Source: Entophlyctis helioformis
Taxonomy: Eukaryota; Chytridiomycota; Chytridiomycetes; Chytridiales; Chytriomycetaceae
Direction of reading: 5' to 3'
Length of the DNA stretch: 64,000 bases
Assembly (NCBI GenBank): GCA_025526915.1
Contig: JAHLKH010000108.1
Location: forward strand, 27,998 to 91,997
Shown here piece after piece: positions 1 to 64,000 of this stretch; position 1 is the first letter of the stretch, and the number at the start of each line of letters is the position of its first letter. The position numbers and the translations under genes are program-made. Below the pieces are notes generated by a model, which did not search any database, was not told where the DNA came from, and saw only the letters and a program-made list of their open reading frames with translations.

Positions 1-816
1 CCCAGACTGGACCCCGAGACAACGTGGCTGGTGCTGGACACCAACTGCTTCTGCCACACGCTGCCGAGTGTCAGGCAGCTGCTTGAGATGCGCCAGTGGA
101 AGGTTATCATTCCACTCGCAGGTGAGACACGCCGCGCTTGTTCGTCTGTATGCCTGTCTGCCTGCCTGTTTGCCTGCCTGCCAGCCATGGCATCTGATGC
201 GCATTCAACTGACGCGCATGCAATACAATGCCATGCGACAGTGCTCTCTGAGCTGGACGGTCTGCAACACGGCGGAGGGCGGGCAAGCGAGCAGGCTGCA
301 CTGGCGCTCGAGTATGTGACGAGCATCTTTGATACGCCGGACAGTCCGCTGGCTGATCTCAAGGGCCGCTTTGTGACCATCGAGACACGGCGAGGCACGC
401 TGCTTGCCACGGCCAGGTTCCGCAATGAGGATTGGCTGCCTGACTCTCTGGGCTCTCTCGGCTCTCTCGGATCTCTCGGCTCTCTGGGCTCTCGTGGAGA
501 CACGGCTGGTTGTGGCGGCCAAGACGATGATAGCGGCCAAGACGGCGAAGCAGATGTGGCAGAGTATGCGATCCGTGGCGTGGATGATGTGGTGATGCAG
601 TGTTGTCTGCGACGCATGCCACCGACTGCTGCTCCGTCTGCAATGGCCGGTCGTGGCCCACAGCAGCAAGGCGGTCACACGGCAGCAGCAGCAGCAGCAG
701 CAGCAGCAACACCTGTTGTGCTTGTCACACGCGATGTGAACATGCGGCTCAAGGCACGCGCTGTTGGTGTTCCTGTTGTGCACTCTGTGTCTGCAGTCAT
801 TGCACAGCATGCTTGA
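1..816 (+). CDS. SMG6/EST1-type PIN-domain endonuclease, C-terminal part (5' end outside window)
   Basis: The frame is open from base 1. It shows the PIN nuclease pattern of SMG6, the endonuclease of nonsense-mediated mRNA decay: LVLDTN at the start, PLAVLSELDGL, an RRGTLLATARFRNED stretch like the SMG6 RG..ELESIAFRSED stretch, a DDVVMQCC motif and VVLVTRDVN near the end. The three acidic positions (DTN, DD, RDVN) are present, so the domain looks catalytically competent. A 120-nt intron at 122-241 (GT..AG) restores PLA-VLSELDGL; because its length is a multiple of three and has no stop, the unspliced frame is also open. Two low-complexity inserts sit inside the domain: repeated GSL units near 447-490 and a GCA-coded alanine run near 683-707. 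Swt1 or other PIN proteins are possible, but the order of motifs fits SMG6 best. Confidence 0.7.
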   Translation, partial: PRLDPETTWLVLDTNCFCHTLPSVRQLLEMRQWKVIIPLAGETRRACSSVCLSACLFACLPAMASDAHSTDAHAIQCHATVLSELDGLQHGGGRASEQAALALEYVTSIFDTPDSPLADLKGRFVTIETRRGTLLATARFRNEDWLPDSLGSLGSLGSLGSLGSRGDTAGCGGQDDDSGQDGEADVAEYAIRGVDDVVMQCCLRRMPPTAAPSAMAGRGPQQQGGHTAAAAAAAAATPVVLVTRDVNMRLKARAVGVPVVHSVSAVIAQHA

Positions 817-904
817 GTCGCAACCGTCTGCATCCAGCCATCCTGTGCCATCGCATCCCAACCAATGAATGTAAAGCGAGCAAACACTGTGCAGACAAAC
901 GGCT

Positions 905-1150
905 CTATTCCACTGGCTGTAAACGTCGTACTGCATCGCCCAGATCCATGCAGACGGCGTCGCTCACAAAGTCCCGTCGTTGCCGCGGCGTGAGCCAGCC
1001 AACAAGGATGCGCGCCAGGTCGTCTGTGGGAGCATCCTGCACGGCATCGACCGTGTATCCCTCTGCACAGTTCTCGTGCAGCCACACCACAATCTGCTTC
1101 TCGCTGGAGTCGGCTGTCTTGGAAACGACCATGTTTATGTACATCAACAT
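905..1150 (-). CDS. hypothetical 81-residue ORF
   Basis: An open frame of 81 codons starts with ATG at 1150 and lies immediately downstream of the LURP-one-related gene on the same strand, overlapping its stop by a few bases. The predicted product is acidic, with one Trp-rich stretch (VVWLHENCAEG and LVGWLTPRQRRDFV). I recognise no family. It could be an alternative last exon of the upstream gene, but the only candidate intron joining them would be under 50 nt, so I list it separately with low confidence. Confidence 0.25.
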   Translation of the reverse strand: MLMYINMVVSKTADSSEKQIVVWLHENCAEGYTVDAVQDAPTDDLARILVGWLTPRQRRDFVSDAVCMDLGDAVRRLQPVE

Positions 1151-1834
1151 CTAAGAAAGGAGCTTTTGCGAGACCGCTCTCGATCGAGAACGATACACAG
1201 CACGATCATCAACGCCGCATCGGCGCCTGGCACGATGGTCAGGTCGTACTTGGACGTGCGCGGACTGCGGCCAATGAACCCGATCGGCACACCGCCGTAC
1301 GTGTGCTTGCCGGCATAGATGCAGCCCCGCTTATCAGCGGCCGACATGGTGAGATACAACGTAATGGTCGTGCCGTCCGTTTGGTTGACAAACGAGCATT
1401 TGAGCTGCGTCGAGATGAGGCTGAACCGGCTGATAATCGTGCAGAGCATCGTTGCTTGTTCACAGCGGTCGCCGTCGTACACGGCGTACTGCATATGCGG
1501 GAAGCTGAACGGCGTTCTCTTCACGGTGTACAGCGGCGTATCCTCGAGGTCGTAGACGGTGACGCAGTCAAGCGGCTTGCCGACAGGCGAGTTCTTTCTG
1601 AGCTTGAAGAACGGATACCCTTCGAGGTCTCTGACGACGAACGGGCGGTCAGGAATGTGGAGGCGGCAGAGCGTTGACGTGCAGCGTGACTGGCCGTGTG
1701 GTGGTGTGCCGTTGGTCGCCGAGAAACACCGGCGTTGCGAGGCTCTCGAGCTCGGATGCAGCCAGCTTGTGTTCCGACGGGTGCGTCTGGAGCGGCGGTT
1801 GCGCCTTCAAGTGCCGTGAGTGTTGCTGGCCCAT
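1144..1834 (-). CDS. LURP-one-related (LOR, tubby-like fold) protein
   Basis: The reading frame encodes FVVRDLEGYPFFKLRKN, DLEDTPLYTVKRTPF, YAVYDGDRCEQAT and a C-terminal YDLTIVPGADAALMIVLCIVLD. This order, especially the last stretch (PG.DA.L......LD), is the hallmark of the LOR domain, related in fold to Tubby and phospholipid scramblases; the biochemical role in fungi is not established. The likely start is ATG 1834 (MGQQHSRHLKAQ...). From there the frame reads to HVNALPPPH near 1650 and then must shift by two bases to continue as IPDRPFVVRDLEG; no plausible intron covers the shift. Either a 2-nt assembly gap or a real lesion is present there. The C-terminal 170 residues are one clean frame. 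Confidence 0.65.
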
Positions 1835-2182
1835 GTTGCGTTGGCGGGATGAGTTGGCGGGGCGGTGCACTCTGCTTTCGACGCCATCTGCGCAGACACA
1901 AGCGTGGCTTCGAGAAGCCGAAAAATTGCATTGCGTGTGCCCACAAGGGCATCTTCGTGCGTCGGGAATCAGAGATGCATACGCTCTGCGGCCAGGTAGC
2001 CAGCCACAGAGCCTCGCATGCCCGTGGGGCAACTGGCAATGTGCGTGATGCCTCGTGTGTGGCGTGGCATTGACTGGCCGTGGCGAATGACGTCACTGGA
2101 CCAAACTCTGCGCGAATGTGTTTGGGCCGATGCGCTCGTTTTCGATCCAGCTTGCCCCATCAAAGCACGTAAACTCGACAAG

Positions 2183-3859
2183 ATGGCTATTGAGCACGAC
2201 GACCTGACGGATCCCGAGGTGCCTATGCGCATCACCATCCTCATCATCACGGGCAGCGCAGTCCTTATCAATCTGTTCGTCATGGCGGCCATCCTCAATA
2301 CGCCCAAAATGCTCACCATCAACGAAGTAGCTCTCAATATGAACCTGACGCTGGCTGATTTCAGGTGAGTATCTCATATCGAGAGCCTGGACCCTGCCAT
2401 GTTCGCTTTTGCTGTGTTGTTATTGCTGCTGCTCTTGGCCATGCATGGGCGGCTTCTGGACCATTGCCGAAGGATATTGCTTGGAACGGCACGATGGTCG
2501 AGTCGTGCCCTTCAGCAGTCATACACCTCTCGTACAATGCCATGCTGTATGCAGACGTGGACGCGTGTGCTGCTGGCGTTACCCGTCAAGCAGTGGCACG
2601 CGTCTCTTCGCGATGCTGACTGTGGCTAATATCTGTGGTACTGCCCGCGAATGTCGCCTGCAATACCATGCTCCATAACCGCCAACACGCAGCCTCGCAC
2701 TCGTCGGCTTCCTCTTCGTCGTCTCTGGATATGGCAACCGCGCCGCTTACCTGGACAACTTTGTCATCTGCCAGCTGGTCGGCATGGCCCACCAGATCAT
2801 AGCGATTGTGTCCATGCTCACGCTACTGGCCATATCGGTCAATAATTTCTGGCTGATTGTGCTCGAGCGGTCGCATCTGAGCGGCTTTCAGATCCGCATG
2901 ATCATCCTTGGCATCTGGCTAGTGACAATCCTGTACACGTGCTTCCCGCTCTCTGTCCCGGGCGGCGGTTTTGTCAAGCAGCCGTCGACGTTCCATTGCG
3001 CTGTTGACGCTGTCAGCACCCATCCGGCGGCCGTAACCGCTCGTCTGCTGTAAGTCCATACTGGCATGCATGCATTCCGTCATCTTTTCTCCGCACGGGC
3101 TTTGGTTCTAGATCCAATGTCGCGTTTGCCAAACCTCTCGACCAAAACCAAACTCCTGTGACAAGGATCCACGCTGAACCGGGGCTGACATAACGAGCTT
3201 GTCTTGTGCCACTTTTTGCCTTTCAACGATGCGATCCGCCATGGCGCAATTTGGCATGCAGCAACATCATCGTCCTGTCCATGACACCGTCTTGCATTGG
3301 CATCATCTACATCCTCATTGCGCGCAAGCTGATCATGTCTCAGCGACAGCTCGCTGTCGGCTCGGCGCCTGGCTCACACCCAACAGGCGGAAAGGGCGTA
3401 AGTGGATCGGACAACCAGTCGAGCGCCAGTGCCAGCAACACCAACAACACCGCCAGCAGCATGATTAAAACCGGCGGCGACGACAGCGGCTCGGTTGCGA
3501 CCACCGGAGGCGCCTCGACAACCGGCGGAGGAAAACCCCTCAGTCGGAAGCAGCAGTCCAAGGCGGTGGCGCTGCAGGTTGCCATTGTGACGCGTGCCGT
3601 CATTCTCGTTTGCGCGTTTGTGTTCTCGTGGGGATTCTACCTCCTTGTCATCATCCTCCAGGTCATCCAAAACAAGAAAGCGACTCCACTTGTCGAGGCC
3701 ATTGCGTTCTTCCTCTGCACCTGCAACGGCCTGCTCAACCCCGTCATCCTGCTCACAAGAGACAAGCGGTACAAGGAGGCTGCCATGGCTTTCGTTGGCA
3801 TCAAGCCGCGCGTTGCTGTTGGCGCAGCACCCCAAGGAAAGTCCAAAGTCGATCTCTGA
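2183..3859 (+). CDS. rhodopsin-family (class A-like) G-protein-coupled receptor
   Basis: Three exons (2183-2364, 2693-3049, 3262-3859) join in frame to give about 378 residues with seven hydrophobic segments. TM1 is MRITILIITGSAVLINLFVM; TM2 carries the class A LAD motif (NMNLTLADF) split by intron 1; TM3 begins after a Cys (VICQLVGMAHQ) as in receptors with the ECL2 disulfide; TM6 has FSWGFY in place of CWxP; TM7 has NGLLNPVILL in place of NPxxY. The usual E/DRY at the end of TM3 is replaced by NNFW. A serine, asparagine and threonine-rich third intracellular loop of about 75 residues (3360-3540) precedes TM6. A ligand cannot be inferred; rhodopsin-like receptors are expanded in several early-diverging fungi. 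Confidence 0.8.
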
Positions 3860-4188
3860 GAAGTAGACGAGATACACTGTCCCACACATTACTATCCGTG
3901 GCCGTGGCCGTGTCTGTAGCCGTGTCCCTATTGATCTATCCCTTTCGTAATATGGCAGCCAGTTGTTGGCATACTGCCCTAATTGCTTGTGCCCTTTTTT
4001 GTCCCGCAAAATGAACCCCCCTTACATGGTATGCCTGCTGTGCAACCAGACGAAGCTCAGAGATGGAAAGACGGCTTGAACGCCACGTCTCACACGAACA
4101 GACCACTTTGAGAATCCTTCATTCAGCCTCAACTCTCCGCACGGCTGCGACGAGTGTCCACAGTGAAAGCACGGAGCTTGCCACGCGC
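3860..4188. other. intergenic, convergent 3' ends
   Basis: About 330 nt between the stop of the GPCR gene and the stop of the proteasome gene on the opposite strand. It carries a short GCCGTGGCCGTG-like repeat near 3899-3925. I see no gene, RNA or element in it. Confidence 0.6.
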
Positions 4189-5412
4189 TCAGAGCGTTTC
4201 CTCGCGGATGCCGTCCTTGTCAACCACCTTGATGATAAAGTTGAGGTTGCCGATGAAGCGCACCTTGAGCTCGGCAATGCACTTGCGCATCAACGACTTG
4301 ACTTCTTCGAGTGAGAGACCCTCCTTCCAGTACCGGTCCATGGTCGACATGACAAAGTACGATGCGTAGCCGTGTGCCGCAAAGTTGAGCTTGGCCATGT
4401 TGGAGATGTAGTCGAGCCAGTACACTTCGGGCACGCCCGTCTTGGGATGTGTGCCTGCGATGAGCATGTTGACGTGGTACGGGCTCTGCAGCGCGAGAGA
4501 CACCCCAGCCAGCCGATCGTGCACACGTCAGTTAGCCATAACGGCCCAGAAAAGGCGGTGCATGCATGCGTGTGTACCACAGCAAGGAATGCACAGACGG
4601 ACAGCACAGCCGACACTCACTCTGCTGCGAAGCGACTCGGCCATCTCGCGACGCGTATAGCTCGCGACGGCGTTTGGCGACAGCTCGATGCCAGTGCGGA
4701 TACCGTACAGCCGGATGTTGCGCTCAACGTACTCTGCAAACTGGACCGTGTCGCCGGCCTCGCCCGAGAAGAGCATGAGCGTGTGATCGTTGAGAGCGCG
4801 GGACTTGTCCTCGCCCTTTTTCATAATCACAATGGACCGTGCAGACGTGTCGTCGGCGGCCGTGAGCACAAAGTCCTTTCCTGTAATGGCGAGCAGCACC
4901 TGCCCGTCCCCAAGATCGCCAGCATCCCCATCGCCGATTCATTGCACCGGTTGCATGCATCCGTGTGTGCCAGGGTTGTTGCCGGTTGTTGTTGAGAGCC
5001 AGATGGCCAGGGTTGGAGCGAAGCGTGTCGGCCGGGAAGCAGAGCATGAGCCAGTCAGTTTTGTGGAAAGATACAGCGCCAGGCGGCAAGGGGTGGAGGT
5101 GGACAGGGTGTGGCAGACGTGCAGCGAATGGCAGGCAGGCGATAGCGGCTGGCCTGCTGCTGCTGCAACTGCGGTAGCTTGAAAGCGCCAACCCTGGCTT
5201 GGACTCGACTGCTGCTGCTGCTGTTGCCGACAGACACAAGCGGCTGCCGTGCCATGCCATGCCAAGCCAAGCCGTGTGGCTCCCGTTTGCCGTGCTGCTG
5301 TTTCCCGCGGGTTGCTGCGTCCGACTGCCGTCTCTTGCGCCACTGTCCGCCGTCTGCCCGCCCGCACGCCCGCACACTCGCCTGTCCAGCCAAGCGACCT
5401 GCTCACCTCCAT
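4189..5412 (-). CDS. PRE1: 20S proteasome subunit beta4 (PSMB2/Pre1 type)
   Basis: Exons 5407-5412, 4621-4899 and 4189-4485 give about 193 residues, the normal size for beta4, a non-catalytic subunit of the 20S core. Diagnostic stretches are LLAITGKDFVLTAAD, GDTVQFAEYVERN, ELSPNAVASYTRREMAESLRSR, SPYHVNMLIAG and AAHGYASYFVMS, with VDKDGIRE at the end. The first exon is only ATGGAG followed by GTGAGC; the next exon opens with GTG at 4899, so the product begins MEVLLAITGKD. That placement rests on the match of start context, donor and phase. The 507-nt first intron contains CTG/CAG runs. Unlike catalytic beta subunits there is no propeptide or N-terminal threonine, as expected for beta4. Confidence 0.9.
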
Positions 5413-5531
5413 CTTGGTTGTGGTGCGATTCGGCGGAAACCAGAGCGCGTCAGGTCGTTTCTCGCACAGGCCGTGCTCAACAGCTTCCAACTTTATGTTG
5501 CCACTGAGATGTTGCCATACCGTGTGATGGG

Positions 5532-7345
5532 CTATACCAGCAGCTCAAGGGAAATGCGATCTGCATATCCAAGACCTCGCTGTGTGGGTCGCACGCTCAC
5601 AAGATAGCCGTCGCCATCATATGCCACATCAAGCAGCCCGTGGCTCTGGAGCATGGCCAGCTTGTCGAGTTTGCCTTCCAGCATAGAGTGCAGCGACCTA
5701 TTGCCGGCGTACTGCGCAAACCCGGATGCGTGGATCCCGCTGCGCGACCTTAGCCCAAGCACAATCAGCTCTTCCTGCACTTGCGATGTGGTCATGGGTG
5801 TGATGCGGCGCGATCTAAGCACATGGCCCCCGGTTCATGTCACCGTTGAGTTGATCGCTCAGATGAGCAAGCAACCACATATGGCGGTGCAGCTTACCCA
5901 TGTCCAAGGGTCTCGCACTGTTCGGTCCATGCAGCTGGTTCAAGGATCCTGAAGGCCCTGTACCGCTGTGATCTATCTGCAGACGTCAATCGCCCATGAG
6001 CACCAGGGCCAACACCTTGACCGACAAACACTCCGCAAGTCAGCCACCCTGTGCACCCATGGCAGATCCCAGCATCCATGCGCACCAATATAGTCTGAGC
6101 CTGTCCAGTACGACTGGTTGTGTCTGCCGCGTCCAGCATCCGACTGGACTGCCGCATCCGAGCCCACACTGCTTCGCTTTGCAAATGATGACACCTCGTA
6201 CTGGTAGTATCCGTGCTGCCCAGTCACCTACTCGACACGAAACAAAATGAGCGCCACTATACAATATGCCAGTACTTGGGCCCACCAACCAGCCAACAAA
6301 GACACCATACCTCTTGCGTAGCCAGAAACAGATCGGCCATGGTGTCGTCATCAGGCAGCACGGCAGTCTGCGATTCCTTCACCGCCTTGTACAGCGGCGT
6401 GCCACGCTCGACAGTGAGCTGGTACAGGCTCAGATGCGACACACCAAGCGCGGCGATGCGCTCCAGCTCTCTTGTCCATGAGCCAACCGTCTGGCGCGGA
6501 CGACCCCAGATAAAGTCGAGGGACACGCGGTCAAACACGCTCATGCCCGCTTCGATGGCGCGGTTGGCATCAGCCGCCGAGTGATCACGGCCCAGGAAGC
6601 GCAGTGCATCGTCATCGTCTAACGCTTGCACGCCCAGCGACAGCCGGTTGATCCCAGCCGCCTTGAATGCCCGCAGCTTATCCGTCTCGAGCGTTGTTGG
6701 GTTGGCTTCGAGCGTGATCTCCATGTCTGGCGCCGTGTCCGCATGCAGCCGTATCGTGTCCAGCACGCTGCTCACCATCTCTGGCTGGCATGTCATGGCA
6801 TGGAGTCAAGTCGAGTCGAGTGGCATCCCGCATTGTCAGCCACGATGCCGTGTCCATCTGCCATGCCATGGAGGCAGTGGCATACGCACCCGTCCCAGGC
6901 TCGGTGTGCCGCCTCCAAAGTATACCGAATGCACCAGCGGTCTCGGTAAGGCGGCTGGCCGAGAGCCGGCATCCAGCGGCTGGCCAACAGGCAGCTGTGC
7001 CGCATGCATGCCGCTCTGCAACGCCTCCACTGGCCGTGTCAGGCTGAACACCAGATCCGACACCAGCGCCTGCTCAAACCGGTCGGTTGGAAGCCCGCTG
7101 TCCAAGACGACGGCTGTCAGCACAGGAGGCGTGAATGCAGATGCACGGCTGCAAGGACCGTGCGATGGCTGTCACCTGGACGGCGGCGTGTACTTGTTGA
7201 ATGCGCAGTAGGTGCATTTGGCCAGACACCAGGGGTAGTGCAGGTACACGGCCGCCGATGCCCTCGTGTCCACCGCTGCTGGCCGTGCCGGCGTCGATGT
7301 CGAGAACAGCCTGCGTGCATGTCGCAGCAGCCGCCTGGCAGACAT
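5532..7345 (-). CDS. RSAD1: HemW/RSAD1-like radical SAM protein, probably mitochondrial
   Basis: Six exons are inferred: about 7175-7345, 6890 to about 7124, 6311-6784, 6086-6215, 5898-6015 and 5532-5814. The start MSARRLLRHARRLF resembles a mitochondrial presequence. Next comes YLHYPWCLAKCTYC, the C-x3-C-x2-C cluster of the HemN/HemW radical SAM family, then VYFGGGTPS, EITLEANPTTLE, NRLSLGVQALDD, SLDFIWGRPRQT, SLYQLTVERGTPL, YYQYEVSSFAK, GPGAHGR and the C-terminal EELIVLGLRSRSGI. HemW is a heme-binding chaperone rather than a coproporphyrinogen oxidase; the C-x3-C-x2-C spacing without a fourth flanking cysteine favours HemW over HemN. The join between exons 1 and 2 is unresolved: the frame-consistent intron would be only 27 nt. 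All other junctions are in frame with canonical sites. Confidence 0.85.
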
Positions 7346-7466
7346 GTCCAGTGATTCGTTGGAAACCCCGCGATGCGACACCACAGATCCAAGAAGCGTC
7401 GGCCAGTCCAGTAAAAGACACAGCATGCACAACAACGAGTGGTTTAATGGTTTAATAGGGGGGCTG

Positions 7467-8222
7467 CTAGGACCGGAACGCCTTGACCACCAGCTCCCAA
7501 GACGTTTTGAGGATCGATCCTTGCGAGCCAGGCGCACGCGCCGTCTCCGCCTCGAGCGCCTTCTTCTCGCTCTCGCTCATCTCTCCGGCACTTGCCGCTG
7601 TCCGCCGCGACCGCGCCTGTGCATGGTGCGACGGCATCGAGATGCCAACGACACGCACAGGTCCATCGACAGCACGTGCGGCCGGCATCGCAAACGTTTT
7701 CGGCGGCCGGGTCGACGCGATCTTGCCCTGCGTGGTCTTGGTGTCGTGCGGCATCACGCCGTAGGCTTGGAGGAGATCCAGCATCGCCACGAGCTTGGCG
7801 CGCAGGGCGGTGTCTGTGACGCTGATGGCTTGCGTGGCGACAAAGTCAAGGACGGGCAATGGCTCGGGCAATGGCTCGGGCAATGGCTGATCGGATCCGG
7901 ATGGCCGCCGGGATGGCGGCAGCGGTGGCGGGTGTGTGATGAGCGATGCGTGGCCGGCCTGCACAAGGTACGCCTGGATGTCCAAGTAGGCAGCGCGAAG
8001 GTCTGGCACAGACTCGACGACCCGCATGAACGCCGTGGCCGATGCGGCTGCTGCTGCTGCTGTCGCTTGTTGCTGTTGTTGTGACTGTGTCTGTGCTTGC
8101 GTCGACATTCGCTGCTTGCGCAAGCCCATGCTGCTGCAGGTGTGCGATTGGGTCTGCGACGGCACATGCGACGGCACATGCGACTGGGCACAGCCTGCAG
8201 CTGCTCGGCCAGGCAGGAACAT
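7467..8222 (-). CDS. hypothetical protein, unrecognised
   Basis: An open frame of about 251 codons runs from ATG 8222 to the stop at 7467. It starts with MFLPGRAAAGCAQ, continues through a Gln/Ala tract coded by CAG and GCA repeats (about 8040-8100), then a segment that looks globular (FMRVVESVPDLRAAYLDIQAYL, LVAMLDLLQAYGVMPHD), a repeat of PLPEPLPEPLPV, and ends with LKTSWELVVKAFRS. It lies on the same strand as SPF1, about 110 nt downstream of its stop. I do not recognise a family. The frame stays open further upstream, but that part overlaps the SPF1 coding region and is not needed. Confidence 0.45.
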   Translation of the reverse strand: MFLPGRAAAGCAQSHVPSHVPSQTQSHTCSSMGLRKQRMSTQAQTQSQQQQQATAAAAAASATAFMRVVESVPDLRAAYLDIQAYLVQAGHASLITHPPPLPPSRRPSGSDQPLPEPLPEPLPVLDFVATQAISVTDTALRAKLVAMLDLLQAYGVMPHDTKTTQGKIASTRPPKTFAMPAARAVDGPVRVVGISMPSHHAQARSRRTAASAGEMSESEKKALEAETARAPGSQGSILKTSWELVVKAFRS

Positions 8223-8334
8223 GGACAGCCTCGCAGCTCTCGCCGCTCTGCTCGCAGAGAACATCCTGCTTGTTGATAACGACAAAAAGGTAACAATTCG
8301 AGCAGATTTTTCATTCATCCAAAACCACCTGCGA

Positions 8335-11300
8335 CTACTGCGTCTTGCGCTTGCCGCGAATGTCGCTGTGCACATGCAGACCCTCCTCGCCAATAACCTC
8401 CTCGACCTCGACATCCGCCTCGGGCGGGAACAACGCCGCCTTGGACATGTTGTCCGAAAACAGCAGCGACGTGACCATCTCGATTGCCCACGCGACGCCA
8501 TAGTCGAGCGCCATCGTCACCAGCAGCTTGGTGCGGAACTCGTCTGGGAACGCCACGAGCTGCATCCAGTCGTTGAGGTCCTCGGACACCTCCGATGCCG
8601 CCGCAAAGGCAATGAGACCGACACCCACAAGACTGTTGAACATGGCCTTGTTCTTGAACATGCTCTCGCGGAAAGGCTCGCCCTAGTGTGTGGCCGCATC
8701 ACATGTCGCAAACGTGCCGAGCAACAAGAAGGCCAGGTCAGCAAGCGCGATAGACCCACAAAGCATAGATCAAGATCGTTGGCGTCAGGCTGGCATACCT
8801 GGTAGTTGATGGCAAAGGTCGAGATCTGCATAATGAGCGACACGAGGTACACGGCACTGTTGAGCAGGTTGGGCGAAAACTCGGCATCAATCGGCAGCTC
8901 CTCTTCCCTGGAAAGGATATGCACCACAGCATGTCAGTCGTGTGTGCGATCGCCATCTCAAGCGTCCTTCCTCACGAGCCAGCAGCCACGTACATGTCCT
9001 CGGAAAACTTGAGGGCTTCCATGCGGATGTACACCAGCGCGACAACGTGGACAGCCGCTTGGCCGAGCACAGAAAGCAGGATGTAAAAGTTGAAGATGTT
9101 GGGCTGCGGACGCTTCTTGGACAGCTTCTCGAGAGCCTAGATGGCGGTGGATCGTATCGTTGCATGTAAGCCATACTGCTGCAAGCAAAGACGGCATCGC
9201 ATGCGAAGGCTTGCGTACCTCAGACTTGGCAATACCAAAGAAGCAGATCGTGATCATCATGCCTGCAATCGTCGCCTGCCAGTCGCCCTGCTTGATGCCG
9301 GCAAGGTGCAGCACACTCAGCGAGTACGCCATGATGAGCGAGTTGAGTCCAAGAATCTTGTACATTTGCACCATGGCCACCAGCGTTGCACGACCCTGTC
9401 GCACAATGTTGACGACTGTATGCGTCCCGTGTTAGTGGATCCCAACATGGTAACGACAAGGCGGACTAGGCACAGCAAACTCACCAGACATGACGCTCGA
9501 AATCTTGGACGTGAACGGCGCAGCAACAGAAGCATCGCCAAACTTGATCTTGGGCACTTCGCCCTCCATGTCGTCCATGCCATCCATGACCTTTTCCATG
9601 ATTTCCGCAATCGACGGCTTCTCGGCTGGCTTGGGCGGCACAGCAGCCGCAGCAACAGCGAGAGAGCCCTCTGTCTTGGCCCTGACCTGCTCAATGAGCT
9701 CGGCCTGGCGCTGCTTGACGGCTTCAAGGAGCTGCGGCGTGTACAGACCCTCGGGAGGCTCAAGAGGCGGCATCTTCCACTGGATGCGCATCTCGTTCTG
9801 CTTCTCGTACATCTGGCGCTGACGCATCTTTTGTCCGTGCATGGCAATCTTCTTGATGTCCTCGGGCGACGAGTCCAGGAGGGCGATGCCGACATGCGCC
9901 TGCTTGAGCGCACCAACATCGTTGGTACCATCACCACACATGAGCGTGTAGTAGCCGGCCTGCTTGAGCTTGGTGAGGATGAGCTCCTTCTGGCTGGGCG
10001 AGACACGCGCATAGATCCACAGACGCGGCAGAAGAGCAGCAAAGCACGGCTGATTGACGAGCTGCGTCAAGCCGCGGCCAGTGCAGCACAGGTCGTACAT
10101 CTTGAGACGCGGGTCGAGGGTAGTGGCGTCAAAGTCGATGGTGATCTTGACCTTTTCGTCGACCGTCTGCCACGAGAACTTGCCATCATCCCAGACATCG
10201 GCAATGAGCACCTGGCGCTTGACAATCTCGACTTCGCGGGCAATGTGCGATGCGGTAAGAGCATTGTCACCCGTGATCATGACCACTCTGTGCGAGGATT
10301 CGTTGAGCATGCGGATGGCCTCGACAGAGTCGGGCTTGAGCGGGCAGTAGAAGATGAGGAAGCCGGCAAAGACGAGGTCCTTTTCAGTCTGCTCGCGCGT
10401 CATGTCGCGGATCTGGCCGACCGACATGCGCGGCAGCATCTTGTAGCCGAGAGCCAGCACACGCTTGCCTCTACGAGCCCAGTACTTGTAGTGCTCGTCA
10501 TAGCCGTCAGGCAGCGTCTTGAACATGTCCTTGAGGGTCTCGGGAGCACCCTTTGCGGCAATGAGCACCTTGCCCTGGCCAGTCGTATCGTCCAGGAACG
10601 AGATGGTGGACATGCGCTTGAGAACAGACGAGAACGGGAAGCGGCGCACAATCTGGATGGACGATCGGTTGCCGGTGCTCTTGGGGGTCACCACATCGGC
10701 ATGGCTGAGCGTCCAGTTGATCGACTCGAGCGTGTTCTTTTCCATGGGGTCACCAATGATGCCGTCTTCGAGACGAACCAGAGCGTGGGCAGCAGCAAGG
10801 ACAAGCGTGGTTGCGACGGGGATCTTGGTGGGAGGCTGGAGATCGTCGACGGGGGCCGTGAGGCCGGTGATGCCTTCGACAATCAAGTTTTCGGCAGTCA
10901 AAGTGCCCGTCTTGTCAAAGCAGGCAACGTCGATGCGGCCGGCAAAGGGAATGCGGAACGGTTCGGTGCAGTAGACATAGGCCTTGGCAAGCGAAACAAG
11001 CGAGTTGTTGACAGCCAGCGACAGCTCCATGGGCAGCTCTGGGGGGACGACCGACGTAATGATGAGGATGCAGTGCAGGAGGAGCTTGGACTGGTTGCGG
11101 TCCTCTTCCTGGGAGCCGGTTGTCCAGACATACCACGACGCGATGATGGCGAAGATGAGGAGGAACAGAATAAAGAAGAGCGACTCGGCATTGTTGGCCG
11201 AGACGCGCTCGGTGGCATAGATGATGGTCCGCACTAGTTTGCCCTGCTGCGTGCCGAATCCGTTGCGGAGGACAACGGCAAGGCAGCCGCCGTCGGGGGT

Positions 11301-13129
11301 CTGGAGTGCCTGCTCGGCAGGAGGCGGCGTGACTTGCAGGATCTTGGTGCCGCCATAGAGAACATTGTTCTTGTCGTTCTTCATGTCGAGCACGTCGGCG
11401 TCCTCGCGGAGAGCGACAGGCTCCTTGAGCTGGGGAGTGGATTCGCCCGAAAGCATGGCCTCGTTCGCAATGCACGAGCCGCCAATGAGGAGCAGATCGG
11501 CAGGCACGGGGCTCTCGTCCTTTTGGCGGGTGATGGAGCACAGATCGCCAGGGATCAGGTCGTCTGTCTGAGCCATCGCCCACTGGCCGTCGCGGTAGAC
11601 CTGGATGGGGTACGGCTTGATGGACATGGAACGGAACTCTTGCAGGTTGCGCATGCGCTGTCGATGGCAAAATGTAAGGATGGTCAGCAAGCGCGTCGCG
11701 GAGTGCACCATTCGAGGAGAGAGAGAGAGAGGCGCACCTGGAAGACCACGGTAGACTCAAAGACAAAGAGCATGGCGAGAGTAAAGAGCGAGTAGTACCA
11801 CATGTCGTCCATAAACCACAGCGCGACACAGAACAGCTGGAACACGAAAAAGGGAGCGACGACGTGCTCCTTGAACAGCTCTTGGAACGTCGGGACAGGC
11901 ACCTCGAATCTGGCAGCAACAGGCGTCAGGCGAGTGTAGATCGCAAGTCCATCTGGCACTGCACGATACGGCACGACAAACACACCTGTTGTGGCCGTAT
12001 TTCTCAATCTTTGCCTCAACCTCATCGTCAGAGCCCAGGCCGCGGTACTGTTTGAAAAAGGCCATGTTGTGGCCATGCGACGTCAGGTAGTCCAGCTTCT
12101 CAAAGCGGCCCGTCTCAGGGTTCCAGATGTACTTTTTCTGCTGGAAGTAGAAGAAGATCTGGGTCTGTATGTGGGGGGATTGTGAGCAGCGAGTGAGTAC
12201 ATGAACGGCATGCGAGCGACAGACGGAGCGACGCGACGCATACCTTCTGCTCGCCGTTGGGACCACGGATGGGAGTGCGCTGCAGCCTGCACAGGTCGGC
12301 CTTTCCACTGTGGGCTGTAGGCATGATCATGATGGCAGTCGCTGCATAGGGATCGGATTCCTGTCGGCGACGAGCAAAGGAGCAGTTAGCGGATGGATCG
12401 AGGGAGGATCGAGGGAGGATCGCGGGAGGATCCTCGTGAGCGAGCGAGGGTAGAATGCGAGTGGAATGCGAGTGGAATGCGAGGTGGAATGCGAGGTGGA
12501 ATGCGCACCTTGCGGCAGGTCAGGGCGACACGCAGCTTGACGCTCCACAGGCCGACGAGGAACGAGAGGGCATGGAGCGAGACGACGAGCAGGAAGGAGA
12601 AGAAGGCGAATTCGGGCGAGCTGCCGAGGATCTCTTCGTAGAGGGCGAAGCGCACGTACAGCCAGGCGATGTAGACGATGGCAAAGGGGAACGAGTAGAT
12701 GCGGGTGGCGACGGGCGACGGCGACACGAGCTGCGCGGCTTGCACGACCTTTGCGGCGACAAGATCCCTGCGGTGGTTGCCGTGTGGTGGTGGTTGCCAG
12801 GTGCGCATGAGTGTGCCGTGTGAGTCGGGCGGGCTGCACATGCACGCATGCACGCAGGCGGACAGGTGGTGGTGGCAGGCGGCGGGCTTGGCAGAGGAAA
12901 GCGGCGCCGGCTGCTGCTTGTCGTGAGAGTCGTGCAGCCGCAGCCACACTCGACGGCCAGCGAGCCAGCGAGCCGTAACAGCCAGACGCAACTACCAAGA
13001 CAGAATAACAAACAGAGTAACAGACAAAGTAACAAACACGCACTGCAGGTACGTCTTGGGTGCCTTGGACGGCCGCACGACGGCGGCAGACTCGGCAGGC
13101 TCGGCTGCCTTGGCTGCCTTGGCTGTCAT
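8335..13129 (-). CDS. SPF1: P5A-type ATPase, ER transmembrane-helix dislocase (Spf1/ATP13A1)
   Basis: Ten exons can be joined in frame (13053-13129, 12509-12767, 12244-12360, 11986-12164, 11738-11909, 9485-11657, 9219-9415, 8994-9136, 8799-8907, 8335-8682) to about 1257 residues. The phosphorylation site is [17 protein letters not shown] (exon 6), with the P5A-type [14 protein letters not shown] actuator motif, [10 protein letters not shown] and [18 protein letters not shown] hinge motif. The N-terminal [15 protein letters not shown] and [16 protein letters not shown] are typical of P5A rather than P5B pumps. Family members sit in the endoplasmic reticulum and remove mistargeted tail-anchored or misoriented membrane proteins. 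The large exon 6 carries the cytosolic head; the small C-terminal exons each carry membrane helices. Intron 2 (12361-12508) contains tandem GTGGAATGCGAG-type units. Confidence 0.95.
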
Positions 13130-13369
13130 GGCTGCTTGGCGTGTCGGTTGCGTTGGCTTGCGCTGGTTGCGATTCGAGAGGCAACGCCGCGGCCCTGAGA
13201 GTGGCCCTCTGATTGGCCTGTCGTGTATCACGTGCGTACACGTGACCAGAATGGCATCCGCTTTTTTCCAAAATCGCTTGATCGAGACGCTCGCCTGTGT
13301 GTTGACGACTTGGTTGGTTGCGAGTGTGTGCTGTCCACGAGCCGTCCATGCATGCTGCTGACGCTTGCA

Positions 13370-13431
13370 CACGCACACGCACACGCACACGCACACGCAC
13401 ACGCACACGCCACCACGCACACGCACACGGC
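13370..13431. repeat. (CACACG)n microsatellite
   Basis: A run of CACACG and ACGCAC units lies between the divergent starts of SPF1 (minus) and the LYR protein gene (plus), ending about 10 nt upstream of the LYR gene start. Confidence 0.8.
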
Positions 13432-13441
13432 AGGCTGCCGC

Positions 13442-13724
13442 ATGATCTCCAAGCCTCAGGTGCTCGCCCTGTACCGGCAGCTGCTGCGCGACACCCGCTC
13501 GCTGTCGCTCTCCAACGTCGTCTATGTGCGCGCACAGCTGCGGGCCGAGTTTGAGCGCTCCCGAGGCGTGCGCGACCCGACGGCGCAGCTGGCCCTGTTC
13601 CGGGTGCGCTTCCCTTGTCCCCTGTGCATTGGCTTGCACACCCCTTTAGGCTGACACTTTTCTTCATTCCTGCCTGCAGAAGGGCATGTATCTGGCAGAC
13701 ACTCGGCTCGGCGGCCTCATATAG
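13442..13724 (+). CDS. LYR-motif (LYRM) small mitochondrial protein
   Basis: Two exons (13442-13603 and 13680-13724) give 68 residues. The product starts MISKPQVLALYRQLLRDTRSL, with the L-Y-R tripeptide in the usual position and the following long basic helix (VRAQLRAEFERSRG), and ends KGMYLADTRLGGLI. LYR proteins bind acyl-carrier protein and act in iron-sulfur cluster transfer or respiratory complex assembly in mitochondria. The protein is shorter than most members (about 80-100 residues) and I cannot assign a paralogue. It shares a roughly 300-bp divergent promoter region with SPF1. Confidence 0.7.
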
Positions 13725-13747
13725 CACCAGCCAGCCAGCCAGCCAGC

Positions 13748-16882
<3,135 letters not shown>

Positions 16883-17222
16883 CCCGTGTGTTGCATGGGA
16901 TCGCTCGCCTGTCTCTACCAAACACAGGAATGGGATGGATGCGCTTGTGTATGTGCTCGTGTGTGTTTGGCCTGCATGGGTGGGACGCTCGGTGGTCTAC
17001 CTTGGACTGGACGGATCAGTATCATAGGAGGGGTTTGTGGAATAGAATGAAAGCAAACGTGGCGCACTCCTCTCTTCTTGACTGCCTCCCGACTCTTGAC
17101 TTGCACGGCGCGTCGCCACCAACAGAACCCCCGCGGGCACGACCAGCACGAGTGCGATGGTTGACAAGGTGTATTGGTGGACAGGACACACGCACAGACA
17201 CAAGAGGCAGCCGACGCACAGA
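16883..17222. other. intergenic, convergent 3' ends
   Basis: About 340 nt between the MHYT protein stop and the CBS/PB1 protein stop. Both genes end here and presumably place their 3' UTRs and poly(A) signals here. I see no gene or RNA. Confidence 0.6.
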
Positions 17223-18450
17223 CTATCTGAACGCCTTGCCAAGCAAGAACGCGCCAATGACGGCCAGGCCGGCAACAAGCACAATCGGCGCAACGACTTC
17301 AAGGTCCTGGAACGGCGAGCCGGCGGGCGGTGCAGGCGCAGGTGCAGCTTCTTGGGTGCCGGCGACTGGTGCCAGCTCTCCCGCGCATGCGCATCTTCCG
17401 AGTCCGGGAGCGCGCCATCGAGCGGCGTGGCCGGCTGAACCGTCGGCGTTGCCAAGCCGGCAGGCTGTGGCGTGAGCGGCCGGGGGCTTCCCGACGCATC
17501 GTCGCCCGCGACGCCCGTGGACACTCTGGACCGCAAGCCGCTGGGACTGCCGGCGGCCGCCCGCTGCTGCTGCTGCAGGAGGACCTGCTGCTGCTTGAGC
17601 TGCTGCTGGGCAAGGAGCTGCGCCTGCTGCTGCGCCATCTGCCGCTCGCTGGCCGCCATGCGCGCGTGGTCCAGCACAATCACCAGACGCTTCCATCCGA
17701 GCGACCGCGCCATGATGACGGCATCCTCCAGGTCGCGGCTGTTGGCGAGATGGATCGTGTCGCCCTCGTCGTCCACGTACGCCACGTGCACGAGGTCGCG
17801 GGTGTATGCCTTGCCCGACGACGACGAGATCTTGGACGCCACCAGTGCGCGCAGGCCGTCCGTGTCGCGGATGCTGAAGCTGAAGCGGTGCACCTTTTTG
17901 GAAATGTCGTCCTTGAGCTTGAACACAAACTCGGGATCCTGCTGGCGACGCTCGACCGCAGATGCGCTCGTGGGGATGATGGCCGAAGCCGAGTCGTCGG
18001 GAAGCACCGTCTCTCGGTCATCCTCCCATCCGCCCTGCCTGCCGCCCGCACGCGGCGACAGCGGAGGCTGGTTTGCAGAGGGGTACAGATGAGACGACGT
18101 TTCCGAGCCGCCGCCGTTGTAGGGCGACTGGAAACGCTGCGCGCCGTGGCTGTCGATGGCGCGAGCGCCAGGGCGGCCGCGTGCGTCTGTTTCCCAGAAC
18201 TTGCTCCACATTGGACCGCCGCCCTCTGCCACCTCGTCCTCTTGCATGATCGCAATCTGGCATGGTGCCATGCGATGTGTCAAAACACCGCGCAGGAATG
18301 AATCGCCGGCATGTCAAGTTGCTTACCTCGCCGAGAATGGTATACGTGAGCTTGAGGACATCGGCCATGCCGCAAACATTGCCGTGCGAGTCCATGATGG
18401 GCAAGTGTAAATAGCGGTTTGCTGATGGCGATCCCTTTCGCGTCAGTCAC

Positions 18451-18489
<39 letters not shown>

Positions 18490-19682
18490 TACAGTCATGG
18501 CAATGGCAATGGCATGTGGTTACCGTGCATTTTCTTGAGCGCGTCAATGATGCTCGTGTCGGGGTGCACGCAGTCGGGGTGCGGTGTCATGACACGCGAG
18601 ACCGGCGTCTTTGCGGGGTCCAAGCCAGCAGCAAGCACGCGAAGCACCAGGTCCTTGGTGGTGAAGATGCCGGCCAGATCGCCACTAGGACGCGAGGGAT
18701 CCGCCAGCAGCGGCTCAAAGACGAGCACGGCCGTCTCCTTGGCCTGCTTCATGAGCTTGACGGCATCGAGCACGGTGGCCGTGACCGAGATCATGGGGGC
18801 GTTGAGCGAGTCTTTGGCAATGAGCATGGCGAGGCTCGGGCACGCGAGCTGGTCGCGCAGGCCCTGGATAAAGTGCAGGGCGGCAGCGGCGGCCGAGATG
18901 GTGCTGGACGAGCGCATGTGCTGCGGCAGGCTGAGCTGGTCGTGCTGCATGTCGTGCTGGATCTGCTGCTGCGCCAGCTGGAACTGCAGGTCGTTAAAGT
19001 CCTGCTGGGCTCTGAGCGTGGCGTCGGGATCGTAGATGCGCTCGATGCGCTCGAGCGCCTCGTACAGGGCCTTTGTGATGTCGAGCACGGCAAAGACGGT
19101 GGCGGGGGTGGGCGAGGCCGACGCCGACGCCTTGAGGGCGCGCAGCGACTCGAGCGTGGTGGCGGCGTCCTCGAGGCCGCCGGCAAAGTCGAGGTCGAGG
19201 TCGTTGTCGTCGTCGTCCATGTCCTCGACGACGGGCAGGTGGCGGAAGCGGCCGGCGACCATCTTGTTGAGGGCGTCGGCGGCGTTGGACTCTGTTGTGA
19301 CGGACACGGGGTTCATGGTCATGACGGCGGCAATGGGCGTGGCCTTGGGCGACAGCGCCTCGGCGACGACCCTGTAGGCGATGTCCTTGTCGGTCAGGAT
19401 GCCCGTGAGCTCGCCCGAGTTGTCGACGACGAGGATGGCGTCTTGGCGCTTCGCGGCCATGTACGCCGCCGCCTGCACCACCGACACGTTCTCGTTGAGC
19501 GGCACCGTCGGGTGCGGGTGCAGCGACTGCACCGTCGTGGCCGTCGCCGTCGCCGTCGCCGTGGCCGTCGTGGGCGTGGGCGTGGCGGCCTCGTCGTGGC
19601 GGGCCTGCTGGGCCGAGGCGTGCCGCGAGTGCGTGTTGGCCGGCGTCGGCGTGACAGACCGCAGGCTCACGGGCCGGTTCAT
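17223..19682 (-). CDS. CBS-domain and PB1-domain protein with C-terminal membrane anchor (Mug70-like)
   Basis: Exons 18524-19682, 18327-18421 and 17223-18256. The N-terminal exon holds four CBS half-motifs: VVQAAAYMAAKRQDAILVVD with GILTDKDIAYRVV, MTMNPVSVTTESNAADAL, VLDAVKLMKQAKETAVLVFE with GIFTTKDLVLRV, and MTPHPDCVHPDTSIIDALKKM. Exon 3 holds a PB1-like domain (FVFKLKDDISKKVHRFSFS, LVHVAYVDDEGDTIHLANSRDLEDAV), a Gln-rich coiled segment and a last hydrophobic helix (VVAPIVLVAGLAVIGAFLLG) followed by KAFR and stop. That order matches fungal CBS/PB1 proteins such as Mug70. To reach the membrane helix the frame must shift by one base around 17370-17400, with no convincing intron; otherwise the other frame continues to about 17000 without homology. 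CBS domains suggest nucleotide sensing. Confidence 0.8.
18448..18491. repeat. (GCA)n trinucleotide repeat in intron
   Basis: About fourteen GCA units lie inside the 102-nt first intron of the CBS/PB1 gene, close to the donor on the minus strand. Confidence 0.9.
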
Positions 19683-19876
19683 GGCGGAGATCGCGGTTTG
19701 CTGGGCAGACGCCAAACAACCAGCTGTAACGAGGGGCAGGCAATTCTGTGTTTCCCCATAGAAAACCCTGCGCCGGCACCTGATTGGCCGGCTGGTTTGC
19801 CTCGAATTTTGTTCAATTTGGCATCCAATTTCCAATCTTTTTGAATCCAATTTCATATTCTTGTCCGAATTCCCAG

Positions 19877-20293
19877 TCACTCTGAGCAGCCTGCAGTCGA
19901 TGCCTTCTCAAGCCGTGGACGCTTTGACGCTGGCTTGTGGTCTGCTGAGCCTGTCCAAGGGGCAGCAGTTGTCTGCGTGTTGGTAGTGTCACGAAGAACT
20001 GTCCTGCCATTGCCTGTTGTAGTTGTTGGCCTTCTGCATCCAGGTGGCGCACTTGTGTGTGCTGCTGGGGCTGCCTGCTGCAATGTCCGAACGGGCAACG
20101 TCACAGCCGACACAGACGGACTGGCATCAGCTGCTGCTGCTCTCTTCTGCTTGCTTGACGCTCTTTGGCGGCTGGCTGTTGGCGTGGCAGCTGCAACAAC
20201 GGTTGGCTGTCCAGGCTCGTCCGTAAGGTACTTGTCGTCGTCAAGATAGTCAAGGCACACAGTGTCAACAGAGTCGCAACTGTTGACAGCCAT
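19877..20293 (-). CDS. hypothetical protein with a basic KRPR motif
   Basis: An ORF of 138 codons from ATG 20293. The N-terminus is acidic (DYLDDDKYLTDE), the middle is Ala/Thr-rich, and the C-terminus carries KPASKRPRLEK, which resembles a nuclear localisation signal. I find no family. Its start faces the accessory region and its 3' end approaches the CBS/PB1 gene on the same strand. Low-complexity composition makes it doubtful. Confidence 0.25.
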   Translation of the reverse strand: MAVNSCDSVDTVCLDYLDDDKYLTDEPGQPTVVAAATPTASRQRASSKQKRAAAADASPSVSAVTLPVRTLQQAAPAAHTSAPPGCRRPTTTTGNGRTVLRDTTNTQTTAAPWTGSADHKPASKRPRLEKASTAGCSE

Positions 20294-20644
20294 TGCACAA
20301 GAGGCAGACGAGCTCACCAACAAGGACATGGATGGATCACTTGGCGGATCGTCGAGCTGCCGCGTATCATCGAGCTGCTGTAAGGCATCACGCTTGGCTT
20401 GGTCTGACTTTGAGAACTGTCAAGGCGATACACACAGAATGCCTGCGCAATTCTGCCCACTCATGTCAACCTCTGTCCTGGCTGCCTTTGTGTACACAGC
20501 AAGGTCACAGCGACAAGTGTCTTTGCAACAGCCAGCAGCGCAGATGATCAACATGTCTTGCATTCAAGGCACGATGCCGTCGCACCCCGTCATCCACAGC
20601 CAACAGCCACGCCCACCTGGCTTGTCAGCATGCCCGCGAATGCA

Positions 20645-21103
20645 ATGACGAGCAGCATGCACAGTCTCGGTCAACAACAAAGGGCTGATCGACTGCAGGC
20701 TGCAAAGAACAAGTCGTCCCAGACCTGCTGGCGACTGAAGTCAACAGTATCCAAAGTCGGCAATGAAGACACTGAGCCCAAGGAGAAACTCGCCTTGCAC
20801 CATCATCACAAGAAAGTGCGACACATTTGTGAGATCTGGGATGACTACTCGGTCAAAGATTGGAGGGCTGTCATGGTGTTGGTTGGCAATATCTGTTCCA
20901 AGGAGCCAGATAGCAATATGGCGCATCTCAGTACTGCTCAGAGCACAAAGGAGGGCTGGGCATCAGGCTGGAGGTATTCACACGGACGAGATCTAGCAAT
21001 TCCATGCGAACTTGGTGATTCCAACTGCGGCATGGACCCTATGAACAAGGCTGGATGGGCAACCAGTGCTGTGGCTACCATGCCAACACCCAAACCCTGT
21101 TGA
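20645..21103 (+). CDS. hypothetical protein, doubtful
   Basis: A 152-codon ORF with segments that look protein-like (LKSTVSKVGNEDTEPKEKL, HICEIWDDYSVKDWRAVMVLV) and a poorly ordered end. The opposite strand is also partly open in the same interval (a 61-codon frame at 20741-20926), so the coding strand is not certain. No family recognised. It lies in the island that precedes the XPG-like gene. Confidence 0.2.
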   Translation: MTSSMHSLGQQQRADRLQAAKNKSSQTCWRLKSTVSKVGNEDTEPKEKLALHHHHKKVRHICEIWDDYSVKDWRAVMVLVGNICSKEPDSNMAHLSTAQSTKEGWASGWRYSHGRDLAIPCELGDSNCGMDPMNKAGWATSAVATMPTPKPC

Positions 21104-21600
21104 GCATCAAGCAAGTCTTTGGTTGCCCATTCAACCAAGGTGTCCAGGTCTGCTGTGGCGCGGTTGTCTCTGCAGCACGCAAAAGAGTGCCGGCTGGATG
21201 CAAAGAGGCGCCAGTTGAGACTGCCACAGGCAGGAGAGCCCTTGGTGTGCCGCCGAGTGGCCATCAAGCCACCACCTCCAAGACAGGCTGCGTGCCAGCC
21301 TCAAAGTGGAGACGATCTGCATCAACAGCATCGCTGCTCAGAGTGGCATGGCAATCCAGCCAAGAAGAATGAAGTTGAAATGAAACCAGGCGTCAACCTG
21401 AGCAAAAGTCAATGCGAGCCAGCCAGCCAGTCAGCGGCACGTGCACGGTCGTGGACGAGAACACACGCCTCGTGACAGATCCATGCCACCAGACAACAAA
21501 CATGGCTGTACTGGTGGAAGAGGCGGCATTGTTGACCTTTTCATAGACTTCTGATTGGTTGGCTGTTTGGTGGAAAATCAAAGCAAACTTGTGTTGACTG
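21104..21600. other. no convincing gene
   Basis: Open frames exist on both strands (for example minus 20938-21267) but none continues into a recognisable protein and several are interrupted. It may be the decayed remains of a gene. Nothing else is visible apart from scattered low-complexity bases. Confidence 0.4.
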
Positions 21601-21649
21601 TTCTGCTCAGGTTACTAAAGGTAGGGAACAAGCACCACCCGATCACTCG

Positions 21650-21960
21650 ACGCACGGACACGCACGGACACGCACGGACACGCACGGACCACGCAGGCAG
21701 GATTGCAGGCACGCAGGATCGCAGGCACGATTGCAGGCAAGACTGCACGGACACGCAGGATCGCTCGCAGGATCGCAGGCACACAGGCATGAGCGCAAGA
21801 TTGTAGGCAAACAGGCACGGCCACGACCGCACACACAGTCGCTCGCAGGCACGATCGCACGAGCACGCACAATCGCACAATCGCACAAACAAACAAACAA
21901 ACGGTCACACACGGACGCGAAGGCATGGGCACACAGGTGAGACCACACGATCGCAGACAC
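21650..21960. repeat. degenerate minisatellite of CGCACGGACA and CGCAGGATCGCAGGCA units
   Basis: About 300 nt made of short G/C-rich units: ACGCACGGAC repeated four times at the start, then variants of GCAGGATCGCAGGCACGATT and CACGATCGCA. It ends about 10 nt before the ATG of the XPG-like gene, so it occupies that gene's promoter position. All six frames are open only because of the repeat. Confidence 0.8.
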
Positions 21961-21971
21961 AATTGCACGAC

Positions 21972-24900
21972 ATGGGGCTCCCTATGCTTGTTTCGTGGTT
22001 GGGGAAGCATGGCGGCAGCTGTGTACTCTTGATCGGTATGCTTGTGTCCACGTTCGTGAGGCTTGTGCTAGACAGCGCATGGCCGTCACGAGATCCAAGC
22101 GACGCCAACACGGCCACACCAAGCAACCCTGGTATTCTTCATGTCGATGTGATGAGCGTGTTCTATCCGCACTTCTCGGGGGCAGCAGGGCCCGATTACC
22201 CAGTATCCACAGCCGGGTGGATACCGATCCTCAAGCCCGTCATCACATCGTTCATTGCCGAGTACGGTGCTGAGCACGCCTATATCTTTCACGTTGACGG
22301 CAAGTACGGCGATACCGGTATCAAGTCCGCTCACAAGGGCCGTGCCCTGCAAGTCCTGCGTTCAGTGGGCACTATTCTGCGCTGCCTTTACAGACGGTGC
22401 ATAGGCAAGGGATCTTGGCACTTGAAGCGGTACGTACACTTCTTTGTGCCTCAATGTGGCGATTCTAACATTTGGTTGACGATCCAGGAAAGAGAAGCGT
22501 GCACTGCGACTTTCGTTCACCATCACACACGATGACAAGAGGCTCATCAAAGAGGCGATCGCGGAGATCCTTGGCTCTGGGTCTCGACACAAGGTCTGTT
22601 GGTGTAATCATGAGGCCGACGTCTGTATTGCCCGCCGCGCAGCCCTCCATGCAAGCGAGCCAAGGTATAGATTGCCATGACATCTGTCTGCTATGATTGA
22701 CGTCTAACAGTCTTTGTCTCCATCAGCGACACCCGATGGCCGTCATTTGTAACGACTCGGATCTCATTGCGCACTGCGCTGGACGCTGCCCGGTCATCAT
22801 GACGTCTAAGCGGAAGGGGGAGGCCAAAAGCCTGCTGTCTTTTAACCATCCAGGTATCGCGTCCGTTGCATCGGCCCTTGACGTCTATGTCTTCCCTGAT
22901 GTTTGCCAGTTTGTGGCTTCGTTTGGCAAGAGCGACTATCATGATTGTTACGGCCGTGGTGCGTGCGATTCCTGTCCTGATGCTCTGTATTGCCATCCAT
23001 GCTACAATGCCAACTAACTCATGTTGCCATTCACATTGCCTGGAAGGCCATCGCACGGCGTCAACACCACCAACAAGTACGTCGAGGAGGCAGCAAGCAA
23101 GCGGAATATCTCGCCGGAGGAGTTCTGCATTGTAGTACTGGGCCGCCAGACGGGCTTGCCGGCTGGTCTCGGGGCAGTGAGTATGCACGCAGGGGAACGG
23201 CGGGCAGACGACTGCAAGAACGGGGGAAACCAGAGCGGCCGGTGCGGCCCGACAATGTCTGTCCGGTCATGTGGGTCACGTGGATCACGTGGATCACGTG
23301 ACCGCGACCGAGCATCCGTTACATGCATCCTACTCCACAAACCAAGGATTGCAAAAAAGTTCAAGGCAGATGTTCGAAATGCTTACGCCGAGGAGATGTG
23401 GACGATCGGAGGCGAGGACCTTGCAAAGTCGTTCCTTAACGCCTTCTCCGTTTTCGTGTACCACGACGAGTCGGGGGCATTGGCCAATGCGTTCAAACCT
23501 CCAACTGGCTCCAGCAGCCCATCTGGCAACGCGCCAGTGCATAGGCAAGTTATTGCATGACTGGCTATGGGATGGTGGCATGGACGTGTTTGCATGCATA
23601 GCGCCGTACTGACCATCCATTTCCACATGGCAATGACAACAGCATGGCTGTTGACACGACTGCCACGCCTCAACCAAGGTATGCATGCACGCATGTGATC
23701 TCTTGGTGTGTCTCGCATGACTGATTCATCATTCCTGTCTTTGATGTCATTGTTGGATCACGATGCAGCTGCCAGCTACATGCCGGTTGCCTCCTGATCC
23801 ACCCCAAGTCGCAGCAAGGCAACCCCGATCCCAACATTGTGCACCTGACGCAGAAGGATATCGACTGGCACATCAAGAAGATTGTCAAGACAAGGCAAAT
23901 GGATGCTACCTTTCTCAATGTCAAGCGATGTCCGATTGCATTTGACTGCATTGTCAAGCACATGCCAGGTTACCTCGCTCGCAACCCCGATGGAGTCGCA
24001 GGCCGTGACATTCTGGCGACGATCAGCAGGACGGCAAGTTTGCAACTTTTAGAGATTGCCCGCGAGAAGTCTCAAGTAGCGGTAGTGCGCGCAGAGCTTG
24101 GTCGACTTGATCGGTTTGTTTGGGACACACATGTACATTATGGCATGACTTGGATGCATGTGCATTTCTCACCTTGAAGTGTCTAACTCAATCCACTGCC
24201 CGTTGGACAGGGCGCCGCTCGGAGGATGACGAATCAGTTGGGCAAGATTCTGGATCCTAAAGGTTCATCCTTCCAGAATCTGTCAACACCGCGTACGTTT
24301 GGCTTGCATTGGAATGACTCGACGCCATGTACTGACAGCAGCCATTTTGCCGAATGTGCTATTCCAGAACCAAAACCGCAGCCAGGCATGCAGCAAGTCA
24401 AGCAAAAGCCCAAGCAGCAAGGCAAGGTCATCAACCAAGATGATCTCCATGAATTCTCGGCCAAGAACCGCAAAAAGGCCAGAAAAAAGCTCAAGGCCCT
24501 GGGACGCATCATGGATGACCAATCAGTGACGCTTGTCAAGCAGCTGAAAGAGGCCACCGAGATGCTATTTTTGATCATCAATCAACCCTCGGTGCGTCTT
24601 CATCTTGACTGTCTGTGTGTGCATGCAATGACTTGGTGCGATCACTCATTTCTCCAATTGGCAGGCGGCTCCATCTAGAAAGCGGCACAAGCGGCGTAAG
24701 CGACCACAGCCATCTGTTGACGCTCAGGTGGAAGAAGCACAGCCCGTGGTCTTTTCTCTCAATCGACATTTAGACACCAAGACGACGGTTAGTTCTGATG
24801 TACCATTGGCACTTGCATATGCATTGTGTGCACTCAGAATGCATTGCTCATGCTGCATCCAACCTCCACAGCCACGACTTCAATTCACAAAGAAGCAGGA

Positions 24901-25617
24901 GGCCGCGCTCATGAAGAGAAGCACATTGCAAGCTGCAAAGGCCGCGACACTGAAGGCCATCAAGGCCAACAAGGGAAAGTCGAGCCGGTTTGCCCGTAGT
25001 AGTTTGCCTGCTGGCACGAGACATGGGTAAGTGATGTATGCTGTGCCATTTGCCTTGAGTATGCTTGCTGACATGCGTGTTTTGGCAGAATCGTGCTTCG
25101 CTCACGATGGGCACTACATCTGCTGATTCGAAAGCTGGGTCGCACTGTTACAGGGCCACTCATGTCGCTCTCTGCGGCCATCGGCAGCAATGATCAACAA
25201 ACGGCAGAGCAAGCAACCAATCAACCTGCTGTGGATGCGCCAGATCAGCCTGCCGTGGACGAGCCTGATCATCATGGCGCGAGAGTGGCGCTTAAGGTAC
25301 GATTTAGGATTGCCATTCTGCCTGCATGCATGGCTTTGCATGGACTGACTCAGAGGTTGGCCTGGTGCGCAGAAAATGTTGTCGGGCGATCCAGGAAGCG
25401 CCAAGGTCTATGGCATCGAAGCCAGGAAGACACCAAAGATATGGACGCGGTGTTTGATCATCGAGGACATGTTTGCAAAGGTGTACTCATTCATCGTCGG
25501 TCTTCGGCATGCTGGGTTCGTCGTGATTGGCGCCATCGTCGAAGAGCTACTCGATCTTGTCCCGGATGCACCACTCCCGCCCAAGTACCACGTCTACAAG
25601 TGGATCGATGGCAAGAC
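21972..25617 (+). CDS. XPG/FEN1-superfamily nuclease-like protein with long basic C-terminal extension
   Basis: A spliced frame can be followed through about eleven exons: 21972-22429, 22489-22664, 22711-22962, 23047-23176, 23360-23548, 23776-24113, 24225-24591, about 24666-24789, about 24873-25026, 25089-25294 and 25373-25617. The start MGLPMLVSWLGKHGG resembles the XPG N-terminus. Then follow HVDVMSVFYPHF, YIFHVDGKYGDTGIKSAHKGRA (the FDGK...K..R pattern of FEN1), HEADVCIARRAALHA (XPG-I, EA.....A) and VICNDSDLIAH (the .DSD.L. motif). A helix-hairpin-like FCIVVLGRQTGLPAGLG follows but lacks the acidic residues of CDY. The extension is Lys/Arg-rich (SRKRHKRRKRPQPS, KKARKKLKALGR). The frame runs on to a one-base shift near 25617, where the Fanzor-linked region starts. 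Structure-specific flap cutting is the family's role; activity here is unproven. Confidence 0.6.
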
Positions 25618-26400
25618 GACGCGGTATTGTTTCTTGGACCTGATTTCAAGGGCATCGACAACCTCGGCGACCATGCCAGCATTGACAGCCTCGGCGGCGT
25701 GACCAAGGCGGAGCTCTTCTCGGGTCGATTCACCCTCGGAAAGGACGTCACTGCCCGCCTCATGTACGGCTCGAGTTTGTACAATCACAAGAGCAAGAAG
25801 CCTCGGTATGGCCATCCGGTGCAACTGGCGACGGGTACAAGACTCGAGCGCATTATGTTTGAGAAGGTCGAGAAGCCCAAGACAGCCGAGGAGTCAAAGG
25901 ACGCAGAGCAGCATGAGGATGCCGAGGACGCCGAGGATGCTGAGGACGCCGAGGATGCCGACATTCACGAGCAGCCTGACAATCACGAGCAACCTGACGA
26001 GCCTCAGCAGCCTGATCAGCCTGCAGCAGCAGCACCAACAGTGCCGACATCCAACCAGCTGTTCACGGCACTCATCAACAGCACCTCGGGTGGCGAGACA
26101 ACTGTGGCCTGCATCTTTCGCCACCTGTCGTTCATTTTCACCGGCAAGGAGATGGCCAAGCCGCAGCATGACATGGAGACGATCAATGCATGGGTCGTCA
26201 CTGTCATGCAGTTGATGATCCACCGCGCATGGACGCGCGGGATGGTGCAGGCCAGTGCGGACAAGATGTACGCGGACAAGAATGGCGCGCAGCAGGCCGA
26301 CACAATCCAGACGGACATGCAGAGGACGTCACGTATCAGGCAGCTCTACCATACCGCCTGGACGACACTCTCTGCGGGAGCGCGACAATGACATCTTCAG
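25618..26400 (+). pseudogene. linker region between XPG-like nuclease and Fanzor A, broken by frame shifts
   Basis: After a one-base shift at about 25617 the text continues as DDAVLFLGPDFKGIDNLGDH and AELFSGRFTLGKDVTARLMYGSSLYNHKSKK, then an acidic repeat (EDAEDAEDAEDA, 25905-25965) and QPDQPDEPQQPD. From about 26040 it aligns with Fanzor copy B (TSNQLFTALINSTSGGETT here, SANDLLKVLTNSTSSGEGA in B at 63.9 kb). Further one-base shifts lie at about 26330 and 26385. I do not recognise the first part; it could be the C-terminus of the XPG-like protein or the N-terminus of the Fanzor protein. Confidence 0.55.
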
Positions 26401-28915
26401 CAACCTCGCCAGAGAGGTGAGCACCATACTCGCGCGGCACTACATTGGAAGTCAATTGACCTGGTGGTTGGTGCAGCCATCAAGCTTGCTCCCGGAATGT
26501 CTCGCGAGCAGGCGAAAGAGTTGGTTCAATCCCTGTTCGATGAAGCCGATGCCGCCAAGGCTGCTGCTGCCAAAGCCACCAAGGCTGCTGCTGCCAAAGC
26601 CCAAGGCTGCTGCTGCCAAAGCCACCGCGCCAAGACCATCGGCGGCCAAGAGAGGGAGACAAACGAGTGTGGCGTCAAGCACTGAGGACGCCGCGTCAAG
26701 CCCGACGCAACCCAAGAGAGCAAGGCGCAAGAGTACAGCGCCAAACCCATCGTCGGCCGATCTTGACACCACCCTTCCTGCGCCAAGCAACAAGAGAGGC
26801 CAGTCAGGCTCATCGTCGGCCACTGACAAGAGCGGCGCGACCAAGAAGGCACGCGGCAAGAAGCCGGCCGCCAAGGACGCCGCAGGGAAAAAGAGCGCTG
26901 TCGTGACCCCGCCAGCATTGCACAAGCTCGTGGCCATCATACGCAACATGTCGCTGTCGACTGTTGGACGCTTCAAGCAGCTGCGCGATCTCGCTGGAAG
27001 AGAGAGCATCAAGCTCTGTCCTCAAGCGGCAAGTCGTGATCCCTTTGTTCTTATCACCGAGACCGTCCTCTTCTGGGCGGTTATGGGGCTGAAAAGGGAT
27101 CGCACCAGCAAGTCACAAGATCCTGTCTTGCGAGCATTGAGAACGGAGCTTCTTGCTGCCATAAGTCAGTCACACTGCCTGTCTATGCCATCTTTTTATG
27201 ATTTGATGCTAACAATCCACTCTTCTCAAAGAGCCTGGCTGGCTTCTCAAAAGCTTAACTGGAAAGACTCGGAGCTTGCATTGCCCAATGACAAGATCGA
27301 CAAGGCGTTCAGTTCAAGTGACGAGCTGTGCGTCATGGATCTTCTGCTTCCGGGTCTTGCCTCCGATACACGGCGCTATCAAACGCCAGCACAGGCCAAG
27401 TTGCAGATTGATGCGGCCAACACCGCGGCAGAGACGGCCCTCGCCGCGCCCATTGACAAGGCCACAGCCATCCAAAGAACAACCCCATGACTTTCGATCT
27501 GGATGACGAGCAGTTGGTGGACATGATCAAGGCTGAGGTTGCTTTTCCTCAAGTGCTACCGACCAAGTCGGTCAGATTTGGCAGCATCAAGACCGACGGG
27601 AAGAGTGTCTTTCAAACTGTTCTGGAGTTTCGCACAAACCGTCCAAAGTCGCCTCGCAGTATGTGGCGTGCTTGGATGCTGTGGTGCACGCATTGATTCT
27701 GACCACTGCCTTGCTCTGCAGATCCCAACGCGGCGACTTCAAACGAGCAGCCCAGTCACGTTGAGGATGCTGATGACTCTGATTCTGACGATGACTTGGA
27801 TGATGACTTGGATGACGATGACTTGGATGATGGCCTTGATGGCGAATGTGAGTTGCTGTGCCAATCCAGACGCGTTCTTGTTGTCCACACCAACTGACAT
27901 GCCATCCACAGCCGCCAATCCAGCCGACTCATCAGCCGCCAAGCCATACACGCCCAATCCTGTAAGTCACTTGCATGCCAACCTCGCGCATTGGTGCACA
28001 TGCATTGCACATTCCTCACTCATGCCATGGCATGACAGGTCAAGCGCAACTTTTACGCCTCGCAGCGATTGCCCAACATCATCAAAGCCAACAAGCTGCT
28101 CGCCGACAAGGACTTTGTTCGCGTTGTCAGCTTTGATTGGGGCGAGCGGTACCTGTTTGGCGCGTCCAGCATGCTAGTCAATGTCAAGGAGGAGACATAC
28201 ACGCTCGAGGCCAACTACGTGCTCTCCTCTGGCGTATTTCATGCTGAGCGTGACCTTCAGCGGTGGTATGCATGCAATGACTCTGCCAGCGCACTCTTGA
28301 CCAGATCAACTCACAGTGCCTGCCTCCTGTGCCAGGCTCAACAATCGATATGCCAAGGCGTCCGACGTCCACGAGGCCATTGCATTCAAGACAGCAAAGC
28401 ATGCCGATCCAGACGCCAAGCAGGCGAGAGAGCCTTTTGGGATCTGCGCTGCCATGCGTACTGCACGCCATTCCTGAATGCACGGGTACGTTTTCTCTGG
28501 TTCTGGATGCCATTGACATGACCGCCATGCTGCTTGATGCCTGCTGATCACACTGGATGGCATGGCATGGCATGGCATTCCACAGAAAGTCAAGGACAAG
28601 CGGTTTGCCATGCGCTGCAAGCGCATGTCTGATCGCGGACAGGCTCTTGAGGGCATCATGAAGCTGGCAGGATCGACCACTAGATATCGCGCATCTCGTG
28701 CATCTCAAGGCCTCCCTGTCAGCAACCCAGAGAAGGACATTTCCGTTGTGTGGGCATTTGGCATCGACTTTACAGGCCAAGGTGGCCGGCACGCTGTGTT
28801 TGAGAAGTTTCTCATCAGGCATCTGCGGTCGTCTGGATATGCCTATGTGCGTCTGGATATGCCACGCTGTCCATCCATCCATCCATCCATCCATCCATCC
28901 ATCTGTGCACCAACT

Positions 28916-28951
<36 letters not shown>

Positions 28952-29475
28952 TCTACCGCTGCAATGAGAACCTGACCAGCCAGATGTGCCCGCAGTGCAA
29001 GCAGCGGATCCCATACGAGAACCGCACCAACCTGCGACGCTACGAGTGCACAGACTGCGAGACCGTCTACCACCGCGACGTGCTTGGTGCCACCAACATC
29101 GGAATGGTTGCACTGGAGCATCTGCTCTTTGGACAACGGCCGCTCTACTTGACGCACACGCCAGTCGATCCGCCTGTCGTCCAGCAGCCTCCAGCACCAG
29201 ATCCGCCTGTCGTCCAGCAGCGTTCTAGACACACCATCAAGCGACGTCTAGAACCAGATCCGACGGTCGACCAGCAGCGCCCAAGACGTGCCATCAAGCG
29301 GCGTCCAGCACCGGATCCGCCTGTCGTCCAGCTGCCTCTAGCACCGGATCCGCCTGTCGACCAGCAGCGTCCAACACGCAGACAGCGTGCCAGCAAGTCA
29401 AGTGCCACTCCACATGCTCTGACTTCCAGCACAACCACCAACACTTTGAATCGGGGCACCTCCCGATCGACCTAA
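26041..29475 (+). pseudogene. Fanzor copy A: TnpB-like RNA-guided nuclease gene, frame-shifted
   Basis: The C-terminal half has the signature of Fanzor nucleases, eukaryotic relatives of TnpB: RuvC-I in VVSFDWGERYLFGAS (Asp at 28135-28137), a VWAFGIDFTGQGGR block, CNENLTSQMCPQC with the displaced catalytic Glu (28966-28968) next to the zinc ribbon, YECTDCETVYHRDVLGATNIG with four zinc cysteines and the RuvC-III Asp (29077-29079). Introns include 27661-27720, about 27850-27912, 27962-28038, about 28268-28340 and about 28852-28950, most with counterparts in copy B. At least five single-base shifts break the frame (about 26330, 26385, 26455, 26600, 27485, plus one near 28425 relative to B). The C-terminal tail (29150-29400) is a run of PDPPVVQQ-type repeats absent from B. 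Fanzor proteins cut DNA guided by an RNA made from the element's right end; this copy is probably inactive if the shifts are real. Confidence 0.85.
28872..28949. repeat. (CCAT)n and (CA)n microsatellites inside a Fanzor A intron
   Basis: About seven CCAT units followed by a CA run, ending directly at the acceptor before the zinc-ribbon exon. The corresponding intron of copy B (61437-61500) has a shorter GT run in plus orientation, so the repeat has changed length since the copies separated. Confidence 0.85.
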
Positions 29476-29669
29476 CGGGTCACTTTATCACATCATTGTT
29501 CAAACAATGGTGCAAGGTGAGCATCTCGTTGGATGTGCCTCGCCCGCCTGTCGTCGCATGCTCGTTGCTGACTCGAACCTTCCATCGTGTGATATGCGGG
29601 CTTGCATTCGACGCCTCTCGCGTCCAATTTAATTCAATGATTCTTGGTAATTGTTTGAATGTCGGGCCA
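29443..29669 (+). ncRNA. candidate omega (guide) RNA scaffold and right end of Fanzor A
   Basis: From the stop-codon region to 29669 the sequence is conserved with copy B although it is largely non-coding. Shared parts are ACTTTGAATCGGGGCACC and the following bases to GGGTCAC, AGGTGAGCATCTCG, a block of about 40 identical nt (about 29548-29588), a hairpin at 29607-29627 (8-bp stem with one mismatch, 5-nt loop) and the terminal CTTGGTAATTGT...TCGGGCCA. After 29669 the copies differ completely. Fanzor and TnpB guide RNAs are known to come from the 3' part of the gene plus the element's right end, with the guide taken from flanking host DNA. The bases just beyond 29669 would then be the guide. 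Expression is not shown. Confidence 0.6.
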
Positions 29670-29695
29670 TTTGCCGGCGGTTTGCCGGCATTCCC

Positions 29696-29737
29696 TCGCC
29701 CTGTTGCCCACCCCTCGCCCTGTTGCCCACCCCTCAG
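29696..29737. repeat. two-copy 20-nt direct repeat upstream of the FMP25-like gene
   Basis: CCCTCGCCCTGTTGCCCACC occurs twice in tandem just upstream of ATG 29745. It lies in the only 75 nt of non-element DNA between the right end of Fanzor A and the gene start, so it may belong to the promoter or 5' UTR. Confidence 0.7.
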
Positions 29738-29744
29738 CTGTAAC

Positions 29745-31586
29745 ATGCCTACTGCTGCTGCCACGGCTGCACGGGCCGCATGTGCACTGCGGGCCCTGCC
29801 TGCCCTGCCTGCCATGACCTCCTACACCAACCACGCCCGCCTCGCCCGCCTCGCCTGTGGCCGCAGACACCTGGCGTCCACTGCCGCCGCCCGCTTCCAG
29901 CAGCAGCAGCAGCAGCAGCAGCAGCCCCGCAAGACCGGCCCGGCCGACGAGCCCAGCAACGAGCACCCGTTCCACAGGGGCCAGGCCGCCTCGTCCAGAC
30001 GCAGCCGCCTCGTCATCCTCGCCGCCAGCGTCGCCGTCTCCGCCATCACGCTTGCCGCCGCCGTGCGTATCGTCCACGCCGAGCCATCTGCCGCTGCGTC
30101 CGACGCAGCCGCGTCTGGCAGGCTGCCCAAGTCGCCCCTGCAGACTCTGATCGACGACGCCCGCAGCCATCCCGGCATCTGGATCTGGGGCTCCAACGGA
30201 TCGGCCCTTGTCGATCCCTCGTCGTCGTCGTCGTCTGCTGCCGACCCTGCCGTCGAAGCCATCCCCGTTGCCTCCCTCAGCGGCCAGGCCTTCCGCGACC
30301 TGGCTCTTGGCGACAACCATGCCGCTGCCATCAACGAGCGCGGCGACCTGCTGCTGTGGGGAAAGCAGCCCGCAGAGACTGCAGAGACTGCAGCACCAGC
30401 CTCGTCTTCGTTGCCCGCTGTCATCCTGGCAGGGAAGGATCTGACACAGGTCGCTTGCACTTCCAGACGCGTCTACGCCGTCTCTCGCTCGGGCTCGCTC
30501 TTCCAGATTGATCGGAGCAACGCCAACAAGGCGACCCACATCAGACTGCCGTCGGATGCAGCATGGGGCGAAAAGATTGTCCAGGTCTCGTCCGGCTCGG
30601 ACCACGTGGTTGCCGTCTCAAACACCGGCGCAGTGTACACGCTCATGTGCTCAGACAATGGAAACAAATACGGCCAGCTCGGCCTCGGCCACAAGGACTC
30701 CAAGGCTGTCTCGCCCTCTACCTTGTACCGCGTCGCAAAGCTTTCCGGCACCCGCTGCAACAAGGCCGCTGCTGGCCGTGGCCACACCATTGTTGGCTCG
30801 ACTGACGGCCGCGTCTTTGCCTTTGGCTTAAACAGTGTCGGCCAGCTGGGCATTGGCTCCAGCAAGACGCAGACGGCCGTTGTGCCCCTGGAGATCAACA
30901 CGATCTGGTCGGCTGCTGGAAACCCCTCGGACCAGGCGCGTCCGTTAGACGCTCACTGCACTCGCATTGCCGCTGGTGGAGACACGACGCTCTTTGTGAT
31001 TGAAACGCCGGATGCAACTCAGGTGCTTGCCTGTGGCAACGGCCAGTTTGGCCAGCTGGGCAATGGCGCCTTCCTCCAGGCTATGCACACGCCGACCAAG
31101 ATCAAGAGCCTGTCCAACCTGTGCGAATACGACGAGCACCGTCGTCGCGTGGTTCCAATCCGCGTATCCAAGATTGCTGCCAGCGACTCGCACTGCGCCG
31201 CCGTCCTGGAAAACTCGACTGGATCGGGCAGATCGGCCGGAAGCCGCGGATGGTTCTCGTGGCTCTCGCCATCGACTGCGGTCTCATATGGACACGACTT
31301 GCTCATGTGGGGCATGAACACCCATCTGCAGCTGAACCGCGCAGATGGCAAGCGTGGCAACCAGCCCGTTCCCGGATATGTGCTGCCCATCCAGTACACC
31401 AGCCCGTCTGTGCTTCCTGCAGCGCGGTCCGACTCCAGCGAGCCTGACGCAGATCCCAACATGCGTCTGCAGCTTGCATCAGCTGCCCCTACTGCCATTG
31501 GCCCTTTCAAGAAAACGCATGTTACTGAGCAGGGCATTGCCCTTGGTGATGGCGTCTCTGCCGTCTACACTCGCATTGTCACTTGA
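29745..31586 (+). CDS. FMP25: mitochondrial RCC1-repeat protein (Fmp25/RCC1L-like)
   Basis: A single exon of 613 codons. The first 50 residues are rich in Ala, Arg, Ser and Leu with no acid (MPTAAATAARAACALRAL...), a typical mitochondrial presequence, then a Gln tract (CAG repeat) and one hydrophobic helix (RLVILAASVAVSAITLAAAV). The body has RCC1-type propeller repeats: GIWIWGSNGSALV, RDLALGDNHAAAINERGDLLLWG, VQVSSGSDHVVAVSNTGAVYT, KYGQLGLGHK, AAGRGHTIVGSTDGRVFAFGLNSVGQLGIG and ACGNGQFGQLGNG. Yeast Fmp25 is a membrane-anchored RCC1-like protein needed for complex III assembly; the layout matches. The right end of Fanzor A stops only 76 nt upstream of this ATG. Confidence 0.85.
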   Translation: MPTAAATAARAACALRALPALPAMTSYTNHARLARLACGRRHLASTAAARFQQQQQQQQQPRKTGPADEPSNEHPFHRGQAASSRRSRLVILAASVAVSAITLAAAVRIVHAEPSAAASDAAASGRLPKSPLQTLIDDARSHPGIWIWGSNGSALVDPSSSSSSAADPAVEAIPVASLSGQAFRDLALGDNHAAAINERGDLLLWGKQPAETAETAAPASSSLPAVILAGKDLTQVACTSRRVYAVSRSGSLFQIDRSNANKATHIRLPSDAAWGEKIVQVSSGSDHVVAVSNTGAVYTLMCSDNGNKYGQLGLGHKDSKAVSPSTLYRVAKLSGTRCNKAAAGRGHTIVGSTDGRVFAFGLNSVGQLGIGSSKTQTAVVPLEINTIWSAAGNPSDQARPLDAHCTRIAAGGDTTLFVIETPDATQVLACGNGQFGQLGNGAFLQAMHTPTKIKSLSNLCEYDEHRRRVVPIRVSKIAASDSHCAAVLENSTGSGRSAGSRGWFSWLSPSTAVSYGHDLLMWGMNTHLQLNRADGKRGNQPVPGYVLPIQYTSPSVLPAARSDSSEPDADPNMRLQLASAAPTAIGPFKKTHVTEQGIALGDGVSAVYTRIVT

Positions 31587-31662
31587 TGATCCACATCCAT
31601 GCGCCAAAGTAAAGCAAAGTGTTCTTTCCTTGCATAGCACGCCACGCCAGCCATGGCATGGC

Positions 31663-33591
31663 ATGCCGTACCGTGTCAGTGGTTGTCCCACATTCTCATG
31701 TGCTCCAGATGGACGCGGTCGCGTCGAGCGGATCTTGTCCTCGCAACAACAAAGCAAGCAGGCGGCTGTGACGATGCTGGCGGAGCGACAGACGACAGTC
31801 AACGCAGACGCAGCAGCAGCAGCCAGCGACAAGCTGGTGCGCAGTCTGCAGAGCCAGCTGCAGACCACTGCCGAGCTGCTGGTTGCCCTTGGCCGCACCG
31901 ACATTGTGCTGGCTGTGGTCGAGCAGGTCGTTGGTGCGAGCGGCAGCCAAGCCGTCGAGCCAGGGTTGCCAGCAGCAACAGCAACCGCACAGCCCGGTGT
32001 GCCTCGCTATGTGGTGCCGCCAGCGACTGGCGACCTTGCGTTCGGACACAGCCACTGGGACCGCAAGCCAGCCGAGATCCACGCCTTGATCCTCAAGCAC
32101 GCCGGCCTGCTCACGCGCTTCCTGTGCGGCCTGCTCGGCGAAAAGCGCCGTATCGACCAGGCGACCAGGCTACAGCTGTGGATCGATGCGTTCAAGATGG
32201 ACTGGCACGGCGATCTGGCTCTGCTGCCTGACGTCGAGCTGACGGCCGACGACGGACTGCTTCTCGCACACTCTCGCTCCATGTACGACCGTCTCTGCAA
32301 GCGCTTTCCGCAGTGCAGCGAGACCGACAGCTTCTATTCAAGATCAGACGCATCCAGCAACAACTACGACGGGCCGTTCGGCTTTGATTGCTGGAGCTTA
32401 AGGCGGCTGCTTCTCATTCCGATGCGGCACTGCTGGTTTGATCTGCTCGACTTTACGTATCCGATCGCACTCGCTCGCTTGTCCATCCGCTTTGGATGCC
32501 TCGATCTGCTCAAGCATCTCGACGGCAAGTACAATGTACTCCAGCACTGGATGGCCAAGCACGATGCGACAAGCGAGTACTGGCACCGTGTAGTTGATCA
32601 AGCAGCGAAACACGGACATCTCGATGTCGTGCAGTACCTTTTCGATCTGGGTCTGACATGCACGGCTGGTGCCATGGACTGGGCAGCTTGCAACGGTCAT
32701 CTGCATGTCGTCAAATGGCTGCACGAGAACAGGACGGAAGGATGTACGACTCGAGCGATGGATTGGGCGGCAGTCCACGGTCACCTTCATGTGGCCATCT
32801 TCCTCCACGAGAATCGGACAGAAGGATGCACGAAACAAGCGATCGACTGGGCGGCTGAAAGGGGCCATCTGCCTATGGTCATCTTCCTTCACGAGAGTGG
32901 GATGGAAGGATTCACGACTGATACGATGAACGGCGCGGCAGTCCACGGCCATCTGCATGTCATCAAATGGCTCCATGCCAATAGGACCGAAGGATGCACG
33001 ACTCGTGCGATGGACGGCGCGGCTGCCAAGGGTCATCTGCACGTCGTCAAGTGGCTCCACGAGAATCGGACGGAAGGATGCACGACGTTGGCAATGGATA
33101 ATGCGGCCAACAGTGGCCATCTGCATGTCGTCATCTGGCTCCACGAGAATCGGACAGAAGGATGCACGGAAGAGGCAATGGTCTATGCGGCACGCAACGG
33201 CCGCCTTGATATTGTGCAGTGGCTCCACGAGACGCGCCAAGAGGAGCTAACGTCCCGCGCACTCGATGATGCCGCCGGCTGCAGAAGCTTGGACGTCGTC
33301 AAGTACATGCACTCCAAGGGCGTCCGCGCATCGAGTAATGCTGTTGAGACGGTAGCCAATTTGTGCAACACCGAGATGCTGCAGTACTTGCTGGACTATG
33401 GATACTCGGTTGAACTCGGAGCACTCAACCGCGCCGGAATTCCCGCCATCGCCAATATGCTCCTTGAACGCCTCACGCTGGACCGGGCACAGGCGCTGCT
33501 TGCCGAAGCAAAGCAAAGAAAATCCAAAAAGGCCACCATCAATCGACTCGAGTCGACCATCAAGAAACTGCAAAAGCCGCGCAGGCGATGA
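31663..33591 (+). CDS. ankyrin-repeat protein, paralogue 1, with F-box-like N-terminal region
   Basis: One exon; ATG 31663 gives 642 residues, ATG 31774 gives 605. An Ala-rich head is followed by a conserved block (VVPPATGDLAFG.SHWDRKPAEIHALILKHAGLLTRFL) that resembles an F-box helix pattern by eye only. Then come at least nine 30-34-residue ankyrin repeats of the form AMDWAA..GHLHVVKWLHENRTEGCT, nearly identical to each other (32650-33240), and a coiled Lys-rich end (RLESTIKKLQKPRRR). Such families are amplified in chytrids and other eukaryotes; their partners are unknown. The near identity of repeats suggests recent tandem growth or gene conversion. A second copy lies at 37.2-38.7 kb. Confidence 0.75.
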   Translation: MPYRVSGCPTFSCAPDGRGRVERILSSQQQSKQAAVTMLAERQTTVNADAAAAASDKLVRSLQSQLQTTAELLVALGRTDIVLAVVEQVVGASGSQAVEPGLPAATATAQPGVPRYVVPPATGDLAFGHSHWDRKPAEIHALILKHAGLLTRFLCGLLGEKRRIDQATRLQLWIDAFKMDWHGDLALLPDVELTADDGLLLAHSRSMYDRLCKRFPQCSETDSFYSRSDASSNNYDGPFGFDCWSLRRLLLIPMRHCWFDLLDFTYPIALARLSIRFGCLDLLKHLDGKYNVLQHWMAKHDATSEYWHRVVDQAAKHGHLDVVQYLFDLGLTCTAGAMDWAACNGHLHVVKWLHENRTEGCTTRAMDWAAVHGHLHVAIFLHENRTEGCTKQAIDWAAERGHLPMVIFLHESGMEGFTTDTMNGAAVHGHLHVIKWLHANRTEGCTTRAMDGAAAKGHLHVVKWLHENRTEGCTTLAMDNAANSGHLHVVIWLHENRTEGCTEEAMVYAARNGRLDIVQWLHETRQEELTSRALDDAAGCRSLDVVKYMHSKGVRASSNAVETVANLCNTEMLQYLLDYGYSVELGALNRAGIPAIANMLLERLTLDRAQALLAEAKQRKSKKATINRLESTIKKLQKPRRR

Positions 33592-33599
33592 ATGGAGAG

Positions 33600-33885
33600 C
33601 CATGAATCGTTCCTTGGCATTGGAATGAAGATGTGATTGACGCACATTTTAGCGCATGGATGCGATGGTCTTTGGATGCTGATCTCAGGGATGCCATAGA
33701 GGCTGTTGTTGAGGAGCAGGATGAACAAGAGGCCAGAGAGAGGGCGGCCTTGGCGGATGCCTCGCTTGACACTGAACGGCTCAGAACGCACATGGCTGAT
33801 CGTGCACATGCAGTGAATGACGTGTAGAGCGCCTTGAGGAACTCGTACGTGAGTGGCGGAATTGACGGTCGTTGCACAGACAGGC
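33600..33885 (-). mobile_element. reverse-transcriptase fragment of a non-LTR-like element, antisense to ankyrin gene 1
   Basis: Read on the minus strand, 33809 to about 33690 encodes FSVKRGIRQGRPLSGLLFILLLNNSL, the classic reverse-transcriptase block (RGxxQGxPLSxLLFxLxxN). Upstream, separated by one base shift, is PLTYEFLKALYTSFT, fitting the preceding helix. No catalytic YxDD motif is seen, so this is a short remnant. A shorter related fragment lies after ankyrin gene 2. Confidence 0.7.
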
Positions 33886-34558
33886 GTTCAGACGTCTACA
33901 AACGTGGAGACATACGTGGAGACAAAAGCAAACGCCAGGGACAAAGAGCAGCCGGCATGAGATGAGATGAGATGAAACGAATGGGATGTGATGTAATGAA
34001 TGCGTTGTAATGTGACGTGATACAATGTGATAGATGCGACGTCATTTGTTTAAACGGCCATACCCGCCGCGTTTGTACGCCTCGCAGTGTGACGACACGT
34101 TTATACTGTACCAGACGCGGCAATATGCAACGCACGCCTTGGCGGACGTCCGGGAGAAGACGTCCTGCTGCTGAATACATTGGATCCACGCGAGATCTGT
34201 GTCTTGCCCTGACCCGCCTAACATGATCGCTGTGATCGCCGTGATCGTGCTGGCCGTGCTGGCCGTGGTGGTGGCCTTTTGTGAGTACTGCGTGAACATG
34301 CTATCGCCCTCCAGTCGACAGGCAGTGATCACCTGCAACACTCTACATCCGGAAATTTCAGCTTCGCCACCATCCAACTCCCTCGAACGCAGGCCATGTC
34401 TTGCAGATGTCGAGCAACGCCTGCGATGCTTACATCCATGCCTGGCTTCTGGCCGGATCTCGAGCACTGCACACAACGGTAAACCAAGATCTGACTCATG
34501 ATGTTATTGAGCAAGTGTCCATTGACTTCATCTTGCTATCCAAGGCACGGCGCCGTCT
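33886..34558. other. intergenic with simple repeats; one doubtful ORF
   Basis: Contains a GAGAT/GATGT-rich stretch (33955-34035) and a plus-strand ORF from ATG 34223 to about 34501 (93 codons) with a hydrophobic start (MIAVIAVIVLAVLAVVVAF) coded by repeats of GTGATCGCC and CTGGCCGTG. The rest of that ORF has no likeness to any family, so I do not call it a gene. Confidence 0.4.
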
Positions 34559-36845
34559 TCAGTGAGCACGCTCGGTCACTGCGACAAACAGACCGTTCTT
34601 GAGAGACGACGTGATGTACGTGACAAACTCAAACGTCTGGCCCTCGACCAGCTTGAACGAAAAGTTGCGCAGCAGATGGATGGCTGCCACGCGAACCTCG
34701 ACGTTGGCCATCTTCTGGCCGATGCAGACGTGACCACCGTCGCCAAACGGATTGTACGTGTTTGGCACTGGAGTAAAGTCGTTCCAGCGCTCGGGAATGA
34801 ACGACTCGGGGTCCTTCCAGAAACGCGGGTCCTTCATGGTGCCGTTGAGGCGGAGTGAAAAGTTGACGCCGGCAGGGAACGTAACACCGTTGAGCGTGAC
34901 AGGTTTGACGGACGTGCGGGAAAGGAGAGGGGCAGTCGGGTAGTAGCGCATCGACTCTTTGATGACCCAGTCGAGGTACCTGGATTGGATCATGTCAGTA
35001 TCCGCATATCCTTCGTGATGCTTCACAGACAATAGCCGGTGATAAGGCGTGGTCATGGCACGACGCACTTGAACTGGAAGAGATTCTCGATGGTGATCTT
35101 GCCGTCAATGCTTGCGTAGACACGGTCAATGTCAGCAACAAGCTTGGCCATGACGTCGGGATGCTCGCAAAGCACAAGTATCAGGTGCGTGAGCGTATTG
35201 GCAGACGTCCTGCAGTAAAATGTTGGCATGTGTAAGTGCATCGCAAGTTGGTGTGCCATCCTGGTAAGACACTCACTCGTGGCCAGCAACAAAGAAGCCC
35301 AGCGTCTCTCCAATGACTTCGTCCTCGGTCATTCGCTGGGCAAGGCAATGCATGGCAGTCGGTCAGACAGACGGCGCTGCATTGTGCAAGATGAGTGATG
35401 CGCGATGCGCGATGGCGATCACTCACGTTCTCGGGCGACACAGACGGGTCGTCGCAGTTGAGAAGGAGACGGTCGAGCACGTCCATGTCCCACTTGCCCC
35501 TTTCCGCGTGGCCGCCGCTGATCATTGCAGCACGACGCTCTGCAATGACATCTCGGACCAGCTTCTTGGTGTAGCTGCGCACGCTGGCAACCTCTGGAGA
35601 GTCCGAGGCGATTCCGTTCCGCTTCCAAAGGAAATGCGGCGTGTACAGACGCTGCAGTCAAGGCACGCAAGATGCGGGGAGTCAGCCCATCTGCAGATGC
35701 AGATTCAGATGCAGATTCAGATGCAGATGCATGTACGATGCCAAGTCGCGTACATTCTGGGCAATGGCCATGGTGGCAGACAGGTTCTTTTGAGCCATGG
35801 CCTGGTCGCTGGTGCCGAGCTTGGAGACGGATTCGAGGTTCTTGGAGAAGCCGATCTTGCCAATGACGTCGAGCGTGAGGGCGGCCATGTACTCGTGGAA
35901 GTCGATTGTGATGCCGTTGGGCGAGGTGGACGCCTTGATCAGGACGCGCAGGTCGGCAGCGACCGTGTTCACCACGTCGGCGGTTGCTGTGATGGTTTGG
36001 CGCAGATGGCTGGGGCCAAAGGCCGGCTGGAGGAGCTTGCGATGGCGCTTCCACTGGTCGTTGGTGGGAAGCATGAACAGCGCATGGTCGAGCACGCCGC
36101 TGTTTGTGGTTGGGGCATTGCAATCATGGGCCAATGCGGTCAGCCAGGTAGATGGGCATCGACTGCACCAACGTGCAGGCTGGCCAGGATCCAAAGCATC
36201 ATCCGCATCAATGCCGTGAGCAGGACAGTCGTGACCAACCTTGCAGCAACATCACGAAAGGCAGGGCGTCCAAACTCGTCGGGAGTCGTGAGAATGCGCT
36301 TGATCAAGTCAGGGTCGGAGACGACGACCCTGTACTCGCCGAGCATACTAAAGGCGGCCAGGTCGCCGTACTTTTTGGCCAGGATGTCAAAGTACTTGAA
36401 GGCTCTTCCCTTGGCGTATCTGAGAGCAACGGCGACAGAGCGGCAGAGCAGCAGAGTGTGAGCGTAACCATGGCGCGCCAAGCATGGCACGCTCCTCCAC
36501 CAGCTCCACCAGAGCCACCAGAGCCATCATAGATATCATAGATATCATAGATATCAGAGCTAACAGAGCCAGCAGCACACAGGCGGCTGCAGAGGACCAG
36601 ACGCAGAAGCGAGACGGCAGTGGCGGCGCAGGGGCATGCACCACTCACGGAGCAAACTCGAGAAAGTTGCCGAGGATGGGCCAGCCAGGCGGTCTGGGGA
36701 TGGCGGCCGGCGGAGTGGGCGTGAGGGCGGCGGCCAGCCAGTACAGAAGCGGCACGGCGGCGACAGCAGCAGCGACAGCCAGAGACAGCTGGCTCTGGCG
36801 CTGGAGCGAGTCGGCGAGGGAGTTGAGTGTGCTGAGGATGGCCAT
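34559..36845 (-). CDS. cytochrome P450 monooxygenase, membrane-anchored
   Basis: Seven exons (36649-36845, 36240-36419, 35754-36099, 35427-35651, 35277-35335, 35069-35209, 34559-34979) join in frame to 522 residues. The N-terminus has a hydrophobic anchor (LSLAVAAAVAAVPLLYWLA) and a proline hinge (PRPPGWPILGN). The I-helix oxygen motif is AGHETSAN, split by an intron; K-helix ExxR is KESMR; the PERW motif is present; the heme-binding loop is FGDGGHVCIGQ with the cysteine ligand. These features make it an intact microsomal class II P450, dependent on a P450 reductase. The substrate cannot be inferred. It is flanked on both sides by paralogous ankyrin genes. Confidence 0.93.
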
Positions 36846-37194
36846 GCTGGAGATGGATGGGGACAGCGCGACGAGGAGCGTGACGAGGACCCTTTTCAAT
36901 GGAGAAGTCGTGGCGTGGCGGTGCTCGCATGTGATTCGCGTCCCAGCATCGCCGCTGTCGGCGATGCCAGAGCAGCGTCACTGCCCGACAGCGTCACTGC
37001 CCAACAGCGCGCTGCTCGATTGCCCAGATCTCAGACCGGATCGCTCGATGTGACACTTGCAGCAAGTCCGCTCAGCCCACCCGCCTCGAGTGCCTGCATC
37101 TGCTGCGCATTGTATGCTGCCGCCAAGTCCACCACGCCAGCCGCACTGTGCACAATGGCATGCCGTGCCGGTGGTTGTCCCACATTCTCGTGAG
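36846..37194. other. shared upstream region of P450 and ankyrin gene 2
   Basis: About 350 nt between divergent starts. It contains a small duplication of CAGCGTCACTGCCC near 36970-37000 and a block (37131-37190, CCACGCCAGCC to GTGGTTGTCCCACATTCTC) also found just upstream of ankyrin gene 1 at about 31640-31697, so the duplicated unit includes promoter DNA. Confidence 0.6.
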
Positions 37195-38668
37195 ATGCAA
37201 CAGCACTTGTTGGACGATCGTGCCAAGTGGATCTTGTCGTCACAGCCACAAAGAGAGCAAGCGGCTGTGGCGATGAAGGCGGAGCGACAGACAGACAACG
37301 CAGATGCAGCAGCGGCCAGCGTTGAGCCAGCTGCAGGACAGCCGCCTACGCAGCCGCCAGCCAAGCGACTCAAGACAACAGCAGAAGCAGCAGCAGCAAC
37401 AACACCACAGCCAAGTGTGCCTCGCTATGTGGTGCCGCCAGCCACCGGCGACCTTGCGTACGGCAGCAGCCACTGGGACGGCAAGCCCGCCGAGATCCAC
37501 GCCTTGATCCTCAAGCACGCCGGCCCGCTCACTCGCTTCCTGTGCGGCCTGCTCGGCGACAAGGCCACACTCGACGAAGCGACCAAGCGACAGCTGTGGA
37601 TCGAAGCGTTCAAGATGGACTGGCAGGGCGATCTGGCTCTGCTGCCTGACGTTAAGTTATCGGCCGACAACGGACTGCTCCTCGCACACTCTCGCTCGAT
37701 GTACGACCGGCTCTGCAAGCGCTTTCCGCAGTACAACGAGGACACGTATAAGAAGGACGATGCAGACAACAACAACTACGACGGATCGTCCCTCTTCACT
37801 CACTGGCACAGCAGCCGCTTGCTTCTCATCGCCATGCGGCACTGCTGGTTCGATCTGCTCGACTTTTCGTTTCCGATCGCACTCGCTCGCTTGTCCATCC
37901 GCTTTGGATGCCTCGATCTGCTCAGGCATCTCGACGAAACATACAACATTCTCCGTGACTGGATGACCGTGTACGATGGGACAACGAGGCACTGGTCCAC
38001 CGCAGTCGATCAGGCAGCAGGCCGTGGGCAGCTTGATGTTATGCAGTACCTGTTTGATGCGGGCGTAGCGGGATGCACGACACATGCCATGCAAAACGCG
38101 GCTGAAAACGGTCACCTGCATGTGGTCAAGTGGCTGCATGCCAATAGGATGGAAGGATGCACACAGCGGGCAATGGACCTTGCGGCTTCCAACGGTCATC
38201 TGCATGTCGTCATCTGGCTCCACGAGAATCGGACGGAAGGATGTACACATCTGGCAATGCTGAATGCTGCCAAACAGGGCCATCTGCTATCGTCAGTGGT
38301 TGCACGAGACGCGCGGTGAAGAGTGCACGCCACTCGCACTGGATGCCGCCATCACCTCGGGACATCTGGACGTTGCCAAGTACATGCACTCCAAGGGCGT
38401 TCGCGCATCGAGTGGTATCGTCGATTTGGTGTCCATCGATGGCAATGCAGAGATGCTGCAGTACTTGCTGGATTGCGGATACTCGGTTGAACCCAGAGCA
38501 CTCAACCGCGCCAAGAATGCCGCCATCGCCAACATTCTCTTTGACAGCCTCACGTTGGACCGGGCACAGGCGCTGCTCGCGGAAGCAAGCCAAGGGAAGC
38601 CCAACAAGGCCACCATCAAGCGGCTCGAGTCGACCATCAAGAAACTGCAAAAGCCGCGGAAGCGATGA
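37195..38668 (+). pseudogene. ankyrin-repeat protein, paralogue 2, one frame shift
   Basis: Starts MQQHLLDDRAKWILSSQ and matches paralogue 1 along its whole length: the head (ERQTDNADAAAA), the VVPPATGDLAYG block, HALILKHAGPLTRFL, FKMDWQGDLALLPD, the ankyrin repeats and the end RLESTIKKLQKPRKR. It has fewer repeats (about five intact) than paralogue 1. At about 38285 the frame changes by one base between AAKQGHL and QWLHETRGEECT; without it a stop follows at 38319. Either a recent lesion or an assembly error. A short reverse-transcriptase remnant follows on the other strand. Confidence 0.7.
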
Positions 38669-38699
38669 ATGGAGAGCCAAGAGCCGCTGTTGGAATGAA

Positions 38700-38815
38700 G
38701 ACGAGATTGCCGCACTTGTCCGCGCACAGATGCCAAGACCTTTGGATGCTGATCTTGGGGATGCCGATCTCGGGGATGCCATCGAGTATGTCGTTGAGCA
38801 AGATGCCACATCACG
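38700..38815 (-). mobile_element. short reverse-transcriptase remnant, antisense to ankyrin gene 2
   Basis: On the minus strand this reads ILLNDILDGIPEIGIPKISIQRSW, matching FILLLNNSLYGIPEISIQRPS in the fragment after ankyrin gene 1. It keeps only the end of the PLSxLLF block and what follows. Confidence 0.55.
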
Positions 38816-38978
38816 TGACCAGTTTGACATCCAGTCACTTCCTTCATCGATCTAACCAGTCGACCTGAAAGCAACATTCCTGTAGGTGGCGTGGTTGGCT
38901 GCAGATGCGTGCCGCCGACTGGCTGTCCGTGCTGGCTGCTGACTATCAAGGGCCATGGAATGGCATGCTGGCGTGCAG

Positions 38979-39884
38979 ATGGGCAATCTGGTCAGCAAGC
39001 GAGGGCCGACGGTGTCGACCAAGGACAAGGCCGTGCTGGAGCTCAAAGTGCAGCGAGACAAGCTCAAGCAGTACGAGAAGAAGGTGAAGAGTGTGCTGCG
39101 GTGGCAGCGTCAGCCAGGCGCAAGCTGCGACCAGCCGACTGACCGACGCACACGGTGTCGAACAGCTGCAAAGCGTGCTGGACAGAGAGCTGCAGGTGGC
39201 TCGCGAGCAGCTGCGGGCCAAGAACCACCACGCCGCACGGCTGGCGCTCGCCAAGAAGAAGTACCAGGAGCAGCTGCTCAGCCAGGTGGGCGACCAGCTG
39301 CTCAACCTCGAGCAGCTGACCACGTCCATAGAATACGCTCTCGTCGAGCAGCGTGTGCTCGAGGGGCTCAAGCAGGGTGCCAGCGTGCTCACGGAACTCA
39401 ACAAGGAGATGCGCATCGAGGATGTCGAGCGGCTCATGGACGATACGGCCGATGCGATTGCATACCAGAACGAGGTGTCGGACCTGCTCAGCGGGCGGTT
39501 TACCGAAGAGGACGAGGCGGACATTATGGCGCAGCTGGATGCGCTTGTTGAACAAGAGGTGCGCTTGCTTTCCGGCTTGTTTGCTTGCTTGCTTGCCTTT
39601 CGGCATTCGCCACCAATGGATTGATGCTCATCCGGCTTGGTCTGTGTGGACAGAATGCCGAGGCTGTCGGCGAGATGCCCGCCGTGCCCAAGAACGATAT
39701 CGTCGATCTTGGCAGCACGCCTGCCACGGCCGAGATACGGAAACCAGGTAAGCCGGCCGAGGCAGCCACGCGTTCTGGTGGATGGACTCTCTCACCCACA
39801 CCCAACACAGTGGCAGAAGGATCGTCCAAGTCCAAGGGAAAGCAAAAGGTCAAGCAGTCTCTTGAAGAGCCTGTGGCTGCATAG
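38979..39884 (+). CDS. VPS20: ESCRT-III subunit Vps20/CHMP6
   Basis: Four exons (38979-39083, 39166-39558, 39654-39747, 39811-39884) give 221 residues. The start MGNLVSKRG has the Gly2 myristoylation signal of Vps20/CHMP6. The core reads KDKAVLELKVQRDKLKQYEKK then, after the first intron, LQSVLDRELQVAREQL, KKKYQEQLLSQVGDQLLNLEQL, IEYALVEQRVLEGLKQG, EMRIEDVERLMDDTADAIAYQNEVSDLLSG and FTEEDEADIMAQLDAL. The spacing across intron 1 equals that of CHMP6, which fixed the acceptor choice. Vps20 receives ESCRT-II and starts Snf7 filament growth on endosomes. Confidence 0.93.
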
Positions 39885-40011
39885 TCAAACAGGCCGGAAT
39901 GGCCGGAGCCGGTTGGCCACCATGTATGAAGCAACGGACAGGTGTATCGGACAGACGAGACCGCACCCCCCAATACACATTCATTGTATGTATATACCAC
40001 ACGATCTGTAT

Positions 40012-42512
<2,501 letters not shown>

Positions 42513-42626
42513 GTTTGGTCGTGGTCGTGGTTTGTATTTCGTGGTTTGCGCCGAATCCGTTTCCCCCGCCCGCCCACTCTCCCGCCCGCTCACCCGCCCG
42601 CCCCGCCGTTCAACCCAAACCCGCCG

Positions 42627-45443
42627 ATGCTCACCATCATCCCGCACAGACCACAGGTGAGGCAGCGAGGCGGGCCGGCTGTGACTGTGTGACTGTGACT
42701 GTGCCAGTGTCTCACAACGACTCTCTCGCACAACGACTCTCTCGCACAACGACTCTCTCGCACAACCACCACTACAACCACCTCTACAACAACGCACACC
42801 GACGAGCAGCACTTTTCGTGGGACTGCGGGCTGGTGTCGGTGTCGATGGTGCTTGCGGGCATGGGCGTGCCCCGCTCGCAGCCGCACGACATCTATGCGC
42901 TGTACCCGGTGCAGTCCATCTGGACCATCGACCTCGCCTACATCCTGCGCCACTTTGACGTCCACGACTTTAGTGAGTGTCTCTCGAGTGTCTCACTGCT
43001 GTGTGGTGCTGTGCTGTGTGGTGCTATTCACGAGTCATCTGCTAGTCATCCACTAGTCATCCACTATGCATCTGCTATGCATCCACTAGTCATCCACTAG
43101 TCAATATGCACTGACTCTTGCCTTAAAACGGCGCACCCTCCCGCGCATCCTCGCCCGCATCCTCGCCCGCACAGCCATGTACACGTCCTACATCGGCGTC
43201 AACTGGCAGAACGTCTCCAAGCACTTCTACACCGACACCTCGTCCGACGACATCCGCAGGGTCCACTCGCTGTTTGCAAAGGCCCGCGACGCCCACGTCC
43301 GCGTCGTGCCCCTCGTGCTGTCCATCGACGACATCCGTCGCTTCCTCGTCTCAAACAGATACGCCATCATCATGCTCGTCAACGTCAATCTCCTCTCCTG
43401 CTCCCTCTGTCGCAAGCTGGCCCGCTCGCGCACCCCCTGTGGCATCCCCGCCATCGCCGCCGCCATGAACCCGTGCCGTCGCCGCTCGTCTGCTGCAAAG
43501 CCGGCTGGCCGGCTTCGGCTTCGGCTCCGGCTGGCAACGCTCGCTCCGCACACGACCCCAACAGCGGCAGCGACACGAGCAACAGCAGCAACGGCAGCAA
43601 CGGTAGTAGCAGCGACGACGAAGAAGACGAGGTCGAGGACGCCAGTGGCAGTGCTGTGCACATCCACAGCACCAACAACAGTGCCCATTCTCGCAACAAC
43701 GCAAGCAGCAGCGCAGAGGGTGCATCTGGCTCGGCTGGATCGGATGTCGGGGCTGCAGCGGCGGATGAGCAGAAGCAGCCCCGTCGCTCCATCTCGTGGT
43801 CGTCCGTCTCGCACTACGTTGGCAGCGGCGTTGCTGGCCTGGCCGGCGTCGTCACCCTGGTCGGTGGACGTCTCAGAATGAGCGTCGGCGCGCTTGGCAC
43901 CAACCGCTCGTCTGCACCTGCATCCGAAACCTCCAAAGGAGCGGCGTCTGATGCAGCCGCTTCATCCGTGCAGCCCCATGCAGACGACGGCGACGACAAC
44001 GCAGACGACAGCATCTGCAGCATGCATGATCAGACGCGTCCGCTGCTGGCTTCGGCTGTCAAGGAACCGCGCTATGTCACCGCGGCCACCACGCCGCTCA
44101 CGCCAGCCAGCCGCCCAGCCGCCTCTTCATCCGCATCGTCATCTGCAGTCCACCCTGCTGCAAACCCCCCACCAGCAAAGGCGCCGCCATCAAACACGGC
44201 AGACTCGCCCATCTCGCCGTCGGCAGCTTCGGTAGCCAGCACAGCATCGACACTCTTCTTCTCGTCGTCCCTCACCACACCCTCGATCCTGTCAAGCTTA
44301 ACTTTTGGCGCACTGGGCTCCAAGCCCCAACCCCCAACTGCACAGCCACCACCACCAGCAGCAGCACCACCTGCACCTGCACCCGCACCTGTTACCACAC
44401 ATGGCGACATATCCGCATCCGCATCTACACCACCATCGACTCCCTCGACTCCCATCCGTCTTCCCAATGCTGCATCTGGATCGGCTGGATCTGCATCTGC
44501 TAGTCGCCGCATGTCTACGGTTGGCTCAGCCCCAACGGCTTCATCACCCACCAAGCAGCAACAGCAGCAGCAGCAGTTCAAGGCACAGTCGTCGCCTCGC
44601 CTGTCGTTCCTTTCTTCTGCTCCTCCTGGAAGCACCAAGGCGGGCAACGGCAACAGCAGCAACGGCAGCGGCAGCGGCATGGCTAGTACAGGCTCTGGCG
44701 CTGGCGCCAGTTCCAGTGCCAATGCCAGTGCCACTCCAAGCACGTCGTCAAGATCTCAGCGACGCCAGTCTGTGCCGTCTGGATGTCTGCCCATGCGTTC
44801 GCCGCTCCACCAGCAACGGCCATCGCCGTCTCGCACTCAGACGCCTACACCGACTTCCAACCGAGCAGCGTCTGGCTCCTCGCCGTCTGTGTTGTTCCCG
44901 TCGACGTTGCCGCCTCCAACGTCATCGCCATCCGGCCGCAATGGACCCGAGCCTCTCTCTGTGCCGCGTCCCCGGTCCATGTCGGTTTCGGGCTCGGTGG
45001 CTGGGCCTGGGTCAAGCAGCCCGTCCCGTGTTCCGCGATCTGGCCCAACCAGCACAGCGTTTTCTGCCACCTCTGCGCCGTCCAGATCGCATCTGCAGTC
45101 ACAGTCGCAGTCCAGAGGCACCGATGGTCCCGGCCCACGTCCCAGAAGCGGCAGTGTCAGCAGTAGCAGCAGCAGCAGCAACGCAGGCGTTGCGAATAGC
45201 AGCAAGTGCCTGCTGAACCCCTTCTTCCGCGCTGCAGGCAAGAAAGGATACGACATGATCTACGAGCCCGAGTTTGTCGGCCACTATGTGGTGCTCATTG
45301 GCTACGATCCTGCCACGGACATGTTTTCGTACCGCGACCCGGGTACCGAGGCACCGCTGTGCCAAGTGTCGAGCACCGTGCTCGAGGCGGCGCGCATGAG
45401 CAGCGGCACGGACCACGACCTGATTGTCATCAAGGTCATGTAG
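42627..45443 (+). CDS. GUCD1-like (guanylyl cyclase domain-containing 1) protein with long Ser-rich insert
   Basis: Exon 1 (42627-42656, MLTIIPHRPQ), exon 2 (42810-42972, HFSWDCGLVSVSMVLAGMG, SIWTIDLAYILRHF), exon 3 from 43175 (TMYTSYIGVNWQNVSKHFYTDT, AIIMLVNVNLLSCSL). A weak intron of about 90 nt near 43407-43498 is needed to continue as GWPASASAPAGN. The protein ends GHYVVLIGYDPATDMFSYRDPG, LEAARMSSGTDHDLIVIKVM. The WDCGL cysteine, ..GHYVVL.GY histidine and final GTD.D motif are those of the GUCD1 family, whose fold resembles papain-like peptidases. A low-complexity Ser/Ala/Pro/Gln insert of about 550 residues (43550-45200) separates the two halves; family members usually lack it. Confidence 0.8.
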
Positions 45444-45871
45444 AAAATGGATGGAGACGCAATGGGACGGTCGCCAATGCCGTCGTTGTTGTTGGTGTTG
45501 TTGTGGTTGATGGTTTTGGAGAGATGCCGTTGGAGGGATGGGGATCTCGGTAACTTTATGTTTGCACATGTTTGGCCAGCGACTTGTTGAAAATAAACTA
45601 CACTACACTACACTACCACTACACTACACTACCACTACACTACACTACACTACACTACACTACACTACACTACACCATAGTGGGGACGGGGGGTTTAGGG
45701 GGGGGTTTACGCATCAACTGTATTGCAATAGTACCGATCACCACGCGACTCGACTCTGTGAGGGGTTGGAGACAACGGCACTCCAACCCCACACATCCAG
45801 ACATCCAGACATCCAGACATCCAAACGAGCCAGCCCAACACGTCCACAACCACAGCCACAGCCGCAACCGA
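45444..45871. other. intergenic with stacked repeats
   Basis: Holds the 3' flank of the GUCD1-like gene, the ACTAC repeat, a G-run cluster that could form a G-quadruplex, and a run of CATCCAGA units (45795-45822). No gene seen. The next gene on the minus strand ends at 45872. Confidence 0.7.
45590..45680. repeat. (ACTAC)n pentanucleotide repeat
   Basis: CACTA and ACTAC units repeat from about 45598 to 45674 with occasional ACCACTAC variants. It is followed by a G-rich tract (45682-45712: runs of 4, 6 and 8 G). Confidence 0.9.
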
Positions 45872-48800
45872 CTACGTGCCGTACTTGTGCTTGTAGAATG
45901 CCTGAGGCAGGGCAGCCAGGACATGGAGAACCGGACGCTCCACAACGACCATATCCGTGCCAACGAATCCAGCAAACATGATGGCCTGGTAGCGGTGGTC
46001 CATGGTGGTGCCCTCGCTGTACGTGACCGTCTTGTTGCGCGTCGACAGCGATTTCGGCTTGACGTCGTCGGGCTCGTCAAACACGACGCCATCCATGGCA
46101 CTCGCACCTGTACCGGCACCTGCACCGGCATCGGCATCTGCAGCATCCGCGTCAGGAGCAGACGGCGCCATGACGAGCGCAAGCGCCTTGGCCTTGGCCG
46201 TCTGCTCGACCTGGGCCAACGCCTGGGCCTGGGCCTTGAGCGACATGTCCAGCGCACGGGACTTGCGCCGACTGAGTCTCACCTTGGCCGGCTTGGCCCC
46301 CGAGGCGGATCGGGGGGCAGGCGCCGGCGCCGGCATCAGCGACGAGACGAGCGACGACACGAGCGACGACACGAGGGCAGGGACGCGCGGCGCGACCTGG
46401 TGGGCACGCTTGCGCTCCATGTCGAGCAGCACCGCGTCGCGCGGGCCTAGCGGCCGCAGCAGGTCAAACGTGCAAATGTACGACTGGCCCCAGAGCGAGA
46501 GGAGGTGCGGGTGTGCCGGGTTGACCGTGACGCCCATGATGGCCTCGTGGCGCTGCACAAAGCGGAGCGGCAGCCGGTGCGAGTGCGTGCGCGACCAGTC
46601 TGTCAGCCGCATCGCGTCCACGTTGTACAGGTAAAACTCGTTGTTCATGCACGGCACAATGAGCGTCGGCTCAGTCGGGTGGAACGTCATGCACGTGTGC
46701 AGCGAGCGGAACGTGGGCAGCGTGGCGTGGAGCTTGAGCGTGTCCATGTTGTACACGTGGATGCGGTTCAGCACGTCGCCCGTGGCCAGCCAGAGCCCGT
46801 CTGTGCTGACGCTCAGCGACGACACGAACGCGCGCTGGTGGCCGTGCTGCTGGTGTGGGTGGCGGTACGAGTCGGCCGAGGGCGGCGCGGACCCCGACTG
46901 CAGGCTGGACAGCGTCGACGAGACGGTCGTGCCTGTGGCGTGGTGGTCAAAAACGGCAATCACCTGCATCGTCGAGTTGGCCACGCCGTCCTCGCCAAGG
47001 TCCACGACGCGGACGCGTGCATCTGTGCCTGCAATGATGAGGCGGCGAGCATCGGGCGAAAAAGTGAGCGAGTGTGCACCAGGGACCGAGGCCGGGAAGT
47101 TCTTGGCGCGCTTGACCACGGGCTGCTCCGTCTCGGCATTGAGCGCAATACAGTAGAGCTTGACGGTGTGCAGATCCGAGAGGGCCACCCACCGTCCGTC
47201 GTCAGAGATGGCCGAGGCACACAGATTGGTGCGTCCCTATTTGGAGACAAGAGCCATTGGCATTTCGGGTCAGCGTGCTGGCCATGCTAGCAAGGCTCGG
47301 ATACACAGAGAGTGGCTGCAACAAGACGGGGGCGACTCACGCTAAACTTGATGGAGATGATCTGCTTGTGGGGTGTGTGAGAGAGCCGCTGCTGGTCCTG
47401 CAGATTTGCAGGCGTCTGCAGCTCCGACTGTGCAACCGTGCCCAAACGCCAAATGTCGACATGGTCGTCGAAGCGGCTCAGAAGGAGACGAGCCGACTTG
47501 GCGACAGAGATGAGCGAGCGGTGCGGGAAGTATGGCATGCGCTGCTGCTTCATGCGGTAAAACTCGGCCGTGGGCGAGCTGAAGATGATGGAGGTGTCCA
47601 CACCACCCGAGACGAGCGTGTCAAAGGGCCGGTCCTCGAGGTACAGCAGCGCGCGGACATCGTGCGTGTGGTAGCGCTTCTGGCCCGACACGACCCAGGT
47701 CATTCTGGACGCCGGTGCACGCTTTCCAGCGGCAGGGCTTGCGGCCGATGCGCCATGGCTGCTGTTGCTGTTGCTGCTGTGGTAGTGGTGTGTGGCGCTC
47801 ACGTCGGTCAGGGTGATTTCGACAATCTTGCGATCCACGCCGGACGAGAAGACGCGAGTGCCGGCAGCGTTGGCGGCAAGACACAGGACGTCTGCGCCGT
47901 GTGCCTTGACGCGCTTGCGCAGCGTGGCCGTGTTCCAGTCCCAGAAGGTGACGTAGCCGAGCGAGTCGGCCGCAACAATGGTCTCTGTGGCCGGGCCGGT
48001 GCCCGACAAGGAGCGGAGCACCTTGATGTCCCAGACAATCGTGTCTTCGCCGCGGACCGTGTCCAGCGTCATGCGGTGGATGCTCTTGCCGGTCGCAACC
48101 GAGATCTTGCGGATGGTGCCCTTGGCCGAGCCAACGACCAGAAACTTGTCCGTCGGGTGCCAGGCCAGCGACATGACGCGCGTGGCCTGCTTCTCGACGG
48201 TCGAAAGGAACTCGAGGGGTCCGTCGGGCATGATGCGGAAGATGCGGACGTAGCCGTCCTCGCAGCCGACGGCGAGCAGCGTGTTGGCGTGGTTGGCCGC
48301 CATGCACCAGATGGGGCCGCCAAACGAGTCTGTTTCGTGGATGGGCAGGTGTGACGACAGATCGTGCTCGATGATCTGGCCCGTGAGGCCGGCCGCAAAC
48401 AGACGGAGCGGGCCGTCGCGCTTGAGCGGCTTCTTGTGCTTCTTGTGTTGCTGCTGCTGCTGCTGCTTCTTGGACGGCGTCTGCTGCTTTGAAGCGGCCG
48501 ACTTTTGGGACTGATCTGCGTCGGCATCGACGTCCATGTCGTTCTGAGCGTCGTCGTCCTCGGCAAGATCGGCCATCTGTTCATCCTTGTCCTCTTCGGC
48601 CTCGTCCTCTTGATCGCTGTCGGGGTCCTCGACGATGGGCTGTCTGACCCAGACGACGGACTCGATGGGCACGCTCGGCGAGCCAGGGATGGTCTGTCGG
48701 TGCGAGCATATGCGCATCCATGTTCAAGGTCCAGGTCCAGGTGAAGGCCAAGGTCAGCGGAATTCTCTTTTTTTTTGGAGCGAAGATCGGGGCGGTCGCA

Positions 48801-49223
48801 TCGCAGGCCGAGCGACAGATGGACATGAAGGCATGCAGACAGACATGCAGACAGACATGCAGACATGCAGAGGGCGAGGCGAGCAGGACGCACCCGCTCG
48901 AGGAACCAGCCTTGGCCGCGAGGGTTCCACAGCTCAATGTCGCCATTGGCACGGGCCACGGCCAGATGGCGCATGAGAGCGTCGGTGGTCGCAGCAGCGG
49001 GCGAGGCAGACGGAGTCGGGGAGGGCAGCGGGCTGAATGCCATGGAGACGATGGCGGTGGGCGTGTACTGCACGAAGCGGCAGCGGTGGACGGCGACAAA
49101 GTCTGCGTCTGCGGCGTCTGCCAGGCCGGCCGTGGCTGCGCTTACTGCTGCGCTCACGGCTGCACTTGTCGCTGCTGCTGCGCTTGCTGTTGCTGCGCTT
49201 GCTGCTGCTGCACTCGCAGGCAT
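45872..49223 (-). CDS. UTP4: U3 snoRNP WD40 protein Utp4 (cirhin)
   Basis: Three exons (48894-49223, 47341-48693, 45872-47236) give about 1015 residues. Utp4 is part of the t-UTP subcomplex that binds pre-rRNA early in small-subunit processing in the nucleolus. Diagnostic parts are VHRCRFVQYTPTAIVSMAFSP, LAVARANGDIELWNPRGQGWFLER followed by TIPGSPSVPIESVVWV, RLFAAGLTGQIIEHDLSS, VMSLAWHPTDKFLVVGSAKGTIRK and, at the C-terminus, FAGFVGTDMVVVERPVLHVLAALPQAFYKHKYGT. Low-complexity acidic and Gln/Lys inserts (about 48420-48640) and an Ala-rich head and tail make it longer than the yeast protein. Confidence 0.92.
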
Positions 49224-49516
49224 TTTTGGTGTTTTTTGATTAGTGTGATTGGTGTGATTTGTGTGATTGGCAGAGTGAGCTGCTTGAGGGCCAGGCGCTG
49301 ATTGGCTGCCCCTTGAGCAAGCGCTGCTGATTGGGCGGGGCCGAGATCCTCACTCACGATTTTACAGGCTGCATTGCTGTAAGTTGGCTGGCTGGCTGGC
49401 TGGCTGGTTGGTGGTGGCATCCTCGCAGATGTGCGGCGTCCACTGGCCGACCATGCGTGGCTGCAGGCACTTTATTCACCGTTTGATGCGTCGACCCAAC
49501 GGCTTCAAGGCCGCAG

Positions 49517-50089
49517 ATGGGATGCCAGGCTAGCAAGGCCGACACACAGGACAAGGCGGGCGTGCAGAGGCAGGCGGATGGGCCAGCAGAGGCGGACGAC
49601 TGGCCATTCAAGGGACAGGGAGGGCAGAGCCTGACGCTGAACAGCATTTTACGCGAGGCACAGACGACGGCACAGCTGCGCAACTGGCTCAAGAGCCCCA
49701 AGCGGGCGACGGGCCACGCAGGGGCGGGGGTATCAGCGGCCGAGGCACAGCGGCTGGCAGTGGATCTAGCGGTGGTTGAGCTTGTGGACAAGCGCGTCGC
49801 GGTGTCGCAGGCGGCGGTGCGGTGCGGCGACGATGTGGAGAAGGCGTGCGAGCTGCTGGTCGAGTACCACGGCAAGATCATGGAGCTGCTGCGGGGGCAA
49901 GGAGCGTCTGAAGGGGCGGGAGGGTCTGTGGAGGGTGAAGGGTCTGAAGGGGCAGACGGAGTCGATCGCCAGGCGCAGCTGGACAGGCTGGCGCGGCAGG
50001 CCGAGCAGGCGGACTGCTTTGGCGAGGAGCGGGCGAGGGCAGCAGCGCGACTCGAGCGGTTTCTGGCGGCCAAGAGCGGCGCGCGGTGA
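49517..50089 (+). CDS. small protein with N-terminal dual-acylation signal, unrecognised
   Basis: Single exon, 190 codons. The start MGCQASKAD has Gly2 and Cys3, the pattern for N-myristoylation plus palmitoylation, so membrane attachment is likely. The rest is mostly helical (LTLNSILREAQTTAQLRNWLKSPK, AEAQRLAVDLAVVELVDKRVAVSQAAVRCGDDVEKACELLVEYHGKIMELL) with a Gly-rich break and an Ala/Arg coiled end. I recognise no family; the head is reminiscent of lysosomal or plasma-membrane adaptors. It starts about 290 nt from the Utp4 start in divergent orientation, so they may share a promoter. Confidence 0.6.
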   Translation: MGCQASKADTQDKAGVQRQADGPAEADDWPFKGQGGQSLTLNSILREAQTTAQLRNWLKSPKRATGHAGAGVSAAEAQRLAVDLAVVELVDKRVAVSQAAVRCGDDVEKACELLVEYHGKIMELLRGQGASEGAGGSVEGEGSEGADGVDRQAQLDRLARQAEQADCFGEERARAAARLERFLAAKSGAR

Positions 50090-50092
50090 GAG

Positions 50093-50222
50093 AGAGAGTG
50101 GGCAGTGAGAGAGAGTGTGGGCAGTGAGAGAGAGTGTGGGCAATGAACACGCAATGAGTGGCCGCTCCATGTGCCGCTCCATGTGCCGCTCCATGTGCCG
50201 CTCCATGTGCCGCCCGATGGCC
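50093..50222. repeat. two adjacent minisatellites
   Basis: GAGAGAGAGTGTGGGCAGT repeated about three times (50086-50142), then CCGCTCCATGTG repeated four to five times (50161-50212). They follow the stop codon of the acylated protein gene. Confidence 0.85.
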
Positions 50223-50537
50223 GCACGCACACGACGCGCGGTGCCACCCGTGAGTGACCGTGTCTGTCTGGGCGTGTGTTCGTGGGTGCGCCACCCGCGG
50301 TTGTGCCACTCGCTCGCTCCTGGGCTGCCCTCTCGTCCTTCGTTCCTTCCTTCCCCCGCTCGCCAACTCATCCACCCACTCCAGCAACAGCAACAGTAAC
50401 AGCAGCAGAAGCAGCAGCACCCACTCCAGTGCCGTGCCGTGCCGTGTACATTCCCCTCCTGCAAACTGCAAACTACCAACAGCCAACAGCCAACAACCAA
50501 CCCACACACCCACAACAACAACAACAACAACCCGCAA

Positions 50538-52506
50538 ATGCCCCGCTCTGCCGCCCCTGCGCCGGGCTCGGCTGGCCACAAGGTCACGCTGGGCACCGTG
50601 CGGCCCCGCGCCCGCAACTCGGGCTGGTACGTGACCTTTAACAACTGGATGGTCAACGAAGGTGCGTCTCGTCTGTTGTTACTACTGCTTGCTGTTACTG
50701 CTGTTACTTCAGTGCACAGTGCACAGTACAACACCTGCTCACTCACCTACTCCACTCCACTCCACCCCACCCCAATGCAGGCCGCGGCCGCATCTTCTTT
50801 GCGCTCTTCCTGCTCGCCCAGCTCGGCTACTTTGTCTACTCGTGGTGGCAGCTGTGGACCGCAAAGAACCTGGCCACGTTCCGCTCCGTGCTCGTCTACG
50901 GCCTGCCCACCGCCCGTGCCGCCGCAAACGTCCTCAACCTCGACTGCGGCATCATCCTCTTCACCGTCTGCAGGAACCTCATCTCGCTCCTGCGCACGAC
51001 CTTCCTGGGCCGCATTGTTCCTGTGAGTCGCCCTCGCCCTCTCCCTCGCCCTCTTGCTTCCTCTTCCTGGTCCTCCCTCGCCCTCCCTTTCCATCCCTTC
51101 CTCCCTCTGTTTCCATTTGTTGATGGCGGCCTCTGTGGCTTGTCGCGCCACGCCATACAACGCCAATCAACGCCTTGCAACCAACCAACACCGTCGCTCG
51201 CCACCGGCTGACTCACACTGACCTCACCTGCCGCCGACAGTTTGACAAGAACATCACCTTCCACATCTGGATCGCCTACTCCATCGTCTTCTGGACCCTC
51301 GTGCACGTCGTCGCCCACTACTTCAACTACAACAACGTGCGCATCTCCCTCGGCGTCTCTGCAGAGTACCTCTCGCTGGTCTCGGGCCCCGGCTGGACCG
51401 GCCAGGTCATCTCAGTCGCCTTCTTCCTCATGGTCACGTCCGCCCTCGAGGCCGTCCGCCGCAAGCACTTTGAGATCTTCTGGTTCACCCACCACCTCTT
51501 CCTCGTCTTCTTTGGCGGCCTCCTCATGCACGGCTCCTTCTGCTTCATCAAGGCAGACTTTGGCGACCCGTGTCGCGGCGGCCCCACCTTCTGGAAGTTC
51601 TGGGTCGGCTCCGGCGCATGCTACCTCCTCGAGCGTCTCTGGCGCGAGGTCCGCGGCCGTCGCAAGACATTCATCTCCAAGATTGTCCAGCATCCCTCAA
51701 AGGTCTGCGAGGTCCAGATCAAAAAGGAGGGCTGGAAGATGGAGGCTGGCCAGTACATCTTCCTGTCCTGTCCAGAGGTCGGCCTCTTTGAGTGGCACCC
51801 CTTCACCCTCACCTCGTCCCCGCACGAAGAGTTCCTCTCGGTGCACATCCGTGTCGTGGGCGACTGGACCACAAAGTTTGCCAAGCGCGTCGGCTGCCGC
51901 TTTGGCGACCCCGACGAAAAGGACATGGCCCCGCCCACGTCGCTGCCCTTTGTCATGGTCGACGGCCCCTACGGCTCCGCCTCGGAGGACGTGTTTGACT
52001 ACGAGGCGTCCATCCTCGTTGGCGCTGGTATCGGTGTCACGCCCTTTGCCTCGATCCTCAAGACCATCTGGTTCCGCATCAACAACCCCACGCGTCCCGT
52101 GCCTCTCAAAAAGGTCTACTTTTTCTGGATCTGCCGTGACAAGGACGCCTTTGAGTGGTTCCAAGACCTGCTGTCGACCATCGAGGACGAGAACATGGAC
52201 AACTTCCTCGAGATCCACACGTACCTGACTCAAAAGCTCAAAATCAGCGAAGTCAAGAACATCCTGCTCAACGACGGCGAGAACGGACGCGATGCCCTCA
52301 CGGGTCTGCGCGCTCGCACCCACTACGGCCGCCCCAACTGGGACCAAATCTTTGAGTCGATCCGCATCCGCCACCCTGCCACCGACGTGGGTGTCTTTTT
52401 CTGTGGCCCCAAGGTGCTCTCGCGCACGCTGCATGCCTCGTGCAACAAGTGGACCGACGCGTCCGAAGACGGCACGCGCTTCTACTACGGCAAGGAAAAC
52501 TTTTAG
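50538..52506 (+). CDS. NADPH oxidase catalytic subunit (Nox, gp91phox type)
   Basis: Exons 50538-50661, 50781-51022 and 51241-52506 give 543 residues. The membrane part carries paired heme-ligand histidines (HIWIAYSIVFWTLVHVVAHYFNY and FWFTHHLFLVFFGGLLMHG). The C-terminal ferredoxin-reductase part has the FAD motif HPFTLTSSPHEEFLSVHIR, the NADPH glycine-rich motif GAGIGVTPFASIL, VYFFWICRD and the ending RFYYGKENF shared by Nox enzymes. No EF-hands and no NoxC-type extension, so it is NoxA/NoxB-like. It makes superoxide across the plasma or endosomal membrane, usually with Rac and a NoxR-type regulator; no regulator is in the window. Confidence 0.95.
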
Positions 52507-52752
52507 TTCTCCCTGCTTTCCTCTGCTCTGCTCTGCTCTGCACTGCATTGTGCTGCCGTGCCTGCCGTGCCCTTGTCTTGTTTCTTGTTTGTTGTTTTTC
52601 CGCTTTCACGCTCCAGCCTCCCCTCGGTTCAGTCTGGTGCGTCTGTATGTATGATAAAAATGCACCACCCTTTTTATCCTCCACGACCCCGTGTTCATTC
52701 CTCGTTCATCAATGCACCCGTCAGTGGGCGACCGCTTCAGCGAGTCAGGAAC

Positions 52753-53505
52753 TCACGCTGCTCCGCCGCTCCCACCTGCCTTGGCCGCGACGGCCTTGCT
52801 GCCCGGTGCAACCGATGTGCCGTACTTTTTGGTAATCTCCGTGACCGTCTTGGGGTGGTAGAATCGGCGGTCAGTGATGCGCACGAGCGGCTTGGTGTCC
52901 CAGCCATAGATCCCCGACGTGGTGGCCGGCGTGTCATTGTTGGTCCGCGGCGTCTTGGGCTTGGCATGCCCAACAAGACTCACTTCGTCTTCTGCCTCGC
53001 CTTATCACCATCATCGCCGTCATGGTCATCATCGTCAGATCGCGCCAGGTTGATTAGCATCGCATGCCATCTCTGCTAGCCGACACCATTTACACTGAGT
53101 CGGGTGACTAACCTGCTTCTGGCTCTTCGCTGGAATCGACAGAGACGAGACGGTCCGTGGGTTTGTTGGTAAACACGAGATCTAGTGCATGCGTCCATTG
53201 CCAGTCAGTCGGCAAGTCAGTCAGTCAGTCAGTTTGCCAGTTGGCACGCTGGACAGTCGGTGGGCCACTACTGTCGGCCGTGAGAGCACGCCAAGAGGCT
53301 GGCCATCTGGCAATGCGCACTGGCGTGTCCCAGACTCACTTTTGATGGCATTCGGACTGAGCATGTACTTTTCATTGAGCACAAAGTGCCGCAGCTCCTT
53401 CTTGATCGTCTCGGCCAGAATCGCATCGCCAATAATGGACATGCTGCCGCGCGATCCGCTGGCCTTGCCGCCGCCACCGCCGCCTGCTCCCTTCTTTTCG
53501 GCCAT
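52753..53505 (-). CDS. CFAP144: cilium microtubule inner protein CFAP144 (FAM183 family)
   Basis: Exons 53340-53505, 53113-53181 and 52753-52991 give 157 residues. After a Gly-rich start it reads DAILAETIKKELRHFVLNEKYMLSPNAIK, then LVFTNKPTDRLVSVDSSEEPEAEDE, and finally YGWDTKPLV and DRRFYHPKTVTEITKKYG. The order E.IKKEL - NP - PTD/EEP - GWDTKPLV - DRRF - EITKKY matches CFAP144/FAM183A, found inside axonemal doublets. This is by eye, so a related flagellar family remains possible. It supports a flagellated zoospore stage. Confidence 0.75.
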
Positions 53506-53608
53506 CTGTATATGTTCTTGCGAAGGATCAGGTCGTTTTGGTAGATTAAGAAATGCAAGGCGTTGGAAAGCGTTGCAAACGACAATGAAAGGAATCGCGG
53601 GCATTTAT

Positions 53609-54904
53609 TCACCACAAGGTCTGCATGTCCCAAACCCATCAGATCCGGTACCGCCAGAACAGCCAATGCGAGTCAGTTCCTGGTATGCAGCTCGGCAGCA
53701 CACGGGACGACTGACCGTTTTGCGCATGACGCGAATAAAGTCGTCTTGGGTCATCTCGCCGTCGCCGTCTCGGTCGCCCTCTTCCATCATCTCATGCAGA
53801 TCGTCGTCCGAGAACCGCTCGCCAACTAGCAGAGCCACACGGCGCAGCATGTCCTTGTTGATCCTGTTGGTCACGACAACCGGCGCAGGCTCGGTGGACG
53901 GTGCCTGCGATCGGCTGCTCAGAATGGCTTCAATGTCCAGACGCCCGTCGCTGCTGATCGGGTACCGGCCGCCATGGCCGCCTTTGGATTTGCCGCCCCC
54001 GCTAGACCCGCCTTGTGGTCCGCCTGCAACCGTCGAGACGCGTCGCGAGCCTGCTGGAGATGCGGGCGGCGGCGCTGGCTTGCCCAGCGTCAAAAACGAC
54101 TGAAAGAGACGCACCGTCTCGTCATACACATGCTTTTCCGCCTGCAGCATGCAGCGTCAGAGGATGATGCCGACATGCTGAAACCCAGCTGGATCCATGC
54201 AGGTCATGGCATCGCGCCAGTGGCGGCAACGGGCTCACCAGATACAAACGGATCATGTTGATAAACTGGTCCAGCGTCAGGGTGCTGTGCTCAAAGTTGT
54301 ACTGCTGTTGTGCCTGCTGTGCCTGTTGCAGGGCCTGTGCCTGCTGTAACGCCTGCGCCTGCGTCTGCTGGCCGTTGGGATTGCCTGGGCCCAAGGATCC
54401 AACGCGGCTCGGCTTCTTGACCGGCGCGCCGACACCTGCCGAAGCAGACCCGCTCGCCTGGCTGCCTGGATGGGCGGCATGCGACGTGCCCGGATCAAGG
54501 GCAGAGCCAGTGGCCTGCGTGAGGTTGCGGACCGCCTGGGCAAACTCTTGCTTGGTCAGGTCATAGCCGAGCGAGCGCATCGCGATGCGCGCCTCTTTGA
54601 CCGTCATGTTGCCAGACCCGTCATAGTCGAACATGGCAAAGGCCTCGGTGATGTTGTGATACTCGGCCTCGGTCAGCTGAAAGGTACGCGTTGTGACGCG
54701 GGTTGCAGACGGCGGCAGGGCTGGTGGCTGTGGCAGCACCGGCTGCGCTGCCGACCCAGCGGCAAGCGGGTCTCCTGGCGGCAGCAGCCCTGCAGCAGCC
54801 GCTCCAACACCAGCAGCCGCTCCAGCACCAGCTCCAGCGGTCGTATCGCGGCCCCCGACACTTGACGCGGCGTCGTTGATGACAATGGCCGGCGCGGTTG
54901 CCAT
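53609..54904 (-). CDS. centrin-like EF-hand protein with long linker
   Basis: Exons 54239-54904, 53716-54141 and 53609-53620 give 367 residues. The first EF-hand region reads FQLTEAEYHNITEAFAMFDYDGSGNMTVKEARIAMRSLGYDLTKQEF, which is centrin-like; the last is GDRDGDGEMTQDDFIRVMRKT, followed by a tiny 12-nt exon coding TLW and stop, like the KKTSLY end of centrins. Between them a Gln/Ala tract (QTQAQALQQAQALQQ) and Gly/Lys-rich segments replace most of the second and third EF hands, so only two loops are canonical. Calcium-regulated basal-body or contractile-fibre function is likely but not shown. Confidence 0.75.
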
Positions 54905-55027
54905 TTCGTTGATTAACTTCAGGCAAGGCTGTTGAGCAGATGCAGTCCTGACCTGTGCTGACCTGTGCTGACCTGTGCTGGTGTAGGATCGCTGCAGACA
55001 AGCACAGCAACAAGAGCCACAACAAGC

Positions 55028-55415
55028 ATGATCGACGCAGCGAGCAGTGCAGACACCGACGACTACGAGACTCGGCAGCTGAAGCAGAGCATGTACGATG
55101 TCCTGCACTACGGGCCGACCTCTGCACTGCTTGCTGCAGCACGGTCGCAGGTGTGTCGCTCTCTCCGTCTCTCCGTCTCGCTCTGTCTGTCTCTTGGTCG
55201 GCAGCCTGCAGACCATGTCCGTTCGACTGACGCCCGCTGCTGCATGCGACGGCGACGTCCAGTCGTTGACACGCACGTACATGGACATGCTCAAGGCCGT
55301 GCTGGCCAGCACACCACCATCGCAACCACCATCGCAATCAGACCAGCAGCAGCCGCAATCGCAGCCCCTTTCAGATGCGCCGCAGGAAGCGCACGGCAAT
55401 CCAGCCACAGAATGA
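55028..55415 (+). CDS. small protein, unrecognised
   Basis: Exons 55028-55150 and 55212-55415 give 108 residues: an acidic start, YETRQLKQSMYDVLHYGPTSALLAAARSQ, then MSVRLTPAAACDGDVQSLTRTYMDMLKAVLAS and a Pro/Gln/Ser-rich tail. It is helical and could be a coiled-coil subunit of a larger complex. No family recognised. Its start is about 120 nt from that of the centrin-like gene, in divergent orientation. Confidence 0.5.
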
Positions 55416-55596
55416 ACGATCGTCTGCCCCTCATCTCGGCCGTGCATGCATGCCTGGATCGTGGCCGCCTGGCGAGTGCGTCAAGCAGAGCGGCCAGTGT
55501 CCAAGCCTTTCCAGCGGATCTCATCCTTTCCCGCCGAATTCCCAACCCCTCGCCAGATCGATCTGCGTCTGCCGCTCAACTCCAAGGCCCGCTGAG

Positions 55597-57853
55597 ATGC
55601 AGGACACCACGGCGACCACGGCGACCGCATCGACAGCGACCGCAGCGGAAGCAGTGCCCTCCAGCTCTGCCTCTGCAGCCTTGCCTGCGCACGCCGCACC
55701 CGCCTTGTCGTCTGCAGTCATTGCCGTCTCTGTCACTGCCCTTGGCGATGAGCGGAGCGCCAGCAATTCTCCGAGTCGCAGCGGCCGCCTTGACTTGGCG
55801 GATGACGACAGCGGAGATGACCATGTGCCGCTTGGTGCTGCTTCAAGGTCGTCGACCGTCAGGCTGCCCATGGCTGCACCCGCCCATCTTTCCATCAAGA
55901 CCAGCGCATCTCCTCCCGTCCATCCATCGGCACAAGCCCAGGTGTCGCACCAGCAGCAGCAGCGGCAGCCTCTGCAACCACCAGCTGCATCGTGGCAAGA
56001 AAGCCATTCGCAGCGGAATGACGTGGAGCAGGCATCCCTTGCAAGCCCGGCTCGGCAGTCGGCGTTTGGGGCGGTTGGGCAGATCTGCTACAGGGTGTGC
56101 GTGTCCAGTTGGCGACGCAAGGACCAGCTTGTCTTTATTGCCGCCCTCCTCCTGATCCTCGTGCCCAGCGCACTGACCGCTGCATTCACGTGAGTTTCTC
56201 CAGCGGCCGCTGACCTGGACTGCCGTGTCTTGCCACCAAAGCCTGTCCCAGCCCGTCATCGCCGACCGGCTCGCTGACCCTTGTTGTGCGTGCTGCAATG
56301 TGCCACCTTGGATCGCCAACAGCGCACCCTACTTGATCTCCCATGGCCAAACGTGGCTCGTTGCTCTCTCGGGATGGCTGTTTGTCCAGACGATCGTCTT
56401 CCAGCTCATCACCAGCTACATGGATCCTGGCGTACGTCCACATGCCGTTGGTTGCCCCCCTGCATCGTGCCTTCTTGCTTATCCTCGCTCACTCTGCTTT
56501 GACTGGCAGTATGTCCCGCGCAACAAAGACCCCCACCCAATGGCTCCTTCTCCGGTCGCGTCGCTTCCTGATGCATACGCTCATGCCCCAGCCCCCGTGC
56601 CACCTGCCCAATACCTAGCGTCGCTTGACGGATCATATCCGTTCTTACCATCGTCAGCAACTGCTGTACCAGCGTCCCAGCACCTCCCTGGCCAGCCGCA
56701 GACTTTGCCTGCCTCTGCGACACCTAATGCCCCGTTTGCGTCAGCTGCAACGTCAACTGCGCTGAGCAATGTATACCAGCCGCCTCCCCTGGTGCAGGGA
56801 CTCGATCTGCCGTCTTCCACGTATCTGATGCCGCCTCCGAACCCGTACCTCATGTACAACAAAACCGTCATTGTCCATGGCAAAGCGGTTACGGTCAAGT
56901 ACTGCCAGACGTGTCTGTCGTGGCGTCCTCCTCGCACATCCCACTGTTCCGTGTGCGATCGCTGTGTCGAGGGCCATGACCACCACTGTCCCTGGATGGG
57001 CACTTGCATCGGCCAGCGAAACTACCGGTTCTTCTTCGCGTTCACCGGCTCTTGTGGAGTGCTGGCTCTGGCCGTTGCAGCATGCAATATTGTTCTGCTG
57101 GCGAAACAGCCGGCGCTCCAGGCCATCCAAGAGAATCCCATAGCCATCTCGGTCGCCGTCTTTTGCGTCTTCATCGTGTGGTCGCTCATGGGGCTCTTTG
57201 GCTACCACACCTGGCTCATCACCAAAGCCCTGACAACACATGAGCAAGTAAGTGCCATGCTGCATGTTGATGCAACTGCAGTTATTATGCCCACGCAGTC
57301 AGTCATCCACTTGCTGACGGGCCGTGACTGCGCATAGATTCGGCATGGATACGGAGCACTGTACGCGACATCAAGCCCTGACCAGAATCCTTACGATCAA
57401 GGATCGTGGGCAAAGAATTGCGCTTGGACGCTGTGCAGGCCCATCGAGCCAAGCAACGAAGACCAGGATCGGCCTGTTGGCTCGCCTGCAGGGAGCTATA
57501 CATGGGGCATGCACTCCAACAGTGACTCGCCGTACTGGTCCAGCAGTCGGCCACAGTCGGCCACGACCCTTGCAGGCGTCGGTTCCGGATCAGCCGGCCT
57601 GCTGCCCATGCCACAGCAGCCGCCATCGTCATTCTCTCACTCGCCCGGCCATCCCTTGAACCAACCGCTAAAGTCTGCTATGCGGAATTCTGCCGCCAGC
57701 CATCGGCATCCGTTCCAGGAGCCAGTTGATGTGGACACGTTGAACGGCCAGGGCCAGGATCAGGCATCAGCACAGGAGTCTTTCTCAGAGCTGCAGAGTC
57801 TTGACCGCAGTAGCTCTCAGAGCCTGCGTGGATACAACACATATGCACAGTGA
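55597..57853 (+). CDS. DHHC palmitoyltransferase, Erf2/ZDHHC-type
   Basis: Exons 55597-56189, 56242-56431, 56510-57247 and 57338-57853 give 678 residues. Four membrane helices are visible (LVFIAALLLILVPSALTAAF; WLVALSGWLFVQTIVFQLI; VLALAVAACNIVLLA; ISVAVFCVFIVWSLMGLFGY) with the cysteine-rich domain between the second and third: YCQTCLSWRPPRTSHCSVCDRCV, then DHHCPWMGTCIGQRNYRFF containing the catalytic DHHC. After the last helix come TTHEQIRH and NPYDQGSWAKNC..TLCRP, the conserved Erf2-type tail. Long Ser/Pro-rich regions flank both ends and a 120-residue insert precedes the DHHC domain. In yeast Erf2 modifies Ras with Erf4; the substrate here is unknown. Confidence 0.93.
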
Positions 57854-57965
57854 TGTTTTGTAATATATGCTTTGGCTACCCCCCCTCTAGAGATTGTTGA
57901 CAGTCGCGACATAAACGCGTTGCCAACGCGTGTTTGCCCAACAACAGCCAACAGAGACGTTCGTT

Positions 57966-60622
57966 ATGACGCCCAAAGCCAGCGTCGCTTCTCTTACTCT
58001 TGCACTCGTAGCACTCGCACCCTTTCAAGTCTTGCCAGCCGTTGCTGCCGGCACTGGCGTTGGTATCGTCGCGCAGCTCTCTCCAAACACTCGCCAGTCG
58101 CCATTGACCATCGACTGGTCCAACGTGTGTCTCCTCTTTGAACCGCTCATTCCTGGAGGAGTCATGCAGCGCTAACTGTCTTGGTCTCGCTAGGTCATCA
58201 CATCACAACCACGAACCAACTGGAAGCGAGGTGCAGTGCCATTCTTGCGCTCTATGCTATCACAACACTTCACACATCTGACACCCGCACCACAACATGC
58301 CAACACGGCATGATAGACTTGACGACATGCGCGTGTGATGCGACGCTTGGACGCTGCGACGCCAACTGCTGCTGCGACACCGACTGCACGACAGACCAGT
58401 CGCTTTACTTTACCGCGTGCGTAGAATCAGCCTCTGGCGTGGGCTCGACAACCATTCCCTTTTGCTCTCAGTATCTTTCCAGCGTCAACTGGCAGTCGCA
58501 GACAGGTGCAACCGTGTACAAGTCAAGCGGCGGCGCGCTCTGCGTCGTTTTCGCCAACAGCGCTGTCCAGGGCGACTTTTTCGACGATCCAGGCTCCTTT
58601 ACGCAGGAATCCTCGTTCAATGTGCAGTATGCCGCTGCCGTCTTTTCTCCCGACCTGACCGTCTACAACGTCGACACGTCGTACTTGAGCAAGAGTGCAT
58701 ACCGTGTAAGGTTCATGCCGTGACGCAAACAAACATTCGTGGCTGGCTCTCACATGGCGGACGCTCTCTGCAATGTATGGCAACCTAGTTTGGCTCGCCC
58801 ATCCAGGTCTACTATTCAGGCGCGAGTGCATATGGATACCTCACGCTTCCATCGGCATCATCGGGATCGCTTTGTGACACGACTGCGACAGCGAGTAAGT
58901 ATTGGCCATCCATCGTGTGCAGGCTGGACATTATGCGTGTCATATAGAGACCTATTGACGATTGCATGGACCATTCATTGCGTGCAGAGTTTATGCAGTC
59001 AACCGCAGGGTCGTGCCAGCGCGTTATCTCGTCCGTGGCGGCTGCCTGTGCTCCTGCGAGCGTGTTCCATCTATCCTACTACGTGAACGGGTTTCAGCTT
59101 GTGTCGGTAAGCCGTGAACTCTAGACACTTGCTATAGAGACTGCCGCACGGCTCGAACAGAGTTGGCAAGGACTCATTGGCGTGATTGTGGAACGTGTCC
59201 ACGGGCAGGATCCTGCCACGAGTAGCTCCATCAGCGTGACACTCAACCAAGTCAAGTGCGTCAGCGCAACAACTGGACTGGCAACAACATGTGCATCAGC
59301 AAGCACAGTGCCTTCCTTGTCTGGCGCAGTATGCTCGCAAATGGTCAGCAAGGTAAACCATCACTGCTCAATGGCCCATTTCATTGCATCGCACACTGCC
59401 TTGGTGTGGTCGACAGCAGTGAACCAACGTGCCATGCACAGATCACGTACACTCTCGTTTACTCGCTCACATCGGGCACGCCCATCGTAACAAGTGTTTT
59501 GGTCGACGCAGTCTTGACAAGTGCAACACTCGCGGTTGGCGACACTATTGTGCAGTCCTTTGAAACCAAGTTTGTTCCCTCGGTAAGTAAACGGCTGCCG
59601 CAGCCCAGTCGCTATTGGAAGGATGCCTTGGCCGTGCTGCTGCCTGGTCCGCAGCTCACCATCCTTGGCTGCTGATTCTTGATGGATCGACAAACATGTA
59701 GGCGACATCCGAGACGTTTACTCGCTCAGGCTCTCCGGGATACGCGGTCGGATCGCCTATTTTGGCTGGAACGTTGAGTGTGCAGGGCACCACATCAGCC
59801 ATCTCATATATTCCAGACCCGTTGCTTGGCATCACGCTTCCCATAGACGTTGCAGTGGCCGGCTCGCCATCCAGCGTTCAATGTCCTGCAGAAACAAGCT
59901 ACACAGGGCGATCGCCCATCAGCTTTGGCGAGAATGGCGTGTATGGATGCACATTGAAGCTTAACCGGGCATCGCTCTTGACCTCGGCGGGATGCGCGAC
60001 CATCCGGACGCGCGTGTATGCTCTGCAGACACTTACTGCCGCGTCCATCACGCATGTGGGCATCTTTGGAAACGCAAGCGTCAACAATGTGTACGACTGG
60101 GTCAAGGTCATCAACAGCCCTCCAGCCGATGTGACGGGCACACAGGTGATTGCTGCTTTTGGAGGGGACGCTGATCTCGCACAGGATAGATCTTGCGCCA
60201 GCTGCTGACACGCTTGGCACGAATGCGCATCACACGGCCGAATGGCTGGCTTGAAGGCGATCACGGACACTGCAGGCACATGCTCGTCCATCCTGACCGA
60301 GTTTGGCATCCAAGTGCTGTACACGTACGTTGGGTCGCGAACCAATCCCCAGCGGGCCATTGTGGGCATGCGTTTCAGCTACACGGCAGGAAAGTTCGAG
60401 TGGCGGTGTCTGTCCCAGACCGACTGCGTCAATCCCACGACCGCACACGGCGCGCCAGCAGCGTCGGCAGGCGTGGGCATCAACCCCCAAAACTTTCGCA
60501 TCCGATCGACCGTGTCGTTTGTGCAGGTGCCCAACGTGGGCACGTCGCTGTTCTCACCGCCTGCGCCGCGCCTCATGGCCCAGGTGGCCGACGATCTGTG
60601 GTATCCCTTCCGCATTGTCTAG
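57966..60622 (+). CDS. tectonic (TCTN) ciliary transition-zone protein
   Basis: About nine exons; clear ones include about 58190-58705, 58807-58894, about 58988-59108, about 59141-59342 and the last about 60272-60622. The start MTPKASVASLTLALVALAPFQVLPAVAA is a signal peptide. The hallmark is CACDATLGRCDANCCCDTDC, the Cys-rich motif of tectonics, followed by FTACV. Further conserved parts are VSATTGLATTCASASTVPSL, IDVAVAGSPSSVQCPAET, YGCTLKLNR, VYTYVGSRTNPQRAIVGMRFSY and the final LMAQVADDLWYPFRIV. Tectonics are secreted or membrane parts of the MKS complex at the base of cilia. There is no C-terminal membrane helix, as in TCTN1. Exon 1 to 2 junction is not resolved. Confidence 0.85.
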
Positions 60623-60733
60623 CGGCCGTGCGGCTGGCCTGCAGTGCTACCTTGCTCCAATGAATGCCGAATGCCCGAATGCGTTCAAGGCAGTGCGACC
60701 AGGAGCCATGCTTTGCCAGCCAGTCAACAATTT

Positions 60734-60943
60734 TGGCCCGATATAGATACAATTACCAAGGATTTTGGAGTTATATTCGTCGCAAGAGGCGTCGAATAGA
60801 TGCCCGCGTATAACACGATGGCAGGTTCGAGTCAGCAACGAGCATGCGACGACAGGCGGGCGATGCACACCAGCGAGATGCTCACCTTTATCGTTAGAAA
60901 AAGTGACCCGTTAGGTCGATCGGGAGGTGCCCCGATTCAAAGT
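60734..60943 (-). ncRNA. candidate omega (guide) RNA scaffold and right end of Fanzor B
   Basis: Read on the minus strand from 60943 to 60734 it matches the tail of copy A: start motif, AGGTGAGCATCTCG, a block of about 40 identical nt (about 60833-60873), a hairpin at 60776-60796 (7 of 8 pairs, mismatch at a different pair than in A), and the terminal CTTGGTAATTGT...TCGGGCCA ending at 60734. It is 17 nt shorter than A because of one indel after GGGTCACTTT. The bases below 60734, inside the 3' flank of the tectonic gene, would supply the guide. Confidence 0.6.
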
Positions 60944-63900
60944 TGGTAGTGGTCAAACAAGTCACTGTGTGGGATGCAGGTCAAGTGACTTGAGGGCAGG
61001 CTGTCTGCGTGCTGGTCGCTGCTGGACGACGGATGGACCGTGTCTTGAACGCCACAGGACGGCAGGCTGATCTGGTCCCATGAGGCCACATGCGACTTGA
61101 AGTGTTTCCGCGTTTGAGGCTGTGGGACAACAGGCGGAGCATTTCGTGCACAATCCTGGATGAATAGATGCATTGCCTCGATGTCTGCAAGGTACTCTGT
61201 CGTGGCTGGATTGCTGTCAGGTTTTGTGTGTGTCAAGTAGAGCGGCCGGTGTCCAAAGAGCAGATGCCACAGTGCGACAATCCCGATGTTGGTGGCTCCA
61301 AGCACGTCGCGGTGGTAGACAGTCTTGCATGGTATGCACTCGTAGCGTCGCAGGTTGGTGCGGTTCTCGTATGGGATCCGCTGCTTGCACTGCGGGCACA
61401 TCTGGCTGGTCAGGTTCTCATTGCAGCGGTAGATCTGTGTGTGTGTGTGTGTGGTCAGTTGGTGCACAGATGGACGGATGGATGGACAGCGTGGCATCAG
61501 ACGCACATAGGCATATCCAGACGACCGCAGATGCCTGATGAGAAACTTCTCAAACACAGCGTGCCGACCACCTTGGCCTGTAAAGTCGATGCCAAATGCC
61601 CACACAACGGGAACGTCCTTCTCTGTTGGCTTGTCACAGCGGCCTTGAGACGCAGCAGATGCGCGCTCTCCAGTGGTCGAGCCTGCCAGCTTCATGATGC
61701 CCTCAAGAGCATTTCCGCGATCAGACGTGCTGTTGCTGCGCTTGGTGAACCGCTTGGCCTTGACCTTCTGTGGAATGCCATGCCATGCCATGCCATCCAG
61801 TACAATCAGCAGGCGATCAAGCAGCTTGGCAGCCATGTCAATGGACATCCAGAACCAGAGAAAACGTACCCGTGCATTCAGGAATGGCGAGCAGTACGCA
61901 TGGCAGCGCAGATCCCAAAAGGCTCTCTCGCCAGGCTTGACGTTTGGATCGGCATGCTTTGCTGTCTTGAAGGCAATGGCCGCCTGGATGTCTGCAGCCT
62001 TGGCATATCGATTGTTGAGCCTGGCACAGGAGGCATGTGCTGTGAGTTGATCTGGTCAAGAGTGCGCATGGCAGAGTCATTGCATGCATACCACCGCTGA
62101 AAGTCACGCTCAGCTTGAAACATGCCAGAGGAGAGCACGTAGTTGGACTCGAGCTTATACGAAAAGTCTCTGAGATCAACCAAGATGCTGGATGCGCCAT
62201 ACAGATACCGCTGGCCCCAATCAAAGCTGACAACGCGAACAGTCTGGTAGCCTTGGTCAGTGAACAGGTTGTTGGCGTTGATGATGTCGCGCAGTCGCTG
62301 CGAGGCGTAAAAGTTGCGCTGGGCCTGTCGTGCCATGGCATGAGTGAGGAATGTGCAGTGCATGTGCACCAATGCGTGAGGTTAGCAGGCAAGTGGCTTA
62401 CAGGATTGGGCGTGTATGGCTTGGCGGCTGATGGGTCGGCAGGATCGGCGGCTGTGGATGGCATGTCAGTCGGTGTGGACAACAAGAACGTGTCTGAATT
62501 GGCACAGCAACTCACATTCGCCATTAATGTAATCGGGCTCGCCATCAGCCTCGTCAACAAGCCACGGCTGCTCGCCTGAAGACGCTGCGTTGGGATCTGC
62601 AGAGCAAGGCGGCAGTCAGAATCCATGTGTGCACCATCGCATTCAAGCACGCCACATACACCAAGGTGACTCTGGACGGTTTGTGCGGCAGTCCAGTGCC
62701 AGCTGGTAGATGCTGTATCCATCTGTCATGATGCTGCCAAGTAGGATCGCCTTGGCTGGTCTTGCTGGACGCACAGCATCAATCGCAGCCTTGATATGCT
62801 TCTCGCGCTCCTTGCCAACCAGACCCTGCTCATCAGCCTCTTGCGTCGCCTTGGCTGTGGCATCGGCAACCGCGTCCATCTCATCTTTGGCTTCTGAAGG
62901 TGTCTGGAAGCGACCGTTCTTGGGGCGGAGACCTGGGAGAAGGATGTCAAAGATGCAAACCTCGCGACTTGCGCTGAATGCGTCTTGGATGTCCTTGTTG
63001 GATGACGCAAGAGCTGACTTGGCATCTTCATAGCCTTGGAGAAAAGTGCAGTGTCAGCATCAAATTGTGTACACATGGCATATACAGGCAGCGCGACCAA
63101 CCAAGTGCAGCCAGAAGCTGTAGTCTCAATGCCTGCAAAGCAGGATCCTGATTGCCACGGATGCGCTCATCCTTTGTCCTCATCACCGCCAGAAAGAGCG
63201 TCGTCTCCAGTGATGAGGACAAATGGATCACGGCCTGCAGGCTGTGGACACAACTTGAGGGATGAGCCTGCGAGATCACACAACTGCTTGAACTTGCCAG
63301 CCTCTGGCAGCGACTTGTTGCGCACGACCGCCGTGAGCCTGTGCAGTGCTTGTGGATCTCGACAACGTGTCCGTCTTGTCTGGTCGACAGTGGCATGCCA
63401 GACATGGCGTCCCCGGTGGCTGTATCCATTGCCTTGGCAAATTCCGCTGCCTTGTCAGCAGATATACCAGGAATCAGTCGGTGGATTGCCCAGTCAATGA
63501 GCATCGACTGGTGGGTCATGAAGTGCACAGCAAGCATGCCACAGATGCCCCGTGCAAGGTTGCTGTAGATGTCGTTCCGAGCAGCTGCACACAAACTGTC
63601 GTCAAGCCTGCCAGGCAAAACGGCATGCATCGTGCTTGCGTCCATGTGCACAATGGCTGACAGCAATGAGCCGGCCTGCGTCGCGTCCATCTTGGCTGCC
63701 CGCGCCACACCAGCCCGCATCTTGGTCATGCTGTCCCAGATCATCTGCTGCGTCCATTCGCGGTGATGATCATCTGCATGATGGTCACAATCCACGAGTG
63801 GGCCACATGCTTTGTCGCCCGCGGCATGACCGACTCCTGACCGGTGAGAATGTAGCCCAGGTATCGCAGAAGCATCGTGACGGCTCCCTCGCCACTAGAG

Positions 63901-64000
63901 GTGCTGTTTGTGAGCACCTTGAGCAGATCATTTGCCGATGGTACTGCCCGTTGTAGTGGTGACTCGATGGCTGGTGGTTGGGCATCGGTGCTGCTGGATG
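60937..64000 (-). pseudogene. Fanzor copy B: TnpB-like RNA-guided nuclease gene, 5' part outside window
   Basis: Same layout as copy A on the other strand. RuvC-I is VVSFDWGQRYLYGAS (about 62208-62235), then WLNNRYAKA, ERAFWDLRCHAYCSPFLNARV, VVWAFGIDFTGQGGR, CNENLTSQMCPQC with the Glu at 61417-61419, and YECIPCKTVYHRDVLGATNIG (zinc ribbon plus RuvC-III Asp). Introns match those of A in place and partly in sequence (for example the one starting GTATGTGGCGTGCTTG at about 62660). The C-terminal half is one clean spliced frame, where A has a lost base. Toward the N-terminus there are shifts: a 2-nt insertion near 63755 and a compensating pair near 63350 and 63215. The tail (KPDSNPATTEY to the stop) differs from A. 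Whether a neighbour nuclease precedes it lies outside the window. Confidence 0.85.

Follow-up and report, generated by a model that had tools for sequence, protein, structure and literature searches.

In the chytrid Entophlyctis helioformis, a block of sequence shared by two copies in the window, by which we mean the whole 64,000-nucleotide stretch analysed here (27998-91997 of contig C108), is the right-hand end of a Fanzor-bearing transposon family with well over 100 copies, and the best explanation of this block is that it probably encodes the scaffold of a Fanzor omega-RNA. A reading made from the window sequence alone had already proposed a guide-RNA scaffold here, and its conclusion survives as the best reading, although the evidence that it named is weak or wrong, since the conservation of the block does not exceed that of an intron of the same gene and the hairpin that it singled out does not covary. 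Two kinds of element carry the block, the A type, to which copy 1 belongs, and the B type, which is the main type and includes copy 2 (Table 1). A single genome with at least 150 Fanzor hits, in which one group of elements has the scaffold end at its terminus and the other has it internally, represents a natural experiment, and a comparison of A and B RNAs would show how the boundary of the guide is set.

Table 1. Features of the two window copies, with positions numbered from the first letter of the window.
Feature	Position	Strand	Basis
Target-site duplication, 9 bp, AGCTGTAAC, left copy	19722..19730	.	flank comparison
Copy 1, whole A-type element, about 10.0 kb, ends GAGGGGCAGGC... / ...TTGCCCACCCCTC	19731..29735	+	ends read in sister copies
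Upstream open frames, probably exons, function not assigned	21973..25030	+	no Pfam match for pieces scanned
Fanzor C-terminal part, several exons, stop 29473-29475	27539..29475	+	motifs, TNB domain
Candidate omega-RNA scaffold, copy 1, ending GGGCC	29445..29668	+	block alignment
Hairpin 1, AUCGGG/CCCGAU, near-invariant	29450..29467	+	99.2% of cells paired; no variation in 4 of 6 pairs
Hairpin 2, GACC/GGUC, loop UAACG or AAUAG	29469..29481	+	99.6% of cells paired
Run of 41 nt identical in both window copies	29540..29580	+	copy comparison; A-B identity 0.952 at 29544-29573
Hairpin of the sequence-only reading, unsupported across copies	29606..29628	+	pairing test
Former right terminal inverted repeat CTTGGTAATTGTTTGAATGTCGGGCC	29643..29668	+	right-end pattern
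Additional MuDR-like A-type right end, 48 bp as in sisters (to 29716) plus 19-bp duplication	29669..29735	+	sister copies
Target-site duplication, 9 bp, AGCTGTAAC, right copy	29736..29744	.	flank comparison
Copy 2, right part of B-type element, cut by contig end, left end missing	60735..64000	-	sequence comparison
Candidate omega-RNA scaffold, copy 2; end is the exact element boundary; guide would be flank from 60734 downwards	60735..60942	-	block alignment

The block common to both copies extends over about 29445-29668 (+) and 60735-60942 (-), where the alignment stops after TCGGGCC, and the identical stretch of some 40 nt noticed earlier was recovered as 41 nt. The A that follows in both copies (29669 and 60734) had been counted with the shared motif; it lies outside the block and agrees by accident. 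The location of the block after the coding region holds for copy 2 but not wholly for copy 1, in which the first 30 or so nucleotides are still coding. When the 29.57-Mb genome, in 482 contigs, was searched, the right-end block of copy 1 gave at least 40 scored matches from 206 candidates and that of copy 2 at least 40 from 210, while a 26-base right-end pattern with up to three mismatches occurred at 164 places and its reversed control at none, which puts the resemblance far from chance. A 23-base left-end pattern occurred at 86 places (reversed control, 0). The TNB domain (PF07282) gave at least 150 scored matches from 205 candidates, all 150 of them over the curated cut-off, and the two window copies score 29.4 and 38.6 bits against a Pfam cut-off of 26.3; all of these family copy counts are lower bounds. 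In the chytrid Spizellomyces punctatus, 42 Fanzor loci and 134 "ghost" loci have been counted (PMC10432273). Judged by titles and abstract openings, the open-access literature yielded no report of a Fanzor from Entophlyctis helioformis, and a mention in Jiang et al. 2023 is possible.

It is in the B kind that the anatomy is simplest. Here the conserved block terminates exactly at ATCGGGCC, the right inverted repeat, which is followed by an 8-bp target duplication and then by unrelated DNA. A sharp left end, GGCCCGGTTCTCATACCATTACC or a near match, was present in 19 of 20 left-end windows (L074 had none) and repeats the right end CTTGGTAATTGTATGAATATCGGGCC imperfectly in inverted orientation; a left end placed earlier from two copies was abandoned because homology extends further left. 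Pairing of 76 of the 86 left places (up to two mismatches) with the best 81 of the 164 right places (up to one mismatch) gave 39 left-right pairs on the same strand and no more than 20 kb apart, with a spacing of 7.2-11.6 kb in 28, 0.9-2.2 kb in three and 13.8-15.9 kb in eight. Flanks were compared in 30 pairs, three of which have one left flank in common and two one right flank, and 7-8 of the 8 flank bases were equal in 16 of the 30, against a mean of 0.61 and a maximum of 5 in 2000 shuffles; the B type therefore generates an 8-bp target-site duplication. The other 14 pairs agree at fewer than 7 of 8 bases, two of them at 6 of 8, and pairs without a duplication include copies with exchanged flanks; three B copies share one left flank and have different right flanks. 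Fifty distinct right flanks are A-rich from +2 to +6 and have no base preference past +8, and the 29 left flanks compared show no conspicuous position outside the duplication (KL at most 0.42), a degenerate motif being possible. Judging from these flanks, the simplest prediction for a TAM appears not to be borne out, and a loose TAM is possible.

The A type differs at both ends. The left end of copy 1 is matched, to within a few bases, by the starts of 13 other scored places. At the right, most A copies have GGGCC followed by 48 bp, ATTTGCCGGCGGTTTGCCGGCATTCCCTCGCCCTATTGCCCACCCCTC, where copy 1 has 67 bp, and copy 1 ends at 29735 because a further 19-bp duplication, peculiar to it among the A copies read, is added to the 48 bp. 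A hairpin, TGCCGGC/GCCGGCA, lies at 29672-29690 within this additional end. Thirty loci fetched with the copy 1 block comprised 25 with the A end, some cut short, and five with a B-like end. The first 23 bases of the A end (CC included) were found genome-wide at 60 places with up to three mismatches, and of the 59 that were read, 57 have the scaffold end directly before them and 56 the terminal repeat after them; of the two that lack the scaffold end, the one on C53 is an inverted piece next to another A end and the one on C78 is unrelated. Eight right ends of a related group (L127, L128, L130, L132, L140, L162-L164) carry GGGCATTTTGCCGGCAACTGCCGGCATT in the position of the 48 bp. Among eight further A copies with both ends read, the 9-bp duplication was found at C264 and C22 (9 of 9 bases) and at C235 (8 of 9), approximately at C95 and in altered form at C169; it was not seen at C16, C18 and C103, nor at C112. 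An old left repeat matching CTTGGTAATTGTTTGAATGTCGGGCC was not found in copy 1 between 19000 and 27500 at the mismatch limits used, and a scan of the open frames and, one by one, of the exon pieces of the A type for a MuDR transposase gave no transposase domain. An element on contig C49 has a coding region about 75% identical to that of copy 1, is by eye close to copy 1 in sequence over about 21300-21540, and has a B-type left repeat at 5933 and a right repeat at 15727; from this A-like element with B ends we infer that the outer ends of the A lineage were probably gained later. Copy 1 also contains a 193-bp stretch (23131-23323) that is absent from most of the listed sister copies and occurs elsewhere in pieces and in both orientations, and is thus a small repeat.

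These sister copies bear directly on the statement that conservation breaks off abruptly at 29669 and 60734, where a guide would begin. It does stop in the copy 2 kind, where B-B identity is 0.45 in the window 29664-29693, and a guide starting right after the shared motif is plausible there. In the copy 1 kind a further 48 bp are shared, so 29669 is ruled out as the end of conservation and a flank guide starting from it is contradicted. Conservation in other copies beyond these positions, which the sequence-only reading had named as a refutation, is therefore seen for copy 1 but not for copy 2. A conserved right end followed by variable flank, as expected of an omega-RNA, is thus found in the B type and not in the A type.

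The encoded nuclease was examined through its motifs. Copy 1 has DWG at RuvC-I (28135), NENLTSQMC near 28978, the TNB zinc finger and RD at RuvC-III (29074). The Fanzor C-terminal motif of Bao and Jurka, D-X(125,275)-[TS][TS]-XX-C4 zinc finger-X(5,50)-RD (PMC3627910), is present in the hand-spliced copy C10, with 189 residues between D and TS and with TSQMCPQC...CIPC...HRD. (The splice model of C10 yields one protein of 1,942 residues, in which the prediction is partly out of frame.) An alternative glutamate (Ealt), located six residues ahead of the zinc finger, has been described (PMC10711439), and in a scan of 100 loci the corresponding glutamate of E-NLTSQM-C was found in 94 of 97 matches, two of the others having K and one being an unrelated match. 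DPG is said in the same source to occur at RuvC-I "near exclusively" in Fanzors, and a clade with the alternative glutamate and a hydrophobic residue replacing the P of DPG is also reported there (PMC10711439); here RuvC-I is DWG, not DPG, in all 41 loci in which the stretch was matched among 60 long loci scanned. Because the alternative glutamate is present and DPG is not, the nuclease is, on its motifs, Fanzor-like and not a typical Fanzor1, and the DWG motif would provide a test of the rule that eukaryotic Fanzors carry DPG. A PDB search with P0007 returned no Fanzor, and searching by sequence brought up no solved structure. Eight proteins are homologous to the Fanzor part and two to the upstream part, and since all come from Entophlyctis helioformis no alignment across species is possible. 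The coding sequence at 21973-25030 lies upstream of the Fanzor part or is fused to it. Its B-type counterpart, recognised by eye only, is P0013 (also P0014; L066/L067), and P0013 has no NCBIfam or PDB match. A FEN1/XPG nuclease was considered for the upstream gene because of a motif; with no match in Pfam, NCBIfam or the PDB and an uninformative AlphaFold model (mean pLDDT 37.9), no such assignment is made.

How much weight the conservation of the block can bear depends on the rest of the gene. Across 60 loci, of which 55-60 were usable per segment, an intron had a mean A-B identity, gaps counted, of 0.917, two exons had 0.889 and 0.938, the C-terminal tail had 0.414 and the block, in two parts, had 0.770 and 0.814; when gaps were left out these means became 0.928, 0.902 and 0.939, 0.645, and 0.882 and 0.829, respectively. 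Since an intron of the same gene is at least as conserved, conservation of the whole block is ruled out as proof of function, and two diverged copies with a common block prove little. The copies had been described as having diverged in their proteins, which is true of the C-terminal tail (29160-29440), strongly so, and of the upstream coding part, where there is almost no DNA match, but not of the RuvC and TNB parts, which, intron included, are 88-94% identical between the kinds. Conservation within the block is uneven. A profile in windows of 30 nt over 59 copies (25 with the A end, 34 other) gave A-B identities of 0.86-0.89 in the intron and 0.74-0.99 in the block, overall about the same, and in the block 29454-29483 reaches 0.988, the top of 46 windows, and 29604-29633, which holds the hairpin named earlier, is the least conserved window of the block at 0.741. 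The stop codon of copy 1 falls within hairpin 2 and that of copy 2 (60937-60939) lies before hairpin 1, and because hairpins 1 and 2 are therefore coding in copy 1 and past the stop in copy 2, protein coding cannot explain their conservation in both. In the block and exons of 59-97 copies, variable sites lose their linkage over about 30 nt and four-gamete combinations occur often, a pattern that suggests much recombination or gene conversion among copies; as decay is equal in the exons, it says nothing special about the block.

For RNA structure, 107 loci were tried, nine without a complete right end were left out, and 64 of the 97 distinct right ends, those less than 95% identical, formed the covariation set. 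Hairpins 1 and 2 together (29450-29481) are near-invariant, at 98.8%, and give no covariation because they hardly vary. The hairpin proposed earlier (29607-29627) can form in the window copies, but the genome-wide alignment that had been suggested as its test shows no covariation: taken as nine pairs, it keeps 7-8 in 52 of the 64 sequences and all nine in two, with one pair T.T or A.A in 41 and another G.G in 32. The three helices had 90.8% of cells paired, and 500 of 500 shuffles did at least as well (mean 91.7), a failure that is due to this hairpin since the other two helices hardly vary. Given the mismatched pairs and the shuffle test, it is rejected as a conserved helix. RNAalifold on the 64 distinct right ends predicted 25 pairs, two of them with change on both sides. 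Eleven sequences replace G-C by A-U, a compensatory change, in a small hairpin at alignment columns 153-163; this carries little weight, because sites as close as these columns, 10 nt or less, are still strongly linked (mean r2 0.275). Single folds have slightly greater stability than shuffled sequences (z -1.97 and -1.71), and Rfam gave six matches over 28900-29800, with E from 2.2 to 9 and none near the gathering score.

The closest described relative in organisation is SpuFz1 (SPu-1) of Spizellomyces punctatus, a Fanzor1 with an omega-RNA (PMC10432273, PMC3627910). Like the family described here, it is an inverted-repeat transposon present in many copies in a chytrid, and its RNA region lies between the stop codon and the right inverted repeat, with variable sequence directly after; its RNA extends 14-15 nt into the flank (PMC10432273). 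There are also differences: SpuFz1 is about 2.1 kb with one open frame, where the elements here are mostly 7-10 kb with introns; it has TA duplications instead of 8-bp ones, a 75-nt scaffold instead of a block of about 200-225 nt, DPG instead of DWG, and a conserved CA beside the left repeat (TAM CATA), where no fixed flank motif is present here. The A type in turn resembles the MuDr-type Fanzor1 elements ROr-4, PBl-3 and MCi-4, which according to Bao and Jurka have 9-bp duplications and no recognised transposase (PMC3627910), since it too combines 9-bp duplications and inverted repeats without a recognised transposase; compared by description, it differs from them in holding a second, older right end inside. 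The TnpB reRNA/omega-RNA of IS200/IS605 and IS607 likewise places the scaffold at the right end and takes the guide from the flank, but as outlined in PMC10711439 those elements have different transposases and no target duplication, whereas the present ones are duplicating inverted-repeat transposons of a eukaryote.

The scaffold reading draws on the placement of the block, which like the RNA region of SpuFz1 sits between the stop codon of the Fanzor gene and the right inverted repeat, on the near-invariant double hairpin at its 5' end, and on the exact coincidence of its end with the transposon boundary in the B kind. In the B type, a transcript would start at the pair of hairpins close to the stop codon, pass through the terminal GGGCC and continue into host DNA, and once processed and bound by the nuclease it would carry a guide that every insertion acquires anew, the first bases being those of that insertion's 8-bp target duplication. 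By cutting the empty site, the complex would favour re-copying of the element, a form of homing. In the A lineage, a second, MuDR-like end lies outside the old one and puts 48 bp of element sequence (67 in copy 1) where the guide would be; reading of a flank guide would be lost, or the boundary at the outer end used instead.

The most serious competitor, which we consider to have a real though clearly smaller chance of being right, is that the block is a transposon end and nothing else, made up of the inverted repeat, subterminal sequence needed for transposition and 3' UTR, in copies that are recent and produce no guide RNA. That the terminal 26 nt are the B-type inverted repeat, that block identity is not above the intron and that the named hairpin does not covary would all be as expected. 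The strongest conservation, at hairpins 1 and 2, lies however about 190 nt inside, far from the inverted repeat, in nucleotides that code in copy 1 but not in copy 2, and the alternative glutamate and zinc-finger motif are kept in nearly every matched copy, which speaks for the omega-RNA scaffold.

For the A lineage, it is rather unlikely, and a little less probable than a bare transposon end, that the scaffold is simply longer and reaches the outer end (29735 in copy 1), the guide still being flank. Among A copies the 48 bp form a single conserved unit, and their hairpin retains its 7-bp stem with different loops in A, A2 and L116. In known systems, however, the guide directly follows the scaffold end, a position from which the added hairpin would move it; a requirement of the transposase for such an end would account for the 48 bp equally well, and the 9-bp duplication is seen in only part of the A copies read. 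We give little credence to a locked guide, in which an A-type element with the second end would no longer sample host DNA and would carry one constant, self-complementary guide that matches only its sisters, its nuclease acting on its own family or disarmed, and in which the protein with DWG and the alternative glutamate would represent a eukaryotic branch outside the DPG fingerprint. Least probable of all is that the constant ATTTGCCGGCGGTTTG of the A-lineage RNA works as a fixed guide against sister elements: these 16 nt occur with 0-1 mismatch at 57 places in the genome, all among the 60 places of the A-end search, which speaks for such a guide, but the sequence is self-complementary, each match lies within the element itself beside GGGCC, and the block shows no more recombination between copies than the exons do.

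Several individual B copies depart from the common structure. Contigs C202, C215 and C166 (L038, L041 and L050) share a B right flank that is identical over the 1,498 nt compared, and all three end exactly 6,094 bp after that right end; C166 and C215 have different left flanks, none was found for C202, and the common flank is probably a subtelomeric duplication. On contig C18 (L077 and L047), the left end of a B-type copy is interrupted by a GAGGGG-containing piece, and its right flank has a reversed right-end-like sequence and then the A-type terminal repeat, a complex nesting. On contig C5 (L004/L167), about 30 bp before the left end recur, nearly identical, about 18 nt past the right end, which does not fit a simple 8-bp duplication. 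On C35 (L126/L181) and C436, short elements with a length of about 1 kb have both B ends with a TNB match between them, and are possibly non-autonomous, scaffold-bearing derivatives.
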